From contig JAJYRH010000002.1 of the NCBI GenBank assembly GCA_021794205.1, positions 1 to 64,000 of the forward strand: 64,000 nt of DNA. The letters are read 5' to 3'. Source of the DNA: a bacterium. Its GTDB lineage: Bacteria; Vulcanimicrobiota; Vulcanimicrobiia; Vulcanimicrobiales; Vulcanimicrobiaceae. Both the position numbers and the translations under genes were made by a program. Under the pieces are notes generated by a model. The model was not told the DNA's origin. It saw only the letters and a list, made by a program, of their open reading frames with translations, and made no database searches. Below, one piece after another: positions 1 to 64,000 of the stretch (position 1 is its first letter; the number at the start of each line of letters is the position of its first letter).

Positions 1-96
1 TTCAACTGGATCGAAGCCTGGTATAATCGCCAGCGCCTTCACTCGACGCTCGGCTATCTCAGCCCAGCCGCGTTCGAATTGAAGAAAGTATCTTAA
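1..96 (+). CDS. IS3-family transposase (OrfB), C-terminal fragment
   Basis: The first 31 codons of the window read through to a TAA and give the characteristic end of an IS3-type DDE transposase. It contains WYNRQRLHSTLGYLSP, the conserved segment just after the catalytic glutamate region in the integrase core (rve_3). The gene is cut by the window edge, so its start, its completeness and whether it is active cannot be judged. The following 30 bases look like the element's terminal repeat. Family assignment is confident from the motif alone; the subgroup is not resolved. Confidence 0.85.
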   Translation, partial: FNWIEAWYNRQRLHSTLGYLSPAAFELKKVS

Positions 97-126
97 CTTC
101 TTGTCCGCGAAACCTAATCAAGTCCA
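1..126 (+). mobile_element. Right end of an IS3-family insertion sequence
   Basis: The transposase tail stops at 96. Between about 101 and 126 lies TTGTCCGCGAAACC followed by AATCAAGTCCA, which resembles IS3-family terminal inverted repeats of the TGTCC...TCCA type. The left end is outside the window, so the repeat pair and any target-site duplication could not be compared. The exact right boundary is inferred. Confidence 0.6.
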
Positions 127-141
127 GTATCGAGGCGCGCG

Positions 142-1479
142 CTATTTGCGTACCGGGCTGGGGAAGACGCCGACGCTGCGCAATCCATTCGCGTCGACAC
201 TCCGCACCGCGAAGACGTAATCGTCGTAGCTAATCGGCAACGTCACCGTCGTTATGTCGCCGACCGGGCGCACGTGTTGCCAGGTCGCGGCGTCGGTTTT
301 GCGCCATAGGACCTCGTACGCCGTCGCGTCGGCCGCGCGACGCCAGCGCAGCGTCGTGGTATAGCCGAGGTGCGCGAGAACGATATGCACGTGCGTCGGT
401 GCCGCCGGCCCGAGGGCGAGCGTCGCCAGTGCCGCGACGTTGGCACGCGTCGATTGCGCGAGATAGCGCGGGTCGATGTACTGCGGCAGGTCGCCGTACT
501 GCACGCCGTGCTCGACGCGGACGTTTTGATGCTGGTGTTCGAGGACTTCGCTCGCCTCGGTGAAGCGAATCGCCGGATAGCCCATAGCTTGGAACGATTC
601 TTGGTCGCCTCCGCGGAGGAAACGATCGGCGCGGAAGATCTCCTGAATGTGGAGCGTCGGGAGATAGAGCTTATCGGTCGAAACGATAAAGCGCGCGAGT
701 TCTCGCGAAGGCGAGTCGTTCTCGGTACCGAGAAGATTGACCAATCGTGGTTTCGCGCCGGCGGGAAGCGCTTCGCTAAAAATGCGTAGCGTATGAAAAA
801 CGCTGCGGCCGTCGTGCGTCTTGGAATTGCCGACGATATCGTTGTTGAGATCCGCGAGGATGGGAGCGTGCTGGGCGGCCATCTCGTGCGCGAAGTGGTT
901 GGAACCCCAGAGCCCGAGTTCCTCGCCATCGAAACACGCGAAGATAATCGTGCCGCGGAAATGCGTGGCAGCCATCACGCGCGCCGCTTCGAGTACCGCC
1001 GAGGTGCCCGATGCGTTGTCGTCCGCTCCCGGCGCGACTCCAAGGCCGTCGGTGCAATTCCCATTGCAATCGTCGTAATGGCTCGACATGACGTAGATGC
1101 GCCCCGGTTCGGTGCCGCGCAACGTCGCGATCACGCTCGATTCGGTGACCGCGCGCGGAGTGAATTTGAGTTTCGGTTGGACGTAGGTGTCGAGTCGAAC
1201 CGTCATACGTCCGCCGGTCGTCGCGGCGATTTTCTTGAATTGAGCGACGAGCCAGTCGCGCGCGGCGAAGACGCCTTGCGTCTTCGTCGAATGGATCTCC
1301 GAAAAATCGTTGCGCGTGCGGAAGCCCACCAATCGCTCGTCGATCGCGCGCAGGTGCGATGCCGAGACGGCGCGCACCATGGCGAGGATGCGAGGATCGG
1401 GGGCGGGCGAAGCGGAGGGCGCGGCGGCGGTTGCGGTGACGGCAACGGCGGCGGCGAAAGCGATCGATCGTGCGAGCAT
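142..1479 (-). CDS. Secreted M28-family zinc aminopeptidase with C-terminal Fn3-like domain
   Basis: The product is about 445 aa. An N-terminal hydrophobic Ala-rich stretch (LARSIAFAAAVAVTATAAA) looks like a signal peptide. The M28 metal site is visible: SSHYDD supplies the first His/Asp, GADDNASG the bridging Asp, and FDGEELGLWGS the Glu pair. Further Asp (DLNNDIVG) and His (LEHQHQN) residues lie downstream. The last ~85 residues (RWRRAADATAYEVLWRK...) resemble a fibronectin type III module. The enzyme probably releases N-terminal residues from peptides in the periplasm or outside the cell. A GTG five codons upstream (1494) is an alternative start; ATG 1479 was preferred because it opens directly on the signal peptide. 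Substrate is unknown. Confidence 0.85.
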   Translation of the reverse strand: MLARSIAFAAAVAVTATAAAPSASPAPDPRILAMVRAVSASHLRAIDERLVGFRTRNDFSEIHSTKTQGVFAARDWLVAQFKKIAATTGGRMTVRLDTYVQPKLKFTPRAVTESSVIATLRGTEPGRIYVMSSHYDDCNGNCTDGLGVAPGADDNASGTSAVLEAARVMAATHFRGTIIFACFDGEELGLWGSNHFAHEMAAQHAPILADLNNDIVGNSKTHDGRSVFHTLRIFSEALPAGAKPRLVNLLGTENDSPSRELARFIVSTDKLYLPTLHIQEIFRADRFLRGGDQESFQAMGYPAIRFTEASEVLEHQHQNVRVEHGVQYGDLPQYIDPRYLAQSTRANVAALATLALGPAAPTHVHIVLAHLGYTTTLRWRRAADATAYEVLWRKTDAATWQHVRPVGDITTVTLPISYDDYVFAVRSVDANGLRSVGVFPSPVRK

Positions 1480-1498
1480 ATCGCAGACTTGCACCTCG

Positions 1499-1828
1499 CT
1501 GCGACAAATCCCGCAGCGCGGAGACCCGGTCGTTTACGTGCTGGAATGTGCCGACGGCGCACTCTACACGGGCTGGAGCAACGACCTCGCGCGCCGCGTT
1601 CGCGCCCACCTCCGCGGCCGCGGGGCGAAGGCGACGCGTCGGGCCCTGCCCGTGCGCTTGCATGCTTGGTGGCGCGCGGAATCTGCGAGCGGCGCTCGCT
1701 CGACCGAGGCGCGCTTCAAGCGGCTCTCGCGGGCCGAAAAGCTCACGGTGTTGCAAGCGGCGGAGGCCTTTGGGTATCGGGTCATCGAAACGCCCGCTGT
1801 ATCACGAGCCGTCCAGGGGGGAATTTCG
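1499..1828 (+). CDS. GIY-YIG nuclease domain (UPF0213/YhbQ-like), in frame with the cyclophilin
   Basis: The translation VVYVLECADGALYTGWSNDL followed by ARRVRAHLRGRGAKATR is a GIY-YIG endonuclease domain of the small YhbQ/UPF0213 type. It has the YV and YTGWS strands, the catalytic Arg, and a Glu further on (STEARFKRL). The frame has no stop before the next gene: it continues directly into the cyclophilin, whose own ATG is at 1829. No good ATG lies just upstream. CTG 1499 is possible, while ATGs at 1379 and 1388 would overlap the antisense peptidase signal-peptide region. The start is therefore unresolved, and the end at 1828 only marks the domain boundary. The product may be a GIY-YIG-cyclophilin fusion. 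Confidence 0.6.
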
Positions 1829-2317
1829 ATGGCCACGCCACCACAGGCCGAGGAGCGCGATGCGCTTCTCGAGACCGCACGTACGCACGTCGTTCGCATT
1901 AGCACGCCGAAGGGCGAGATGCGATTAGCGCTCGACGCCGACGCCGCACCGAACCACGCCGCAGCTTTCGTGAAACTCGTTCAAGCGGGTTTTTACGACG
2001 GCCTCACGTTCCATCGCGTGGAACCCGGTTTCGTCATTCAGGGCGGATGCCCCGACGGCGACGGCACCGGCGGCCCGGGCTATCGCCTGAAAGCCGAATT
2101 CAGTGCGCTCCCGCACCTCCGCGGCACGCTGGCGATGGCGCGCTCCTCGCATCCTGATTCGGCGGGCTCGCAGTTTTATATCTGTCTCGACGACGCGCGT
2201 TTTCTCGACGGACAGTACACGGTCTTCGGCCAGCTGATTGACGGCTTCGAGACGCTCGATGCGATTCGCCGCGGCGATACGATGACGAGCGTGACGATGG
2301 AACCGCGTACGCCCTAA
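1829..2317 (+). CDS. Cyclophilin-type peptidyl-prolyl cis-trans isomerase
   Basis: From the ATG at 1829, preceded by an AGGGGGGAA ribosome-binding site, the product is 162 aa, a normal length for a small bacterial cyclophilin. Diagnostic segments are FYDGLTFHRVEPGFVIQGG (with the catalytic Arg in FHR), GTGGPGY, GTLAMAR, SAGSQFYICL and LDGQYTVFGQ. It lacks a signal peptide, so it should act in the cytoplasm as a folding helper. The upstream GIY-YIG frame enters it without a stop, so a longer fused form is possible in addition to this one. Its stop overlaps the stop of the convergent ABC permease by a few bases. Confidence 0.9.
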   Translation: MATPPQAEERDALLETARTHVVRISTPKGEMRLALDADAAPNHAAAFVKLVQAGFYDGLTFHRVEPGFVIQGGCPDGDGTGGPGYRLKAEFSALPHLRGTLAMARSSHPDSAGSQFYICLDDARFLDGQYTVFGQLIDGFETLDAIRRGDTMTSVTMEPRTP

Positions 2318-3108
2318 GAGCCGGTCCCCTGGTAATGCCGGAGGCCGAGATTCCAGAACGCATACGAGAGCGCGGTCCAGAGAAGCCCGATCAGCGGCGT
2401 TAGAAGCCCGACCTCCGGGGAGAGCCCGAACGCCGCATCGTGCTTCCCGAGAAAATAACTCGCCGGGAAATAATTCATGAAGGCAAAGGGCAGCACGTAC
2501 GCGAGGACGATGCGTACTCCGCGCGTGTAGATGCTGATCGGATAGCGCGTGAAATCTTGCTCCAGCGACATCACGATCCAGCGCAGCGTATCGACGCGGA
2601 TGAGCCAAAATGAGAGCGCGGCGACGAAGAGCGAGATGCCGAGGTCGATGCCGGCGCCGCCGCAGAGCACGGCGGCGATCGTAAGAACCGTGAACGGCGT
2701 CACGTGGATGTCGGCGACGTGCGTCGCGATCGCGAGCGTGACGAGCCCGAGGATGAACCCGTCGGGAAAGGTGCGCGACGGGACGGTCAACACCTGAAAG
2801 AGCGTGTCGAACGGACGCACGAAGAAGCGGTCGAATCGCCCTTCGCGAATGTATTCGGGAACGGAGACAACGTTGAAAAACAGTGCGTTGTGCAGCTCGT
2901 GCGCCGTCATCCAGAGCGCGTAGAGGAAAAACATCTCGCGCAGGCTCCAGCCGTTCATCGACGGGAAACGCAACATCGTCACGGCGAGTGCGGCGAGTGC
3001 GGTGCCGTGATAGACGACGGTGAAAGCGAACCACATGAAGAAATCCGCGCGGTATTCCACGATCGTGAGGAGATTGATCTTCCAGTATTGCACGTACGCT
3101 GCGAGCAT
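2314..3108 (-). CDS. ABC-2 type (DUF990) transporter permease
   Basis: A 264-aa integral membrane protein with about six hydrophobic segments. It starts MLAAYVQYWKINLLTIVEYR and carries the REGRFDRFFVRPFD loop typical of the DUF990/ABC2_membrane_6 permease family. It is the last gene of a minus-strand operon with a second permease (stop only five bases upstream of this ATG), a beta-helix protein and the ATPase at 4660-5661. Such three-part systems are exporters or membrane-remodelling transporters; the substrate is not known. A longer frame reaches 3222, but those residues are Arg-rich and overlap the neighbour's 3' end, so the ATG at 3108 was chosen. Confidence 0.85.
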   Translation of the reverse strand: MLAAYVQYWKINLLTIVEYRADFFMWFAFTVVYHGTALAALAVTMLRFPSMNGWSLREMFFLYALWMTAHELHNALFFNVVSVPEYIREGRFDRFFVRPFDTLFQVLTVPSRTFPDGFILGLVTLAIATHVADIHVTPFTVLTIAAVLCGGAGIDLGISLFVAALSFWLIRVDTLRWIVMSLEQDFTRYPISIYTRGVRIVLAYVLPFAFMNYFPASYFLGKHDAAFGLSPEVGLLTPLIGLLWTALSYAFWNLGLRHYQGTGS

Positions 3109-3113
3109 CGCCA

Positions 3114-3908
3114 CTACCCTCCCTGCACGACGACGCGCCGCGACGCCGCGCGCCAGAGCAGGTAGGATGCGCCCGCCGTCACCGCGAGCCAGGTCGCTTG
3201 CACCGCGAGTGCGGCGGCCCATTTCGCGGGCGGAATGATTCCGACGTAAACGAGCAGCGGCGTCGAATAGATCGCGGCGAACGGTAACGCGAAGACCGCG
3301 CGGCCGAACCAGCCGGGAAAGAACGAGAGCGGGAGAATTTGACCGCTGAGCAAGTCGGAGATCCAGCGAACGATGAGTTGGAGGCCGAAGGTCTCGAGCG
3401 TCCAGAATGCAACCCCGTTCATCAAAAAGTTCACGAAGAAATTCACGCCGTATCCGAGCGCGAAAGAGCAGAAGAAGATCGCGAGGACCGGCAACGACGG
3501 CACGTCGATTCGGACCAATAGGAGCGCGAACAGCAGCGATGGGACGATCGCGGCGGCGTGGAGCAGTGTCTGGCCGATGCCGTCGCTAAAATACGCGAAC
3601 GGGACGACGATGGGTTTCATCAGGTCGACCGCGATGCCGCCTTCGCGGAGCTTCTCGCGAATGACGCGCGTCCCATCGACTTCGAGGACGAGCGACATCA
3701 AGAGCGCGACGGTGGTGTAGGTGACCATCGAATGCAGCGGGAGTCCCGTCGGCGCCGCGTTATGAGCGTAGAGCGCGGTCCAGAGCGAGCGCAGCAGATA
3801 GACGCGCAGCACCAACGAGCCGATCTCGGCGATCAGTTCGATGCGATAGGTCGCCTCGCGAGCGAACGCCTTGCGCGCGTACTCGATATAGGGGGCGAAC
3901 ATCGTCAC
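3114..3908 (-). CDS. ABC-2 type (DUF990) transporter permease, partner subunit
   Basis: A 264-aa membrane protein with six predicted transmembrane helices. The N-terminus MFAPYIEYARKAFAREATYR and the loop REKLREGGIAVDLMKP place it in the same ABC-2/DUF990 family as the next gene. The two permeases probably form a heterodimer driven by the ATPase at 4660-5661. ATG 3902 is an alternative start, two codons in. The coding end overlaps the upstream beta-helix gene by four bases, consistent with translational coupling across the operon. Confidence 0.85.
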   Translation of the reverse strand: MTMFAPYIEYARKAFAREATYRIELIAEIGSLVLRVYLLRSLWTALYAHNAAPTGLPLHSMVTYTTVALLMSLVLEVDGTRVIREKLREGGIAVDLMKPIVVPFAYFSDGIGQTLLHAAAIVPSLLFALLLVRIDVPSLPVLAIFFCSFALGYGVNFFVNFLMNGVAFWTLETFGLQLIVRWISDLLSGQILPLSFFPGWFGRAVFALPFAAIYSTPLLVYVGIIPPAKWAAALAVQATWLAVTAGASYLLWRAASRRVVVQGG

Positions 3909-4663
3909 GAAGGCGGGCGTTTTTTTGTCGCTTCCTTGCGGCGGTGCTCCATCTCCTGAAGCTCGAGCATCATCGCATTGACGACGCCGCCGACGTCGGC
4001 GACCTGTTGCCGGGGAGGCTCCTCGCCGGCCCTCCGTGCGACCGGCTTCGTGCTGCGCTCCGTGTCGGTGCGCGCGTCGCTCGCGTGAAATGCGCGTAAG
4101 AATTTTGAATACGCGGCGGCGGCCTTCGCACGCGCGTCGGAGCCCGCTTCGATATTAAAAACATTCTCGAAGAAGTCGAGTCGTTGTGCGACCTCTGCGG
4201 CCTTCTCGGGGGGGAAAATTGCGGCGGGGTTGCCGGCGGCGATGTGCTGCATCGGGACGCTCGCGCCGCGGGCGAGCCGCGCGTTGACGTGCAGGATCGC
4301 GCCGAGTGCCACCCCGCTCCCGCTCTCCATATGGGCGCCGTTAAAAACGCGGGCCCCCGATGCGATAAAGCAGCCGTCGTCGATCCGCGCGCCGACGACG
4401 TACGCTCCGGGGCCGACGATGCAATCCTTGCCGATCCGCGTCGGAAATTGTATGGCTTTCCCGCCGCTGCTTTTCACGACGGCGTTCTCCATAATCACCG
4501 AGCGCGCGCCGATCTCTAACGGAGCGCCTTCCGCAGTGAGGACCGCCCCATGAAGGATCGCGCATTCGGGGCCGACGATTACTTTGCCCGAAATGACCGC
4601 GCTCGGCGCGACGTACGCACTGGAATGAATCTTCGGCTTCGCTCCGCCGCTGCTGAAAATCAT
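3905..4663 (-). CDS. Left-handed beta-helix protein, gamma-carbonic-anhydrase/acyltransferase-like
   Basis: A 252-aa protein. Residues ~10-165 carry hexapeptide-type turns (IHSSAYVAPSAVISGKVIVG, CAILHGAV, CIVGPGAYVVGARI, GVALGAILH) of a trimeric left-handed beta-helix as in gamma-carbonic anhydrase-like (YrdA/PaaY) proteins. Residues ~180-252 form a charged, probably helical tail. ILHGAV could supply one zinc-site His, but the usual HxxxxH pair is not clearly conserved, so enzymatic zinc binding is uncertain. It overlaps the ATPase gene upstream and the permease gene downstream by four bases each, so it is embedded in the exporter operon. This is unusual and suggests a dedicated role there. 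Confidence 0.75.
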   Translation of the reverse strand: MIFSSGGAKPKIHSSAYVAPSAVISGKVIVGPECAILHGAVLTAEGAPLEIGARSVIMENAVVKSSGGKAIQFPTRIGKDCIVGPGAYVVGARIDDGCFIASGARVFNGAHMESGSGVALGAILHVNARLARGASVPMQHIAAGNPAAIFPPEKAAEVAQRLDFFENVFNIEAGSDARAKAAAAYSKFLRAFHASDARTDTERSTKPVARRAGEEPPRQQVADVGGVVNAMMLELQEMEHRRKEATKKRPPS

Positions 4664-5661
4664 GCGCTTCGTTCCTCCCCCGCATATCCTTGCGTGTAGA
4701 TGTGTCGGATGATCCCTTCGAGCTCCGGTTCTTCGATGGCGATATCTTCCACGCTGTACCGATCGCTGACTTCGCGCACCAAACGGTCGACGCGTTGGGT
4801 CGCGCGGTCGAAAACAAAACGCGCGGTCAGTCCCTCGAGGCTCTCGAGCCGCGCACCGGGAATCGCCGGCGCCGAGGTGGTTTCGGTAAAGCGTACGACG
4901 AGCGTGCGCTCGCGCCCGTATTCATTCTTGATGCGTTCGATCGGCCCGTCGAAGATCGCGCGCCCGTGGTCGATGAGGACGATGCGTCGGCAGAGGCGCT
5001 CCACGTCGGCGAGGTCGTGCGTGGTGAGGACGATCGTCGTTCCCTGTTCGCGATTGACGCGGGAAACGAACGTCCGGATCGCCTCTTTCGCGACGACGTC
5101 GAGCCCGATGGTCGGCTCGTCGAGGTAGAGAATCGGTGGTTCGTGCAGCATCGCCGCGGCGAAGTCGCCGCGCATGCGTTGCCCCAACGAGAGTTGGCGG
5201 ACCGGGGTGCGCAGGAAATCGCCCATCTCCAGCAATTCGACGAAGGCGTCGAGCGAACGTCGATAGCGATCCTGCGGGATGCCGTAGATCGCGCGCAGCA
5301 ATTCGAACGAATCGACGAGCGGAAGATCCCAGTAGAGCTGCGTCCGCTGCCCGAAGACGACGCCGATATTGCGCGCGTTCTCCCGGCGCTTGCGGTGGGG
5401 AACGATCCCGGCGACCTCAACCTCGCCGCCGCTGGGAACCAGGATGCCGGTCAGCATTTTAATGGTGGTCGATTTCCCGGCGCCGTTGGGGCCGATGTAG
5501 CCGATAAACTCGCCGCGCTCGATCTCCATCGAGAGGCCGGTGACGGCGACTCGATCTTCGTAGACGGGTGAGAAGAGGCCCCGAAGCGCGCCGAGCGCCC
5601 CCGGAAAGCGCTTCGCGCTTCGGAAAACTTTGCGGAGATCGCGCGTTACGATGAGCGGCAC
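4660..5661 (-). CDS. ABC-2 exporter ATP-binding protein
   Basis: A 333-aa ABC ATPase. The Walker A is GPNGAGKST, the Q-loop lies near VVFGQRTQLYWDLP, the signature is LSLGQRMRGD, Walker B is ILYLDEPTIGLD, and the switch His is in TTHDLADVE. The QRTQLYWDLP segment and the ~80-residue C-terminal extension are typical of the NatA-like ATPases that pair with DUF990 permeases. It is the first gene of the four-gene minus-strand operon (ATPase, beta-helix protein, permease, permease), all joined by four-base overlaps or a five-base gap. It should power export by the two permeases. No substrate can be inferred. Confidence 0.92.
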   Translation of the reverse strand: MPLIVTRDLRKVFRSAKRFPGALGALRGLFSPVYEDRVAVTGLSMEIERGEFIGYIGPNGAGKSTTIKMLTGILVPSGGEVEVAGIVPHRKRRENARNIGVVFGQRTQLYWDLPLVDSFELLRAIYGIPQDRYRRSLDAFVELLEMGDFLRTPVRQLSLGQRMRGDFAAAMLHEPPILYLDEPTIGLDVVAKEAIRTFVSRVNREQGTTIVLTTHDLADVERLCRRIVLIDHGRAIFDGPIERIKNEYGRERTLVVRFTETTSAPAIPGARLESLEGLTARFVFDRATQRVDRLVREVSDRYSVEDIAIEEPELEGIIRHIYTQGYAGEERSA

Positions 5662-5712
5662 GCGGGCGTTCTTCGCCGCTCTCGCGCCGGCCGCCCTCGC
5701 CGCGACGGGGAT

Positions 5713-5745
5713 AAAAAAACGAGCCGCGGGGGGCGGCTCGTTTTC
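5713..5745 (-). terminator. Rho-independent terminator of the histone-like gene
   Basis: AAAACGAGCCGC, a short G-rich loop, then GCGGCTCGTTTT form a 12-bp perfect stem. On the minus strand the stem is followed by a run of T (complement of AAAAAAA at 5713-5719). It sits about 20 bases past the stop of the Lys-rich gene at 5767-6111 and before the ATPase start. The plus-strand T run is short, so it acts mainly on minus-strand transcripts. Confidence 0.85.
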
Positions 5746-5766
5746 TCGGCAAACAAAAACGCCGGA

Positions 5767-6111
5767 TTAGGCGGCTGCCTTTTTCCGACGTGCTGTCGCT
5801 TTGCGTGCGCGCGGCTTGCTCACTTTGCGAGCTACCTTACGGGTCGCGCGTTTTGCGGTCTTGCGCTTCGTGGTCTTGCGCTTCGCGGTGCTGCGCTTCG
5901 CCGTTTTGCGCTTCGCAGTCTTGCGTTTTGCCGTCTTGCGAGCCGGGCGCTTCGCTGCCTTGCGGCGGGTGGTCTTCTTGCGCGCGGTGGCCTTTCGGGC
6001 GGTCTTCTTGCGCGTCGCCTTCTTACGGGCGGGCGCTTTACGGGCCGCTTTTTTTGGAGCGGCTTTCTTGGCGGCACGTTTCGGTGCGGCCTTGGTCTTC
6101 TTTACAGCCAT
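5767..6111 (-). CDS. Histone H1-like Lys/Ala/Arg-rich DNA-binding protein
   Basis: A 114-aa protein made almost entirely of Lys, Arg, Ala and Thr (MAVKKTKAAPKRAAKKAAP at the start), with central tandem pentads of the AKRKT type. It has no hydrophobic core. Composition and length match bacterial histone H1-like or AlgP-like tails that bind DNA non-specifically and compact the nucleoid. The gene stands alone, with a strong-looking promoter at 6164-6192, a palindrome in its 5' leader and its own terminator. The function is inferred from composition only; low-complexity proteins are poorly resolved by homology. Confidence 0.8.
   Translation of the reverse strand: MAVKKTKAAPKRAAKKAAPKKAARKAPARKKATRKKTARKATARKKTTRRKAAKRPARKTAKRKTAKRKTAKRSTAKRKTTKRKTAKRATRKVARKVSKPRARKATARRKKAAA
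5855..5945. repeat. Tandem ~15-bp repeats encoding AKRKT pentads
   Basis: Within the histone-like gene the plus strand repeats units of the form TCTTGCGCTTCG plus a few variable bases about six times. Each 15-bp unit encodes five residues on the minus strand. Such arrays expand or contract by slippage, so length may vary between strains. Confidence 0.75.
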
Positions 6112-6134
6112 CGTTCTTGTACGATGTCCTTTCT

Positions 6135-6150
6135 CCGGTCGTGCGACCGG
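6135..6150. promoter_or_regulatory. Palindrome in the leader of the histone-like gene
   Basis: CCGGTCG TG CGACCGG is a perfect inverted repeat lying between the predicted -10 (6164-6169) and the ATG at 6111 of the minus-strand histone-like gene. It could be an operator or an mRNA hairpin that affects translation. Nothing in the sequence tells which. Confidence 0.45.
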
Positions 6151-6163
6151 GGTTATTGCCTTC

Positions 6164-6192
6164 CTTATACTCGATGCAGGATTTTAATGCAA
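6164..6192 (-). promoter_or_regulatory. Sigma70-like promoter for the histone-like gene
   Basis: On the minus strand TTGCAT (6187-6192) is followed by a 17-base spacer and TATAAG (6164-6169), close to the sigma70 consensus at ideal spacing. The ATG lies about 50 bases downstream. This is the clearest housekeeping-type promoter seen in the window. Confidence 0.7.
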
Positions 6193-6278
6193 GTTTTGTC
6201 GCATCGGCGGGCGAAGTGGCCTCGCCGCCGCGTCTCGCTGCGCGGTTCGCACCTCCGTTCCGAAAGGCTCGTACGACC

Positions 6279-7058
6279 ATGCATCTCGCCGTCAACGATA
6301 TCGAACTCTACGCCGAGATCCGAGGCGAGGGCGAAGCCGTCGTACTGCTCCACGGTTTCCCGTTGACGCATAGCATTTGGGAGGCGACGGCGGCTTCGCT
6401 CGCGCGCGAGTATCGCGTCGTCGCTCCCGACCTGCGCGGAATGGGGGAGTCGGGGCTCTCCGCGGGGCCGTATCTCATGGAGCAACTCGCAGGTGATATC
6501 GCGGCGATGCTCGATGCGCTGGGAATCGAACGCGCAACGTTCGTCGGACACTCGCTCGGCGGCTACGTCGCACTCGCCTTCGCACGGATGTACGATGCGC
6601 GCGTCGCGCGCTTGGCGTTGGTAACGAGCCGGCTCGGATCCGACACGCCCGAGATCGCGCGGTCGCGTCGCGATCTCGCAGCGTGCGTCGAAGCGGAGAA
6701 CTCCGTCGATGTCGTGCTCGATGCGATGTTGCCGCGTTTGGTGGCTCCCGCAAAAGCCGACGCGCTCGCCCAGATGCTGCGCGATATCGCTCGAAAGAAC
6801 AACCCGGCGGGGCTCGCGGCGATGCTGCGCGGCATGGCGATGCGCGACGACGCACACGACATCGCCGCCGAACTCTCGATGCCGGTGAGCGTTGTTGCCG
6901 GTGGCGAGGATCGCGCGATCTCGCTCGATGAAGCGCGCGATTCCGCGACGAGTTTTCCCGACGCCGACCTCGTCATATTCGAAGGGGTCGGCCACCTACC
7001 GATGCTCGAGGATCCCGCCGGGTTGGAGCGGGCTCTTCGGGCGCTCCTCGCTCGGTAA
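6279..7058 (+). CDS. Alpha/beta-fold hydrolase
   Basis: A 259-aa cytoplasmic hydrolase. The oxyanion region is LLHGFPLTHSIW, the nucleophile elbow is FVGHSLGG (catalytic Ser at about residue 93), the acid is probably in the VVAGGEDRAIS segment, and the catalytic His is in GVGHLPMLEDP near the C-terminus. The pattern matches the 3-oxoadipate enol-lactonase/esterase branch of the superfamily, but the substrate cannot be read from sequence. The ATG at 6279 begins the conserved domain (MHLAVNDIELY). The frame stays open upstream only antisense to the histone-like gene and was trimmed. Confidence 0.88.
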   Translation: MHLAVNDIELYAEIRGEGEAVVLLHGFPLTHSIWEATAASLAREYRVVAPDLRGMGESGLSAGPYLMEQLAGDIAAMLDALGIERATFVGHSLGGYVALAFARMYDARVARLALVTSRLGSDTPEIARSRRDLAACVEAENSVDVVLDAMLPRLVAPAKADALAQMLRDIARKNNPAGLAAMLRGMAMRDDAHDIAAELSMPVSVVAGGEDRAISLDEARDSATSFPDADLVIFEGVGHLPMLEDPAGLERALRALLAR

Positions 7059-7079
7059 GCGAACGAGGCTTGGGCTCGC

Positions 7080-7268
7080 TTACCGCAGCGTAGGGAGGCG
7101 TCCCGAGCGGATCAGGGTCCGCCAGATCATGAGCGCGCCGAGGACGACGGCGGCAAGGATCGCCGCTACGATCGCCACCTTTAAAAGAGCGAACGCGACG
7201 ATCACGGCAATGAAGAGGGCCGCGATGCCGATGGTGAGGCGCAGGTAGAGGGCGAGGGTCGGGTTCAT
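7080..7268 (-). CDS. Small membrane protein, two hydrophobic segments
   Basis: A 62-aa product that is almost entirely hydrophobic from residue 8 to 48 (LRLTIGIAALFIAVIVAFAL and a second Ala/Val-rich stretch), ending in basic residues. It has a GGAG ribosome-binding site seven bases before its ATG. It is convergent with the hydrolase gene. No family is recognised; its role is unknown. Confidence 0.6.
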   Translation of the reverse strand: MNPTLALYLRLTIGIAALFIAVIVAFALLKVAIVAAILAAVVLGALMIWRTLIRSGRLPTLR

Positions 7269-7367
7269 AGAGGAGTCTCCTTGACTTAAGAACCGAATTC
7301 CCCGGAAGGGGCTTGAAGGTTCACGTCGATTTACCGATACTATACAGGCAAAGTTTCGGGAGGTCTT

Positions 7368-7523
7368 ATGGATATCGCTGCTCTTTCAAGTGCTGCCTCC
7401 GGCTCGGTCGGGGCGGCCATCAATGTCTCATTGCTCAAAGCGACGCAAAACCTCGACCAAAGCGAGGCCGCGCTTCTTTTCGCTTCGATCGGCCTCGGCC
7501 AATCCGTGAATGCCCTTGCGTAG
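7368..7523 (+). CDS. YjfB-like small protein (putative motility family)
   Basis: A 51-residue product beginning MDIAALSSAASGSVGAAI and continuing NVSLLKATQNLDQSEAALL. It fits the YjfB family (PF14070), short helical proteins named after Bacillus YjfB and tentatively linked to motility. GGGAGG precedes the ATG at good spacing. The 3' end overlaps the next gene's start by 14 bases, implying coupled translation. The family link is from pattern recognition over a short sequence, so it is moderately certain; the biochemical role is unknown. Confidence 0.65.
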   Translation: MDIAALSSAASGSVGAAINVSLLKATQNLDQSEAALLFASIGLGQSVNALA

Positions 7524-8277
7524 GGTACTCGGGGCGCTGGGCGCCGCGCTCTTTGGGCTCGTGCTTCTCGGCGCGACCCCCGCAAACAAGCCGCTTCGGC
7601 GGCTCGTTTTTCGCTTTACCTACGGTGATACGAACGATATGACGATGCAATCCTCGGGTATCGGCGATGCCGGTGACACGAAGGGCGCACCGTCGACGGG
7701 GAGCGGCGGCTCGGGAATCGGCGATTTTGTGGCGCGCGTTGCCGACCACGGAACCATCGATGTCACGGTGAAGGCCGTGCAGCCCGACGGTGGCTTAGTT
7801 GTGAGCGTCGCGGAAAAGGCACGGAACACGCGCACCGCGCTTCCGGCAACCTGTATCGTGTACAGCAACACGACGGTGCTCTGCGACAAAACGAAAAAGG
7901 TCAATCTTGAAGAGATGGAGTTGCTGTCGTATCTCGGGCAAAACTTCGTCAACCCGGTGCAGATCGATGCCAAAGGACATTGGGGATTCAAGGTGAGAGG
8001 CGCGCATAACTCAATGGTTTCCGGCTACACCATTCACGGACACAAAGGCTCGAAATTTTTCATCGACATGACGCGCACGTATTCGCAGAGCGGCCTCGAC
8101 GCCTTTACGTCGAACACCGTCGGGCACTTTACCTACGATGCGATGCGCACCGTTCCCACGTCGATCGTTGAAAGCGTCGTCACGCGCCGCCAGGGAAGTT
8201 TCGGCAAAAACGTTACGGATCGGACCGAAGTTTCATATAAGCTCATCGATGATTCGATGGCGCCGACGAAACCATAG
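7510..8277 (+). CDS. Secreted protein of unknown function
   Basis: A 255-aa protein with an N-terminal signal peptide (MPLRRVLGALGAALFGLVLL then GATPA). The mature part is a probably beta-rich domain with two Cys (ATCIVYSNTTVLCDKTK) that could form a disulphide. No enzymatic motif was seen. Its ATG lies inside the 3' end of the YjfB-like gene, so the two are probably co-translated. It precedes the helicase gene with no space, but a functional link is not evident. Confidence 0.65.
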   Translation: MPLRRVLGALGAALFGLVLLGATPANKPLRRLVFRFTYGDTNDMTMQSSGIGDAGDTKGAPSTGSGGSGIGDFVARVADHGTIDVTVKAVQPDGGLVVSVAEKARNTRTALPATCIVYSNTTVLCDKTKKVNLEEMELLSYLGQNFVNPVQIDAKGHWGFKVRGAHNSMVSGYTIHGHKGSKFFIDMTRTYSQSGLDAFTSNTVGHFTYDAMRTVPTSIVESVVTRRQGSFGKNVTDRTEVSYKLIDDSMAPTKP

Positions 8278-8390
8278 AACCCTTCGCCTCTCTGCACGGA
8301 GCGGTCGCCGCTTGGTGCGAGAAAACTCTCGGCGAAGCGACCGCCCCGCAGCGCGAAGGCATCCCGGCTATACTCGAAGGCCGTCACGTT

Positions 8391-10874
8391 TTGATCTGTT
8401 CGCCGACCGGCACGGGCAAAACGTTGACGGCCTTTTTGCCGATCTTTTCCGATCTCGCCGAACGTCGCGACCGCGACGAGCTGTTTGCGCGAACGACCGC
8501 GCTCTACATCTCACCGTTGCGTGCGCTAGGCTACGATGTGGAACATAACGCGCGCCGCCCGCTGCGCGAGATGGGTTTGCTCGAACGCCCCGATTCCGAA
8601 CGCGACCGCGTGCGCCGCGGGAGGGTTCGGAGCCGTTTCGTTCGGACCGGCGTGCGAACCGGGGATACGCCGACGGCCGAACGCAGGCTCATGCTTTCGC
8701 GCCCCCCGCACATTTTGATGTCGACGCCGGAGTCGTTAGCGATCGTGCTCGCGATGGAGCGCTACCGCGCGACGCTGCGCGACGTGCGTTACGTCGTTAT
8801 CGACGAAGTGCATGCCCTTGCCGCGAACAAGCGTGGGGCGTACCTCAGCCTACTGCTCGAGTCGCTCGAAGAGATCGTCCGCGCGCCGTTTCAACGGATC
8901 GGGCTCTCTGCAACCATCGCCCCGCTCGAGATCGTCGCCGAGTTTCTTACCGGGGCCGAACGCGATTGCACGATCGTCGATACGAGAGCGTCGCGCGAAA
9001 TTTCGCTCGAGATTCGGGCGCCCTTTACCGGGGCGATGGCTCCCTTGGCGGCGATCGCTCGCGCCGCGCATTCCGAGATCGAGCGCGCCCGGACGACGCT
9101 CGTGTTTACGAACGTGCGGAGCCAAACCGAGCGCGTCGCCTACGAACTTCGCTCCCTCGACGGAGCGGGAAGCTGCGTCGAAGCAATCGAGGGGGATGCT
9201 GCGGTGCGGGATTCGGACGCGCGGATCGGCGTTCACCATAGCGCACTGGAGCGAAGCGTTCGCCACCGTACCGAGGCCCGCTTACGTGCGGGAGAATTGC
9301 GCGCGGTGGTCTGCTCCGCGTCGCTCGAACTCGGCGTCGATATCGGCGCGATCGAGCAAGTGCTGCTCGTCGGCGGTGCGCGCGGTGTCGTGACGACATT
9401 ACAGCGCGTCGGACGCGCCGGCCACAGCCCGGGCGCTCTCGCGCGCGGCGTCGTGCTCGCCCAGGATCGCGACGATATCATCGAGGCCGCAGCGACGCGT
9501 CGTTGCATCGCCGATGGCGCGATCGAGCAGATCGTCCTGCCTCGCGCGCCGCTCGACGTTCTCGCGCAATGGATGCTCTCGCTCGTCGTTCCCGAGCGGC
9601 GCATCGAGATCGATAGGGTGTTGGAGATCGCGCTCCGAGCGGCGCCGTTCCGCTCGTTGCTCCGCGAAGATCTGATCGCATGCGCCGCATATCTCGGCGG
9701 CGGCGGCGTCGCCGGCGACCCGGCGCACGTCCGTCGGCTGGGCTTCGACGGCGAAGCGATCTGGGGCTTAGGACGCGATGCGAGCGCCGCATTTTTTGAG
9801 AACGTCGGTACGATTCCCGACGAGCGCAGCGTTCCCGTCCGGATCGCCGGCGAGCGTTCCTTCGGGCGCCTCGAAGAATATTTCGTCGATCGTCTGCGCG
9901 TCGGGGACGTCTTCGTTCTCGAAGGGCGGACGGTGCGCGTCGAATCGATCGATCGCGCCGGCATTACGACGAAAAACCACCGTGGGCGTCCGACCGTACC
10001 GCAATGGAACTCGCATATCCGGGGGATTGCGGCGCCGCTCGTCGAGGAGATCGACCGATTGCGCGAGGGAGTCGGCCGGCGATTGGAGGCCGGCGAACGA
10101 GCCGAAGCGGCCGCGTGGTTGAAACGACGATACGCGCTCGACGCCCGGCTCGCGGAAATGACGGTTGCGTACCTGGAGCAGCAGCGTGCGGTGAGCGCAC
10201 TGCCGAACCTTCGCCGCCCGGTCTTGGAGATCTACACTCTAGATGGCCTCCAGAGCGCTGTCGCGCTCACCGGCATCGGCAGGTGCGCGAACGAAGCGCT
10301 CGCGCGAGTGGCGGGAACGCGCATAGCGCGTTTGGTTACCGGAGCATCGAGCATTCTCACCGACGACCTTGGGTTTTTTCTGCAACTTCCGCCGCGCGCT
10401 CGGCTCGCCGACGCGCAATGGGAGAGGCTCTTGGAAGAAGGGGGGTTCGAACGCGACCTCCGCGAGGGGCTGCTCGGATCGGCGCTGCTTCGAACGCATT
10501 TTCGCTACGTCGCGAACACCGGACTCCTGGTATTGCGGCGCGCAAATGGCCGCTCGCTTCGTGCCGCGTCGTTGCGCTGGAATAGTGGGCGCATTCTCGA
10601 CCGACTGTTGCGCGAGGACGAGCGCTTCCCGCTCGTGCGCGAAACGTTTCGCAGCGTTTGCGATGACGTGCTCGACGTCGAGCGCGCGCGCGATTACTGC
10701 GCATCGCTGGTCGGTCCGCCGCGCGTCGTTCATCCACCGGTGGCGTCGCCGATGAGCTTCGGCATTCTCACGTCCTCCTTCGGCGACAGCGTCGTCGTTG
10801 CCGATCGCAGCGAGTTAGTCGAGGCCCTACACGATCGCGTTCTCGCCTATCTTGCGGGGGCGATCGCTCCGTGA
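8391..10874 (+). CDS. lhr: Lhr-type DEAD/DEAH-box helicase, ligase-associated repair group
   Basis: At least 827 aa. SF2 motifs are clear: I (CSPTGTGKT), Ia (YISPLRALGYDV), Ib (STPESL), II (VIDEVHAL), III (GLSATIAP), IV (TLVFTNVRSQTE), V (ASLELGVDIG), VI (QRVGRAGHSPG). The winged-helix and Lhr-core C-terminal region follow. Lhr-core helicases unwind nucleic acid in DNA repair. The annotated TTG at 8391 loses the Q-motif, because the same frame upstream encodes GEATAPQREGIPAILEGRHV from about 8274. No ATG, GTG or TTG is available there, so initiation may use CTG (8289) or ATA (8274). The stop overlaps the next gene (GTGA), a partner known from ligase-associated repair clusters. Confidence 0.88.
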   Translation: MICSPTGTGKTLTAFLPIFSDLAERRDRDELFARTTALYISPLRALGYDVEHNARRPLREMGLLERPDSERDRVRRGRVRSRFVRTGVRTGDTPTAERRLMLSRPPHILMSTPESLAIVLAMERYRATLRDVRYVVIDEVHALAANKRGAYLSLLLESLEEIVRAPFQRIGLSATIAPLEIVAEFLTGAERDCTIVDTRASREISLEIRAPFTGAMAPLAAIARAAHSEIERARTTLVFTNVRSQTERVAYELRSLDGAGSCVEAIEGDAAVRDSDARIGVHHSALERSVRHRTEARLRAGELRAVVCSASLELGVDIGAIEQVLLVGGARGVVTTLQRVGRAGHSPGALARGVVLAQDRDDIIEAAATRRCIADGAIEQIVLPRAPLDVLAQWMLSLVVPERRIEIDRVLEIALRAAPFRSLLREDLIACAAYLGGGGVAGDPAHVRRLGFDGEAIWGLGRDASAAFFENVGTIPDERSVPVRIAGERSFGRLEEYFVDRLRVGDVFVLEGRTVRVESIDRAGITTKNHRGRPTVPQWNSHIRGIAAPLVEEIDRLREGVGRRLEAGERAEAAAWLKRRYALDARLAEMTVAYLEQQRAVSALPNLRRPVLEIYTLDGLQSAVALTGIGRCANEALARVAGTRIARLVTGASSILTDDLGFFLQLPPRARLADAQWERLLEEGGFERDLREGLLGSALLRTHFRYVANTGLLVLRRANGRSLRAASLRWNSGRILDRLLREDERFPLVRETFRSVCDDVLDVERARDYCASLVGPPRVVHPPVASPMSFGILTSSFGDSVVVADRSELVEALHDRVLAYLAGAIAP

Positions 10875-11593
10875 ATGCCGCTCCGCGCGCGCTCTCCGTA
10901 TCGCTCGGCGGCGGCGCGCACGCGCTTCCCGGCGGATTGCTCTGGCTCGAAGCAACCGCGTCGCTCGTGGTCGCCGATCTCCACCTTGCCTACGAAGACG
11001 CGATCGGCGGCGCCTTGCCGATGTGGAGCCTCGACGAAAGCCGCGCCGCGCTCGAACGCGCGTGCTCCACGTACGGCGCGCGCGAACTGATCTTGCTCGG
11101 CGACGTGGTCCACGGCACGCAGCTCAGCGAGGGCGCGGCCGCGCGCGTGGTGACGATGATGCACGCTCTTCGAGCGTGCTGCACGTTGACGATCGTCGCC
11201 GGCAATCATGAAGGGCGTTCGCGCGGAGCGGCCCTGCTCGGAGAATGCGTCGAGGAGATCGAGCGGGGCGGAATGCTGCTCCATCACGGCGATCGCCCGC
11301 GACTCGCGTTAGTCCGCCACGTGATCGGCCACCTGCATCCGAGTATCGCGCTCGGAGGGGATCGAAGCGTCCCGGCATTTCTCTCCGCCCCCGAAGCGAT
11401 CGTCCTTCCTGCCGCGAATCCCTATTCGCGCGGTCTCAACGTTCTCGCTCGCGATTGTCGCACGGCGATCGCCGCCTACGGTGCTCGCGTCGCTTCGACG
11501 GACGTGATCGCCGCAACGGCGACGCACTGCTATCCATTCGGAAGCATCGCCTCGCTCGCGCGCGCCGCGCGCGCCCTGCGTTTCGCTCGCTAG
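10871..11593 (+). CDS. pdeM: PdeM-like metallophosphoesterase, ligase-associated DNA damage response
   Basis: A 240-aa calcineurin-like phosphoesterase. Metal-binding motifs are VVADLHLAYED, LLGDVVHG, GNHEG, LHHGD and IGHLHPS. The GTG start at 10871 overlaps the helicase stop by four bases, so the two proteins are made from one mRNA. This pair is part of a recognised bacterial group (ATP-dependent DNA ligase, Lhr-like helicase, beta-CASP exonuclease, PdeM endonuclease) thought to process damaged DNA ends. The matching exonuclease is in this window at 22941-23900; the ligase is not. It is convergent with the Nudix gene, the ends overlapping by four bases. Confidence 0.85.
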   Translation: MNAAPRALSVSLGGGAHALPGGLLWLEATASLVVADLHLAYEDAIGGALPMWSLDESRAALERACSTYGARELILLGDVVHGTQLSEGAAARVVTMMHALRACCTLTIVAGNHEGRSRGAALLGECVEEIERGGMLLHHGDRPRLALVRHVIGHLHPSIALGGDRSVPAFLSAPEAIVLPAANPYSRGLNVLARDCRTAIAAYGARVASTDVIAATATHCYPFGSIASLARAARALRFAR

Positions 11594-12135
11594 AAAATCC
11601 CGTGCGCCATGCCGATTGCAAATGCTGCGAGTGAAGGCCCCGCATGCATGCGCCGTTCGCGAACCGCGGCGAGCAATTCCTCGATCGTCAATTCCGTCGC
11701 TTCGATCTGTTCGGTCGGTTCGAGCGCGGGCTCGCCTGCACGAAAGGCTCCGTCAGCAAAAAAGAGATGAGCCGTCGAAGTCGATCGCACCGGATCGGGG
11801 CGAAACTCTCCAAGCAGCCGCCAATCGGGAGCCTCGTATCCGGTCTCCTCGCGCAATTCACGTCGCGCGCAATGGAGTGGATCTTCGGCACCTTCGAGCG
11901 ATCCGGCGACGAATTCGAGGCCGACATCGTCGGATGCATAACGATACTGCTCGATGGCGAGAAATCGCCCCGTCGCCGTGCGCGCGATCACGATCGCAAA
12001 GCCGCGCGCCTCACGAATGTAGTAATCGGGAAGCACGGTGCCGTCGGGAAGTTCGATCTCATCGCGACGAATTTTGAGGTACGTCGAGTCGATGAGGTAG
12101 GTGCTCCTGAGACGTTTCCAAAACGGTCGCTTCAT
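11590..12135 (-). CDS. Nudix hydrolase, ADP-ribose pyrophosphatase-like
   Basis: A 181-aa protein with a perfect Nudix box: GSLEGAEDPLHCARRELREE then TGYEA fits GX5EX7REUXEEXGU. The preceding FAIVIARTATGRFLAIEQYR and the EFVAG motif are typical of the ADP-ribose/NDP-sugar pyrophosphatase branch (NudF-like). It probably cleaves ADP-ribose or a similar dinucleotide in a housecleaning role. The ATG at 12135 (MKRPFWKRL) was chosen because the in-frame residues upstream overlap the divergent dehydrogenase gene. Confidence 0.88.
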   Translation of the reverse strand: MKRPFWKRLRSTYLIDSTYLKIRRDEIELPDGTVLPDYYIREARGFAIVIARTATGRFLAIEQYRYASDDVGLEFVAGSLEGAEDPLHCARRELREETGYEAPDWRLLGEFRPDPVRSTSTAHLFFADGAFRAGEPALEPTEQIEATELTIEELLAAVRERRMHAGPSLAAFAIGMAHGIF

Positions 12136-12152
12136 CTTCGCTAGGTGCGACG

Positions 12153-12168
12153 GGGCTTTACGAAGCCC
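12153..12168. promoter_or_regulatory. Short hairpin between divergent genes
   Basis: GGGCTT TACG AAGCCC forms a six-base stem with a four-base loop in the 52-base gap between the Nudix and dehydrogenase starts. It could be an operator or leader hairpin; the role is unknown. Confidence 0.3.
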
Positions 12169-12187
12169 TTGCGCGAAGGGGAGCGAT

Positions 12188-13774
12188 ATGGAGAGTACGT
12201 TTCTTGTCGTCGGCGCCGGAACGATGGGGCTTGGAATCGCCCTGCTCGCCGCCGAGCATGGCGAACGGGTAGAACTCGTCGAGAGCGATCCGGCCGCTCG
12301 CGCCCGGGCCGCCCAACGCATCGTCGGAACGACGATTCAACTACTCGAGGCGATTCCGGCGCAAAGCCTCGCGAGCGTTGCATTGGAGGCGGTTCCGGAG
12401 CGCTTTGCGCTCAAGCGCGATGCTCTGATCGCGATGGAGGCGGCAGTGGCGCCGACCGCGGTGCTCGCGAGCAACACCTCCTCGCTCGAACTCGGAGAGC
12501 TCGGAAAGGCGCTTCGGCGGCCGGAGCGTTTCGTCGGATTTCACTTTTTTAATCCCCCGCAGCAGATGCCCCTGGTGGAGATCGTCGTTACCGAGGTAGC
12601 CGATGACGACGCGGTCGAGAGCGTACGAGCGCTCGCCGTGCGATTGGGGAAGAACGCGGTAGAAGCGACCGATACGCCGGGGTTTATCGTCAATCGCGTC
12701 GCGCGTCCGTTCTACTTGCAGGCATTGCGCGCGGAGCACGACGCGGTTGCTTCGATCGAGGAGATCGACGAACTCGCATTAGGGATCGGTTTCCCGATGG
12801 GACCGTTCGCGCTCATGGATTTCATCGGTCTCGACGTGAACTTGGCGACGAGCCGTTCGCTCTTCGAACGGACCGGCGCGCCGCGCTTCGAGCCGGTCGA
12901 AACCCAGATCGCACTCGTCGAGGGCGGAGCGCTCGGCCGGAAAAGCGGCAAGGGTTTTTACGATTACGAGGGCGGCGAACGCCCGCCGCGAGCGGTCGAT
13001 CCGCCTACGGAATTCGAAGAAGGAACGTTCGACGAGCGTCTCTGCATCCTCGGGTTCGGTGCGCTCGCCGACGACATTTCTACCGAGGCTGAAGCTGCGA
13101 TCGGCGCGATCGATCGCATCGAGAACGACGAGTTTCTCGCCGATATCGATCCGTCGATCACGATCGCCTTCGACGCGGGCGATGGGACGACCGATCGTAC
13201 CGAAGCGTTGCTGGAGATCGAAGGACTTCTCGACCCGACCTGCGCGATGTTTTTCGATGCGTACTGCACCGATATCAAGGCGCTGCTCAAGCGAGCCCGA
13301 CATCCCGAACGATTTATCGCCTACGGCATACTTGGGTTACTCGCCTCGCAGCGCGTCGTGGAGATCGTCGATCACGATGCGCTCGACGACGAGATGCTGG
13401 CGCTCGCGCAAGAATTCTTCGAGCGGCTCCATAAGCGCGTGGTATTGGTGGCTCCGTCCCCGGGGCTCGTCCTGGGGAGGATCGTCGGTTCCATCGTGAA
13501 CGAAGCGGTGATCGCGGTCCACGAAGGAGTTGCGAGTGCAGAAGACGTCGATCTCGCGATGCGCTTGGGGACGAACTATCCGCTCGGCCCGATCGCATGG
13601 GGACGCGAGATTGGCGGAGCGCGCATCGCTCGGATTCTGCGCGCACTTGCGGCGGAGGACGGACCGGATTTCGGCCCGCACCGCGCGCTGTGGTTGCTCG
13701 ATCTCGACGAGAATGCCGCGCCGGGCGAAGGCGCGCCGCTCGGTGAGGATGGCAGCGAGGAAGAAGCGGAATGA
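12188..13774 (+). CDS. 3-hydroxyacyl-CoA dehydrogenase, PaaH-like with duplicated domains
   Basis: A 528-aa NAD-dependent dehydrogenase. The Rossmann motif GAGTMGLGIA lies at residues ~8-17, ASNTSSLELGEL and FHFFNPPQQMPLVEIV mark the catalytic region with its His, and DTPGFIVNRVARPF opens the first 3HCDH domain. A second, shorter copy follows (SPGLVLGRIVGSIVNEAV, NYPLGPIAWG). This double architecture is that of PaaH/3-hydroxyadipyl-CoA dehydrogenase. It should oxidise a 3-hydroxyacyl-CoA to 3-oxoacyl-CoA for the thiolase encoded next, whose ATG overlaps this stop by four bases. AAGGGGAG precedes the ATG. The physiological chain may be adipyl-type or fatty acyl. Confidence 0.88.
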   Translation: MESTFLVVGAGTMGLGIALLAAEHGERVELVESDPAARARAAQRIVGTTIQLLEAIPAQSLASVALEAVPERFALKRDALIAMEAAVAPTAVLASNTSSLELGELGKALRRPERFVGFHFFNPPQQMPLVEIVVTEVADDDAVESVRALAVRLGKNAVEATDTPGFIVNRVARPFYLQALRAEHDAVASIEEIDELALGIGFPMGPFALMDFIGLDVNLATSRSLFERTGAPRFEPVETQIALVEGGALGRKSGKGFYDYEGGERPPRAVDPPTEFEEGTFDERLCILGFGALADDISTEAEAAIGAIDRIENDEFLADIDPSITIAFDAGDGTTDRTEALLEIEGLLDPTCAMFFDAYCTDIKALLKRARHPERFIAYGILGLLASQRVVEIVDHDALDDEMLALAQEFFERLHKRVVLVAPSPGLVLGRIVGSIVNEAVIAVHEGVASAEDVDLAMRLGTNYPLGPIAWGREIGGARIARILRALAAEDGPDFGPHRALWLLDLDENAAPGEGAPLGEDGSEEEAE

Positions 13775-14976
13775 GCGCTCGCGAGGTCTGGGCGGTCGAT
13801 GCCGTGCGAACGCCGATCGGTCGGCTCGGTGGCGCCCTCGCCGGGGTGCGCCCCGACGATCTCGCAGCGACGGTCGTGCGCGCGGTGCTCGAACGCACCG
13901 GCTTCGATCCCTCGGAACTCGGCGACGTGTACTTCGGGGCTGCGAACCAGAGCGGTGAAGATAATCGAAACGTCGCGCGGATGGCCGCGTTATTGGCGGG
14001 GCTCCCCGTCGAGGTTCCCGGAACGACGTTTAATCGGCTCTGCGGTTCGAGTTTGCAGGCGATCAACAGTGCCGCGCATGCAATCGCATGGGGTGAGTGC
14101 GACGCGATCCTCGCCGGCGGCGTGGAATCGATGACGCGAGCGCCCTACGTCATGCCGAAGAACGCGCAGCCCTTCGCCCGCGACGCGCGACTTTACGACA
14201 CCACAATTGGCTGGCGCATGGTGAATCCGAAGATGCCGGAGCGTTGGACGATCTCGCTCGGCGAGACTGCCGAGCGCGTCGCCGAGATCGACGGTATCGC
14301 GCGCGAGGCACAAGATCGTTTCGCCGTGGCATCGCAGGAAAAATGCGCGGCGGCGCTCGCGCGTGGTGCTTTTGCCGACGAACTCGTAGCGGTGAAGATC
14401 CCCCATCGCGACGGCGAGCGCGCGGTCGAGCGCGACGAACATCCACGCCCGGATACGAGCTACGAACGGCTCGCCGCGCTCGCCGCGGCCTTCCGCGAAA
14501 ACGGAACGGTTACCGCGGGAAATTCCTCGGGACTCAACGATGGTGCCGCCGCACTATTGCTCGTCGAAGCGCAATGCGCGCGCCGACACGGGCTGCAACC
14601 GATGGCGCGCGTCATCGCCACCGGCGTCGCCGGCGTCGCCCCCGAGATCATGGGCATCGGTCCGGTTCCCGCGATGCACGCGGCGTTACGCTTCGCCGGG
14701 CTGCGCCTCGACGAGATCGATCTCGTCGAGCTCAACGAGGCGTTCGCCGCGCAGTCTTTGGCCTGTATCGAGCGGCTCGGGCTCGATCCGGCGCGCGTCA
14801 ACGTCAACGGCGGTGCGATCGCGCTCGGTCACCCGCTCGGAGCGAGCGGCGCGCGCATCGCGACCACGCTGCTGCACGAGATGCGCCGACGCGGCACGAA
14901 ATATGGCGCTGCGACGATGTGTGTCGGCGTCGGACAGGGGATCGCTACGATCTTCGAAGGAATGAACTCCCGATGA
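13771..14976 (+). CDS. Acetyl-CoA C-acyltransferase (3-oxoadipyl-CoA/acetoacetyl-CoA thiolase type)
   Basis: A 401-aa thiolase. The nucleophilic Cys lies in [13 protein letters not shown] (residue ~91), followed by [14 protein letters not shown]. The catalytic His is in [17 protein letters not shown] and the second Cys in TMCVGVGQG. It cleaves a 3-oxoacyl-CoA to acetyl-CoA and a shortened acyl-Co[14 protein letters not shown] and the order after a PaaH-like dehydrogenase favour the PaaJ/PcaF type, but acetoacetyl-CoA thiolase cannot be excluded. It is joined by ATGA overlaps to the genes on both sides. Confidence 0.88.
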
Positions 14977-16454
14977 GCGTGACGCAGCAAGCGACGAAAT
15001 TATTGATCGGTGGAAAGTGGGTCGACGCCGAGAGGAGCTATATCGACTATAACCCGGCGACGGGAGAAGAGCTCGCCCGCGTCGGCGACGCCTCGAAAAG
15101 CGAATGCGATGCGGCGGTCGCGGCGGCGAGGGCGGCGTTCGATGCGGGAAAATGGTCGGGGATGCCGGCTTCGCGGCGCGCGAAAATTCTCAACAAAATA
15201 GCCGCGCGCATCGGCGAGATGGCGAGTTCGATTACGGACTCGGAGATTCGCGATAACGGCAAGGCATTGGCGACGGCAAAGGGCGAGATCGGCGCGATCG
15301 TCGATTGCTTCGAGTTCTACGCTGGAGCGATTCTCACGTTCGGCGGGCAAACGCTCTCGGGGCCGTTGCCGAGTTATTTTTCGTACACGTTGCGCGAACC
15401 GATCGGCGTCGTCGGGGCGATCGTGCCGTGGAATTTCCCGCTCTTGCTGGCGAGTTGGAAGGTCGCTCCGGCGCTCGCTGCGGGTTGCACCGTGGTCTTA
15501 AAACCGGCGCCCGCGACCCCGCTCACGGCGCTCGCGCTCGGCGAAATCGCACTGGAGTGCGGGCTTCCCGAGGGCGTTCTCAACATCGTCACCGGAGCGG
15601 GGCGTGAGTTGGGACAGTGGCTCGTCGAACATCCGAGCGTCGATAAAATTGCCTTTACCGGAAGCACGCAGACGGGGCGAAGCGTCGCGGCCGCTGCGGC
15701 GCAGTCGTTGAAACGCGTAACGTTGGAGCTCGGCGGAAAATCGCCGACGCTGGTCTTCGAGGATGCCGATATCGACGCTGCGGTTGCGGCATCGATTTAT
15801 GCGATCTATTACAACAGCGGGCAGGCCTGCGAAGCGCGTTCGCGCGTGTTGATTCACGAGTCGGTCTACGATCGTTTCGTCGAAGCGTTTACGAAGCGTA
15901 GCGCCGGGTTGCGTCAAGGCGATCCGCTCGATCCACAAACGCAGATCGGCGCGATTACCATGCGCGAGCAATTCGAGAAAATCGAACGCTACTGCGCGCT
16001 CGGGATCGCCGAGGGTGCTCGTTTGCTCTTCGGCGGCAAAGCTGCCGAGATCGGCGGTCCCTTCGCCGCTGGAACGTTTTGGCAACCGACGGCCTTCGAG
16101 GCCGAACCGAGCCATCGCATCGCCCGCGAGGAGATCTTTGGTCCGGTCGTCGTCTTTTCGCGCTTTCATGACGAACGCGAGGCGATTGCCATGGCGAACG
16201 ACTCCGAATACGGGCTTGCGGCGAGCGTTTGGACGCGCGATATCGGGCGCGCGCACCGCATCGTTCGTGCCCTGAGAAGCGGCACGGTTGCGGTCAATGC
16301 GCCGTACAGCGTCTTCCCCGGGGTGCCGTTCGGCGGCTATAAATCGTCGGGGTACGGTCGCGAACTCTCCGCCGATACGCTCGCGCTCTACAGCGAAACG
16401 AAGAGCGCGCTCGTCCAAATCGGCGAGCGCGCGATGAATCCGTTCGGCGTGTAG
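14973..16454 (+). CDS. NAD(P)-dependent aldehyde dehydrogenase
   Basis: A 493-aa ALDH-superfamily enzyme. [20 protein letters not shown] lies in the cofactor domain, FTGSTQTGR is the nucleotide loop, [10 protein letters not shown] holds the general-base Glu, and [11 protein letters not shown] holds the catalytic Cys. EEIFGPVVV and the C-terminal [13 protein letters not shown] complete the family signature. It is the third gene of the dehydrogenase-thiolase operon (ATGA overlap). In an aromatic CoA pathway it would oxidise the ring-opened semialdehyde, the role of BoxD or the PaaZ aldehyde dehydrogenase domain. This role is inferred from context; by sequence it looks like a general betaine-aldehyde-type ALDH. 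Confidence 0.88.
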
Positions 16455-16471
16455 CGGCGTCGGCCGCAGGG

Positions 16472-16888
16472 CTACGTCCCGAGCGTTAAGGGATTTGAGG
16501 TCGAGGTACTCTGCCAGTTCGACGTGCACTGCTGGTAGGTCGTCGTCGTCCCGGATGCGGTCGTCTGCGTGAAGAAGCAGTAGACGGTCCCCGGGGTCAT
16601 CGCCGTGAACTCGACCTCGCCGGATGCATTCGTCGTCAACTGCTGGAGGACGTTGGCGGGAACCGCACAGCCGTTGCTCGTGCAGAGGGAGACCGCAACG
16701 TTGGGAACCGGAGTCGCCGAGGCGGTGACCTTGACGTACGCGGTGGTGATCGATGGATTCGCCGTCGGAGGAGTCGTTGGCGCCGAAGTCGGCGTGGTAT
16801 ATGCGAGCAGCCCATTGTTGGAATTACAGGCGACAGCGGAGAGCGCGAGCGCGAGCAGCGCGCCGGCGATGATAAACGGTCGTGGCAT
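16472..16888 (-). CDS. Small secreted lipoprotein, Thr/Pro-rich with Ig-like domain
   Basis: A 138-aa product with the lipoprotein signal MPRPFIIAGALLALALSAVAC, the lipidated Cys being residue 21. A Thr/Ser/Pro linker follows (TTPTSAPTTPPTANPSITT), then a beta-sandwich-like domain resembling bacterial Ig/Big repeats (VKVTASATPVPNVAVSL, TTNASGEVEF). It is probably anchored in the outer membrane. It lies between the convergent ALDH gene and the antiporter gene and could be the last gene of the antiporter transcript. The function is unknown. Confidence 0.65.
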   Translation of the reverse strand: MPRPFIIAGALLALALSAVACNSNNGLLAYTTPTSAPTTPPTANPSITTAYVKVTASATPVPNVAVSLCTSNGCAVPANVLQQLTTNASGEVEFTAMTPGTVYCFFTQTTASGTTTTYQQCTSNWQSTSTSNPLTLGT

Positions 16889-16904
16889 AGCCGTGCAGAG
16901 TGCG

Positions 16905-18419
16905 CTATCCGGGCTGCGCGTTCCTCTCGCGAGGCTCGGCGAGCGGTAGGGAGCGGGCGATATGGGCGGGCAGGAAGCCCTTGCCGAGTCGGTTCCATCG
17001 AGGGCTTCCGTCGTCGAGCAGCACCGAGGCGCCGCGCTCGCGCACGAGTTCGCCGATGCGCACTTCCGACTCGATGAACGCCGCATCGCAATCCTGCGAG
17101 CGCGCGAAAGCGACGCTCGCCTCGTCGGTATCGGCGAGGACGACGACGTAGCCCTCCTCTTCCAAGGCGCGTGCGCGCTCGGTGCTCGCCGGATCGATGC
17201 CGGCGAGTACTACCACGGGCTGGCGAAGTCGTAGGATCCGCGACGCCACGATGGAGAGTACCGTCGAAATCGAGACGGTCAAGACGATGACGACAAAGAG
17301 CACCTCGGAGAAGCGATTCCCGCCGCGAAAGCCCCATGCGGTTAATTGCGTCGCATAATAGGTTGCAAGAGAGACGGCGACGATGCCGCGCGGAAAGACG
17401 GTGCAGGCGAAAATGCGCTCGCGCATGTTGAGCGCCGATCGCGCCGTGGCTATGGCGACGACGACTATGCGCAAGAGCACCAACGTGCCGGCGATCGCCG
17501 CGCCGACGCCGACGAGCGGCAGAACCGAGGCGATGCGAATCTGCGACGCGAGCAAGACGAAGACGGTCGAGAGCGCGAGGATCGAGAGATCTTCTTTGTA
17601 CGAGCGGAGCAATCGTTCGCTGGGCAGACCGCGAAAATCGACGACGAGCGCGCAGGCGATAACTGCGGTGAGCCCGCTCTCCTGCGCGACGAACTCGCCG
17701 AGCGCGTACGCTCCGAAGGCCAATGCGAGCAGCAGCAGTTTTGTGACGTCGCTCGACCACGCGCGGGCGTAGCGCCGCAGCAAAAACAGGCCGATCGCGC
17801 CGACGAGGAGCCCGACGATCGCGCCCGAGCCGAGCCGTTCGACCGTTGCCAGCGCGGTGAGGAACGGGCCGCGCTCGCGCGTGGTAAACGAGGTAAAGGT
17901 TGCCGCAGCGACGATGACGCCCATCGCGTCGAGCAAGATTCCCTCGGACTCGAGAAGATGTCGCAGTTCCGGGCGGAGGCGGAGACGAGCGAGGAGCGGC
18001 CCGGTGACGGTCGGGCCAGTGACGATGCAGGCCGATGCCAGCATCGCCGCGACGATGGTGGAGAGCCCGAACGCACGCGCGAGATGAGGGATGACGATCA
18101 GGGTCAGGCCCGCACCGAAAATGACGAGCAAGAAGAGCGGACGCTTCGGTAAGCGGCCGATGTCGATACGCAGCGTCGCCTCGAACAGCACGATGACGAC
18201 GCAGAGGGAGAGCAGCGCACGCGTCGCCGGAGCGGCGAGATCGAGGTGGAGAAAGTCGAGTCCGCTCGGGCCGAGTGCGAGGCCGATGGTCAGGAGCGTG
18301 ATGATCGAGGGAATGCCGAAGCGCCGGGAGAGCGCGCGCGCGAGCAACGCCGCGACGAGCACGGCGGCGGCGCCGAATTCCACCACGAGCGCGGGGTAAC
18401 GCGCGAAGATCGAACTCAC
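16905..18419 (-). CDS. Cation:proton antiporter (CPA-type) with C-terminal TrkA-N-like domain
   Basis: A 504-aa protein from GTG 18419. It has about 12 transmembrane helices (residues ~8-390) with conserved IVTGPTVTGPLLARL and LLESEGILLDAMGVIVA segments, the core of NhaP/CPA1 Na+/H+ antiporters. The cytoplasmic tail (QPVVVLAGIDPASTERARAL, EEEGYVVVLADTD) resembles a TrkA-N nucleotide-binding domain that could gate transport. The GTG overlaps the stop of the PaaX-family gene as GTGA, so the regulator and antiporter are translationally coupled. The ion carried is not determined. Confidence 0.85.
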   Translation of the reverse strand: MSSIFARYPALVVEFGAAAVLVAALLARALSRRFGIPSIITLLTIGLALGPSGLDFLHLDLAAPATRALLSLCVVIVLFEATLRIDIGRLPKRPLFLLVIFGAGLTLIVIPHLARAFGLSTIVAAMLASACIVTGPTVTGPLLARLRLRPELRHLLESEGILLDAMGVIVAAATFTSFTTRERGPFLTALATVERLGSGAIVGLLVGAIGLFLLRRYARAWSSDVTKLLLLALAFGAYALGEFVAQESGLTAVIACALVVDFRGLPSERLLRSYKEDLSILALSTVFVLLASQIRIASVLPLVGVGAAIAGTLVLLRIVVVAIATARSALNMRERIFACTVFPRGIVAVSLATYYATQLTAWGFRGGNRFSEVLFVVIVLTVSISTVLSIVASRILRLRQPVVVLAGIDPASTERARALEEEGYVVVLADTDEASVAFARSQDCDAAFIESEVRIGELVRERGASVLLDDGSPRWNRLGKGFLPAHIARSLPLAEPRERNAQPG

Positions 18420-19255
18420 GGCCCTGCGTTCCGATCGAAGAATCGATTCGAGCGATCGTGGAGCAATGCGTAATATTCGCGGAAAACGGCCGCGGCGGTG
18501 CTGCCCGGCCAGTGTGCTGGCAAGAGGACACTGGGAAGTGCCGGGTCGACGTAGGTGAATTTGCGATAGTCGTGTACGAGCCAGAGCCGTTCGACGAAAG
18601 CATCGCGCTCGCCGAAGGCCCGCGCGCTCCGTTCGGCGTTCAGACGCGGCCGATAGAGTTCGGTGAAGCGTTCGTAGGCTGCAGCGATCGCCGGAAGATT
18701 CCAACAGCGCGCAACCAAAGCCGCATCGCTCCCAGGGCCGCGATGCGAGCTTTCAAAGATCGCGATATCGCCACTCGCCTCGGCCTCCGCCGCCGCCGCC
18801 GCGACCGCAGCGAGATCGCCGTTCGGGGATATCCAGGTCGCGGTCGCCAGCGGCGCCCATCCAAGGACCGCGAGCTCCTTTCGCAAGCGGTCGCGCCGGT
18901 CGCGGCGGCGCTCGTCGATCGAATAGACGAGCATCCGCCAGTGTCCGTCCCAGTCCACGAGCGGGCCGTAGATACGTGGGCTGAGCTCCTCGATCCGCCG
19001 CCGACCGCGATCCGTCACGGCGTAATAGGCACGATTTCCGCTGCGCTCGGCACGGAGCCATCCCTGGCGCGCGAGCCGGGAGACCGACTGGCGGACCGCG
19101 GCCTCTGAGACACCGAAGGGGTCCATCAAGCGCACCAGCCCGGCGAGGGCGACCCGTTGCTCCCCAGGGCGACGGGTCACGATGTCGCCATAAATGTTAA
19201 AAATGAAGGAATTTGGGCGCGAAACCTCTCTCATTAGACTTTTGTCGTATATCAT
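18416..19255 (-). CDS. paaX: PaaX-family transcriptional repressor
   Basis: About 279 aa. The N-terminal winged helix is RPNSFIFNIYGDIVTRRPG with the recognition segment SEAAVRQSVSRLARQGWL. The central domain (LVDWDGHWRMLVYSIDERRR) and C-terminal effector domain are typical of PaaX, the phenylacetyl-CoA-responsive repressor. It is divergent from the BoxB-like oxygenase gene with about 50 bases between starts, so it probably controls that operon and itself. The effector is inferred to be an aromatic CoA thioester. ATG 19234 (MREVSRPNSF) is an equally good start; neither has a strong ribosome-binding site. Confidence 0.85.
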   Translation of the reverse strand: MIYDKSLMREVSRPNSFIFNIYGDIVTRRPGEQRVALAGLVRLMDPFGVSEAAVRQSVSRLARQGWLRAERSGNRAYYAVTDRGRRRIEELSPRIYGPLVDWDGHWRMLVYSIDERRRDRRDRLRKELAVLGWAPLATATWISPNGDLAAVAAAAAEAEASGDIAIFESSHRGPGSDAALVARCWNLPAIAAAYERFTELYRPRLNAERSARAFGERDAFVERLWLVHDYRKFTYVDPALPSVLLPAHWPGSTAAAVFREYYALLHDRSNRFFDRNAGP

Positions 19256-19258
19256 TTC

Positions 19259-19288
19259 TTGCACGGTATGCGATTCTTTTGTCACAAT
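19259..19288 (+). promoter_or_regulatory. Candidate promoter/PaaX operator region of the oxygenase gene
   Basis: TTGCAC (19259-19264), an 18-base spacer and CACAAT (19283-19288) form a plausible sigma70 promoter ending about 20 bases before the ATG. Two TTTTGTC repeats flank it (about 19240 and 19276) and could be half-sites for the PaaX-family protein encoded on the other side. Operator identity is a guess. Confidence 0.4.
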
Positions 19289-19307
19289 AGTCCTTGCCGG
19301 AGGGTGT

Positions 19308-20435
19308 ATGGCTGCGCGAATCTCGACTTTTGACGACTGGATCGACCTGTTGCAATCCTGGCAGAACGATATCGGTCTGGACCGCGAGCTGATCGAACGT
19401 TTCATGCCCGGATACCGCTTCGAGGCGAAATACGGCGAGCTGCCGACCTCGGAGATCTATTTCGGTGATTTTAAGGGTGAGCGCCGCTGGGAACGGGTCA
19501 CCGAAATTCCCGACCAGCGTATGCGCGATGCAGCGTTGAACATGATCGTCTATCAGGGCGACACCGAGTTTGCTTCGAACGAGCAGCAGCGTTTCCTGGT
19601 GAATAACGCACCGACGGAGTACGATCTCGCCGCGCTCGTTCGCATTATGGTTGAAGAGACGCGACACGGTTACCAGATGTGTCACCTCTTGGTCGAGCAG
19701 TTTGGTAGCGAGGGACGCATCGAAGCGCAGAAAATGCTCGAACGGCGAGCGTTCGGCAAGAAAAACCGTCTCTTGAATGCGTTCAACGAAGACGTAACGC
19801 ATTGGCTCGATTTCTTTGCGTACACGAACTTCATGGATAGAGACGGCAAGTTCCAGCTAACGATGCTCTCGCATTCGGCGTTCGCTCCGCTCGCCGCTTC
19901 GATGGGACCGATGTTGCGCGAAGAGAGCTTCCACATGGGCACGGGAATCTCGGGGCTGCGCCGGATCGCCAAGGCCGGAGTCATTCCGGTGGAGATCCAG
20001 CAGAAGTATTACAACAAATGGATCTCGGGTTCGCTCGATCTTTTCGGAACCGATCATTCCGGTTCGGCACAATGGGCCTATACGTGGGGAATCAAAGGCC
20101 GGGTCGACGAGGATAAGCTCTCGGAAGAGGTCGATAAAGAGGTGCTCAACGAACGCGCGCGCGAGCAGTTCTACGACGAGGTCGTCCAGACGGTGCAGCG
20201 CGTCAACGATGTAAATGCGAGCGAGAAGAAGCTCTACGTTCCCGATATGAAGTTTAACCGAAAGATCGGCCAGTATTCCGATCGGCATTTCGCAGTCGAC
20301 GGGCGCCCGCTCTCCGATGAAGAATGGACGACATACGAAGCGAGCGTGCTCCCCTCACCTGCAGACGACGTACTCCTGAAAGAGTACTTCAAAGACTCGT
20401 CGTGGATCGCCGCGAAGGGCGATCTCCGCGCGTAA
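19308..20435 (+). CDS. BoxB/PaaA-like diiron CoA-ester oxygenase
   Basis: A 375-aa protein of the phenylacetic-acid-catabolic/BoxB family. The ferritin-like diiron ligands are all visible: Glu in QGDTEFASNEQQ (~87), ExxH in VEETRHGYQM (~115-118), Glu in AFNEDVTHW (~160) and ExxH in REESFHMG (~206-209). QGDTE-AS-EQQ and DRDGKFQL match benzoyl-CoA 2,3-epoxidase BoxB, but this protein is about 100 residues shorter. It should insert one oxygen atom from O2 into an aromatic or unsaturated acyl-CoA and needs a reductase, which is not in the window. GGAGGGTGT precedes the ATG. The preferred substrate is unknown; benzoyl- or phenylacetyl-CoA-like compounds are the main candidates. Confidence 0.82.
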   Translation: MAARISTFDDWIDLLQSWQNDIGLDRELIERFMPGYRFEAKYGELPTSEIYFGDFKGERRWERVTEIPDQRMRDAALNMIVYQGDTEFASNEQQRFLVNNAPTEYDLAALVRIMVEETRHGYQMCHLLVEQFGSEGRIEAQKMLERRAFGKKNRLLNAFNEDVTHWLDFFAYTNFMDRDGKFQLTMLSHSAFAPLAASMGPMLREESFHMGTGISGLRRIAKAGVIPVEIQQKYYNKWISGSLDLFGTDHSGSAQWAYTWGIKGRVDEDKLSEEVDKEVLNERAREQFYDEVVQTVQRVNDVNASEKKLYVPDMKFNRKIGQYSDRHFAVDGRPLSDEEWTTYEASVLPSPADDVLLKEYFKDSSWIAAKGDLRA

Positions 20436-20474
20436 ATTCTTACGATATCACCGAAGAAAGAAAAGAGAACGAAC

Positions 20475-21329
20475 ATGAGCGGCAACGGAAGCACGACGCA
20501 GAGCACTCCCTTCGGGCGCGAGGAACGCGCCTTCGAAGGAAAACGCGTCATCAACTATCACGTGGACGGGCACGTCGGCGTCGTCGAGATGGACGATCCC
20601 CCGGCAAATACCTATACCCACGAGATGATGCGACAGCTCGACGAAGCGATCGTCGACGCGCGCTTCGATTCAAACGTCGAAGTGATTTTGCTCATCGGCA
20701 AGGGCGAGAAATTTTTCTCCGCGGGCGCGAATATCGCCATGCTCAATTCGGTGACTCCGGAATTCAAATACATGTTCTGCTTGCACGCCAACGAGACGCT
20801 CTCGCGTTTGGAACAGACGCCGAAACTCGTCATCGCCGCGCTCAACGGCCACTGCGTCGGCGGCGGGATGGAAATCGCGATGGCCGCCGACATTCGCATC
20901 GCCCGCAAGGATGCGGGAAAGATCGGGCTGCCCGAAGTCGCGCTCGGCGTGCTCCCGGGAACGGGCGGGACGCAGCGTCTCGCGCGCCTCGTCGGGAAAT
21001 CGCGCGCGATCGAGTTGATGGTGACCGGCAAGACGTTTAGCTTCGAACAAGCCGCCGACTGGGGCATCGTCAACGACGTCCTCGAAGGCGATGCGGCGAG
21101 CTTTCGCGAGCAGATGCTCGCATACGCCCGCCAGTTCTGCACGCCGAACAAGGCGCCGATGGCGGTCGGACATATCAAGCGCGCGGTCCAGAGCGGCGCG
21201 GAGATGCCGCTGGAGGCGGGGTTGACGCTCGAACGCGAACTGCAGTCGTTGCTATTTAAGAGCGGCGATGCGAAAGAAGGCATCGCCGCCTACAACGAAA
21301 AACGCGTGGCGCGCTTCAAAAACGGGTGA
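20475..21329 (+). CDS. Enoyl-CoA hydratase/isomerase
   Basis: A 284-aa crotonase-fold protein. The oxyanion-hole segments are KFFSAGANIAML and NGHCVGGGMEIAMAADIRIA, and GLPEVALGVLPGTGGTQRLARL carries the Glu used by hydratases. It follows the BoxB-like gene by 39 bases, in the same operon. It could hydrate the ring-derived enoyl-CoA (PaaF-like) or isomerise the epoxide (PaaG-like). It is too short for BoxC, the ~550-aa ring-cleaving dihydrolase. Its stop overlaps the next small gene as GTGA. Confidence 0.87.
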   Translation: MSGNGSTTQSTPFGREERAFEGKRVINYHVDGHVGVVEMDDPPANTYTHEMMRQLDEAIVDARFDSNVEVILLIGKGEKFFSAGANIAMLNSVTPEFKYMFCLHANETLSRLEQTPKLVIAALNGHCVGGGMEIAMAADIRIARKDAGKIGLPEVALGVLPGTGGTQRLARLVGKSRAIELMVTGKTFSFEQAADWGIVNDVLEGDAASFREQMLAYARQFCTPNKAPMAVGHIKRAVQSGAEMPLEAGLTLERELQSLLFKSGDAKEGIAAYNEKRVARFKNG

Positions 21330-21565
21330 AACGCTGGGAGACGCGCCTCGCCTTGCTCGCGGTCATCCTCGCGAGCCTCTCGGCGCTGAATATCCCGGGG
21401 CGTCTCTTGCTCGCGCTCACCGCGATGCTGTTGCTCTCGATCATCGCGAGCGCGCGGCTGCGCGCGGCGCTCTACGGTAAAAAAGAGCGTTCCACCGGAT
21501 TCGATCCCGCCGCCGCGGCGGAACGAATCCGCGAGGAGCGCTCTCACCGTTTCACGCGCCGCTAG
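21326..21565 (+). CDS. Small membrane protein of unknown function
   Basis: A 79-aa product starting at GTG 21326, which overlaps the enoyl-CoA hydratase stop. Residues ~8-45 are hydrophobic (LALLAVILASLSALNIPG, then LLLALTAMLLLSIIAS), suggesting two transmembrane helices; a charged C-terminal tail follows. No family was recognised. Position and coupling suggest co-expression with the oxygenase operon, but a role there is only conjecture. Confidence 0.5.
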   Translation: MKRWETRLALLAVILASLSALNIPGRLLLALTAMLLLSIIASARLRAALYGKKERSTGFDPAAAAERIREERSHRFTRR

Positions 21566-21622
21566 CGCCGCGCCGCGGGGCTCTCGCCGGGGCTTCGCGG
21601 GCGCGCGTCGAAGCGTTCGTCT

Positions 21623-21898
21623 ATGGTTACCGCATTTATCCTTATGAACGTCGAGCGCCCGCGCTTGAAATCGATCGCCGACGATCTGTTGGCGATCGAC
21701 GGGATCGCCGAAGTCTATTCGGTCGCCGGGCCGTTCGATCTCGTCGCCATCGCGCGCGTGCGCGAGCACGAACAGCTCAACGATCTCGTTACCGAGCGCG
21801 TCGGAGCGCTCGAGGGCATCGAATCGACAGAGACGTTGATCGCGTTCCGCTCCTTTGCGAAGAAAGATCTCGGTTTGCTCTGGGATATCGGGGAGTAG
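21623..21898 (+). CDS. Stand-alone Lrp/AsnC-type RAM ligand-binding domain protein
   Basis: A 91-aa protein consisting only of the AsnC effector domain: AFILMNVERPRL, EVYSVAGPFDLVAIARV and ETLIAFRSF. It lacks the helix-turn-helix half found in Lrp regulators. Such single RAM proteins assemble as alpha/beta-sandwich dimers or decamers and may sense amino acids or modulate full-length Lrp proteins. Its neighbours are the small membrane protein upstream and a convergent secreted protein. Confidence 0.85.
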   Translation: MVTAFILMNVERPRLKSIADDLLAIDGIAEVYSVAGPFDLVAIARVREHEQLNDLVTERVGALEGIESTETLIAFRSFAKKDLGLLWDIGE

Positions 21899-21929
21899 GC
21901 AGCGGGCTCGCGACCGCAATACGCATCGG

Positions 21930-22835
21930 CTAGATTGAAGTTGGGAAGCTGCTCGGCGCGAGCGTAGCCGGGAATCGGTAGTTGGAGTATCGTATCCGCA
22001 CCGATAAGCGGCGTGCCTGCAGGCCAAATGCGTGGACGGCTTCGTGTATGTCGGCTTCGTTCGCGACCAAATACTTGCCCTGCATGCCGAAATGAATCTC
22101 GACATCTCCGCTCAGTGCGAATGGAAATTTTGCGAAGTTCAGAGAGAAGCGCATCATACAAAAGGTGCCCGTTCTTAAATCGACGGTCGCATCGGTGAGT
22201 GGATGGTGTAATGGGTCTCCCCGTGCGACCAAATGCAGCATGTGTCCGGGATCCCCGTTATCACACATCGTGGCGCCCTCGTCGTGGACGGTATAAAATC
22301 CCGCTCCAACCGCACTCACTATGGCGATGGTTTTCAGCGGTTTTCCGTTCAACGTCATCGATGGAACTGCCGGTTTCGGATGATCCGTCGACGCGCCGGA
22401 TTCTCCAAATAAACCGAAGGGGTTGCCGTGGGCGGACCAATATCGCACGGCGTTCCATGTTGGATCGAAGAGGATCAGGCGTGCCGGGCCCGCAGTGGGT
22501 CGATTATTATGCCACCGATCGTGATCGATTCGAATAAATTCGCGCCGATCGCTTTCACGATAGGAAACCTGGTATCGCTCTTCGGGGCGGCTGTTGGATT
22601 CCATATCCTCGGATATGGTGACGTTCTTCGACTGAGCGTTGTAGGAAAGGTCGTAGTGTCCGCCCTTGGCAAGAATCCCCGCGGAGTACGTTACGAAGGC
22701 GGGCATAGCCGACACTTGGGTTTTCTCGAGAGCGTTGATGTAAAATTGCGAAGCGGAGGGAGGTGCCGCCGAGGCGGCCGCTATCGGAAGAACGCTGAGG
22801 GCAATAGCGATACAAATTGCGGAGGGGAATTTCAT
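21930..22835 (-). CDS. Secreted protein of unknown function
   Basis: A 301-aa protein with a clear signal peptide (MKFPSAICIAIALSVLPIAA then ASA). The mature part begins FYINALEKTQVSAMPAFVTY and is rich in beta-type strands with several Tyr, Arg and His residues but no recognised catalytic motif. The ATG at 22835 is preceded by a weak purine stretch on the minus strand. Base composition is somewhat less GC-rich than the flanking metabolic genes. It has no operon partner. I do not recognise the family. Confidence 0.6.
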   Translation of the reverse strand: MKFPSAICIAIALSVLPIAAASAAPPSASQFYINALEKTQVSAMPAFVTYSAGILAKGGHYDLSYNAQSKNVTISEDMESNSRPEERYQVSYRESDRREFIRIDHDRWHNNRPTAGPARLILFDPTWNAVRYWSAHGNPFGLFGESGASTDHPKPAVPSMTLNGKPLKTIAIVSAVGAGFYTVHDEGATMCDNGDPGHMLHLVARGDPLHHPLTDATVDLRTGTFCMMRFSLNFAKFPFALSGDVEIHFGMQGKYLVANEADIHEAVHAFGLQARRLSVRIRYSNYRFPATLAPSSFPTSI

Positions 22836-22940
22836 GACGGCTTGCCTTCGCCCCATGAATAGTCGCGCCCTCGCATTTCCGCAGCCGATCGAGAGCGTCG
22901 GAAAATCCGAACCTACGTCGTCACCGTTGTCGGTCGTTGC

Positions 22941-23900
22941 CTAAAACAACGAGAGCTGCGCGTGCTCTTCGAGATATTCGGCGTCGATGCCGAGGCGCCG
23001 CAAGCGATGCGTGAAATCGTCGCGACCGTGAACGAGCAGCACTTTGCGCGGTCGTACGAGTTCGATCGTTCGCAGCAGCGCGGGGTAATCGGCATGGTCG
23101 GAGAGGGCGAACGTCCGATCGACCCCAAAACGATAGCGCGCGCTCCGATCGATCGCCCATCCGGTGAGCATCGCGGTGCGCGTTGGGCGCTGCGTCGTCG
23201 GCGCGTTCGTTCGCCCCGGCGGGCGAATCTCGGCGTAGCCTCCCTCGGCTTCGCCCTGCTCTTCCAACGGCAACGCAACGCCGCAGGCGCGATAGACTTC
23301 CGCGATCTCCGCAACCGCCGAATGAACGCGTATCGGTATTCCCGCCGATCCGAGGATCGCCATCGCCTCCTGCGCCTTCCCTAACGAGTACGCGTAGAAA
23401 ACCGGAATCGCTCCATCCTCGATTGCGGCCTGCGCGAAGCCGAGGATCTCCGCTTCGATCTGCTCTCGCGGGGGAAAGACATACTGCGGCGAGCCGAAGG
23501 TACATTCCATCACGAGGACGTCGGCGGGTTTGCATTCGGTCGATTCGGCGGTGCGCGATGCAGCGAGTTTGAAATCGCCGGTATAGATGTGGCGCCCGCT
23601 CGCGCCTTCAACGAGAAGTTGAGCGCTCCCGAGCACGTGTCCGGCGGGAAAGAGTGTCAGGCGATACTCGCCGATCTCCCACGGTTCGTTAAAACGATGG
23701 GTCTCGAACCTGCTGCGCTTCCGCGACCGAAAGCGAACCGCACAGAGCGCGGCGGTCTCCGGCGTCGAGAGGACGATGTCGTGTTCGCGAGCGTGGTCGG
23801 CATGGGCGTGCGAAACGTAGCCGCGTTCGCGGCGCCGCGACGCATCGACCCAGAGGTCGATAGCGGGCAGGTAGAGGCTTGCGTCGCGCTTGGCGAACAT
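22941..23900 (-). CDS. Ligase-associated DNA exonuclease (metallo-beta-lactamase/beta-CASP fold)
   Basis: A 319-aa protein. The metal site is SHAHADHA (an HxHxDH variant), with further ligands in [16 protein letters not shown] and IYTGDFKLA. The beta-CASP part has [14 protein letters not shown] and the His in [12 protein letters not shown], with VLLVHG near the end. This is the pattern of the exonuclease that accompanies ATP-dependent ligase, Lhr-like helicase and PdeM in bacterial repair clusters; helicase and PdeM homologues lie at 8391-11593. It is divergent from cysteine synthase with a 55-base gap. ATG 23900 was chosen since upstream residues overlap that gap. Confidence 0.83.
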
Positions 23901-23955
23901 ACCCGAGGCGCTTCGGTGCAACGCTCGTGCGCTCTTGCGCGTTGAAGAAGGAACT

Positions 23956-24930
23956 ATGGCACGCATCTATGACTCGATCGCCGACACGTTCGGCAACACG
24001 CCGCTCGTGCGGATTCCGCGGCTCAACGCCGGCCTTCCCGGGCAGGTACTCGTCAAGGTCGAGTCGTTTAATCCAGCGGGCTCGGTGAAAGATCGCATCG
24101 GGATCGCGATGATCGAGGCCGCCGAGGCCGATGGTCGTCTGCGCCCCGGGATGGCGATTGTCGAACCGACGAGCGGAAATACCGGCATCGCGCTCGCTTT
24201 TGTCGCAGCGGCGAAGGGCTATCCCATCGTGCTCGTCATGCCCGAGACGATGACGATCGAACGGCGCAATCTGCTCAAGGCGTATGGAGCACAACTCGTG
24301 TTGACGCCGGGAAGTGCGGGAATCAAAGGGTCGATCGCTCGCGCGACGGCGATACGCGATGCGGCGCCGGAACGCTACTTCATGCCGCAGCAGTTTGAGA
24401 ACCCGGCGAACCCGGAGATTCATCGGCGTACCACCGGCGAGGAGATTTGGCGCGATACCGACGGTAGCATCGACGCATTCGTCGCCGCCGTCGGCACCGG
24501 CGGTACGCTGACCGGCGTCGGGCGACTGCTCAAAGAGCGGAAGCCGGGGGTGCGCATCGTTGCCGTCGAGCCCGATGCATCGCCGGTGCTCTCCGGCGGC
24601 GAACCCGGTCCGCACAAGATTCAAGGTGCCGGTACCGGCTTTATTCCGTCGATTCTCGATACCGGAATCTTCGACGAGGTGCTGCGCGTGACCGACGGCG
24701 AGGCGATCGCGATGGCGCGGCGAGCGGCGCGCGAGGAAGGGTTGCTCGTCGGCATTTCGGCGGGCGCGAATATTCACGCGGCGCTCGAAGTTGCGGCGCG
24801 CCCCGAGATGCGCGGGAAGCGTATCGTCACGATCGGTTGCGATACCGGCGAGCGCTATCTCAGCAATCCCGTCTTCTCCGAATTTGAATCGGTCGTCGTC
24901 GACGAACGCATCGCTGCGGAGTCGGTATAA
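23956..24930 (+). CDS. cysK: Cysteine synthase A (O-acetylserine sulfhydrylase)
   Basis: A 324-aa PLP enzyme. The PLP Lys lies in [13 protein letters not shown] (~45), the Asn loop is [12 protein letters not shown], the phosphate loop is [11 protein letters not shown], and GISAGAN near the C-terminus holds the pyridine-binding Ser. It condenses O-acetyl-L-serine with sulfide to give cysteine. GAAGAAGG precedes the ATG. The TAA is directly followed by the TTG of the asparaginase gene, and metH comes next, so the three form a sulfur/amino-acid operon. Confidence 0.93.
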
Positions 24931-25968
24931 TTGAACGATAGAGAGCTCGGCGGCGTCGCGGCGATCGAAATACGCCGTGGAGAAAACGTCGAATCGTGGC
25001 ATCGCATCGCGGCGTGCGCGAGCGATGCATCGGGGAGCGTGCTCCTTGCGATGGGCGAGATCGATCGCCCGGTCTTCCTTCGCTCCGCAGCAAAGCCGTT
25101 TATCGCTGCTGCGGCGATCGCCGCCGGCGTGCGCGAGGCCTTTGGCCTCTCGATGGAAGAGATTGCGGTAATGGCGGCTTCGCATAGCGGCGAGCCGTAT
25201 CACGTGGCGGCGGTCCGCTCGATTCTCCAGAAAGTCGACCTCGATGAATCCGCCCTGCAGTGCGGTACGCATCTCCCGCTCGACGAACGCAGCGCGCACG
25301 AAGTGATCCGTGCGGGCGTGCAGCCGAGTTCGGTGCACGATAATTGCTCCGGAAAGCACGCCGGTATTCTCGCGTTAACGCGCGTGCTCGGCGCCGATCC
25401 CGCGAGCTATCGCGAACCCGATCACCCGGCGCAGCGCGCGATCCTCGATCTCTGCGCGCGTGCCTGCAACGATGACGCCGACCGTTGGCCGGTCGCGGTT
25501 GACGGTTGCGGCATTCCCGTCTTCGCAACTCCGCTGCGCAACGCCGCGCTCGCATTCGCGCGTTTTGCGAGCCTGCAAGGGCTTCCCGACCGAGAGTTAC
25601 AGGCGTTCGTGGTCGTCCGCGATGCGATGCTCTCGCACCCGGAGTACGTCGCGGGTACGGGGCAGTTCGACACCCGGCTTATGGCGGCGGCGGGCGGTGC
25701 CGTCGCCTCGAAGGTCGGAGCGGAGGGCGTCTCGGGGGTCGCTTCGATGACTGCGGGGCTCGGCTTCGCACTCAAAGTCGTCGACGGTGCCTCGCGCGCG
25801 CGTCCACCGGCGGTGCTCGCGGGCTTGCGGGTGCTCGGCGCGTTGCCTGAGAGCGCTCAGGCAGAACTCACAGACTTTTCCGAACCGATCATCTATACTC
25901 GGAAAGGAGCGCGGGCCGGCGAGATCCGCGCGCGTACGGGAGCATTTTCGGAGGCACTGACGGGCTGA
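24931..25968 (+). CDS. L-asparaginase II family protein
   Basis: A 345-aa protein of the Asparaginase_II (PF06089) family, unrelated to the classical type I/II bacterial enzymes. Conserved segments include VFLRSAAKPFIAAAAI, MAASHSGEPYH, HDNCSGKHAGILAL, VDGCGIPVFATPL and MLSHPEYVAGTGQFDT. It hydrolyses asparagine to aspartate and ammonia in the cytoplasm. The start is TTG 24931, immediately after the cysK stop, and no better start exists downstream before the conserved region. A TTG start without space for its own ribosome-binding site implies translational coupling. Confidence 0.87.
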   Translation: MNDRELGGVAAIEIRRGENVESWHRIAACASDASGSVLLAMGEIDRPVFLRSAAKPFIAAAAIAAGVREAFGLSMEEIAVMAASHSGEPYHVAAVRSILQKVDLDESALQCGTHLPLDERSAHEVIRAGVQPSSVHDNCSGKHAGILALTRVLGADPASYREPDHPAQRAILDLCARACNDDADRWPVAVDGCGIPVFATPLRNAALAFARFASLQGLPDRELQAFVVVRDAMLSHPEYVAGTGQFDTRLMAAAGGAVASKVGAEGVSGVASMTAGLGFALKVVDGASRARPPAVLAGLRVLGALPESAQAELTDFSEPIIYTRKGARAGEIRARTGAFSEALTG

Positions 25969-25969
25969 A

Positions 25970-28900
25970 TTGACGAGTTATCTTGAGGCTCTACGCGAGC
26001 GCGTTCTGTTGTTCGACGGCGCCATGGGCACGCAGCTCATGGCGTTGGAATTAACGGCGGAAGATTTCGGCGGCGAACGCCAACTCGGCTGTAACGAAGC
26101 ACTCGTCCTTTCGCGCCCGGATTTGATTCGTTCGATTCACGAACGCTATCTCGAGGCGGGTGCCGACGTCGTCGAGACCGATTCGTTCACCGCGTCGCGG
26201 TTGAAACTCGAAGAGTTCGGTATCGGCGAGCATACCTATGCCGTCAATCACGATGCTGCTCGGCTCGCGCGCGCGGCCGCCGATGCCTATAGCACGCCGG
26301 CGCGTCCGCGTTTCGTCGCCGGTTCGATGGGCCCGACGGGCATGCTCGTTTCGTCGAGCGATCCTTCGCTTTCAAAAATCACCTTCGCGGAGCTCGCCTC
26401 CCTCTACGGCGAGCAGGCACGCGCCCTCGTCGATGGCGGCGTGGACCTGCTCTTGCTCGAAACGATGCAAGACTTGCTCGAACTCAAAGCGGCGATCGTG
26501 GGAATCGGGCGTGCTGTTCGCGAGGGTCTTCGCCGCGTGCCGATTCAGGCGCAGCCGACGCTCATCACCGAGGGACGCATGCTGTTGGGGACGGATATCG
26601 CTGCGGTCTGCGCCGTGCTCGATGCGCTTCCGGTCGATGTCATCGGCTTAAACTGCTCGACCGGGCCGGCGCAGATGCGCGACTCGGTTCGCTATCTCGG
26701 CGAGACCTCGCGCTGCTACGTCAGCGTCATTCCGAACGCCGGGTTGCCGCTGATGGGCCCGAAAGGTGAGACGATCTATCCCGAGACGCCGGCCGAACTG
26801 ACGAACGAACTGATGGAATTCGTGCGCTCGTTCGGCGTTCGTGCGATCGGCGGCTGTTGCGGCACCACCCCCGAACACATTGCGTCGTTGCGCGCCGCCC
26901 TCGATGCGAGCCCGGAGAGCCGCGCGCCGCACCGGCCGGCGCCGCCGCGCCCTGAATTCGTTGCCAGCGCGATGACGGCGGTCTCGTTAGAACAAGAACC
27001 GCGCCCGCTCATCGTCGGAGAACGCATCAACAGCCAAGGCTCTCGCCGTGTGAAGCGCCTGTTGTTGGAGGACGATTACGAGGCGATCGGACAGCTCGCG
27101 CGCGACCAGATCGACGGCGGAGCGCACGTCCTCGACGTCTGCACGGCGCTCACCGAACGCACCGACGAACCCGAGCAAATGCGCGCGGTGGTACGTCGGC
27201 TCGCACAATCGGTTGAAGCCCCGCTGATGATCGACTCGACCGAAGTCGCCGTGCTCCGCAGCGCGCTGGAGAATTATCCCGGGCGCGCGATCGTGAACTC
27301 GGTTCATCTCGAGAGCGGGCGCGCGAAGATCGATGCCGTTCTACCGATGGCGATCGAGCATGGCGCCGCGGTCGTCGCGCTGACCATCGACGAGGCGGGC
27401 ATGGCGAAGAGCGCGCAACGAAAAGTAGAGGTAGCGCAGCGCATTTACGATATCGTCGTCGGCGAATATGGATTGAAACCCGGGGCGTTGATCTTCGACG
27501 ACCTTACCTTTACGCTCGCGACCGGCGATGCCGAGTATATCGATTCGGCGCGCGAAACCATCGAAGGCATTCGTGCGATCAAGGCGGCGCTGCCCGGCGT
27601 GCTCACCTCGTTGGGCGTCAGCAACGTATCGTTCGGCCTGAAGCCGGCCGCCAGAGCGGCGCTGAATTCCGTTTTTCTCCATCATTGCGTCGAAGCGGGT
27701 CTCGACCTCGCGCTCGTGCATCCCAAAGAGATCACGCCGTATGCGGAACTCGATGCCGAAGAACGCGAGGCTTGCGACGATCTCGTGTTCGATCGACGCC
27801 CCGACGCGCTCGCGCGTTTTATCGAACGCTACGAACATGCCGTCGTTCGTACCGACGGCGATGCGGCGAGCGACGACGACGATTCGCCCGCCGAGGCGCG
27901 AATCCATCAGGCGATTCTCCGTCGCAAAAAAGACGGTATCGAAGCGATGCTCGACGAGGTGCTGCAGCGCCGAACCCCCGTCGAAGTGCTCAACGAGGTG
28001 CTGCTGCCGGCGATGAAAGAGGTCGGCGACCGCTTCGGGGCCGGCGAACTCATTCTTCCGTTCGTACTTCAATCCGCAGAGGTGATGAAGCGCGCGGTCG
28101 CCCACGTCGAACAATTTCTCGAACGTCGCGACGGCAGTACGAAGGGGACGGTCGTGCTCGCGACGGTCTTCGGCGACGTTCACGACATCGGGAAGAATCT
28201 CGTCAATACGATCCTGTCGAATAACGGATATACCGTCCACGATCTCGGCAAACAGGTGCCGATGAACGTCATCCTCGAGAAGGCGACCGAGGTGAACGCC
28301 GACGCGATCGGCCTCTCCGCGCTTTTAGTATCGACGAGCAAACAGATGCCGATCTGCGTGCAAGAACAAGACGCCCGCGCATTGGAGTTTCCGGTCATCG
28401 TCGGGGGCGCCGCGATCAACCGCGATTTCGGGCGACGAATCGCCTTGCTCGACGACGGCCGTCGCCCCTTCGACCCAGGCGTGTTCTACGCGAAGGATGC
28501 GTTCGAGGGGCTCGATATCATGGACGTGCTGACCGGGGAGCCGGAGCGGCGGCGCGATTTTGTCGAGCGAATCAAAAGCGAGGCGCTCAAGGCGCAAGCG
28601 AAGGTGCGCGAGCTCTCGCAGCCCTCCGACGAACTTCGCATATCGAGCGTCAAAAGCGTGCTCGTCGAACCACCGCAAGCGCCTTTTCTCGGCGCGCGGA
28701 GCATCGCTTCGATCGACGTACGCGAACTATGGGAATGCTTCGATCTGAAATCGCTCTATCGTCTTTCGTGGGGCGCGAGCAATCAGAAGGGCGAGGCGTT
28801 CGAAAAGACGGTGCGCGAAGAATTCGAACCGCGGCTCGCTCGCTTTCGAGCCGAGGCCGAGCGCGGCGGAATTCTCCACCCACGCGTCGTCTACGGATAT

Positions 28901-29443
28901 TTTCCAGCCGCCGGCATCGGGAACGAGATCCTGTTCTTCGATCCTAACGATCCGACGCGCGAGATCGCGCGCATGTCGTTCGCGCGCCAGGTGGGCGGGG
29001 AGCATCTATCGCTCGCCGACTATCTCCGCGAGCCGGTTGCCGGCGGCGCTGCCGATATCGTCGCCCTCCAGGTGGTGACGGTCGGGGCCGAGGTCGGCGC
29101 GGAAATCGAAGCGCTTCACGCACGCGGTGACTTTAGCGAATCGTATTTCTTGCATGGCTTTTCCGTTCAGTCGGCGGAGGCGCTCGCGGAATGGAGCCAC
29201 CGCCGCATTCGCCGCGAACTCGGCTTGGCGCCCGAACGAGGAAAACGCTACTCGTGGGGCTACGGCGCCTGTCCGGATCTCTCGCAGCACGAGATAGCCT
29301 TCGCCCTGTTGGGTGCCCAGGAAGCGATTGGGGTTCGCCTCACCGAGAGCTTTCAAATCGTTCCCGAGCAGTCGACGGCGGCGCTCGTGATCCATCACCC
29401 CAACGCGAGTTATTTCAACGCGGCAGCGACGATCGAGCGCTGA
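25970..29443 (+). CDS. metH: Cobalamin-dependent methionine synthase
   Basis: A 1157-aa protein with all four MetH modules. Homocysteine-binding domain: zinc Cys residues in GLNCSTGP (~226) and GGCCGTTPEH (~297). Pterin domain: IVGERINSQGSR. B12 domain: cap region, then VFGDVHDIGKN with the cobalt-ligating His (~735). C-terminal AdoMet reactivation domain: RYSWGYGACPDLSQHE near 1094. It transfers the methyl group of methyltetrahydrofolate to homocysteine through methylcobalamin. TTG 25970 follows the asparaginase stop directly. The enzyme's need for B12 fits with the riboswitch-controlled B12 importer at 50-55 kb. The length is slightly below that of E. coli MetH. Confidence 0.95.
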   Translation: MTSYLEALRERVLLFDGAMGTQLMALELTAEDFGGERQLGCNEALVLSRPDLIRSIHERYLEAGADVVETDSFTASRLKLEEFGIGEHTYAVNHDAARLARAAADAYSTPARPRFVAGSMGPTGMLVSSSDPSLSKITFAELASLYGEQARALVDGGVDLLLLETMQDLLELKAAIVGIGRAVREGLRRVPIQAQPTLITEGRMLLGTDIAAVCAVLDALPVDVIGLNCSTGPAQMRDSVRYLGETSRCYVSVIPNAGLPLMGPKGETIYPETPAELTNELMEFVRSFGVRAIGGCCGTTPEHIASLRAALDASPESRAPHRPAPPRPEFVASAMTAVSLEQEPRPLIVGERINSQGSRRVKRLLLEDDYEAIGQLARDQIDGGAHVLDVCTALTERTDEPEQMRAVVRRLAQSVEAPLMIDSTEVAVLRSALENYPGRAIVNSVHLESGRAKIDAVLPMAIEHGAAVVALTIDEAGMAKSAQRKVEVAQRIYDIVVGEYGLKPGALIFDDLTFTLATGDAEYIDSARETIEGIRAIKAALPGVLTSLGVSNVSFGLKPAARAALNSVFLHHCVEAGLDLALVHPKEITPYAELDAEEREACDDLVFDRRPDALARFIERYEHAVVRTDGDAASDDDDSPAEARIHQAILRRKKDGIEAMLDEVLQRRTPVEVLNEVLLPAMKEVGDRFGAGELILPFVLQSAEVMKRAVAHVEQFLERRDGSTKGTVVLATVFGDVHDIGKNLVNTILSNNGYTVHDLGKQVPMNVILEKATEVNADAIGLSALLVSTSKQMPICVQEQDARALEFPVIVGGAAINRDFGRRIALLDDGRRPFDPGVFYAKDAFEGLDIMDVLTGEPERRRDFVERIKSEALKAQAKVRELSQPSDELRISSVKSVLVEPPQAPFLGARSIASIDVRELWECFDLKSLYRLSWGASNQKGEAFEKTVREEFEPRLARFRAEAERGGILHPRVVYGYFPAAGIGNEILFFDPNDPTREIARMSFARQVGGEHLSLADYLREPVAGGAADIVALQVVTVGAEVGAEIEALHARGDFSESYFLHGFSVQSAEALAEWSHRRIRRELGLAPERGKRYSWGYGACPDLSQHEIAFALLGAQEAIGVRLTESFQIVPEQSTAALVIHHPNASYFNAAATIER

Positions 29444-29475
29444 AGCAAGAACGGCAGGGTTTCCTCCTCGAGTCA

Positions 29476-29497
29476 ACTAAGGACTGGCAAACTTAGT
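29476..29497. promoter_or_regulatory. Inverted repeat in the metH-to-exopolysaccharide gap
   Basis: ACTAAG, ten bases, then CTTAGT form a six-base palindrome in the 68-base gap after metH, just before the ribosome-binding site of the sugar dehydrogenase gene. No T run follows, so a terminator is unlikely; it may be an operator. Confidence 0.3.
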
Positions 29498-29511
29498 CGA
29501 TAGGAGAACCT

Positions 29512-30969
29512 ATGGGTCAGCCCTCCGCCGGTCTCTCTGTATCGAGGCCGCTTTCAATACACGTTGATGAGCTCGTTCGGCGTCTCTCGACGAGGACGGC
29601 GACGATCGGGGTTATCGGGCTCGGCTACGTCGGCCTGCCGCTCGGGGTCGAATTTGCTGCGGCCTTTCCCAAGGTGCTCGGGTTCGACATCAATCCCGAG
29701 CGCGTCGTCCTGCTGAACTCCGGGCGCTCGCATATTCGCGACGTTTCCGACGAACGGGTTGCCGAGCTCGTAGTGAACGAGCGTTTGAAATGTAGTAGCG
29801 ATTTCTCTCGGCTCGCCGAGTGTGACGCAATCATTATCTGCGTTCCAACGCCGTTAGGGGTGGGGAATCTTCCCGATCTTACCTGCATCTTCGATGCGGC
29901 GGAGCAGGTCGCCGGGGCGCTCCGCTCGGGGCAGCTCGTTGTTTTAGAATCGACGACCTATCCGGGCACGACCGAAGAGGCGTTGGTTCCTATTTTCGAA
30001 CGATCGAACCTTAGCTTGGACCGTGATTTTCTCGCTGCGTTCTCTCCGGAGCGCATCGATCCGGGGCGCGACCTTCCGCTGCGTCGAATCCCCAAGGTCA
30101 TCGGCGGTTGTAGTCCGCGCTCCACCGATGCCGCACGCATTTTATACGATGCAATATTCGAAGAGACGCATGTCGTGTCGTCGGCCCGCGCGGCCGAGAC
30201 GGTGAAACTCCTGGAAAACACCTTTCGTCTCGTCAATATCGGATTTATTAACGAATTCGCTCGGCTCTGCCGGCAGCTCAACATCGACTCCGGCGAAGTG
30301 ATCGCCGCCGCCTCGACCAAGCCTTTTGGATTCATGCCGTTTCAACCCGGCCCCGGCGTCGGCGGCCATTGTATTCCGCTCGATCCGCATTACCTCGCCT
30401 GGGAGTCGAAGCGGCAGGGCTTTACCTCGCGCTTTATCGAGCTCGCCGAAGATATCAACTCGCAGATGCCGGGGTATGTGGTCGATCTCGTTGCCGCCGC
30501 CTTAAACGAGTCGCGAAAATCGCTGCGGGATGCTCGGATTTTCGTCGTCGGCGTTGCCTATAAGAAGAATGTCGACGATACGCGGCGCAGCCCGGCCGTC
30601 GCGGTCATCGACCGCTTGCGCATGCGCGGCGCGGTGGTTTCCTATCACGATCCATTCGTTGCCGAGCTTCACGGCAGGCACAACGATTGGCCCGAATGGC
30701 GCCCCCGCGTGATCGTACCCTACGAGCGTCGCTCGAACGAGCGAGCGAACGGTGCGGATTCGCCGCGGAGGCGACGGGTCGATACGCTCGAGAGCGTGCC
30801 GCTCGACCCATCAAACGTCGCGCGGGCTGATTGCGTCGTGATACTCACCGACCACGACTCCATCGATTACCAAACGATTCTCGAGAACGCTTCGATAATC
30901 GTCGATACGCGCCAGGTCATCACGCCCGAACGGGCGGCTGCAAGCCCGGCGACGGTGTTCGCACTATGA
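29512..30969 (+). CDS. UDP-glucose/GDP-mannose-family nucleotide-sugar dehydrogenase
   Basis: A 485-aa enzyme. The NAD-binding motif is GVIGLGYVGLPLG, the central helix region is ETVKLLENTFRLVNIGFINE, and the catalytic Cys is in GVGGHCIPLDPHYLAW (~286). It resembles the WecC/WbpA branch, which oxidises UDP-N-acetylhexosamines to uronic acids, more than Ugd. A charged insert near the C-terminus (RRSNERANGADSPRRRR) is unusual. TAGGAGAA precedes the ATG. It is the first gene of the exopolysaccharide locus and overlaps the epimerase gene by four bases. The sugar substrate is not proven. Confidence 0.88.
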   Translation: MGQPSAGLSVSRPLSIHVDELVRRLSTRTATIGVIGLGYVGLPLGVEFAAAFPKVLGFDINPERVVLLNSGRSHIRDVSDERVAELVVNERLKCSSDFSRLAECDAIIICVPTPLGVGNLPDLTCIFDAAEQVAGALRSGQLVVLESTTYPGTTEEALVPIFERSNLSLDRDFLAAFSPERIDPGRDLPLRRIPKVIGGCSPRSTDAARILYDAIFEETHVVSSARAAETVKLLENTFRLVNIGFINEFARLCRQLNIDSGEVIAAASTKPFGFMPFQPGPGVGGHCIPLDPHYLAWESKRQGFTSRFIELAEDINSQMPGYVVDLVAAALNESRKSLRDARIFVVGVAYKKNVDDTRRSPAVAVIDRLRMRGAVVSYHDPFVAELHGRHNDWPEWRPRVIVPYERRSNERANGADSPRRRRVDTLESVPLDPSNVARADCVVILTDHDSIDYQTILENASIIVDTRQVITPERAAASPATVFAL

Positions 30970-31940
30970 AGGTGCTCGTAACCGGTGGAGCGGGGTTTAT
31001 CGGTTCGCATCTCTGCGACGCTCTGCTCGACGCCGGTCACGAAATCGTGGCGTTCGACGATCTCTCGACCGGGAACCTTGCGAATCTCACGGGGGCGCTC
31101 GCTCGTCGCGGCAGTCGATTCGTCCGCGGAGATATTCGCGATGCGCTGCTCGTGGAGCGCTCGATGGAGGGTTGCGACGCCGTCGTGCACCTCGCCGCGC
31201 GGATCGGCCTGCGAATTATCGTGGAGAGCCCCTTCGACACGCTCGATGTCAATGCGCGCGGCACCGAGAGCGTCGTTCAGGCCGCGCTGAAACGAAAGAC
31301 GCCGATCCTCATCGCATCGACCTCCGAGGTGTACGGGCATTCGACCAAGATCCCGTCGAACGAAGGGGACCCAATCTGCTTCGGATCGCCGACCGTCGGG
31401 CGGTGGAGCTACGCCTGTGCGAAAGCCTACGACGAATTTTATTCGCTCGCCTTACAGCGGGAGCGCGCGCTTCCGGTCGTGGTGGTGCGGCTCTTTAATA
31501 CCGTCGGAGCGAGGCAGAGCGGGCGCTATGGAATGGTGGTGCCCCGACTCACCGCACAGGCGCTCGCCGGCGAGCCGTTGACCGTCTATGGCGACGGCAC
31601 GCAGACTCGCTGCTTCTGTTCGGTCCGCGACGTCACCGATGCGTTGATGTCGATCTTGCTTGCGATCCGCTCGCTCGCCGGTGAAGTGTTGAATATCGGC
31701 AACCCGCTCGAAATGACGATCCTTGACCTTGCCAAGCGTATCGTCGAACGAACCGGTTCGAAATCGATCGTCGGCTTCGTTCCATTCGAGCGCGCATATC
31801 CGCAGGGTTTCGAAGAGATCATGCGCCGAGTTCCGGATATCGCCAAGGCGCGGCGTGCGATCGCGTTCGAGCCGAAGGTGGGGCTCGATGAGATTCTCGA
31901 CGATGTCATCGCGGGGATTCGCGCCCCGGTTCACCGATGA
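30966..31940 (+). CDS. NAD-dependent nucleotide-sugar epimerase
   Basis: A 324-aa extended short-chain dehydrogenase. GGAGFIGSHLCDALLDAG binds NAD, STSEVYGHS carries the catalytic Ser/Thr, and WSYACAKAYDE supplies the YxxxK pair. CSVRDVTDAL and the C-terminal pattern resemble UDP-glucose/UDP-GlcNAc(A) 4-epimerases and UDP-xylose/arabinose-type enzymes. With the dehydrogenase just upstream (ATGA overlap) it should make an activated uronic acid or its epimer for the synthase at 33842. Substrate is inferred from context only. Confidence 0.87.
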   Translation: MKVLVTGGAGFIGSHLCDALLDAGHEIVAFDDLSTGNLANLTGALARRGSRFVRGDIRDALLVERSMEGCDAVVHLAARIGLRIIVESPFDTLDVNARGTESVVQAALKRKTPILIASTSEVYGHSTKIPSNEGDPICFGSPTVGRWSYACAKAYDEFYSLALQRERALPVVVVRLFNTVGARQSGRYGMVVPRLTAQALAGEPLTVYGDGTQTRCFCSVRDVTDALMSILLAIRSLAGEVLNIGNPLEMTILDLAKRIVERTGSKSIVGFVPFERAYPQGFEEIMRRVPDIAKARRAIAFEPKVGLDEILDDVIAGIRAPVHR

Positions 31941-32722
31941 AGCGCTGGCTGGAGATTGGAACGGTCGCGCTTGCCGTGGCGATTCCCGGGCGCGCCGCCG
32001 CACTCTGCGCTCTTCCACCGCCTCCGACGCAGAGAGTCGTGCTCCAGGAGGGAGCATCGGCTGGATCGTTGACCAAGGGGCGCGGAGCCTGGAGCGGCGC
32101 TTCTCTGCTCGTTGTCGCCCGCGATGGGAATAAACGATCGGCGTACGTTCGCGCCGCCGATGACGTGCGATTCGGAGAGAACGATAATGAATACGAGGCG
32201 GGAACCTATCTTGCGGTGACACCGCATGTCATCGCCGATTTGATCGGCTCGTTTAGCCCGCAACACAACGTGCTGCCCGCGTCGAGCGCTCAAGGCGACA
32301 TCGATCTGCGGGCTGGAGGCGGATTCGGCTACCAGGCGGGTTACGCTATCCGGCACTACACATCGGTCGGGGCTTCGATCGAGCACCTCGGCATGGACCG
32401 CTATTTTCGCGATCTGCGCCTCGCGGGCACCATCACGTTCGCCCGGCTGAGCGACGTGCCCGGGATCGCTCTCTCGGAGGGAGTTTCGATGGCGCGATAT
32501 CTTCCATGCGACGCTGAAAATTTTTTGCTCTCGACCGGACGCGATGTCGAGAACGTCGGGTTTGGATCTCCACCTGCGGTCTATCACAGCCTCTCCTTCT
32601 TTTTGGGCGACACGCATCGGCTATCGTCGCGCATAGGGTTGGCAATCGGTATGGGCTGGTATGGTTTGACCGGCGCATACGACCGCCTCGAGGTACGCGT
32701 TGCACTTCGCGAGCGCCTCTGA
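31937..32722 (+). CDS. YaiO-like outer-membrane beta-barrel protein
   Basis: A 261-aa secreted protein with a signal peptide (MKRWLEIGTVALAVAIPGRA). The rest alternates aromatic and Gly-rich strands (DIDLRAGGGFGYQAGYAIRH, ARYLPCDAENFLLS, SRIGLAIGMGWYGLTGAYD), with the RAGGGFGY and final YDRLEVRVAL features seen in YaiO-family barrels. It probably forms an outer-membrane pore for a polysaccharide. Its ATG overlaps the epimerase stop, and the following HEAT-repeat gene starts inside its 3' end, so the whole block is translated as a unit. Family call is by pattern, hence moderate confidence. Confidence 0.6.
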   Translation: MKRWLEIGTVALAVAIPGRAAALCALPPPPTQRVVLQEGASAGSLTKGRGAWSGASLLVVARDGNKRSAYVRAADDVRFGENDNEYEAGTYLAVTPHVIADLIGSFSPQHNVLPASSAQGDIDLRAGGGFGYQAGYAIRHYTSVGASIEHLGMDRYFRDLRLAGTITFARLSDVPGIALSEGVSMARYLPCDAENFLLSTGRDVENVGFGSPPAVYHSLSFFLGDTHRLSSRIGLAIGMGWYGLTGAYDRLEVRVALRERL

Positions 32723-33845
32723 ACCGATATTATGGCTCATCGAGGTAAGCGTTCTCTTTTCCTCGATCATGACCGCCGCTCTGATCGTGGCGTTCATCGT
32801 TCTGCGGACGCGCAACTCGTTTGCGCGGCGGCGGCAGAGTATCCTCACGGATCGATGGCGCTCGGTCTTTAAGACGGCCTACACGGGAGATGCGCTCCCC
32901 GAGGTGATGCCGCGCGTCGGCCGTCGCGACTGGTTCACCGTGATCGCGCTCTTTTCGCAATTCCATCAGCTTCGCGATAAAGATCGCGACCGCGCGCGCG
33001 AAGTGCTGCCGAAACTCGACGCGATTGCCTACGATATCGGGCTCGATCGGCACGCGCTCTACTGGCTCAGTCGTGGCGACGACGCGGAAAAAATCCTGGC
33101 CTTAACGGCGCTCGGGCAACTGCGCGAGCGCGCAGCGCTCGACGATGCGGTTCGCCTCTCTGCCGACGAGGGCGCGGAGCTCTCTCGCGCCGCCGCACAA
33201 TGTGCGCTACGCATCGATCCACGATATAGCGACGGCGTTCTGGAATTAGTGCGCGACCGCGACGATTGGGTCCGTTCGCGCGTCGAGGCCATGTTGAAGG
33301 AGATCGATCGCATCGATCTCGACGAAGCCTTGCGCGCGGCGATTGATGCCGCCGATGAAGCGGGGCGGCGCAGGTTGCTCGATTTCGTTCGTTTCTGCTC
33401 TCCGTCACCCGCGCGTGCGGTCTGCAAGCGGGTCCTCGAAGAATCCGAGGAGAGCGAAACGATTGCGGCGGCGCTTCGGTCGCTCGCTCCGTTGGCGTCG
33501 GAGGAAGACCGTCCGCTCGCTCTACGATACTGCGCTCGCGAATCGCCGATCGTGCTGCTCTCGGCGCTGCGCGTGTTGAGGAAGTGCGTCCGGTACGACG
33601 ATCGCGAAACGCTCCTTCGCTTGGCATCGCACCGAGATTACTGGGTGCGCCTGCGTGCCGCCGAGGCGATCGTGGAACTGTATGGCGAGAGCGGATTGCT
33701 CGAAGATTTTCTCGTCGAGGTGGAAGACCGCTACGCGCGAGACGCGATAACGCAGGCGATCGCCGAGCGAAAAATGATGGCGCGGCGTTCGCCGACGCGC
33801 GACCGTCGCGCGGCATTGCAGGGAGCGCCGGAGGCGCGGTTATGA
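32700..33845 (+). CDS. HEAT-repeat protein with N-terminal membrane anchor
   Basis: A 381-aa protein beginning at TTG 32700, 23 bases inside the previous gene. Residues ~9-36 form one transmembrane helix (LWLIEVSVLFSSIMTAALIV). The remainder is helical with repeated alpha-alpha units (ILALTALGQLRERAALDDAV; RSRVEAMLKEID; VLLSALRVLRKCVRYDD; WVRLRAAEAIVELYG) of the HEAT type. It probably scaffolds the synthase complex on the cytoplasmic side. It is sandwiched by overlaps between a YaiO-like barrel and a GT2 synthase, an order I recognise from other polysaccharide loci but whose mechanism is not established. Confidence 0.75.
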   Translation: MHFASASEPILWLIEVSVLFSSIMTAALIVAFIVLRTRNSFARRRQSILTDRWRSVFKTAYTGDALPEVMPRVGRRDWFTVIALFSQFHQLRDKDRDRAREVLPKLDAIAYDIGLDRHALYWLSRGDDAEKILALTALGQLRERAALDDAVRLSADEGAELSRAAAQCALRIDPRYSDGVLELVRDRDDWVRSRVEAMLKEIDRIDLDEALRAAIDAADEAGRRRLLDFVRFCSPSPARAVCKRVLEESEESETIAAALRSLAPLASEEDRPLALRYCARESPIVLLSALRVLRKCVRYDDRETLLRLASHRDYWVRLRAAEAIVELYGESGLLEDFLVEVEDRYARDAITQAIAERKMMARRSPTRDRRAALQGAPEARL

Positions 33846-35278
33846 GCTTCAACGGGCACCAAGCGATCGACGGGGCGGTGGTCATCATTGAAACCGTGCT
33901 GTTTTTCTACTTTTTAATCATCAACGGCTACTATGCATTTACCGGCGGTGTGGCGCTGCTGCGTCTCCCGGGTTTCGTGAAGATGCATCTCGCCGACCCG
34001 GTACGTCGTTCCAACTCGACGCTCGATCGCCCGGTGACCATGCTCGTCCCCGCATTCAACGAGCGAGAGATTATCGTCACCTCCGTACGATCGATGCTGG
34101 CGCTCGAGTATGTCAATTTCGAAATCGTCGTCATTAACGACGGCTCGACCGACGACACGCTCGAACGACTGCACGAGGCCTTCGATCTCGAGCCCTACGA
34201 GGGGATATACCGCGTCGAACTCCCCACCGAGCAGGTTCGGGAAGTCTATCAATCCCGTCTCCATCCCGAATTACGCGTGATCGACAAGGCAAACGGCGGC
34301 AAAGGTGACGCGCTCAACGCCGGCATCAACCTCTCGCGCTATCCGCTGCTCTTTACCGCCGACGCGGACTCCTACTATCACCGGCAGACGCTCCAATGGA
34401 TGGTCGAGCCGTTCCAACGCGATCCGCGAACGGTCGTCGTCGGTGGGGCGGTCGCCGTTGGGAATGCCTCGACCCCGGTCGACGATAAGCCCTTCGAACC
34501 TTCGCTCCCAAAGAATTTAATGCAGCTCTTCCAGGTGCTCGAGTATTTACGCGCCTTCTTGGCGACGCGGATGGGGTTCGCGCCGTTCAACGCTCTCGGC
34601 ATCGTTTCGGGGGCCTGCGGGCTGTGGCGGCGCGATATTCTTATCGCGTGTGAAGGTTTTCGCACCGATACGATTTGGGAAGATATGGAGATGACGTTGC
34701 GCGTCCATAATTATTGCATCAATACGGGGCGCCCATATCGCATCGCGTTTTCGCCGTTCCCGGTCTGTTGGACCGACGTGCCGGCATCCCCGAAGGTCCT
34801 CTACAACCAACGCAAGGGTTGGCACCGCCACCTCTCCGAGTGCGTCGTCATTCATCGGAAGCTGCTCTTCGGCAACGGCGGAATCTTTAGTTGGGTAACG
34901 ATGCCGTACCTCGTGTTTTTCGAATGGCTCGCCCCGGTGGTGGTGATCGGCGGCGTCGTGTTTTCGCTCGTCATGGCGGCATTAGGGTATCTGGATTGGC
35001 GGACGCAATGGTGGTTGCTCGCCCTCGTTTTCGTGCTTGCGATGTTCGGCTCGATTATCAGTATTTTGCTCGATGAGATATCGTTTACCGCGTATCGCTT
35101 AAGCCAGGTGTGGGTGCTTTTCGCGGCGGCGTTTCTCGAAAATTTCGGCTATCGGCAGTTCGTCATGGTTGCGAACCTCTCGGGGCTCCTGGCGTGGCTC
35201 TTCCGTCGGCCGATACGAGGAAACACCAAATACCCCGGACTCTTCGTCGCGCCTTGGGTTCCCAAGAATCGCGGCTGA
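33842..35278 (+). CDS. Processive family 2 glycosyltransferase (PgaC/BcsA-like polysaccharide synthase)
   Basis: A 478-aa membrane GT2. An N-terminal helix is followed by the catalytic domain: PAFNERE, VVINDGSTDDT, KANGGKGDALNAG, TADADSYY (DxD-like), TDTIWEDMEMTLR (catalytic Asp), then YNQRKGWHRH, a QxxRW-like motif typical of processive synthases. At least three C-terminal transmembrane helices form the translocation channel. It should polymerise a UDP-sugar and extrude the chain. The upstream dehydrogenase and epimerase point to a uronic-acid or amino-sugar polymer, the barrel to an exit route. No c-di-GMP PilZ domain is present. ATGA overlap with the HEAT gene. Confidence 0.88.
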   Translation: MSFNGHQAIDGAVVIIETVLFFYFLIINGYYAFTGGVALLRLPGFVKMHLADPVRRSNSTLDRPVTMLVPAFNEREIIVTSVRSMLALEYVNFEIVVINDGSTDDTLERLHEAFDLEPYEGIYRVELPTEQVREVYQSRLHPELRVIDKANGGKGDALNAGINLSRYPLLFTADADSYYHRQTLQWMVEPFQRDPRTVVVGGAVAVGNASTPVDDKPFEPSLPKNLMQLFQVLEYLRAFLATRMGFAPFNALGIVSGACGLWRRDILIACEGFRTDTIWEDMEMTLRVHNYCINTGRPYRIAFSPFPVCWTDVPASPKVLYNQRKGWHRHLSECVVIHRKLLFGNGGIFSWVTMPYLVFFEWLAPVVVIGGVVFSLVMAALGYLDWRTQWWLLALVFVLAMFGSIISILLDEISFTAYRLSQVWVLFAAAFLENFGYRQFVMVANLSGLLAWLFRRPIRGNTKYPGLFVAPWVPKNRG

Positions 35279-35353
35279 GCGAGCAAAAGCAGGAAGGCGC
35301 GGCTCGTTAGGAGGACCTTACAACCTGTCTCCCGTGGATTGGAGGTTTGGAGC

Positions 35354-36388
35354 GTGTCCCTTACTCCTCGTGGATTACTGACTGCACTTATCGCCGTGCT
35401 GCGCTTTGCGTTGGGGCTGGTCGTTTGGGTCGCTTCGGTGACGCTGCTCGGCCTCTTCGCACTGGAGTTCCTCCACGCGCCGGGGCTCGAGGCGACCGCG
35501 CTCGTGCGGCTCGCGCATCGCCTCGCCGATGCCGACATTCGCTTGGTCTCGCGCTGGTTCGGGCTTTCGTGGCCGAGCGCCGGCCGCATCAACTATGCGC
35601 CGCTGGGAATCGCCGTCGCGATATGGATCGCGAAGGGCATTCTCGACTCGGTTTTGCAGAGGCTCGATTATATCGTTCGGCGCACCTTCAAGTCGTCTTC
35701 CCGGAGCGGGCTCGGCGCGCTGCGCGCCGATGGTGCCGATGGCGCCTTCTCGATGCGGAAACTCGACGCGGAATCCGAGCATCACCGCGGCATTCTGCTC
35801 AAGCGCTATCGCGAGATCGAAGGCGCGCTGAAATCCTCGTCGCGCAAACCCTGCACCTTTCTTTCGATCGATATCGTGGGATCGACGAAGATGAAGGTCG
35901 GCGAGCGGCCGACCGCCGTCGCCGCGACCTTTCAGGCCTACGAAGAGATGGTTCGCAATACGTTCGATTCCTATAGCGTTTGGAAGCAGACCTGGACTCC
36001 GGACGGAGTCATGGCGTGCTTTCTCGATCGCGAACTCGGCGTCTCCGCGGGGCAGCGCGTTCTGGCGGAGCTCGAACGTTTCAACCGCGACGAAAATCAG
36101 TTACGCACGCCGATCGAGGTGCGCTGCGGGCTCAATGACGGCGACGTCGTGATTTTCGAAGATAGCCAACTCGAGAAGGTCGCAGATCATGCCATCGACG
36201 TCGCCGGACACATGCAAAAACATGCGAATATCAACGCGCTGTGGCTGAGCACCGAGGTCTTCGAACGGCTCGAAAATAAGGCCGGCTTCGTGCCCGTCGA
36301 GGCCGAGGTCGATGGTTTTTCGGTCGTCGAATGGACGCCGATGCCCGAAGCAGTGGGAGCGCCAGGGGAGAGCGACCGTCCGGGCTAA
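35354..36388 (+). CDS. Membrane-anchored class III nucleotidyl cyclase-like protein
   Basis: A 344-aa protein from GTG 35354 (GGAGG eight bases upstream). Two N-terminal transmembrane helices (~5-40 and ~82-98) and a linker lead into a class III cyclase domain (~160-335). Both metal Asp positions appear: FLSIDIVGSTKMK and TPDGVMACF. The usual transition-state motif VNxAARL is replaced by IDVAGHMQ, so the conserved Asn and Arg are Asp and His; the activity may be altered or lost. It lies 75 bases after the polysaccharide synthase and may regulate it, but this is only positional inference. Confidence 0.75.
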   Translation: MSLTPRGLLTALIAVLRFALGLVVWVASVTLLGLFALEFLHAPGLEATALVRLAHRLADADIRLVSRWFGLSWPSAGRINYAPLGIAVAIWIAKGILDSVLQRLDYIVRRTFKSSSRSGLGALRADGADGAFSMRKLDAESEHHRGILLKRYREIEGALKSSSRKPCTFLSIDIVGSTKMKVGERPTAVAATFQAYEEMVRNTFDSYSVWKQTWTPDGVMACFLDRELGVSAGQRVLAELERFNRDENQLRTPIEVRCGLNDGDVVIFEDSQLEKVADHAIDVAGHMQKHANINALWLSTEVFERLENKAGFVPVEAEVDGFSVVEWTPMPEAVGAPGESDRPG

Positions 36389-36398
36389 TCCGTGGGGC

Positions 36399-37619
36399 AT
36401 GAGATCGCCTCGTACCGCCGCTCTTGCGGCCATTCTTTTGCTCGCCTCGCCTTTGGCTGCTTGCTCGAGCGGCCCGGCGCCCGCTTCCACCACGATCGGG
36501 ATCGGCGTCGACCTGCCGCTCTCGGGGGCCGACGCTTCGGTCGGTACGAGCACGCTCGACGGCATCAAACTTGCCGTCGCGCACGCGAACGCCAAGGGCG
36601 TTCCCGGCGGCTTCACCTTTGCCGTGCAGGCGCTCGACGACACGCAGCAGGGCGTCCACAACCCGCAGCAGGGAGCGAGTAACGTGCGCACCCTCATCGC
36701 CGACGATAGCGTGCTGGCGATTATCGGCCCGTATAATTCGAACGTCGCCGCGGCGGAGATTCCGATTACCAACCAGGCGGGGATCGTTCAGATCAGCCCC
36801 TCGGCGGTGAGCGATGGGCTGACGTTAGGGAAAGACGCGGCGATGTTGCGCCGCGCGAACCCCACCGTCAATACCTTTTTCCGCGTCTGCACGACCGATT
36901 CGCGGCAGGGCTCGGCGGCGGCGCGTTTCGCGCTCGATCTCAAACTCAAGCGAGCGTATATCGTCGACGATAACGAGACCTATGGCCTCGATCTCGCCAA
37001 CGTGTTCGCGCGCGACTTTACCAAACTCGGCGGCACCGTCCTCGGACGCGACCACATCGCTCCCGACACGCAAGATTTCAAAGCGTTGCTCCTGAAAATC
37101 AAGGGCTACAAACCCGATTTCATTTTCTTCGGCGGCACGACGAGTACAGGCGGAGGCTTGCTGCGGCGACAGATGTTCGACGTCGGAATGGGGAAACTCG
37201 CGTTCATGGGCGGTGACGGCATACCCGATATCGCCGAAGTTGCGAAAAAGCGCGCCGACGGAACCTATTACACCGTCGCCGCGCCGAACGCCGATCTGCT
37301 GCCTGCTGCCAAGCGCTTCGTCGCCGCCTATAAAGCCAAATTCGGCAGCGACGTCGGCCCCTACAGCGCGAATGCCTACGCGGCCACGGAAGTCGCGATC
37401 TCCGCGATCGAACAAGCGATCGTAGCGAACGGGAACAAGATGCCGACCCGAGCGGAGGTGCTGGCGAAAATTCCGCGCAACGCCAAGAACGAAGTCCACA
37501 CGCCGATCGGGCCGATCTCCTTCAATAAGAACGGCGACGTCCGCAAGCCGGTGATTTCGCTCTACGCAATTCGTAACGGCCATTCGTCGTTCATCGAGCA
37601 ACTCAACCTAAGCGAATAG
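36399..37619 (+). CDS. livK: Branched-chain amino-acid-type ABC transporter substrate-binding lipoprotein
   Basis: A 406-aa periplasmic-binding protein. The lipoprotein signal ends in ASPLAAC (Cys ~19 from ATG 36399). The Peripla_BP_6 fold is marked by GIGVDLPLSGADASVG, AIIGPYNSNVAAAEI, AYIVDDNETYGLDLAN and FIFFGGTTSTGG. It delivers a branched-chain amino acid, another amino acid, urea or an aromatic acid to LivHMGF, encoded in the same operon. Conserved positions do not tell which ligand. The ATG follows a GTGGGG sequence. Confidence 0.88.
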   Translation: MRSPRTAALAAILLLASPLAACSSGPAPASTTIGIGVDLPLSGADASVGTSTLDGIKLAVAHANAKGVPGGFTFAVQALDDTQQGVHNPQQGASNVRTLIADDSVLAIIGPYNSNVAAAEIPITNQAGIVQISPSAVSDGLTLGKDAAMLRRANPTVNTFFRVCTTDSRQGSAAARFALDLKLKRAYIVDDNETYGLDLANVFARDFTKLGGTVLGRDHIAPDTQDFKALLLKIKGYKPDFIFFGGTTSTGGGLLRRQMFDVGMGKLAFMGGDGIPDIAEVAKKRADGTYYTVAAPNADLLPAAKRFVAAYKAKFGSDVGPYSANAYAATEVAISAIEQAIVANGNKMPTRAEVLAKIPRNAKNEVHTPIGPISFNKNGDVRKPVISLYAIRNGHSSFIEQLNLSE

Positions 37620-37623
37620 CCGC

Positions 37624-38535
37624 TTGCACGAGTTTCTCGCTCAACTTGCCAACGGCGTCGAGCTCGGCGCGATCTATGCCTTGATCGCGCTCGGCTATAC
37701 GCTGGTTTATGGCATTCTCGAGCTCATCAACTTCGCCCACGGCGACGTCTATACGTTCGGCTCCTTCGTCGCACTCGGCATCTTCGTGGGGCTGCGCGCG
37801 GCGGGAGTCTTGCACGGAGCGGGCTTGATTCTTGGGATCGCCGCGGCGCTAATCGCTGCGATTATTGCGAGCGCGCTTCTGAACGCCGGGATCGAACGGC
37901 TCGCCTACCGCCGTTTGCGGAAGGCGCCGCGGCTCGCACCGCTGATAACCGCTATCGGCGTCTCGTTTATGCTCGAGAACCTGATCGAACTCTGGCAGGG
38001 CTCCGCACCGGTTCCGTTTCCTAACGTCATTCCGAACCCACAGTTGCATATCGGCGCGCTCGAAGTCGGCGTCCAACAGATCGTCGTCGTCGCGCTGGCC
38101 ATCGTAACGATGGTCACGCTTCATTTTTTCGTCCAACGCAGCAAGCTCGGGAAGGCGATGCGCGCGGTCGCCCAGGATCGCGATGCGGCATCGTTAGTCG
38201 GGATTAACGTCGATCGCACGATCGCGATAACCTTCCTCATCGCCGGTGCGCTTGCGGGCGTTGCAGGCTTCGTCGGCGGCGTCTCGTTCGGTTCGGCATG
38301 GTTCCTGAACGGTTTCGGCGCGGGATTGCGCGCGTTTACCGCCGCCGTTCTCGGAGGCATCGGCAACATCGCCGGAGCGATGCTCGGCGGCTTCCTCATC
38401 GGTATGCTCGAATCGTTTTCTACCTGGTTGATCGGCGGGCAGTGGAGTAACGTCGCCGTCTTCTCCGTGCTGATCCTCGTGCTGGTCTTTCGCCCGAGCG
38501 GTTTGCTCGGAGAGACGTTGCCGGAGAAAGTGTGA
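37624..38535 (+). CDS. livH: Branched-chain amino-acid-type ABC transporter permease (LivH)
   Basis: A 303-aa polytopic permease starting at TTG 37624, four bases after the livK stop. LGAIYALIALGYTLVYGILE and LINFAHGDVYTFGSF are diagnostic for LivH, and RAVAQDRDAASLVGINVDR is the conserved cytoplasmic coupling loop. About eight transmembrane helices. It forms the membrane channel with LivM. Its stop overlaps the livM GTG by four bases. Confidence 0.92.
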   Translation: MHEFLAQLANGVELGAIYALIALGYTLVYGILELINFAHGDVYTFGSFVALGIFVGLRAAGVLHGAGLILGIAAALIAAIIASALLNAGIERLAYRRLRKAPRLAPLITAIGVSFMLENLIELWQGSAPVPFPNVIPNPQLHIGALEVGVQQIVVVALAIVTMVTLHFFVQRSKLGKAMRAVAQDRDAASLVGINVDRTIAITFLIAGALAGVAGFVGGVSFGSAWFLNGFGAGLRAFTAAVLGGIGNIAGAMLGGFLIGMLESFSTWLIGGQWSNVAVFSVLILVLVFRPSGLLGETLPEKV

Positions 38536-39608
38536 TCTACACCTACGCGTTCGTCGCCATTGCGGCGTGCGTCGCAATCGAACGTTTCCACAATCGGCGC
38601 GCAAAGGCGACGATCGTCCTGATACTCGCCGCCTTCCTCGCCATCGCTCCTCGCTTCTATGGAAACGATGCCGTTTTCAGCGTGCTCGCCGATGCGGCCG
38701 TCTACGTCATGCTCGCCCTCGGTCTCAATATCGTCGTGGGCTTCGCCGGCCTTCTCGACCTCGGCTATGCGGCGTTTTTCGCGATCGGCGCCTACACCTA
38801 CGGCATGCTCGCCAGCCCGCAGTTCGGGTTGCATTTACCATTCTGGGTGCTGCTTTTTCTCGCCGCCGCCCTCGCCGCACTGTTCGGAGCGCTTTTGGGC
38901 GCGCCGACGCTCCGACTTCACGGAGATTATCTCGCGATCGTAACGCTCGGCTTCGGTGAAATCGTACCGCAGATATTTCAGAACCTCACGAAATATACCG
39001 GCGGTCCGAACGGCATTGCGGCACTCGACGTGCCGACGTTCTTCGGCCATTCCTTCGGCGCATCGGTGATGCCTTATTACTATATCGCGCTCGTTGGAAT
39101 CGCCGCCGCGCTGTGGATCTCGCGGAACCTTCGCGAGAGCCGCCTGGGGCGCGCGTGGATGGCGATACGCGAGGACGAACTCGCGGCGAAGCACGCCGGA
39201 ATCGACGTTCTTCGTTCGAAGCTCGCGGCGTTTGCCATCGGTGCCTCGTTTTCGGGTATCGGCGGCGTGCTCTTCGCAGCGAAACTCGCGCTCGTCTCAC
39301 CCGATCTCTTCGGCTTTCAGGTGAGCGTGCTCATCGTTTCGATGTTGGTGCTTGGCGGAATGGGCAACATCGTCGGCGTTGTGGTCGGAAGTTTGCTGTT
39401 GACGATCGTGAACTCGGCGTTGCTTCCGCAGATCAATTCCTTGGTCGATGCAACGTTTCATACCACGGTCGATCTTTCGAATCTCCACTTCCTGATTTAC
39501 GGTGCGATTCTCGTGGGAATCATGCTCTTTCGGCCGGAAGGATTGCTTCCCAATCGCGAGCGGCGGGCCGAGCTGCACCACGCGGGCGAAGCGGCGGGCG
39601 ACGCATGA
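38532..39608 (+). CDS. livM: Branched-chain amino-acid-type ABC transporter permease (LivM)
   Basis: A 358-aa permease from GTG 38532. MLALGLNIVVGFAGLLDLGY, LGFGEIVPQIFQNLTKYTGG and AIREDELAAKHAGID are the LivM hallmarks. About ten hydrophobic helices. It pairs with LivH in the inner membrane; LivG and LivF follow with four-base overlaps. Confidence 0.92.
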   Translation: MIYTYAFVAIAACVAIERFHNRRAKATIVLILAAFLAIAPRFYGNDAVFSVLADAAVYVMLALGLNIVVGFAGLLDLGYAAFFAIGAYTYGMLASPQFGLHLPFWVLLFLAAALAALFGALLGAPTLRLHGDYLAIVTLGFGEIVPQIFQNLTKYTGGPNGIAALDVPTFFGHSFGASVMPYYYIALVGIAAALWISRNLRESRLGRAWMAIREDELAAKHAGIDVLRSKLAAFAIGASFSGIGGVLFAAKLALVSPDLFGFQVSVLIVSMLVLGGMGNIVGVVVGSLLLTIVNSALLPQINSLVDATFHTTVDLSNLHFLIYGAILVGIMLFRPEGLLPNRERRAELHHAGEAAGDA

Positions 39609-40366
39609 AAGTGCTCGAACTCGCGGGAGTCGGCAAACGCTTCGGAGCGCTGACGGCACTCTCCAACGTAACGCTCGATGTCGAAGAAGGGGCGATCTTC
39701 GGGATCATCGGTCCCAACGGTGCCGGGAAATCGACGTTGTTCAATCTCTTGACGGCGATCTATCGCTGGGACGAAGGTTCGATCTCGATCGGCGGCCTCT
39801 CGATCGCCGGGCTGAGCACGCAGCGCATCGCGCGCCTCGGCGTCTCCCGAACCTTTCAGAACCTTCGACTCTTCGGGAACGCATCGGCGCTCGCCAACGT
39901 AATGGTCGGCGAACATGTGCTGCTCGAAGCAAACGTGTTGGACTCGTTATTGAATACCGGCAGAGAGCGGCGCGAGCGAACGGAGGCGGAGAAGCGCGCG
40001 CGCGAGTTATTGCGCTTCGTTGGCGTATCGGGCGTCGAAGAACAATTCGCCCGGAATCTATCCTACGGGACGCAGCGCCGCCTCGAGATCGCGCGAGCGC
40101 TCGCCGCTCGCCCGCGCTTGCTGTTGCTCGACGAGCCTGCAGCGGGGCTCAATTCCTCGGAAAAACACGAACTGGTATCCCTAATCCGTGCGATTCGCGA
40201 CGGCGGAACGACGGTGCTGTTGATCGAGCACGATATGGGACTCGTGATGAATCTTTGCGAACGGATCGCCGTACTCGATTACGGCGAAAAGATCGCCGAG
40301 GGAGAACCCCGAGAGATCCGAGAGCATCCTCGCGTGATTGAAGCGTACCTGGGCGCGCCGGCATGA
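39605..40366 (+). CDS. livG: Branched-chain amino-acid-type ABC transporter ATPase (LivG)
   Basis: A 253-aa ABC ATPase. Walker A is GPNGAGKST, the Q-loop is in SRTFQNLRLF (typical of LivG), the signature is LSYGTQRRLE, Walker B is LLLLDEPAAGLN, and the switch His is in IEHDMGLVMNL. It hydrolyses ATP together with LivF. ATG 39605 overlaps the livM stop by four bases and the coding end overlaps livF likewise. Confidence 0.93.
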   Translation: MKVLELAGVGKRFGALTALSNVTLDVEEGAIFGIIGPNGAGKSTLFNLLTAIYRWDEGSISIGGLSIAGLSTQRIARLGVSRTFQNLRLFGNASALANVMVGEHVLLEANVLDSLLNTGRERRERTEAEKRARELLRFVGVSGVEEQFARNLSYGTQRRLEIARALAARPRLLLLDEPAAGLNSSEKHELVSLIRAIRDGGTTVLLIEHDMGLVMNLCERIAVLDYGEKIAEGEPREIREHPRVIEAYLGAPA

Positions 40367-41076
40367 GCGCGCTACTCGAAGTTCGTGCGCTCGACGTGCG
40401 GTACGGGGGAATCGTGGCGTTGCGCGGCATCGATCTCCGCGTAGAAGAGGGAGAGATCGTCGCACTGCTCGGCGCCAACGGAGCCGGAAAGACGACGACG
40501 CTGCGAGCGATTTCAGGGTTGTTGCCGATCCGTTCGGGCGAGGTGGATTTCGATGGAGCGAACCTTCGAAAATGTTCTTCCGACGCCATCGCGCGGCGAG
40601 GCATCGGGCACGTGCCCGAGGGGCGACGGATCTTCACGCGGATGACGGTTCGCGAAAATCTCGAAATGGGGGGATTTGCGATTGCCTCGCACCGCGAGAC
40701 GGCGATGCGTATCGACGACGCGCTCGCGATCTTTCCCCGCCTGCGCGACCGCATCGAGCAGCGCGCGGGGACGCTTTCGGGAGGCGAACAGCAGATGCTC
40801 GCGATCGCGCGCGCTTTGATCGCTCGTCCGCGCCTGCTGCTCCTCGACGAGCCCTCGCTCGGGCTCGCGCCGCTCGTCGTCAAACAAATCTTCGAAGTGC
40901 TCCGCGATATTCATAGCCGTGGGACGACGATCGTCCTCGTCGAACAGAACGCGCGTGCTGCACTCGCCCTGGCGGACCGGGGATACGTTCTCCGAAATGG
41001 GGAGATCGCGCGCAGCGACACGGCGGCCGCCTTGTCGGAAGACCCGGCCGTGGTAGCCGCGTATTTGGGAGGCTAG
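40363..41076 (+). CDS. livF: Branched-chain amino-acid-type ABC transporter ATPase (LivF)
   Basis: A 237-aa ABC ATPase. Walker A is GANGAGKTT, GIGHVPEGRRIFTRMTVREN is the LivF-specific segment, the signature is LSGGEQQM, and Walker B is LLLLDEPSLGLA. It closes the five-gene livKHMGF operon. The stop is followed at once by the GTG of the DUF2079 gene. A damaged copy of this gene's 3' end lies 1.4 kb downstream at 42447-42608. Confidence 0.93.
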   Translation: MSALLEVRALDVRYGGIVALRGIDLRVEEGEIVALLGANGAGKTTTLRAISGLLPIRSGEVDFDGANLRKCSSDAIARRGIGHVPEGRRIFTRMTVRENLEMGGFAIASHRETAMRIDDALAIFPRLRDRIEQRAGTLSGGEQQMLAIARALIARPRLLLLDEPSLGLAPLVVKQIFEVLRDIHSRGTTIVLVEQNARAALALADRGYVLRNGEIARSDTAAALSEDPAVVAAYLGG

Positions 41077-42486
41077 GTGGCGAATTCTATTGCTGGTGGG
41101 AAATCACCAAAAGCGATAGTGTGGATCGGCGCCGCGCTCTTCGTCGTAGGTTATTTTGCGCTGAATTTCAACAGTTGGTGGACCTACGATAGTCTCGCCG
41201 ATTTCGGCCTCTTCATGCAGTCCATGAACGATCCGTCGGGGATGCTCAGGAACTCCGTTGAAGGGAGCCATTTCTTCGTTCATTTTTCGCCGATCTACGA
41301 TCTCTTCGCGCCATTCGTGCAGCTCACTCATTCCGTCATTCCGGTGCTCGCGCTTCAATCCGTGGCGGGAGCGCTCGTCGGAATCGGCGCCTACGAGCTC
41401 GCGAAAGGGCGACTCCCCGAAAAATATGCAGTTGCCCTCGCATGCATTGCGTTCCTCTACCCGCCGTTGGGCGGGCTCATCTATAACGCTCCGTACGAAA
41501 CGTGCTTCGCTCCCGCCGCAACGGTATGGTTGTTCGTTTTTGCTATGCGGAGAAATTGGACGGCGACGATTCTCGTCGCGCTTTTCACGCTGGGTATAAA
41601 AGAAGATCAGGGAGTATTTCTTGCCTGGGACGCTCTCGTCGCCGGAGTTTTTGCTTGGAGAACGGGCGATCGACCCCTCCTCAAAGTATCCGGATCGCTG
41701 TTCTTGGCGGCGATCGTCGTACCGGCCGCTTGGCTGATTTGGCGAAACGACGTGCATGCCCACTGGGTAGCGTTGACCCCGATATTTTCGCCGGTCGCAA
41801 GCGGTGTAACGCCGCCGCTGACGAGCGCGTTGCGGCGGATCGGCTTCATGGGCGAAGTTCTCATTCCTCTCGGCTTGTTGCCGCTTTTTAGCGGCCGTTG
41901 GATGCTCTTTGCCATCCCGCCGTTTCTCGAGGTGTTGATTCCGCCGTACGACTCTCTGCGCGACGTACAGGCGCACTATAGCGGCGTGTGGATCGGCTAT
42001 ACGATAATCGCGTTTGTAATGGGTGCATGCCGCCTACATGCCGCACGTCCGCGTCGCCTTCGGCCGTTCGTTCTGTTTAGCTCGATCGCCGCTCCTGCGA
42101 TTCTTATTTTTGCAAGCCCGCTGCATTGGCGCGCGACCGTGCACGCCCGCACTCCGCAGGATGCGGTTCTCGACAAAATTCTTGCCGAAGATTTGCCGCC
42201 GGTGGGGACGATAGGAGTCAGCAACGGCATGTTCGGGCACCTTTGGGAGAGCAGGCGGTTCGAATTGGGGCTCGCGCATCGGCCGTGTTACGCACTGGTC
42301 GACCCAACTTTATTGCCGAATACACAAACGCCGATGGCGGCGTTGGTACGGCAACGAAAATGGGGAACGTACGTGCGGCTCTGGGAGAAGAGCGGCGTGT
42401 CGTTGTATCGCCGGAGGTCCTGCGAGGCGAGCGGGCGTGGGGCTTTGCGATCGTCGTCAGCGACCGCTTCGAAGTATCCCGCGTAA
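41077..42486 (+). CDS. DUF2079 polytopic membrane protein, possibly altered C-terminus
   Basis: A 469-aa protein from GTG 41077. N-terminal features (YFALNFNSWWTYDSLADFGL then FMQSMNDPSGMLRN) and GIKEDQGVFLAWDAL identify the DUF2079 family, membrane proteins related in design to glycosyltransferase-C mannosyltransferases. About ten transmembrane helices. The function is unknown. The last ~15-25 residues (RRSCEASGRGALRSSSATA) are low-complexity and are encoded out of frame over a degenerate livF copy, so the natural C-terminus has probably been replaced. Composition is slightly less GC-rich than in the liv genes, consistent with insertion into the end of the liv operon. Confidence 0.78.
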   Translation: MANSIAGGKSPKAIVWIGAALFVVGYFALNFNSWWTYDSLADFGLFMQSMNDPSGMLRNSVEGSHFFVHFSPIYDLFAPFVQLTHSVIPVLALQSVAGALVGIGAYELAKGRLPEKYAVALACIAFLYPPLGGLIYNAPYETCFAPAATVWLFVFAMRRNWTATILVALFTLGIKEDQGVFLAWDALVAGVFAWRTGDRPLLKVSGSLFLAAIVVPAAWLIWRNDVHAHWVALTPIFSPVASGVTPPLTSALRRIGFMGEVLIPLGLLPLFSGRWMLFAIPPFLEVLIPPYDSLRDVQAHYSGVWIGYTIIAFVMGACRLHAARPRRLRPFVLFSSIAAPAILIFASPLHWRATVHARTPQDAVLDKILAEDLPPVGTIGVSNGMFGHLWESRRFELGLAHRPCYALVDPTLLPNTQTPMAALVRQRKWGTYVRLWEKSGVSLYRRRSCEASGRGALRSSSATASKYPA

Positions 42487-42608
42487 TTCAGCGGCGTGGG
42501 ACAACGATCGTTCTCGTCGAACGGGAGGCGCGTGCGGCTCCCGCGCGCATCGAAGCGGCGGCCGCTTTAGCAGAAGATCCCAGCGTGGTAGCCGCGTGTT
42601 TGGGGAGG
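42447..42608 (+). pseudogene. Degenerate second copy of the livF 3' end
   Basis: This stretch is collinear with livF 40870-41073. CTTCGAAGT and CGTGGGAC occur at identical spacing, followed by RGTTIVLVE-RxARAA and ending AAALAEDPSVVAACLG against AAALSEDPAVVAAYLG in livF. About 42 bases (14 codons) are missing from the middle. Many differences are synonymous, so the copy diverged while still under selection or came from a related gene. There is no start codon, no Walker motifs and no stop at the livF position. Confidence 0.8.
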
Positions 42609-42615
42609 GAAAAGT

Positions 42616-43104
42616 ATGCAGGCCGGATCGCTTCCGTTTTCAATAGGGATGGCTCAGGGAACTCCGATTACCGCGATCATCGCGCAAATGATCGCTCCCG
42701 CCGTCTTTATTTTGGCATGCGGAAATTTGCTCAACGTGACGATGACGCGCGTCGTGCGCGCCGTGGACCGGGCGCGCGCGCTCTTCGTCGAGATTCATTC
42801 CCTGCCGTCGGACGGTAATAATCAGCGCGACGCGATTTTGGCCGAGCTTCGGCTCTACCAGGCACGGATTAATTATTTACAGCGAGCGCTTTCGGCATAC
42901 CATCTCGCAATCGGACTTTTCGTTTTGGCGAGTCTTGCGGTAGCTCTCAATGCATTGACGCGCGATGCGCTACCGTGGTTGCCGACGGCGCTGACCGTGG
43001 GCGGAACGCTGACGGTTCTCGTCGGTGCCGTCGGCGTGTTTTTGGAGACGCGCGTTTCGACCGATGCTATGAAAGCGGAGATCGCGCGCGAACTCGGATC
43101 GTAG
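42616..43104 (+). CDS. DUF2721-family membrane protein
   Basis: A 162-aa protein. MIAPAVFILACGNLLNVTMT followed by a soluble helical stretch (RVVRAVDRARALFVEIHSLP) and RRINYLQ-like RINYLQRALSAYHLAIGLFV identifies the DUF2721 family. Three transmembrane helices. The function is unknown. The GGGGAGGG ribosome-binding site used by this gene lies within the end of the livF remnant. Confidence 0.8.
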   Translation: MQAGSLPFSIGMAQGTPITAIIAQMIAPAVFILACGNLLNVTMTRVVRAVDRARALFVEIHSLPSDGNNQRDAILAELRLYQARINYLQRALSAYHLAIGLFVLASLAVALNALTRDALPWLPTALTVGGTLTVLVGAVGVFLETRVSTDAMKAEIARELGS

Positions 43105-43111
43105 CGCTCGC

Positions 43112-44257
43112 TTAGGTAAGGACGAGCGTCTCTTCGCGCCGGTAAACGATCTCGCCGCCGACCATCGTCGCCAACACCTCGTATCGGTCGTCCCAGAAGG
43201 AAAGGTCGGCTCGCATCCCCACCGCAATCCGTCCCACTTCGTTTTGAGCGCCGATCGTTCGCGCGGGTGCGTGCGATGCCGCGACGATCGCTTGTGCGAA
43301 CGGCAAACCGGTAAATGCCATATAATTGCGTAACGCCAGATCCATCGTCAGCGCGCTTCCGGCAATCGTGCCGTCGTCGGCGCGCATGACCCCGCCTTCG
43401 ACGCGATAGCCCGGCCCGGCCGGCGGCATGAAATCGGTGGTGAGAACGACGCGGTCGCCGAGCATGCGATAGAGGACGTCGACCATCGGCGGCGCGACGT
43501 GATGTCCGTCGCAAATAAGTTGAACGGTCGTGCGGCGATCTTGCATGAATGCGGCGAGCAAGGATGGATCGCGGTGGTCGAGCGGCCCCATGCCGTTAAA
43601 TGCATGCGTGAGGCTGCGATAGCCGGTGCCGATCGCCAACAATCCCTCCGCATAGCGCGCCGCCGTATGCCCTGCGGCGCAAGCGACACCGTGTTCGAGC
43701 ATCGTTCGCACGAACTCGCTCGCGCCGTCGACCTCGGGTGCGAGCGTGACCATGACCAGGGCTCCACGGCAGGCGTCGACCATCTCTTGCGCGCGCACGC
43801 TGGAAGCCGGAAGCAAACAATCGCCGCGATGGACGCGGCGAAATTTCGGGTTCAGGAATGGCCCCTCGAAGTGAATGCCGAGGCAGCGCGCTCCCTGTGG
43901 TTGGTTCTCTTCGAGCTCGTGTGCGGCTTCGACGATCTCCGAAGCTGCGTGGAGCATCGATTCCCACGGCGCCGTCATCACCGAGGCGACGAATCCGGTC
44001 GCACCGGTCGCCGCGTATGCGCGCGAGGCGACCGGGACGGCATAGCCCTGGTCGCGATTGAAGAGCATGTCGTCGGCGCCGTTCGTGTGGAGATCGATCA
44101 GGCCGGGTGCGACCGAACAGCCATCGGGGCAGTGATAATCGCTGGTGCCTTCGGCGGGAAGGATCGCTGCGATGCGGCCGCGATCGATCGCGAGCCGCGC
44201 GTAGGCCGAGCTGCCGTCGCCCAAGGCGAGGAAGGCCGGGCCGATGATGGTAGGCAT
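43112..44257 (-). CDS. nagA: N-acetylglucosamine-6-phosphate deacetylase
   Basis: A 381-aa amidohydrolase. PGLIDLHTNGADD (first metal/HxN site), GIHFEGPFLNP (metal Glu), CAAGHTAA and LTHAFNGMGPL (His ligands), CDGHHVAPP and LTTDFMPPAG (catalytic Asp) match NagA. It removes acetate from GlcNAc-6-phosphate in amino-sugar or cell-wall recycling. ATG 44257 was chosen; an in-frame extension to 45067 lies antisense within the dynamin-like gene region and has no NagA character. No nagB or nagE neighbour is in the window. Confidence 0.9.
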   Translation of the reverse strand: MPTIIGPAFLALGDGSSAYARLAIDRGRIAAILPAEGTSDYHCPDGCSVAPGLIDLHTNGADDMLFNRDQGYAVPVASRAYAATGATGFVASVMTAPWESMLHAASEIVEAAHELEENQPQGARCLGIHFEGPFLNPKFRRVHRGDCLLPASSVRAQEMVDACRGALVMVTLAPEVDGASEFVRTMLEHGVACAAGHTAARYAEGLLAIGTGYRSLTHAFNGMGPLDHRDPSLLAAFMQDRRTTVQLICDGHHVAPPMVDVLYRMLGDRVVLTTDFMPPAGPGYRVEGGVMRADDGTIAGSALTMDLALRNYMAFTGLPFAQAIVAASHAPARTIGAQNEVGRIAVGMRADLSFWDDRYEVLATMVGGEIVYRREETLVLT

Positions 44258-44292
44258 ACCTAAACGCTGCTTCGACGGGCCGGGAAGAGCCC

Positions 44293-47070
44293 CTAGCGTC
44301 CGAAGAGGCGGCGAAGAAAGGCCGGGGCGGCTCCGCTCTGCCGCGTCGGCTCCGCCGCGGCGCGCGTAAGGTCGCGGCCGATCTCGGCGCTCGAACGCTC
44401 GAGGCGAGCGAGGCGCTCCATGTGCGAGCCAGCGTGCCCGTCGAGGGTTTCGCGGAGCGCTCCGAGTTCGTTCCACCCTGCAGGCGCTCGCCGCTCCGCA
44501 ATCGCCGTTGCGTACTCTTGCGCCGAGACGGTAAAAATGCGTGCCGTGGGAATCTTCCGTTCGGCGAGATATCGTCCGGCGAGCTCGACGACGTTTCGGC
44601 GTTCTCCCGCGCTCTCGTTGTCGGCCATCGTGTGCGCGAAGAGCATGGGTTTGCCGAAGTCGGCGATACGTTCGTAGAGGCTCAACTCGCGTTCGGAGAG
44701 TTGGCGCGAGAAAAGGCAGAGCACCTCGCTCGCACTCCGCGCCGCCATCAGCGCGATATCCTCGGCGTCGATATCGCCGGAGTCGAATGCGGGAGCGTGC
44801 ACGAGCACCAACTCGCGCGGAAACTTCCACGGCGTGAGGACGAGCACCGGAGAACGCTGCGCGGCTTCGCCCACGGATGCGGTCTCGAGCGCGCTCCACG
44901 CACCTTCGGCGTCGAGTGCGAAAGCCTCGTGCCGTTCGCCGTACCGGACGTGAATTGGGAAACGCGCCATTCCCGGGACCTCGTCGCCGAGAATCGCTTG
45001 GCCGGCGAAGGCGTCGATAAGTGCGGATTTCCCGCGGCGCAGCGCTCCCACAACTGCGACGCGCCAACGCTGCGGGCGCAGCCCGCGAGCGTACGCGGCC
45101 GCGTCGAGGCTCGGATCGCTATGCGCGCGGCGCAGCATCTCGGTGGCGGGATCGGCGGGGGCGATCTCCGGCGCTTCGGCGAGAAACGCGTCGGCGATGC
45201 GTTCGATCTCGACGAGCTCGCGCTCGATCGTCGAGCGGCGCGAGCGCATGGATGCAGCGCGCGCGGAGACGTCGTCGGCGGAGACTGCGGCGAGCGCGCG
45301 TTCGACGCTGCCGATGTCGGCATCGCGCGCCATTCTGCCGGCCTCCAATAAGGCCGCATCGAGCGCGCCGTCGATCCCTTCGATATTCGTCGCGACCCGT
45401 TCGCCTAACGCGGCAACGTCGTTGCGAAGTGCTGGGAAAATCGTCGATCGCAGATCGGCGATAAGCTCGCGCTTCATATACGTCTCTGCGGCTGCGGCGG
45501 CGAAACGCATCGAGATCGCGTGAACGAGTGCGATTGCAGGCCCGCCGATCGCGTCGAGCACGATCGTCGCCGCAATGGCGTCGGCGGGATCTCCGCTCCA
45601 CAGGCTCGTTCCAAGTTGCCCGCCGAAGGCGACCGCCGCCGCTTCAACGAGCGAAAAACGGAGTGGGATATCGGTGCCGCTCGCATGCTCGATCGCCTCG
45701 AGCGGTTCTACGGCGAGCAGCGCGGCGCGCTTGGCGTAGGCTTCGACGGCGTGGGCGGTCACTCGGTCCACGAGAACGTGAAGGCGCGCACGGTCGCGTA
45801 ATTTTGCAATATCGGTGGTATCGAACGCCTGCGCGAGTGCGAGTTCGAGCTCCTCGCCGAGCGCCGCGGTCTCTCGAAGGAGCTGCGAACGGCGAGCGGC
45901 GCTCTCGTCGTGCAGTTGCGCGCGTTGTATATCGATTCGCGCATCGAGTTCGACGAGCTTCGGCGTTCGCGCGAGCAACTCGGCACGTAGGGTCTCCGCG
46001 GGAAGCGCGAGCATAGCGAGGTCGCCGTCGATCTGCACGATCGCATCGCCGCCGATGCGTCGCGCCGCATCGCGAGCGCGACGGAGCCGCGAGCGCCCGG
46101 TACGGGCGATGAGCGATGCATCGAGCGCTTCGAGAAATGGGAAGAAGCGACTCGCGGTAACGCGATCCGAATCGCCGTCGAAGGTTCCTTCGACGTAGTC
46201 GCGCGCGGAAAGTGGATAGACGAACGTTCCCGGTGCGTGAATCGCGGCCAGGCGTTCGATGCGTTCGGTCGCATTTTGCCAAGCGGGGCGCCCGTCGGCG
46301 CTGAGGCGATTCCACAGATCGATTTTGGTCTGGACGATAAAAATGCTATCGATGTGGCGGCGAACGATTCCTAAAAACGAGGCGTCGCCTTCGCTGAAAG
46401 GTTGCTGCGTGTCGATGAGATAGAGCACCGCGTCGGCACCCGGCAAGAAGCCCAGCGTCGCTCGGCGATGGGCGGGATTCGCCGAAGCGAGCCCGGGCGT
46501 ATCGGCGACGAGAAAGCCGCGCGCGAGAAACTCCGAAGGGGTGGTTACGCGGACCCGCGTCGGCGCGTCGCTTTCATCGGTCGTTTCCGCGTGCAGCGTG
46601 CCGACATCACCCGAGCCGACGGCGATAAATCGATTGAGGCGGTCGAGCGGGATACGTTCGGTGCGTCCGCTTTCGTAATACGCGGCCGCCTCGTCGCGCT
46701 CGCCGTTCTCCAATTCCGTAATCGTGGCGGTCGAAGGGTTGATATCGACGGCGAGCAACCCGACGAGCCGCTGCGTCTCGCCTTGCGATTCGCGGCGAAA
46801 CTTTCCTAAAAGCGCGTTGAGGAGGTAGGATTTTCCGCTGGAAAATTCACCGACGACCGCAAGGACGAATTTTCCGCGGGCGAGCATTTCGCGCGCCGAT
46901 CGGACGGGCGCGCTCGAACGTTCGTCGAGCGCGCCTTCAAGAACGAGGAGACGCGCGACGAGATCGTCGCGCGTCCGGTCGTACCGACGCATCGCGTCGG
47001 CGTTTGCGGTGCTCAAGGCGCTCAAATATGCAGTCGCTAGGCGGTTCGGAGATGCGCTTCCAGCATCCAC
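44293..47070 (-). CDS. Tandem bacterial dynamin-like GTPase
   Basis: A 925-aa protein with two dynamin-type GTPase modules. The first (~65-320) has complete motifs: G1 GEFSSGKS, G2 Thr in NPSTATIT, G3 VADTPGL, G4 QTKIDLW. A long helical stalk-like region with a hydrophobic segment (VLDAIGGPAIALVHAISM) follows. The second module (~690-880) has G1 GALRRGKSAL, but its G3 reads HAPAF instead of DxPG, and its G4 (HTMAD) is poor, so it is probably inactive. Bacterial tandem dynamins remodel or fuse membranes. The 5' end overlaps dps by 34 bases; ATG 46992 is an alternative start. Confidence 0.85.
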   Translation of the reverse strand: MDAGSASPNRLATAYLSALSTANADAMRRYDRTRDDLVARLLVLEGALDERSSAPVRSAREMLARGKFVLAVVGEFSSGKSYLLNALLGKFRRESQGETQRLVGLLAVDINPSTATITELENGERDEAAAYYESGRTERIPLDRLNRFIAVGSGDVGTLHAETTDESDAPTRVRVTTPSEFLARGFLVADTPGLASANPAHRRATLGFLPGADAVLYLIDTQQPFSEGDASFLGIVRRHIDSIFIVQTKIDLWNRLSADGRPAWQNATERIERLAAIHAPGTFVYPLSARDYVEGTFDGDSDRVTASRFFPFLEALDASLIARTGRSRLRRARDAARRIGGDAIVQIDGDLAMLALPAETLRAELLARTPKLVELDARIDIQRAQLHDESAARRSQLLRETAALGEELELALAQAFDTTDIAKLRDRARLHVLVDRVTAHAVEAYAKRAALLAVEPLEAIEHASGTDIPLRFSLVEAAAVAFGGQLGTSLWSGDPADAIAATIVLDAIGGPAIALVHAISMRFAAAAAETYMKRELIADLRSTIFPALRNDVAALGERVATNIEGIDGALDAALLEAGRMARDADIGSVERALAAVSADDVSARAASMRSRRSTIERELVEIERIADAFLAEAPEIAPADPATEMLRRAHSDPSLDAAAYARGLRPQRWRVAVVGALRRGKSALIDAFAGQAILGDEVPGMARFPIHVRYGERHEAFALDAEGAWSALETASVGEAAQRSPVLVLTPWKFPRELVLVHAPAFDSGDIDAEDIALMAARSASEVLCLFSRQLSERELSLYERIADFGKPMLFAHTMADNESAGERRNVVELAGRYLAERKIPTARIFTVSAQEYATAIAERRAPAGWNELGALRETLDGHAGSHMERLARLERSSAEIGRDLTRAAAEPTRQSGAAPAFLRRLFGR

Positions 47071-47537
47071 AAGCTCTTATCGGAGGCGCGACAGAGCTCG
47101 GTATAGATATCCGCCGTCGCTTGATCGCCGAGTTTCGCGCTTTCGTCGATCTGCGCGCGTAGGTGATTGGCGAATATCGCCATGCGCTCGGCGAGCGCTT
47201 CGAGGTGCTGCTTGCCGTCAACGGCATGGTGGGGGTACTCACCGAGAATGGAGCGCTCGGCGGCGATTTTTGCGGTGCCCAGGGCGGTTCCGCCGAGTTG
47301 GAGGACGCGTTCGGCGACCAGGTCGACCGCGGCTTCGGCTTCATCGGCGAGCGTGTCGAAGAATTCGTGCAGCGCGATAAAGTGCGGCCCGGCGACGTTC
47401 CAGTGGGCTTGCTTGATCTGCGTCTTGAAGTCGAGCGCCGTCGCCAGCGTCGCATTCAGGAGCGAGATCAGCCGTTCGCGGCTCTGCAGGGGCAGCTCGA
47501 CGCGGGTACGGTGGAGCAAGGAATTTGTTGCGGTCAT
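47037..47537 (-). CDS. dps: Dps-family ferritin-like DNA-protection protein
   Basis: A 166-aa four-helix protein. The inter-subunit ferroxidase site is visible: KQAHWNVAGPHFIALHEFFD and DEAEAAVDLVAERV provide His, His, Asp and Glu. It oxidises and stores iron and protects DNA against peroxide as a dodecamer. The N-terminal tail has only two Arg and no Lys run, so DNA binding may be weak. It is followed by the dynamin-like gene, whose start lies inside dps; co-expression is likely. Confidence 0.9.
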   Translation of the reverse strand: MTATNSLLHRTRVELPLQSRERLISLLNATLATALDFKTQIKQAHWNVAGPHFIALHEFFDTLADEAEAAVDLVAERVLQLGGTALGTAKIAAERSILGEYPHHAVDGKQHLEALAERMAIFANHLRAQIDESAKLGDQATADIYTELCRASDKSLWMLEAHLRTA

Positions 47538-47617
47538 TCTACGGTCATCCTTTACGATTCGGTTGAGGTGCGTAACTCCGCATCAACCACGGTAGCGCGC
47601 CCGAGGTTTCGCCGCCG

Positions 47618-48970
47618 CTACTTTCCTCGAATGAGCGCTAGAGCGGCATCTCGTTCGCGTTCCATGGTCGCGAGATCGTCCCCCTCCACGTTGAGGCGCA
47701 GGAGCGGCTCGGTGTTGGAGGGGCGGATATTCATCCACCAATGAGGATAGGAGATGGTGAGCCCGTCGAGGTGGTCGATCTTGGCGTCGGGATGCGCCGC
47801 CGCGAGGCGCTGAAGGGTCGCCTGGGTGTCCTCGACGTGCGAGTTGATCTCGCCGGAGCGCGCGCGGGTATCGATCGGCGCGATCGTCGCGCTCGCGGGG
47901 AGCGGGCTCTCGCTGAAGAGTTCGAGACAGGACATGAGCGCGATCATTCCGGAGTCCGCATACCAGTTGTCGCGGAAATAGAAATGCCCGCTATGCTCGC
48001 CGCCGAAAACGACATCGTCGTCGCGCATGATCTTTTTAATAATCGAATGGCCGACCTGCGAACGGATCGGGATACCACCGTGCGCGAGAATTTGTTCGGG
48101 AACGCTGCGGCTGCAGATGAGGTTGTAGAGAATCTTTGCGCCGGGATAGCGTTTGAGCGTGCTTATCGCCACGAGAGCCGTCACGGTGCTTCCGTCGATC
48201 AGCTCGCCGCGCTCGTCGACGAGAAACATGCGGTCGGCATCGCCGTCGAAGGCGACGCCGAGATCGCAGCCGTGCTTCCGAACCGCCGCCTGAAGATCGA
48301 CCATATTCTCGGGCTCGATCGGGCTGGCGGGGTGATTGGGAAAATTGCCGTCGAGTTCGAAAAACAGCGGCACGACCGTACACGGAAGGTGTTTGAAAAC
48401 GTGAGGGACCGTCGCCCCGGCCATTCCATTGCCGGCATCGATGGCTATTTTGAACGGCTTCACCTTCGTGCGGTCGATAAAGCTCAATGCGTGCTCGGCG
48501 AAATCGTCGAGAACGAAACGTTCGGAGATGCTGCCCGGCTTCTCCGCCTTGGGCGGCAGATCGTCGGCGAGAATGCGGTCGCGAATTTCGCGCAGCCCGC
48601 CGTCGAATGAAATTGCCTGCGCTTCGGAGCGCGTAAATTTCATTCCGTTATATTTCGCGGGGTTGTGCGATGCGGTGATCATCACGCCGCCGTCGAAGCC
48701 GTACTTTCCGACCGCAAAATAGAGGGCGTCGGTGGAGACGAGACCGATCGATACGACGTCGGCCCCGGCCTCGGTCGCCCCGCGTGCGAGAGCGGCAAAG
48801 AGCTCTTCGCCGCTCGGCCGCATATCGCGCCCGACGACGATGCGCTTCGCTCCAAGGAGCGGGACGAAGCAGCGGCCGATTTTGTAGGCTAAGTCGACGT
48901 TAATCTCGGATGGAAAGACGCCCCGGACGTCGTAGGACTTGAAAACGCTCTCGATCGCTGATTTTTCCAT
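47618..48970 (-). CDS. manB: Phosphomannomutase/phosphoglucomutase
   Basis: A 450-aa alpha-D-phosphohexomutase. The phosphoserine loop is VMITASHNPAKYNG (~100), the metal loop is VAFDGDADRMFLVDE, the sugar-binding loop is GGEHSGHFYFRD, and the phosphate-binding motif is RPSNTEPLLRL. Length and loops match the ManB/AlgC bifunctional type, which converts Man-6-P/Glc-6-P to the 1-phosphates for nucleotide-sugar and polysaccharide synthesis. It is divergent from the SpoIIE-like gene with only three bases between the start codons, as annotated. Confidence 0.9.
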   Translation of the reverse strand: MEKSAIESVFKSYDVRGVFPSEINVDLAYKIGRCFVPLLGAKRIVVGRDMRPSGEELFAALARGATEAGADVVSIGLVSTDALYFAVGKYGFDGGVMITASHNPAKYNGMKFTRSEAQAISFDGGLREIRDRILADDLPPKAEKPGSISERFVLDDFAEHALSFIDRTKVKPFKIAIDAGNGMAGATVPHVFKHLPCTVVPLFFELDGNFPNHPASPIEPENMVDLQAAVRKHGCDLGVAFDGDADRMFLVDERGELIDGSTVTALVAISTLKRYPGAKILYNLICSRSVPEQILAHGGIPIRSQVGHSIIKKIMRDDDVVFGGEHSGHFYFRDNWYADSGMIALMSCLELFSESPLPASATIAPIDTRARSGEINSHVEDTQATLQRLAAAHPDAKIDHLDGLTISYPHWWMNIRPSNTEPLLRLNVEGDDLATMERERDAALALIRGK

Positions 48971-48973
48971 GGC

Positions 48974-50365
48974 TTGCGACGCTCTTCGGAGGGGCTCTCT
49001 ACGAAACCTACCATCCGATTCGTGGGAACGATTGCTTCGTCGCTCTTCATCGCGGCGGCAATCTTTTTCTCGCTGCGCGTCGCCACGGTAACGAGAGCGC
49101 GCATCGCCGACCTCCTCGCTCGGGAGCATGTGGTGACGAATGCCGCTCTACTTGTCAGCCGCATCGCATTGGCGCGCGTCGATATCGTCGGGGCGCTCCA
49201 AGTAGAAGGAGGGCTTCCGAGCGCCGCCGCGCGCTCGAGCTACCGGCATGCCGTGACGCTGCGCCGAAAGCAACTGGCACAGATACGCTCGATCGTCGCT
49301 AGGGAGCGCCTGGCAAACGCTGCGATAGCCTTACATTTGTACGGCGGCGTCGACCGCGTCCTACGGCGGGAGATCGCCGAGCCGATCTTCGCCGGCAAAC
49401 TCATCCCGAGCGACGAGATCGAGGAATCCATTCGCATATTATCGTCGGTCGAAGGGAATTACGAACGAAGCATCGCGCTGGATTTGGCCCACCGAAGCGA
49501 CGAACTCGACGCTCGTTTGAATTCGACGATCGACTCGGCGATTTATTTGCGTTCGTTGTGGTTATTGGCGTTCGGCGTCTTCGCGCTCGCAATCAATATC
49601 TACAGCGCTCGCCTCTATCGGCAGCTCGCCGACGAACGCTCCGTTACGGCGATATTGCAGCGAGCCTTTATCAGCCGTCACATTCCGCTCCCGAACTGCG
49701 AATTGGGAAGCGCGTACGAATCGGCCGACTCGCACGCCGCAGTGGGAGGAGATCTCTTCGACGTCTATCGTTTATCGAACGACCTCGCACTCGTGCTCAT
49801 CGCCGACGTGAGCGGGAAGGGGATCGACGCGGCGGTGATAACGGCATTCGTGAAATTCACGGTTCGCGGAATCGCCTTGCGTCGTCGGGACCCCGCGCAG
49901 ATTTTAAGCGAATTCAATATCGCATTCGGGCAGACCGTAGAGAACCCGTACCTCTTCGTGTCGATGTTCGTCGGAATCCTCGATACGGTGAAGGGCGAAC
50001 TCACGTATGCGAGCGCCGGGCACGATTCGGCGTTCGTTCGGCACGGCCACGAGGTGCGGCAATTGAGCGTTACCGGCCCGGTCCTCGGAGTGATGGTGGA
50101 ACCCTACGATACCAAATCGGTCATTTTCGACGACGGAGATTCCTTGGTGCTATCGACCGATGGGCTGACCGAGGCGCGCAATACCGCCGGAGAGCTGCTC
50201 GGCGAGAACGGCGCGATGGAGATCATCGCGGAGGCTCCCGAGGCACCGCAGCAACTCGCCGATCACATTATCGCCGCCATCCGCGAGCGCTCCGGCGGGC
50301 GGCTTCGGGACGACGTGGCGATCCTTGCGGTGCGCGTTCGCGTTCACGAGGTTCATCTCGCGTAA
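48974..50365 (+). CDS. Membrane-bound SpoIIE-type (PP2C) serine phosphatase
   Basis: About 463 aa. Two transmembrane helices (~18-38 and ~195-212) enclose a ~150-residue helical sensor region. The C-terminal SpoIIE/PP2C domain has VGGDLFDVY, LIADVSGKGIDAAV, YASAGHDSAFV, STDGLTEARN and LRDDVAILAV with the metal Asp residues. It probably dephosphorylates an anti-sigma-factor antagonist in response to an extracellular or membrane signal; no such partner is nearby. The TTG at 48974 is the first possible start, almost touching the divergent manB; GTG 49022 is an alternative. Confidence 0.82.
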   Translation: MRRSSEGLSTKPTIRFVGTIASSLFIAAAIFFSLRVATVTRARIADLLAREHVVTNAALLVSRIALARVDIVGALQVEGGLPSAAARSSYRHAVTLRRKQLAQIRSIVARERLANAAIALHLYGGVDRVLRREIAEPIFAGKLIPSDEIEESIRILSSVEGNYERSIALDLAHRSDELDARLNSTIDSAIYLRSLWLLAFGVFALAINIYSARLYRQLADERSVTAILQRAFISRHIPLPNCELGSAYESADSHAAVGGDLFDVYRLSNDLALVLIADVSGKGIDAAVITAFVKFTVRGIALRRRDPAQILSEFNIAFGQTVENPYLFVSMFVGILDTVKGELTYASAGHDSAFVRHGHEVRQLSVTGPVLGVMVEPYDTKSVIFDDGDSLVLSTDGLTEARNTAGELLGENGAMEIIAEAPEAPQQLADHIIAAIRERSGGRLRDDVAILAVRVRVHEVHLA

Positions 50366-50385
50366 GCGGGGTTTCTCGCTCCCCT

Positions 50386-51153
50386 CTAATGCGCCGGGAC
50401 GACGATGGTGCGCCCGTCGTCGGTGCGCGCGCGGTGCATCTTGATGCCGTAGGCTTCATCGAGGAGCGAACTCGCGAGAACTTCCTCGGGAGGGGCGAGT
50501 GCGAGCATGCGGCCGCACCCCAAGAGCATCACGCGGTCGGCCACCGAAGCCGCCTCGTTAATATCGTGGAGTACGCAGAGCACGCTCGTGCCCGTCTTCG
50601 TCCGTCCGCGGAGAAGTTCGAGCACGTTGTGAGCGACGCGAACGTCGAGGTGCGTCGTCGGCTCGTCGAGCAACAAGAGCGGCGCTCCCTGAGCGAGCGC
50701 CATCGCAATCCAGACGCGTTGCTGCTCGCCGCTGCTCAGGCGAGTAAAAACGCGATCGACGTACTCCTCGATATGGGTCGCCGCAATCGCCGCGGCGATC
50801 GCGCGCTCGTCCTCTTCGTCGGCTGAGAATTTCCACCACGGTCGGTAAGGAAACCGACCGATAGCAACGACATCTCGTACCCGAAGTTCGTCGGCGAGCA
50901 GTTCGTCGGAGGCGAGCATGGCAATATTGCGCGCGCGTCGCGCGACCGGCAGGCGATAGACCGGCTTTCCGTCGAGTTCGATCGCTCCTACGGCGGGAAG
51001 TTCGAAGCCCGCGCAGGCGCGGAGCAACGTCGTTTTCCCAACGCCGTTCGGGCCGAGTACCGCGACGAATTCTCCGGGACGGAGTTCGAAATCGATATCT
51101 TCGAGAACGCGTCGGCCTCCGCGTTCCAGGGCGAGCCCTCGCGCGCGAATCAT
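50386..51153 (-). CDS. btuD: Cobalamin/siderophore ABC transporter ATPase (BtuD-like)
   Basis: A 255-aa FecE/BtuD-type ABC ATPase. Walker A is GPNGVGKTT, the Q-loop region is near AMLASDELL, the signature is LSSGEQQR, Walker B is LLLLDEPTTHLD, and VLHDINEA holds the switch His. It overlaps the permease gene by four bases. A cobalamin riboswitch heads the operon, so vitamin B12 is the likely cargo. Confidence 0.88.
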   Translation of the reverse strand: MIRARGLALERGGRRVLEDIDFELRPGEFVAVLGPNGVGKTTLLRACAGFELPAVGAIELDGKPVYRLPVARRARNIAMLASDELLADELRVRDVVAIGRFPYRPWWKFSADEEDERAIAAAIAATHIEEYVDRVFTRLSSGEQQRVWIAMALAQGAPLLLLDEPTTHLDVRVAHNVLELLRGRTKTGTSVLCVLHDINEAASVADRVMLLGCGRMLALAPPEEVLASSLLDEAYGIKMHRARTDDGRTIVVPAH

Positions 51154-52130
51154 CGACGGTGCTCGCGTCGGAGATAGATGATAATGAAGATGGGAATCCC
51201 CGCGAATGCCAGCACGATTCCTAAAGGAAGTTCGCGCGGTGCGATGACCGAACGCGCGATTGCGTCGGCCGCAATCGCCATCGCCGCGCCGAGGAAGGCG
51301 CTCGCCGGCAAGAGCGCCCGCGCATCGCTACCGACGATGCGGCGTGCGAGATGCGGCACGATCAGCCCGACGAATCCGACCATGCCCGCTAGCGAAACCG
51401 CTGCCGCGGTGAGCAGCGTCGCCGAACCGAGAATCGACCATTGCGCGCGTTCGATATCGAGCCCGATCCCACGCGCGCGAAGATCGCCGATGCGCAGCGC
51501 ATCGAGCGAGCGAACGTTGCCGATGGCGACGATCCCCCCGACGACGGCATACGGGAGCGCGAAACGCAGGTCGTTCCATCCGCGCCCGGCGAGGCTGCCG
51601 ACGAGCCAGGCTTGCAGCGTGAGTTGGAAGGAGATGCTGCGCGCGAGAACGCTGAGGAGTGCGACCGAGGCGGCGAGCAGTGCGGAGATTGCGACGCCGG
51701 CGAGAATGAGCCGCGTGGCATCGATCCCGCTGCCGCGACGCGCGAGTGCGGCAACGAGCAACGAGGCGGCGAGCCCACCGGCGAAACCGAGTGCGGGAAG
51801 CACGGAGAGCGCGACTCCGAACGCCAGCGCGGCCGCGATCGCCGCTGCTGCGCCGGCGCTCGTGCCGATGAGATAGGGATCGACGAGGGGGTTGCGCAGC
51901 ATTCCCTGCAGTTGTGCGCCCGCGAGTGCGAGCGCCGCACCGACGAGGGCCGCGCAGAGAACGCGCGGCATGCGCAGTTGCCAGAGAATCGTATGCGCGA
52001 TATCGCGCGCGTGCGGATGGACGAGCGCGTGAAGAACCTGAGCGAGAGGGAGTGCGTCCCCGCCGACGGCAAGCCCCACACCCGCAGCGAGAATCGCGGC
52101 GAGCGGTGGGAGAAGCCGTCGGAGGATCAC
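51150..52130 (-). CDS. btuC: Cobalamin ABC transporter permease (BtuC/FecCD family)
   Basis: A 326-aa permease with about ten transmembrane helices. LRMPRVLCAALVGAALALAG and RNPLVDPYLIGTSAGAAAA are the FecCD/BtuC signature, and GLIVPHLARRIVGSDAR is the coupling loop. It forms the B12 channel as a dimer with BtuD. Its start is nine bases after the receptor gene's stop. Confidence 0.88.
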   Translation of the reverse strand: MILRRLLPPLAAILAAGVGLAVGGDALPLAQVLHALVHPHARDIAHTILWQLRMPRVLCAALVGAALALAGAQLQGMLRNPLVDPYLIGTSAGAAAAIAAALAFGVALSVLPALGFAGGLAASLLVAALARRGSGIDATRLILAGVAISALLAASVALLSVLARSISFQLTLQAWLVGSLAGRGWNDLRFALPYAVVGGIVAIGNVRSLDALRIGDLRARGIGLDIERAQWSILGSATLLTAAAVSLAGMVGFVGLIVPHLARRIVGSDARALLPASAFLGAAMAIAADAIARSVIAPRELPLGIVLAFAGIPIFIIIYLRREHRR

Positions 52131-52139
52131 GTTCGGCCG

Positions 52140-54041
52140 CTACCTGGTCGAGAATTCAACCGAGAAGCTGCGCCCCGGCATCGGATACCCCGAAACCTGC
52201 GCGTAGCGTTCGTTGCCGAGATTCTCACCACGTAGGATGATGGAGGCATGGCGAGCGACGCGGAATTGCAGGTACGCCGAGAGATTCGTGTAGCCGATCG
52301 CTTGGGCGAAGATGGGATTGGGCTGCGGATTCCCGTACGCATCGTAGTAAATCTCGTTTGCGGGATCGTTCCGAAGCCCGGCCGTACTCGCCGTGATTCC
52401 CCAGCCGGTAAGCCCCGGTGCCGAAGATCGCGAGGCGAGATAGTCGAGCGTTATGCGCGATGCGAGCACCGGCCCGCGCCCGTAGATGCGAGAGTTGGTC
52501 GTTAGATCGAGCGCGCGGTAGAGATCGGTGATCGATGCATTGACGCCGATACCGTGGAGCCGTCGCGTCTTCGCCGTGAACGTGAGGCCCTGGAGTGAAG
52601 CCTGGTCCACGTTTTCGGGGATGAAGAGCGGCGGTGCGTACACGATTAAGTTCGTGGCGCGGGTATCGAAGAACGTGAGTGCCGTTCCACCGAGTACCCG
52701 ATCGTTCGAAAGGGTGAGGTCGGCGACGCGTGCGCGCTCCGGTTGGAGATTTGGGTTCGAACACGGATAAGCGGGCGGACAGGGATAGTAGAGCTCGAAG
52801 ATGGTGGGAGCGCGGAACGCCGTGGCCAAATTGGCGCGCAGCATCGTGCCGCCGCCGAGCGCGAAGCGCCCGCCGATTGCAGGCGAGAGCGAATTACCGG
52901 CGCTACCGTCGCGCTCTCCGCGAAGCCCGACGTAGTACGAGTCGCTCTTGCCGGAGAACCAGTGTTCTTGGGCGTAGAGCGCGCTCTGCGAGACGCTCGG
53001 CGCGGCGACGCCGCTCGGGCTATTATCGATGAGCGAGGTGCCGCGCGAGAGATCGATACCGTAGAGCAGCTCGGAATTTGCGGCGTGAACGATGTTGCGC
53101 AGGTTGAAGATCGTCGAAGCGTAGCGCGAGACCGTTTGGCAACCGGCTCCGATGCACGACGTATAGGCGAGGGTGTCGGCCGAGCTCGCGATCTGCGCGA
53201 TGCTCTCGCTCTGCGGGCGTCGATAGGCGAAGCGGCCGTGTAGGTAGCTATCGACGGTATCTTGCCGCGAGGTCGGCGTATAGTTGCCGTAGCTCCCGGG
53301 AACGCCGAGATGCTGCGAGGTGATGCCGAGATTGAAGCGGGCGTCGATGGCGCCGAACCGATGCGTGAAATCGCTACGGAACGTCGATCGTTCGACATCG
53401 GCGTTGGCGCGCGTCGTTCCATCGGGGAGCGCGTAGGCATTCGTCGCCACGTAACGCTCGAAGCTCAGATACGGTACGTCGATGCGAAGATCGTTGGTTC
53501 CAAAGGAGCCCGTACGGAGATCGACGCGCGTATGGCGACGCGGCGCGGTGATGATATTGATGACGCCGCCGATCGCGCCCGATCCAAAGAGCGTCGAGCC
53601 GCCGCCTTCGACCACTTCGATGCGTTCGACGCCCGAGGTGGAGACGGTCGAGAGATCGGGTGCGCCTAATTGCATTCCGCGCAACGGCGTTCCGTCGAGT
53701 AAAACGAGCGTTTCATCGGCGGTCGCTCCGCGCATCGTAATCGACGCGCCGGCACCGGGACCGTAGCGCGTTACGAACGCGCCGGGGATCGAGGAGAGTG
53801 CTTGCGCGATGCTCGTCCAGCCGTGCTTCGCAATATCGGCGCGCGTGATGACGTAGGTCGATCGTACGGCGTCGGTCAGGGGCTCGTTCGAACGATCGGC
53901 GGTAACGACGCGCACGATCGTGCGCAGCGGCTTGGCCGTGGGTTTGGGAGAGGGAGCCGCCGCAAGAGCGACCGCAGCGGAGGATGAGAGAAGGAGCGCG
54001 CACAGCGTGGCGCGCGAAACAGCACGAAAAGAAGCGTGCAT
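52140..54041 (-). CDS. btuB: TonB-dependent cobalamin receptor (BtuB-like)
   Basis: A 633-aa outer-membrane receptor. A signal peptide (SRATLCALLLSSSAAVALA) is followed by a plug domain with VRSTYVITRADIAKHGWTS, PGAFVTRYGPGAG, MRGATADETLVLLDGTPLRG and VEGGGSTLFGSGAIGGVINI. About 22 barrel strands follow, ending in the aromatic motif FSVEFSTR. It binds vitamin B12 at the surface and imports it with TonB energy. The cobalamin riboswitch immediately upstream supports the substrate. ATG 54041 has an AAAGGA site that can pair with the riboswitch 3' end. Confidence 0.9.
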   Translation of the reverse strand: MHASFRAVSRATLCALLLSSSAAVALAAAPSPKPTAKPLRTIVRVVTADRSNEPLTDAVRSTYVITRADIAKHGWTSIAQALSSIPGAFVTRYGPGAGASITMRGATADETLVLLDGTPLRGMQLGAPDLSTVSTSGVERIEVVEGGGSTLFGSGAIGGVINIITAPRRHTRVDLRTGSFGTNDLRIDVPYLSFERYVATNAYALPDGTTRANADVERSTFRSDFTHRFGAIDARFNLGITSQHLGVPGSYGNYTPTSRQDTVDSYLHGRFAYRRPQSESIAQIASSADTLAYTSCIGAGCQTVSRYASTIFNLRNIVHAANSELLYGIDLSRGTSLIDNSPSGVAAPSVSQSALYAQEHWFSGKSDSYYVGLRGERDGSAGNSLSPAIGGRFALGGGTMLRANLATAFRAPTIFELYYPCPPAYPCSNPNLQPERARVADLTLSNDRVLGGTALTFFDTRATNLIVYAPPLFIPENVDQASLQGLTFTAKTRRLHGIGVNASITDLYRALDLTTNSRIYGRGPVLASRITLDYLASRSSAPGLTGWGITASTAGLRNDPANEIYYDAYGNPQPNPIFAQAIGYTNLSAYLQFRVARHASIILRGENLGNERYAQVSGYPMPGRSFSVEFSTR

Positions 54042-54043
54042 AC

Positions 54044-54090
54044 CCGGTCCTTTCAACGCGAGGTGGTGATGCATAACGCTCCGGGACCGG
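54044..54090 (-). promoter_or_regulatory. Riboswitch expression platform sequestering the btuB ribosome-binding site
   Basis: CCGGTCC at the riboswitch 3' end (54084-54090, minus strand) is exactly complementary to GGACCGG (54044-54050), which includes part of the AAAGGA ribosome-binding site three to ten bases before the ATG. Pairing would hide the site, indicating translational control. No T run is present that would support transcription termination. Confidence 0.65.
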
Positions 54091-54256
54091 TATCCTGACT
54101 CCGCGGATCCTCGCCGTTTTGCCGTTCGTCTTCCCGTCGCCGAGGCGATAGTGACGAATGGCGGCTCCCCGCTAACAGTGGCGCGACCGTGCCGGATTCT
54201 CACCGGCTTCCCGCGCCCGGGCGTGACGGGGCTCATTGGACCACGCAGGCGAGGGT
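54080..54256 (-). ncRNA. Cobalamin riboswitch
   Basis: On the minus strand the core GGGAAGCCGGTGAGAATCCG and GGTCGCGCCACTGT (B12 box region) are followed by GGGGAGCCGCC and the closing AGTCAGGATACCGG. These are the hallmark segments of the AdoCbl riboswitch, in the right order and spacing. It sits directly ahead of the btuB-like gene, so B12 should repress the btuBCD operon. The 5' boundary is approximate. The promoter must lie inside or next to the start of divergent btuF. Confidence 0.92.
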
Positions 54257-54282
54257 TCCTGGTAGTGCGAAGGTCGCACGTT

Positions 54283-55104
54283 GTGTTTCACGCCCTCCGT
54301 GCCGCGACGATCGTCGCGAGCTTGCTCGCGCCGCACCGGATCGTTTCGCTGCTCCCATCGCTAACCGAAGATATCTGCGCGCTCGGTCTTCAAAGCCAAC
54401 TCATCGCGGTCTCGGCGTATTCGAGCGATATTCCGTGTGCCAAGGGCTTGCCGCGGGTCGGCGATTATCAGAGTGTCGATAACGAACGCATCGTTGCATT
54501 GCACGCCGATCTCGTTTTCGGGTTGCCTTCGCAAGCGCAACTCGTCGCCCCGCTACGCGCGCTCGGAATGCACGTCGTTTTGGTTCCCGACGAGAGTTAC
54601 GAGGATATCTACCTCGACATCGCGCGCATCGGAGCGGCCGCAGGCGTCGCGCCGCGCGCCGCCCGGTTGACGGAGCGGTTGAAGGCGAAGGTCGCCGCGC
54701 TTCACGCGCGCACGCGATCCTTTCGTACGCATCCACGCGTCTTCGTCGCGCTGAGCGTCGAACCGATTTGGACGGTGGGACCGCAGAGCTATATCGCGCG
54801 GATGATCGAGCTCGCCGGTGGACGCCCCGCGGTGACGCAACTCCCGCAGCCCTACGCGTTGTACAGCCCGGAGCGATTGCTCGCGCTTCGCCCGGATGCG
54901 ATCGTCGCGACGCGCGATAGCGAGATCGATACGGTGCTCGCGAAGGCTCCGTGGAGGGAGTTGCGCGCCGTACGGCGAGATCGAATCCTCATCCCTCCGA
55001 ACGACGATATCCTCGTTCATCCCAGCCCGCGTTTTATTGAAGGACTCCGGTGGCTCATTCAACGACTGCAACCGATAGCAAACCACAGCGCGCACTCGTC
55101 GTAG
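54283..55104 (+). CDS. btuF: Cobalamin-binding periplasmic protein (BtuF-like)
   Basis: About 273 aa. A short hydrophobic N-terminus is followed by a helical-backbone periplasmic binding fold: HRIVSLLPSLTEDICALGLQ, VGDYQSVDNERIVALHADLV, VWTVGP-like IWTVGPQSYIARMIELAGG and DDILVHPSPRFIEGL. SLLPS-TE and GDY are typical of BtuF. It delivers B12 to BtuCD. It is divergent from btuB across the riboswitch. GTG 54283 (GAAGG upstream) was chosen; GTG 54265 is possible. The 3' end overlaps hflX by 55 bases. Confidence 0.82.
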   Translation: MFHALRAATIVASLLAPHRIVSLLPSLTEDICALGLQSQLIAVSAYSSDIPCAKGLPRVGDYQSVDNERIVALHADLVFGLPSQAQLVAPLRALGMHVVLVPDESYEDIYLDIARIGAAAGVAPRAARLTERLKAKVAALHARTRSFRTHPRVFVALSVEPIWTVGPQSYIARMIELAGGRPAVTQLPQPYALYSPERLLALRPDAIVATRDSEIDTVLAKAPWRELRAVRRDRILIPPNDDILVHPSPRFIEGLRWLIQRLQPIANHSAHSS

Positions 55105-56171
55105 CGGTCGATCTGCGCGACCCGCGGCGCCCGCTCGAACCGGAGTTGGCCGAATTTGAGGCGCTCGCGCGTGCGGTCGGCGTCACCATCTGCGAGCGCG
55201 TCGTACAGAAACGCGATGCGCCGGATCCGGCGACGCTGGTCGGTTCGGGCTTGCTCGCGGAACTGCCGGGGCGGGCCGCCGCGCTGGATTGCAACCTGCT
55301 GCTGGTGTTCAACGAACTTCGTCCGCGACAGCGCAAGAACATCGAGAAGGCGCTGTCGCTGCCGATCGTCGACCGCACCATGCTGATTCTCGATGTGTTC
55401 GCGCAGCGCGCGCGTTCGCACGAAGGAAAACTCCAAGTGGAGCTGGCGCAATTACGCTACCGCTCGACGAAGCTCGCCGGCGGCGGCGCCGATCTCTCGC
55501 GTCTGGGCGGCGGGGTTGGAACCCGAGGCCCCGGTGAAACGAAGTTGGAGGTCGACCGCCGCCGCATCGCCGCGCGTATTCTCTTGCTGGAGAAGCGCAT
55601 GGGCGAGGTGCGCCGCGGGCGGGCGACGCGCCGCCGCGAGCCCGGAACCGAACTCCGCGTCGCGCTGGTCGGCTACACGAACGTCGGCAAATCCTCGCTG
55701 CTCAATGCGATGGCACGCAGCGACATCTTCGTTGCCGACCAGCCCTTCGCCACGCTCGACCCCACCACGCGCCGCGTTTACCTCGCGCCGGGGATTTTCG
55801 CGCGCATCAGCGATACCGTCGGTTTCATCACCGATCTTCCCACCGAACTCGTCGAAGCGTTTCGCGCGACGCTCGAAGAACTCGACGAAGCCGACGTGTT
55901 GGTGGAAGTGCTCGATGCCTCGAATCCTGATACGCCGCGACAACGCGCCGCCGTCGAAGCGATCCTTCACGATCTCCATCTCGAAGAGACTCCGCGGCTG
56001 GTCGCGTTCAACAAAGGCGACGCCGCACGCGATGACGTCGGCATCACCCCCGATGCGTTCGTTCTCAGCGCGCGCACCGGCGAGGGGATCGATGCGCTGC
56101 GAGCGGCACTTATCGAACGTGCATCGGATGTGCGAGCTCGTTCGCCGATTGCTCCGCAAGCCACACCGTAA
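55050..56171 (+). CDS. hflX: Ribosome-associated GTPase HflX
   Basis: A 373-aa protein. The N-terminal HflX domain carries VVQKRDAPDPATLVGSG, FNELRPRQRKNIEKAL, RTMLILDVFAQRARSHEGK and GGGVGTRGPGETKLEVDRR. The GTPase domain has G1 GYTNVGKSS, G2 TLDPTTR, G3 DTVGFITDLP and G4 FNKGD (degenerate NKxD). It splits stalled 70S ribosomes under stress. GTG 55050 lies 55 bases inside btuF with GAAGGA upstream, so its translation is coupled to that gene. The 3' end overlaps the convergent channel gene by about 60 bases. Confidence 0.93.
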   Translation: MAHSTTATDSKPQRALVVAVDLRDPRRPLEPELAEFEALARAVGVTICERVVQKRDAPDPATLVGSGLLAELPGRAAALDCNLLLVFNELRPRQRKNIEKALSLPIVDRTMLILDVFAQRARSHEGKLQVELAQLRYRSTKLAGGGADLSRLGGGVGTRGPGETKLEVDRRRIAARILLLEKRMGEVRRGRATRRREPGTELRVALVGYTNVGKSSLLNAMARSDIFVADQPFATLDPTTRRVYLAPGIFARISDTVGFITDLPTELVEAFRATLEELDEADVLVEVLDASNPDTPRQRAAVEAILHDLHLEETPRLVAFNKGDAARDDVGITPDAFVLSARTGEGIDALRAALIERASDVRARSPIAPQATP

Positions 56172-57186
56172 CGTCGGAGGCGAGCCAGCGCGCCATCTGT
56201 TCGAGGTGTCCGCTATAAAAATGACGGATGCGCGAGAACGCGGCGTACGCTTCGTGCCGGTCGCGCACGGTATATCCCGCGGATTCGAGGCGATCGCAGG
56301 CGAGCCCGAACTGCGTTTCGTCGATGCGCTCTCCCGGTGCGTGCGGCAGCAAGAAATAATTCGCCAGGTCGCTGAGCAGGTGCCGTGCCGCCCCGAGCAG
56401 CGCGCGCGCTTCGGCTTGCGCGTAGGGTGCTTCCACGGTGGTCACGGTGATCGCGGCGGCATCGAGCACCGCCCCGAGCGAACTCATCCACGAGTGGTTG
56501 TCGTGCGCGGAACGGAAGAGCGCGATCTGCGGATAGGCGAGCGTTTGATCGAGGGTGCTGACGCACCACGATTCCGCTTCGCGCAGGAAAGCCGCGAGTT
56601 CTTGCGGCGATTTCGTCTCCGCGCAAAACATCAACAGGCCGATCCCGCTCGGCGGCGCACCCGCGCGCGCGCTCAAACGTACGACGAACTCTTCGCGTCG
56701 ATTGAACGCCGCGAGCATCGTGAGGAGAAATGAGGCGAGGACGGCGATGATGGTGACGCCGGTCGCCCCCGTCATGAGCGCGACCAGCCGGGTGAGGCCG
56801 TTCCCGGGAACGATGTCGCCGAAGCCGATGGTTAGCAACGTAACGCCGGCAAAATAGATCGAACCCGGCCCGTTGGGGTGCGGGTGCAGATGGTCGCGCA
56901 AGGCATAGAAGATGCCGCCGAAGCCGAGAATGAGGAGTGTAATCCAGATCCCGATCTGCACGAAGAGATTGAAAGGCGCGAAGAGCGAGAGGAATTCGTC
57001 GCGACGTCCGTGTTCGTTGAAGTTCGCGGCGATACGCTTCCAGAGCGGCCAACCAGCGCGCGAGAGCGTTCCGCTCGCGCGCCACGTACGGTTCGATGCG
57101 CGCGGAATAACGGCGAGAAAAATATCGCGTAGCGAGAGCGCAACGAGGACGACACCACCGAGGGCGGCGAGGAGATCGAGCCACAT
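56110..57186 (-). CDS. Two-helix potassium-channel-like membrane protein
   Basis: About 358 aa. After an N-terminal helix (LLAALGGVVLVALSLRDIFL) comes a 2TM pore unit: IGIWITLLILGFGGIFYAL, the filter TLLTIGFGDIVPG, then VTIIAVLASFLLTMLAAF. TIGFGD is the K+ selectivity filter. The ~200-residue cytoplasmic C-terminus has no recognisable RCK domain. The ATG at 57186 (MWLDLL) was chosen over 57237. It is convergent with hflX and divergent from the prepilin-like gene. A K+ conductance is likely; gating is unknown. Confidence 0.82.
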   Translation of the reverse strand: MWLDLLAALGGVVLVALSLRDIFLAVIPRASNRTWRASGTLSRAGWPLWKRIAANFNEHGRRDEFLSLFAPFNLFVQIGIWITLLILGFGGIFYALRDHLHPHPNGPGSIYFAGVTLLTIGFGDIVPGNGLTRLVALMTGATGVTIIAVLASFLLTMLAAFNRREEFVVRLSARAGAPPSGIGLLMFCAETKSPQELAAFLREAESWCVSTLDQTLAYPQIALFRSAHDNHSWMSSLGAVLDAAAITVTTVEAPYAQAEARALLGAARHLLSDLANYFLLPHAPGERIDETQFGLACDRLESAGYTVRDRHEAYAAFSRIRHFYSGHLEQMARWLASDVTVWLAEQSANELAHPMHVR

Positions 57187-57291
57187 GGGGCCGAGGTTCG
57201 CCGCCGGCCGCTGCGGTTCCGGGAGAGCGGTCCGCATTGCGGCAGTGAGCGCGGTGTCGTAGGCGCCTGCGACCGGGGAATAGCCGCGGGC

Positions 57292-59865
57292 ATGGATTCG
57301 CAACGCGGGTTTTCGCTGCTCGAAACGATGGCCGCGTTGGGCATCGTCTCGCTGCTGCTGCTCGCCGGGCTCCGCCTTGCAACGCTCGCGCGCGCACCGG
57401 GGGCGACGGCAAACGCCGTCGCGCAACTCGACGCGGCGATCGCTCTAGCGCGCTCGCTCGCGCGGGGCTCGGGGAACGGCGCGACGCTGTTGTTGCTTCC
57501 GCGAACCGACGCGCGCGGAGCCGCGCTACCGGGCTTCCGCATCGTTCTCTACCGCGGGCGCCCGAGCGTTGCGGGTGCGGCGACGCTCGCGCGAGAGCTG
57601 CCGCTCGTCGCCGATGCATCGCTGCGGGAAGCGAGCCTCGGTGCGCCGCCCTTCGCGCTGTTTTTTCGTCGCGACGGCACCGCCGTGGGAAGCGCGCATC
57701 CGGTGCTCTCCGGCGCGCCCTCCGATCCGCAGTTCGCGCCGATCGCGGCCGAGCCGCCCTGCCCGAATGCGGCGGGAATCGTGTTGGAGATCGCGCGGAA
57801 CGGAGCGACGGCAACGCGCGCGATTCCGTGCCCGAAGTCGCCGAATGCGTCGGTTCTCGCTCCGCAGCCTTCGATGACGCCGAACCCGCCGACGCTCGCG
57901 CCGCGCGCGCTGCTCTTTCACTGGCCGCACGCGCCGGAGAAGTGGTTTGCGATTGCGGAGTTCGGATATCGGCGCTGGTTCGCGGCGACCGGCGGAGCGA
58001 TGCAGGGCTTCGCGTGCATCGGCGGCGGCGCTGCCGTCGTTGCGTTTCCCAGTGCGCCGCCGTATTCCGGGCCGCAGAGCGCCGCCGACGCCCAAAGCTC
58101 GCCGACACCCCCGAACGCGCCGTACGCATATGCCGTTGCGACGAGCAGCGCGCCGGGTGCGATGGACGATGCGCCGGCGCATTTCCCGGTGCGCCCCGTC
58201 GGTGCGGGGCTCTGCCGCGTTCCGCTCGTTGACGCATTTGCGCGGCGCACCGACCCGTGGGGGAATTCGCTCGACGTAACGGTGCAGGTGATGGGCTGGT
58301 TGACGCTCTCGCAAGGCGGCAATAGTGCGACGAGTCAGACGCCGCCGCTTGCGACAACGCCGCAGTTGACCTCGGGGCAACCGGTAACGATTGCGGCGAG
58401 CAAGGCCGACGACAACGACCCCGCGGGAATCGTTCCCAGTATCACCTCCTGGAATCCGGCGAGTTGCGCGAGCGTCTTCTCCTCTCCGGCGATCGTAAGC
58501 AACACACCGGGCAGCAACCCGCGTGCTACGGCGACGACGGTCTTCTCGCTCACCGATAGCACGCCGCCGTCTTCGGCGTTGACCTGTACGGGAACGGTGA
58601 ACGATCAGTATGACGAGACGCCTGGGGTCGCGTTTACGGTCAACGTCGCGGCAGCAGCCTCGGGTTACTACGCGCTCGCCGATGTCGCCGTATCGAGCGG
58701 CGGTACGACGGGGAATATCCCCTGCGCGCTCGCGACGCTCGCCGGACAAGGCAACGGCTGCAATATGACGGTGATCGCCCTCGCGCCGGTTCCGCAATCA
58801 CCGTTGGTGGCGCTCGAAACACGCGTCGCGCCGTGGATCAACGACGCACTCGGCGGTGGGGTCGCTGCTGCGTGTTCCGGGTGTATCCCTCAGCCAAAGC
58901 CAATCATAAGTTCGTGCTACAAAACATCCAGTTGCGCCTTGACGATCAATCCATCATCCGGGGACACGTTGACGACGCCCGCCTTCACGCAGACGGGGCA
59001 AACTTGGTCGTTTACGGTCGGATTCACCTACGGAAGAGCCGTGACGGTAACGAGTTCCGATCCGAGCGCGGTGAGCGTGAGTCCGGGAACGGGAACGGGT
59101 TCGACGACGTTCGTTTTAACCGCTGGCACCAAAGCCGATTCTGCGGTGCAGATCACCGCTAGCACGTCGAGCAGTTCCGTCGGGTTAGCGGCGTCGTTGA
59201 CGCTTCCAACGTCCTCGCCATCGAACTGTATATCAACGGGACTACTCTTCACCTCGATTGGATGGACGAGTACATGGACGTGCAATCCCGGCATCATCGA
59301 TCAATACCTCTACCTTGGTGGAGTGAATTACACGGCCAGCGACCCGTCGTTGCAGACCTCGTTAAATACGATGGCATCGCAAATGGGCGTTTCGCTCGCG
59401 ACTATTTGCCCTTCCGGGGACCTCTGCGTCTTAAACAAAGGGATCGGCTTCTCCGGAACCACCTCTATGCCGTGTACGGACCCTAACGCTTGCTTGATCG
59501 ATCCTGTCCCGAATGCATGCGGAACCCCCACTATTCCATGCAACGGGGGAGGACATATCTCCGCTCATGCCACCTTCCAATTTGCGAACGCCGATCTCGG
59601 GGCGTACCGACAACAATTCGTTCAAGTCGATGCGAGCGGCAACGTGATTTCGGGAGGGGGGAAACTACAAGGATATCATTACCCTTATCAAACAGGCGAT
59701 GCGCCGCCAAACGAATGCGAGCAACTTAGCGGTGCGCCGGGGGTCAATCACTGCCTCGACCAAACACTCTTCGATATTCCGGCAACCGCAACCACCTACG
59801 TTCAATATCCAAGCCAAACGACGAACGCGCTCAGTCAAACGAAGGTGGCGCTGCCGTACCTGTAA
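57292..59865 (+). CDS. Very large prepilin-like secreted protein with Ig/BIG-type domains
   Basis: An 857-aa protein opening with a type IV prepilin motif (QRGFSLLETMAALGIVSLLL; cleavage after Gly, Glu at +5). Residues ~45-350 look like a pseudopilin-derived globular part. Beyond ~350 it is Ser/Thr/Pro/Gly-rich with beta-sandwich repeats (DDNDPAGIVPSITSWNPASC; SSDPSAVSVSPGTGTGSTTF) and about 20 Cys. It is several times longer than a normal pilin and could be an adhesive tip pilin. From about 58890 the DNA becomes visibly richer in A/T, suggesting a transferred or shuffled 3' part. No pilus assembly genes are nearby. Confidence 0.7.
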   Translation: MDSQRGFSLLETMAALGIVSLLLLAGLRLATLARAPGATANAVAQLDAAIALARSLARGSGNGATLLLLPRTDARGAALPGFRIVLYRGRPSVAGAATLARELPLVADASLREASLGAPPFALFFRRDGTAVGSAHPVLSGAPSDPQFAPIAAEPPCPNAAGIVLEIARNGATATRAIPCPKSPNASVLAPQPSMTPNPPTLAPRALLFHWPHAPEKWFAIAEFGYRRWFAATGGAMQGFACIGGGAAVVAFPSAPPYSGPQSAADAQSSPTPPNAPYAYAVATSSAPGAMDDAPAHFPVRPVGAGLCRVPLVDAFARRTDPWGNSLDVTVQVMGWLTLSQGGNSATSQTPPLATTPQLTSGQPVTIAASKADDNDPAGIVPSITSWNPASCASVFSSPAIVSNTPGSNPRATATTVFSLTDSTPPSSALTCTGTVNDQYDETPGVAFTVNVAAAASGYYALADVAVSSGGTTGNIPCALATLAGQGNGCNMTVIALAPVPQSPLVALETRVAPWINDALGGGVAAACSGCIPQPKPIISSCYKTSSCALTINPSSGDTLTTPAFTQTGQTWSFTVGFTYGRAVTVTSSDPSAVSVSPGTGTGSTTFVLTAGTKADSAVQITASTSSSSVGLAASLTLPTSSPSNCISTGLLFTSIGWTSTWTCNPGIIDQYLYLGGVNYTASDPSLQTSLNTMASQMGVSLATICPSGDLCVLNKGIGFSGTTSMPCTDPNACLIDPVPNACGTPTIPCNGGGHISAHATFQFANADLGAYRQQFVQVDASGNVISGGGKLQGYHYPYQTGDAPPNECEQLSGAPGVNHCLDQTLFDIPATATTYVQYPSQTTNALSQTKVALPYL

Positions 59866-59877
59866 ATCGAACGCGAG

Positions 59878-59917
59878 AATAATAAACGGGAAGCAGTATC
59901 GCTTCCCGTTTATTATT
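59878..59917. terminator. Bidirectional Rho-independent terminator
   Basis: AATAATAAACGGGAAGC, a short loop and GCTTCCCGTTTATTATT form a near-perfect 17-bp stem between the convergent ends of the prepilin-like gene (stop 59865) and the lipoprotein gene (stop 59935). A/T-rich flanks on both sides suit termination in both directions. Confidence 0.85.
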
Positions 59918-59934
59918 TGCTAGAGATCGAGGAG

Positions 59935-61086
59935 TTAGCGAATATCGTACACCGAAAGATCTGCACTGTAGATATTGCTTGCTCCGTGACCCTGCCAAAC
60001 GTTTAAGGGATCGTCGAATTCCGATTGCATGAATGGATTGTTTTCGAAATCACCTACGGAGCAGGTCGATGAACTTGAGAATGCTCCAGGAGAACTCTCA
60101 TCGATTGCGGTCGTTACCGGCTCGACGGGGACGCCGACCGTTCCCGCACCTCCAGGCCATTGCAACTGCGTTCCAAATCCGAACAGCGGCTCGGTGTAAT
60201 AGAGTCCGTTGTCCGCAAGTCCCGTTCCCGTGACGCCATTTGCAGGAAACACCGGATAGACTTGCGCCATTTGGTTCGCCTGCGCTTGTGCGTACTCCGT
60301 CACGAACTCATCGGCGATCTCGGGAGGAGCGGGCGGCTCCGCTGCAATCGTCGGTGGCCCGGCAACATAGGGTTGCCCCGCCGCGCGTGCGGCGTTCAGG
60401 GCGATGAAGCAGGAGAGTTGCGGCTCGACGAGCGTCTGAATCCGCAGATTCCCCGAGGCTTGCACCGGCGTTGGGCTCGGATAGCCCGCGTTCGGATCGT
60501 TCGGGTAGTAGAGCGGCGTCGGCACGACGATCGGGGCGTTCCCCGCTGCGACCGTAATCGACATGTGGAGGGTCGTCTGCCACGCGGTCGGCCAGGGCGA
60601 AGCGTACGGAACCGGGGTGTTGTTGCCAACGACCAAGAGGTAGTGCCCCGGCGCGACGGGGAGGGCGAAGGTGCCGTTCGCGGCGGTCGTGCCACTCGCG
60701 ACGGGCGTCGTATTACCGCTCGTCCACGGCAAGAGCGCCACGGGAACCCCCGCAAGCGGCAACCCGTAGGTCGGCGCGTGCGTCGGCATCGGTTCGGGCG
60801 AGGCGTTAGGAGCCGGGGTATCGAGCGAGGCGGGGTTCGCGGTCGGCGTTGCGAGGACGTAGGTGTGGCTCGCATCGACCACCGTACCCATGACGCAGGC
60901 TTGCCCGGTCGTACCGCACGCCTGCGGGCCGGAGGTCGTGACGGGGCTCGACACCGGGGTGGGGGTGGCAGGGCTTCCGACCGGCGGAACCGGGCTGGAA
61001 CTTCCACCCCCGCCGCCGCATGCCGTAACGAGAGCGAGGCCGGCAATGCAGAAGCCGGCCGCTAGGGGAAAAAAGCGAACGTGCAT
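59935..61086 (-). CDS. Secreted lipoprotein, Pro/Thr/Ser-rich, carboxypeptidase-regulatory-like domain
   Basis: A 383-aa product with the lipoprotein signal MHVRFFPLAAGFCIAGLALV then TACGGGG. A PxPxP/T-rich linker (~25-55) is followed by a domain with GTTAANGTFALPVAPGHYLL, the pattern of carboxypeptidase-D regulatory/SpaA-like beta-sandwiches. A C-terminal part rich in Tyr, Asn and Pro (FVTEYAQAQANQMAQVYPVF) resembles a CAP/SCP-type sequence only loosely. Probably displayed on the outer membrane. The true role is unknown. Confidence 0.65.
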   Translation of the reverse strand: MHVRFFPLAAGFCIAGLALVTACGGGGGSSSPVPPVGSPATPTPVSSPVTTSGPQACGTTGQACVMGTVVDASHTYVLATPTANPASLDTPAPNASPEPMPTHAPTYGLPLAGVPVALLPWTSGNTTPVASGTTAANGTFALPVAPGHYLLVVGNNTPVPYASPWPTAWQTTLHMSITVAAGNAPIVVPTPLYYPNDPNAGYPSPTPVQASGNLRIQTLVEPQLSCFIALNAARAAGQPYVAGPPTIAAEPPAPPEIADEFVTEYAQAQANQMAQVYPVFPANGVTGTGLADNGLYYTEPLFGFGTQLQWPGGAGTVGVPVEPVTTAIDESSPGAFSSSSTCSVGDFENNPFMQSEFDDPLNVWQGHGASNIYSADLSVYDIR

Positions 61087-61170
61087 GCGAGGAAGATACA
61101 GAGTGCCCTCCGCGCGTTCCTCTGCGGTCGAAAAAATCATCGCCCGCGCTCGCGGACTTTCCGTGCTGTC

Positions 61171-61512
61171 TTATCGATGCAGCAGGATTGCCAGCATCGT
61201 CGTGATCCAGGTCCCGATAACGATGCCGATGAGCCAGGTGAACTTCGCATCGACCTGTGCGAAACGCGAATCGACCTGTGCGAAACGCGAATCAACCTGC
61301 GCGAAACGCGAATCGACCTGTGCGAAACGCGAATCGACCTGCTCGAAACGATGGTCGATCAGCTCGAAACGGCGCTCCATGCGCTGCTCGAATCCATCGA
61401 GCCGTCGATCGATGCCGTCTACGCGGCGGTCGAGCCCTTCAAGTCGACCGGCGATCTGTTCCAGGGCTCCGGTGAGCCGCGCGATCGGAGGTTCCCAAGG
61501 TTGAACGCTCAT
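61171..61512 (-). CDS. Coiled-coil protein with heptad tandem repeats and C-terminal membrane helix
   Basis: A 113-aa protein. After ~12 residues it forms a continuous coiled coil: RLDGFEQRMERRFELIDHRF, then five near-identical VDSRFAQ heptads, then one C-terminal transmembrane helix (TWLIGIVIGTWITTMLAILL). Such tail-anchored coiled coils occur near toxins, phage and surface genes but have no fixed role. The heptads are encoded by a 21-base DNA tandem repeat, so copy number may vary. A small gap separates it from the neighbouring lipoproteins. Confidence 0.75.
   Translation of the reverse strand: MSVQPWEPPIARLTGALEQIAGRLEGLDRRVDGIDRRLDGFEQRMERRFELIDHRFEQVDSRFAQVDSRFAQVDSRFAQVDSRFAQVDAKFTWLIGIVIGTWITTMLAILLHR
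61250..61350. repeat. 21-bp tandem repeat, about five copies
   Basis: The unit TCGACCTGTGCGAAACGCGAA repeats almost exactly; one copy has an A for G change and the last is divergent (CTGCTCGAAACG). On the minus strand each unit encodes the heptad VDSRFAQ. No spacer variation, so this is not CRISPR. Confidence 0.9.
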
Positions 61513-61573
61513 GCAGAGCTCCTTTCACCCACCCTATCACGCATTCGCATGCAAACGACAAGGGCCCCGGCCC

Positions 61574-62041
61574 TTACGGGGAAGGTCTTGCCGAAGCCGC
61601 GGGGGATGGGCTCGCGGAGGCGGCGGGAGATGGGCTCGCAGAGGGTTCCGGGCTCGGGCTCGGCGTTCCAGGCGGCGGCAGGGTAGCCTCGCCCGCCGGG
61701 AGCGCCGCCGGCACCAGCCGAAGATAGCGAGCGTTCGCCGTCTTGTTCTGTAGCACGAAGACGCGCTTCGAGACGTAGGTGTAACCCGGCGCGTGCACCT
61801 GCACTACTTGGTTGCCGATCGGCACGCCGGTGAGCACGAAGGCTCCCTCTTTATCTGCGGTTGCCGTGTAGAGCGAGCCGACGGAGACGAGCGCTTCGGG
61901 AATCGGTCGATTGGTTGTTGCATCGAGCACGCGGCCGACGACGGTTCCGTAGGACTGGACGCCTACGACATTTGGCGGCGGCGAGCAACTGCTGCCGATC
62001 GCGGTGAGAACGAGTAAGGCGATGACGAGCGTGCGCTGCAT
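61574..62041 (-). CDS. Small lipoprotein with carboxypeptidase-regulatory-like domain
   Basis: A 155-aa product. Lipoprotein signal MQRTLVIALLVLTAIGSSCS, then a beta-sandwich domain (VVGRVLDATTNRPIPEALVS; ADKEGAFVLTGVPIGNQ) of the CarboxypepD_reg type. The C-terminus is a Pro/Ser/Ala repeat tail (ASPSPAASASPSPAASARPS). Probably surface- or outer-membrane-attached. It is divergent from nuoA with a 66-base gap. No enzymatic part. Confidence 0.68.
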   Translation of the reverse strand: MQRTLVIALLVLTAIGSSCSPPPNVVGVQSYGTVVGRVLDATTNRPIPEALVSVGSLYTATADKEGAFVLTGVPIGNQVVQVHAPGYTYVSKRVFVLQNKTANARYLRLVPAALPAGEATLPPPGTPSPSPEPSASPSPAASASPSPAASARPSP

Positions 62042-62107
62042 ATTTACGACGATACGCCGCCATTCGCCAGGGTTCCCCGGGGGGCTCGCCAAAAACATCG
62101 GTTTGCA

Positions 62108-62461
62108 ATGAATCCGTACCTACCGGTCGCGATCTTTCTGGCAGTCGCGCTCGCTGCAGCCTTGCTCTTCACCGTGCTTCCCGGGCTGCTCGCGCAACGA
62201 AAGCCGAACCCTCTGAAACTCGAAGCGTACGAATGTGGCGTCGAACCGACATCTTCGGTATCGGGGCGCTTCCCCGTTCGCTTCTACTTAATTGCGATGC
62301 TCTTCGTCGTCTTCGATGTTGAAGCCGCATCGTTCTATCCCTGGGCCGTCGAGTTGCATGCCCTCAAGCTCTTCGGGCTCCTCGAGATGGTGGTTTTTAT
62401 CGTCGTCCTCGGCATCGGATACGCGTATGTTTGGAAGCGCGGAGGTTTAGCGTGGAAGTAG
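62108..62461 (+). CDS. nuoA: NADH-quinone oxidoreductase subunit A
   Basis: A 117-aa membrane subunit with three helices. [20 protein letters not shown] followed by [18 protein letters not shown] is the conserved NuoA loop and second helix. It forms part of the quinone-site junction of complex I. It opens the nuo operon and overlaps nuoB by ten bases. Confidence 0.95.
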
Positions 62462-62931
62462 GCCCGGGTCACTTTCTCTTAGCAAAGCTCGACGACGTCG
62501 CGCGTTGGGCGCAGAGTTCGAGCGTATGGCCCCTAACGATGGGGCTCGCCTGTTGCGCGATCGAGATGATGACGGTCACCGCACCGGAGTACGATATCGC
62601 GCGCTTGGGATCCGAAGTCTTTCGTAGTTCGCCGCGCCAGGCCGATCTCATGATCGTTTCGGGGCGGGTCGCGCAGAAGATGGCGCCGGTCGTCAAACGC
62701 CTTCACGATCAAATGGCCGATCCGAAATGGGTGATCTCGATGGGTGCCTGCGCGAGTTCCGGCGGCGTCTTCGATAACTATGCCGTCGTGCAGGGCGTCG
62801 ACACGATCATTCCCGTCGACGTCTACGTTCCTGGTTGCCCGCCGACCCCCGACGGCCTCCTCTACGCCGTCAATCTCATCCAGCAACAGATTCGCGAAGG
62901 CGGGCGCGGCGGCGTCCTCGCACGCGGTTAG
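62452..62931 (+). CDS. nuoB: NADH-quinone oxidoreductase subunit B
   Basis: A 159-aa subunit from GTG 62452, with GGAGG ahead and the start inside the nuoA 3' end. Cluster N2 cysteines are in [19 protein letters not shown] and [12 protein letters not shown]. It passes electrons from the peripheral arm to quinone. Confidence 0.95.
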
Positions 62932-62962
62932 CACACGTTCGAGCGCAAGAAGAAAGGCCCGA

Positions 62963-63580
62963 ATGCCGAGCACACAAACGCCTTCGATTACCGGGTTGGC
63001 AACCGATCCTACGAGCCTGCGCGCGGATGTCGGCGATGCCGAAGTTCGTCGCGTCGAGCTCGCCGCATTGCGCGCCACGATGGAAGAATTGCACGCGCGC
63101 GGCTATTCGATGTTGCTCGATCTCGGTGCCGTCGATTATCCCGAACGCACTCCGCGCTTCGACGTGGTCTATCATCTGCTCGCGATGCCGGTGAAGGCGA
63201 GCACGCTCGCCGAGGTCGGAACGCCCAAACGCTTGCGCGTGCTCTGCGGCATCGACGGAGCGAAGCCCGTTTGTCCGAGCGTCATGGATATTTGGCCGAG
63301 CGCCGATTGGGCCGAGCGCGAAGTCTTCGATCTCTTCGGCATTACGTTTACCGGGCACGAAGATCTCCGCCGCATTCAGATGCCCTACGATTGGGAAGGG
63401 CATCCGTTGCGGAAAGATTATCCGTTGCGCGGGCCGGCGCGCGAACGCGCCCCGCGCCCCGCATTCGCACTCAAGAGTAACGTCGTCGCGGGTGCGCCCC
63501 CGTCGGGGCGCACGCTCGAAGCGTTGCAGGCGCAAGTGAAAGCCGCACGCGAGCGCGCCGCGCGGGAGAGCGAATCGTGA
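62963..63580 (+). CDS. nuoC: NADH-quinone oxidoreductase subunit C
   Basis: A 205-aa subunit with the NuoC signature: [39 protein letters not shown] and KDYPL. It docks NuoD and the quinone module. The start ATG 62963 follows AAGAAAGG. Its last codons overlap nuoD as GTGA. It is not fused to NuoD. Confidence 0.92.
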
Positions 63581-64000
63581 GCACGACGGAACGGCCAACG
63601 ACGCCGCCCGAACCGATGACCCCCGAAATCGTCAGCCGCGAAGGCAATTCGATGGTGCTCTCGATGGGGCCGCAGCATCCATCGACGCACGGCGTGCTCC
63701 AAATCATGCTCGAGATCGAAGGCGAGACGGTCGTGAAGGCCGAGCCCGAGATCGGCTACCTGCATACCGGCATCGAAAAATCCGCCGAGAATCTTTTCTG
63801 GACGCAGGCGCAGACCGTTATCGAACGGATGGATTATCTCGCGCCCGAGAGTAACGCGCTCTGTTACGCGCTCGCCGCCGAACGATTGCTCGGCATCGAA
63901 GGGAAGATTCCCGAGCGCGCGCAGACGATACGCGTGCTTTTTTCAGAGTTGACGCGCATGGCGTCGCATTGCGTTTGGTTGGGGACGCACGGCATCGATA
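63577..64000 (+). CDS. nuoD: NADH-quinone oxidoreductase subunit D, 5' part
   Basis: GTG 63577 opens a frame that continues beyond the window end. [34 protein letters not shown], the MDYLAPESN segment and [13 protein letters not shown] are typical NuoD N-terminal motifs. About 141 codons are visible. The rest of complex I presumably follows. Confidence 0.95.

Follow-up and report, generated by a model that had tools for sequence, protein, structure and literature searches.

A predicted dynamin with a fixed pseudo-GTPase second head in an uncultured bacterium of the Ca. Eremiobacterota

The window analysed here, 64,000 nucleotides from a MAG of an uncultured bacterium of the Ca. Eremiobacterota (Vulcanimicrobiota), encodes a dynamin-like protein in which a complete dynamin appears to be joined to a second, catalytically degenerate G domain. 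The architecture of the protein, the fixed loss of motifs in its rear domain, the purifying selection acting on it and its operon-like gene context were all computed. Our preferred reading, which we put at about an even chance, is that of an active membrane dynamin under cis control by its pseudo-GTPase rear head, set in an envelope-sugar context. The combination of a working and a fixed non-working head in one chain, found across many genera, makes the role of the silent partner testable by simple deletion or mutation. An uncultured phylum also gains a dynamin whose gene context is clear; our literature search for a dynamin in Eremiobacterota returned only work on ribosomal protein trees.

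The reverse-strand open frame at 44293-47070 has 925 codons and two Dynamin_N stretches. Its longest version begins at a GTG (47070) within dps (47037..47537, reverse strand; DNA starvation/stationary phase protection protein, NCBIfam NF006975, 187 bits), the upstream neighbour in the host genus, and an earlier note on this DNA had the gene start inside dps. We reject such a start because of in-frame stops in close relatives, which fall between the position of this GTG and codon 16 in four of the seven same-genus orthologues (L006, L008, L010 and L015). Codon 16 itself, a TTG at 47025, lies 12 bases beyond the dps stop codon and is kept in all eight sequences compared, and the conserved protein of many related genera starts at about residue 19 with ATG or GTG. 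The open frame, its two Dynamin_N stretches and the comparison of orthologue starts place the dynamin-like gene at 44293..47025 on the reverse strand, starting most likely at TTG 47025 or, alternatively, at ATG 46992. The range first given, 44293-47537, does hold a real dynamin gene but takes in dps itself as well. Residue numbers throughout follow the GTG-based 925-codon frame. Two related loci, L060 (G063) and L061 (G029), have the dynamin frame broken near residues 206-230, through either a frameshift or an assembly error.

The front of the protein has two features of a BDLP/IniA-type dynamin, a G domain with G1-G4 and a helical neck and trunk behind it. The catalytic G domain (46135..46893, reverse strand; residues 60-312) is the best-conserved region, and the claim that module one has all G motifs is confirmed: G1 GEFSSGKS, the switch-one Thr of G2, G3 DTPG and G4 TKID are present, and their key residues do not vary across 41 aligned sequences from the host's family. 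The whole protein scores 82 bits against Dynamin_N, and module one matches BDLP1 by profile at E 1e-25. The helical neck and trunk (45151..46134, reverse strand; residues 313-640) complete, together with the G domain, a whole BDLP1/IniA-type dynamin in an AlphaFold2 model (m569be3b92baa) that was built from a shallow set of 11 sequences and has a mean pLDDT of 72, a pTM of 0.66 and a pLDDT of about 40-80 in the pseudo-G region. Model residues 1-609 (protein residues 27-635) align with the whole of BDLP1 (2j69) at Z 19.1, with 559 aligned residues and an rmsd of 5.5, and with IniA at Z 16.0. For model residues 641-890, G domains are the only matches (EHD4 at Z 11.9, EHD2 at Z 10.5, EngB at Z 10.1); what follows about residue 640 is a G-like domain and C-terminal helices, so that the chain has a single stalk. 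Because the front matches BDLP1 and IniA over their whole length and the rear matches G domains only, the model gives good support to one full BDLP1/IniA-type dynamin with an added C-terminal G-like head, and not to two dynamins. The label of tandem dynamin given earlier goes too far, since only the first module (residues 27-635) is a whole dynamin. When modelled by itself, the pseudo-G domain came out poorly (pLDDT 55.5), and its fold matches, among them IniA at Z 11.9 over 145 residues, are for this reason taken as supporting only. Hydrophobicity along the protein peaks in the stalk, at AIAATIVLDAIGGPAIALV (45523..45579, reverse strand; residues 498-516). This stretch recurs as the top hydrophobic 19-mer at or near the same residues in 40 of 41 sequences, and is a candidate for a paddle-like contact through which the protein might touch the membrane.

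The rear pseudo-G domain (44413..45093, reverse strand; residues ~660-886) keeps its P-loop, carries VHxPxFDxG in place of DxPG and has lost the G4 Lys. In the 41-sequence alignment the retained P-loop GALRRGKSALIDAF (45007..45048, reverse strand; residues 675-688) includes GALRRGKS, with G675, R679, G680 and K681 invariant and Ser or Thr at position 682 throughout. The degenerate G3, LVHAPAFDSGD (44773..44805, reverse strand; residues 756-766), has invariant His758, Pro760, Phe762, Asp763 and Gly765; the canonical Asp is His in 41/41 sequences and the Gly is Ala or Pro. At G4, all 40 sequences that align there have Ile, Met, Leu or Phe instead of Lys, with the Asp retained. The earlier note was therefore right that module two keeps a P-loop and has lost DxPG, and a search for relatives with an intact second G3 returned none, the loss being present in every relative checked. 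Since the G3 and G4 losses are common to all aligned relatives, they represent a fixed family trait rather than a quirk of a single genome.

The rear domain can nonetheless be recognised as a G domain. Profile comparison aligns most of its length with the G domain of mitofusin-1 (E 1.2e-5), with VHAPAFD opposite VDSPGTD, and aligns module one with module two at an hhalign probability of 95%; judged by sequence, the two modules are mutually related. A pseudo-GTPase has a G fold from which the catalytic motifs are gone, and this is the state found here, with the fold given by model and profile and with the G3 Asp and Gly and the G4 Lys missing. Selection bears on the same point. Identity to other genera averages 69% in the front G domain, 42% in the stalk, 62% in the rear domain and 36% in the tail, and the corresponding median dN/dS values within the genus are 0.045, 0.124, 0.077 and 0.249. 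The low dN/dS and high identity of the rear domain indicate that it is kept by selection and rule out decay, and the sequences identify it as a fixed pseudo-GTPase.

It is improbable, in our estimate, that the rear domain has remained an NTPase that works with a rewritten G3 in which His758 or Asp763 replaces the canonical Asp. The H-x-P-x-F-D-x-G motif indeed varies no more than a catalytic motif would, and both the P-loop and the Asp of G4 are retained; against this, the domain has lost the Mg-binding Asp, the DxxG Gly and the Lys of G4, and among the comparisons made we encountered no known G protein with such a motif. A two-headed dynamin of the DynA type, with two equivalent halves that tether and fuse membranes, is very improbable. 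Bacillus subtilis DynA does resemble the window protein in having two dynamin-type G domains in a single chain, and it matches NCBIfam DynA weakly, at 45.8 bits where the cut-off is 1600. DynA, however, consists of two whole dynamins (profile length 1187); both of its heads bind GTP (PMC8844932), and both GTPases must be functional (PMC6104087, PMC8844932). The window protein has neither two complete units nor, by sequence, two functional GTPases: its second unit amounts to a lone, degenerate G domain, and the chain offers a single helical stalk with a single paddle-like stretch.

The conserved gene context consists of two sugar enzymes. Upstream lies pgm (47618..48970, reverse strand, start inferred), of phosphomannomutase/phosphoglucomutase type with Pfam PGM_PMM domains I-IV, and downstream lies nagA (43112..44263, reverse strand), which is N-acetylglucosamine-6-phosphate deacetylase-like and matches TIGR00221 at 200.7 bits, below the curated cut-off of 225.65. 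Both are conserved neighbours: the order pgm-dynamin-nagA, on one strand, is the same in the window and in each of the 42 related loci where all three genes occur together, and in the related loci nagA begins 33-220 nt past the dynamin match. Of the 19 examined genomes that lack the dynamin, 16 retain pgm ahead of nagA. Across the family (window 43112-49129; L136-L154), the pairing of pgm with nagA is stable, and the variable slot between them can hold the dynamin, dps, both or nothing. Divergent from pgm is a gene for a SpoIIE-type phosphatase (48974-50365, forward strand) that many related loci retain. Our promoter scan of 42900-49300 found no promoter-like site, and terminator-like sites were at about twice the shuffled mean. 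The dynamin probably shares a transcript with pgm and nagA, which points to upkeep of envelope or peptidoglycan sugars, not to iron storage.

The proposal of a membrane and iron stress response that couples the dynamin to dps draws on their adjacency, which is seen in all same-genus loci that reach dps and in L073 and L076. These are the only places where dps lies between pgm and the dynamin, and the copy in L076 is divergent. When the conservation of the pairing was checked, dps proved not to be a conserved neighbour, being absent from 33 of the 43 pgm-dynamin-nagA loci (window plus 42 relatives); in G052 it occupies the pgm-nagA slot with the dynamin absent. Window-type dps is present in 11 of 99 family genomes, and the dynamin occurs in three of the four dps-bearing lineages against 27 of 38 genera overall, so that the two genes co-occur no more than expected. 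With dps patchy and pgm and nagA constant, the conserved link is to the sugar-phosphate and amino-sugar enzymes, and that to dps is local: dps is an occasional neighbour outside the conserved unit, not a partner. Nothing beyond adjacency in one genus speaks for a membrane-stress response tied to iron storage; on synteny we reject the coupling, giving it almost no credence.

That the protein combines a catalytic and a regulatory G domain in one chain, as first suggested, remains the best reading, with the G3 loss common to every relative and the mechanism inferred. The front domain would bind and hydrolyse GTP and the trunk would bind and bend membrane, and the rear domain, with its P-loop and without the G3 Asp and G4 Lys, may bind nucleotide. 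As a partner that does not hydrolyse, it would bind in cis to the front domain, by pairing or docking, and would thereby set the timing of front-domain firing or assembly. Precedents for this reading are DynA, both heads of which bind GTP (PMC8844932), the Cj-DLP1/2 pair (PMC6104087) and the cyanobacterial dynamins that lie beside HSR1 proteins (PMC5827413). A more specific version, which we advance tentatively and rate somewhat below even, is that the rear pseudo-G domain is a built-in dimer partner: with a front domain, either its own or that of a neighbouring chain, it would form an asymmetric G-G dimer and gate hydrolysis by that front domain. If this is true, the protein would be a dynamin regulated in cis within a single chain, with one working head and a second that does no more than sense nucleotide. 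The literature that we searched holds no description of a cis-regulated single-chain bacterial dynamin with such a silent head.

Homologous non-hydrolysing G domains can be plain binding modules, which counts against cis regulation. The rear domain might be a docking module, nucleotide-free or nucleotide-independent, that serves to bring in another protein, such as an envelope enzyme, and has no part in regulating the front GTPase. Such a role would fit the loss of the G3 Asp and G4 Lys, and several pseudo-GTPases serve as scaffolds, two of the three in p190RhoGAP binding no nucleotide (PMC10211241). The P-loop Lys and Ser/Thr are, however, invariant in 41 sequences, which a nucleotide-free domain would hardly explain, and we consider the docking module unlikely.

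Bacterial dynamins are mostly unequal pairs. Several known systems share part of the arrangement seen here. BDLP1 of Nostoc punctiforme and IniA of Mycobacterium resemble residues 27-635 in their whole-length fold of G domain, neck and trunk, but end there, whereas the window protein runs 290 residues further with its pseudo-G domain. Campylobacter Cj-DLP1/Cj-DLP2 and the cyanobacterial Tandem A/B are, as here, unequal dynamin-type partners (PMC6104087, PMC5827413), but are encoded by separate genes; Cj-DLP1/2 are inactive unless both are present (PMC6104087). In an Anabaena plasmid dynamin pair, both members retain DTPG and TKxD. In one cyanobacterial dynamin clade, the neighbouring gene encodes a GTP-binding protein of HSR1 type that has no apparent GTPase activity (PMC5827413). 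Compared by description, this again places a dynamin beside an apparently non-GTPase GTP-binding protein, although HSR1 comes from a separate gene in another phylum and the head described here is fused into the chain. Degenerate G domains are also retained in the GTPase-regulating protein p190RhoGAP (PMC5593906, PMC10211241), a eukaryotic Rho-type regulator and no dynamin.

Strong module-two matches come from 49 genomes, all in the host's family, and those elsewhere in the phylum are weak, at about 30 bits or less. Mapped on the NagA tree, the presence of the dynamin requires at least 11 changes, eight of them forced by well-supported branches of this one gene's tree, which implies that the dynamin was lost (or gained) repeatedly at one locus. 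Beyond the phylum, the comparison covered one GTDB contig scan for close relatives, the PDB and plasmids. The single contig scan returned nothing beyond close relatives, so that the dynamin may also occur outside this phylum, and the plasmid relatives matched the front G domain only, none reaching 80% query coverage.

A second dynamin in the same genome seems unlikely from the further Dynamin_N matches, which are short P-loop matches; the one translated, at C15, reads as MnmE by its sequence. In the window, a weak Dynamin_N P-loop match at 55659-55766 (20.9 bits, below cut-off) lies in a 446-residue frame (55393-56733, forward strand) or in another; at E 0.01 the 446-residue frame matches neither Pfam nor NCBIfam, and it is possibly non-coding. 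A gene for a DUF2079 membrane protein (41077-42486, forward strand) stands between DUF2721 and livF, as it does in L008 and L011, and is missing from most same-genus loci, suggesting recent insertion or loss. Among the plasmids, pFN9B of Lysinibacillus capsici (L156) carries three consecutive dynamin-family genes. No P-loop can be recognised in the 820 residues read of the first, which may encode another pseudo-GTPase dynamin partner.
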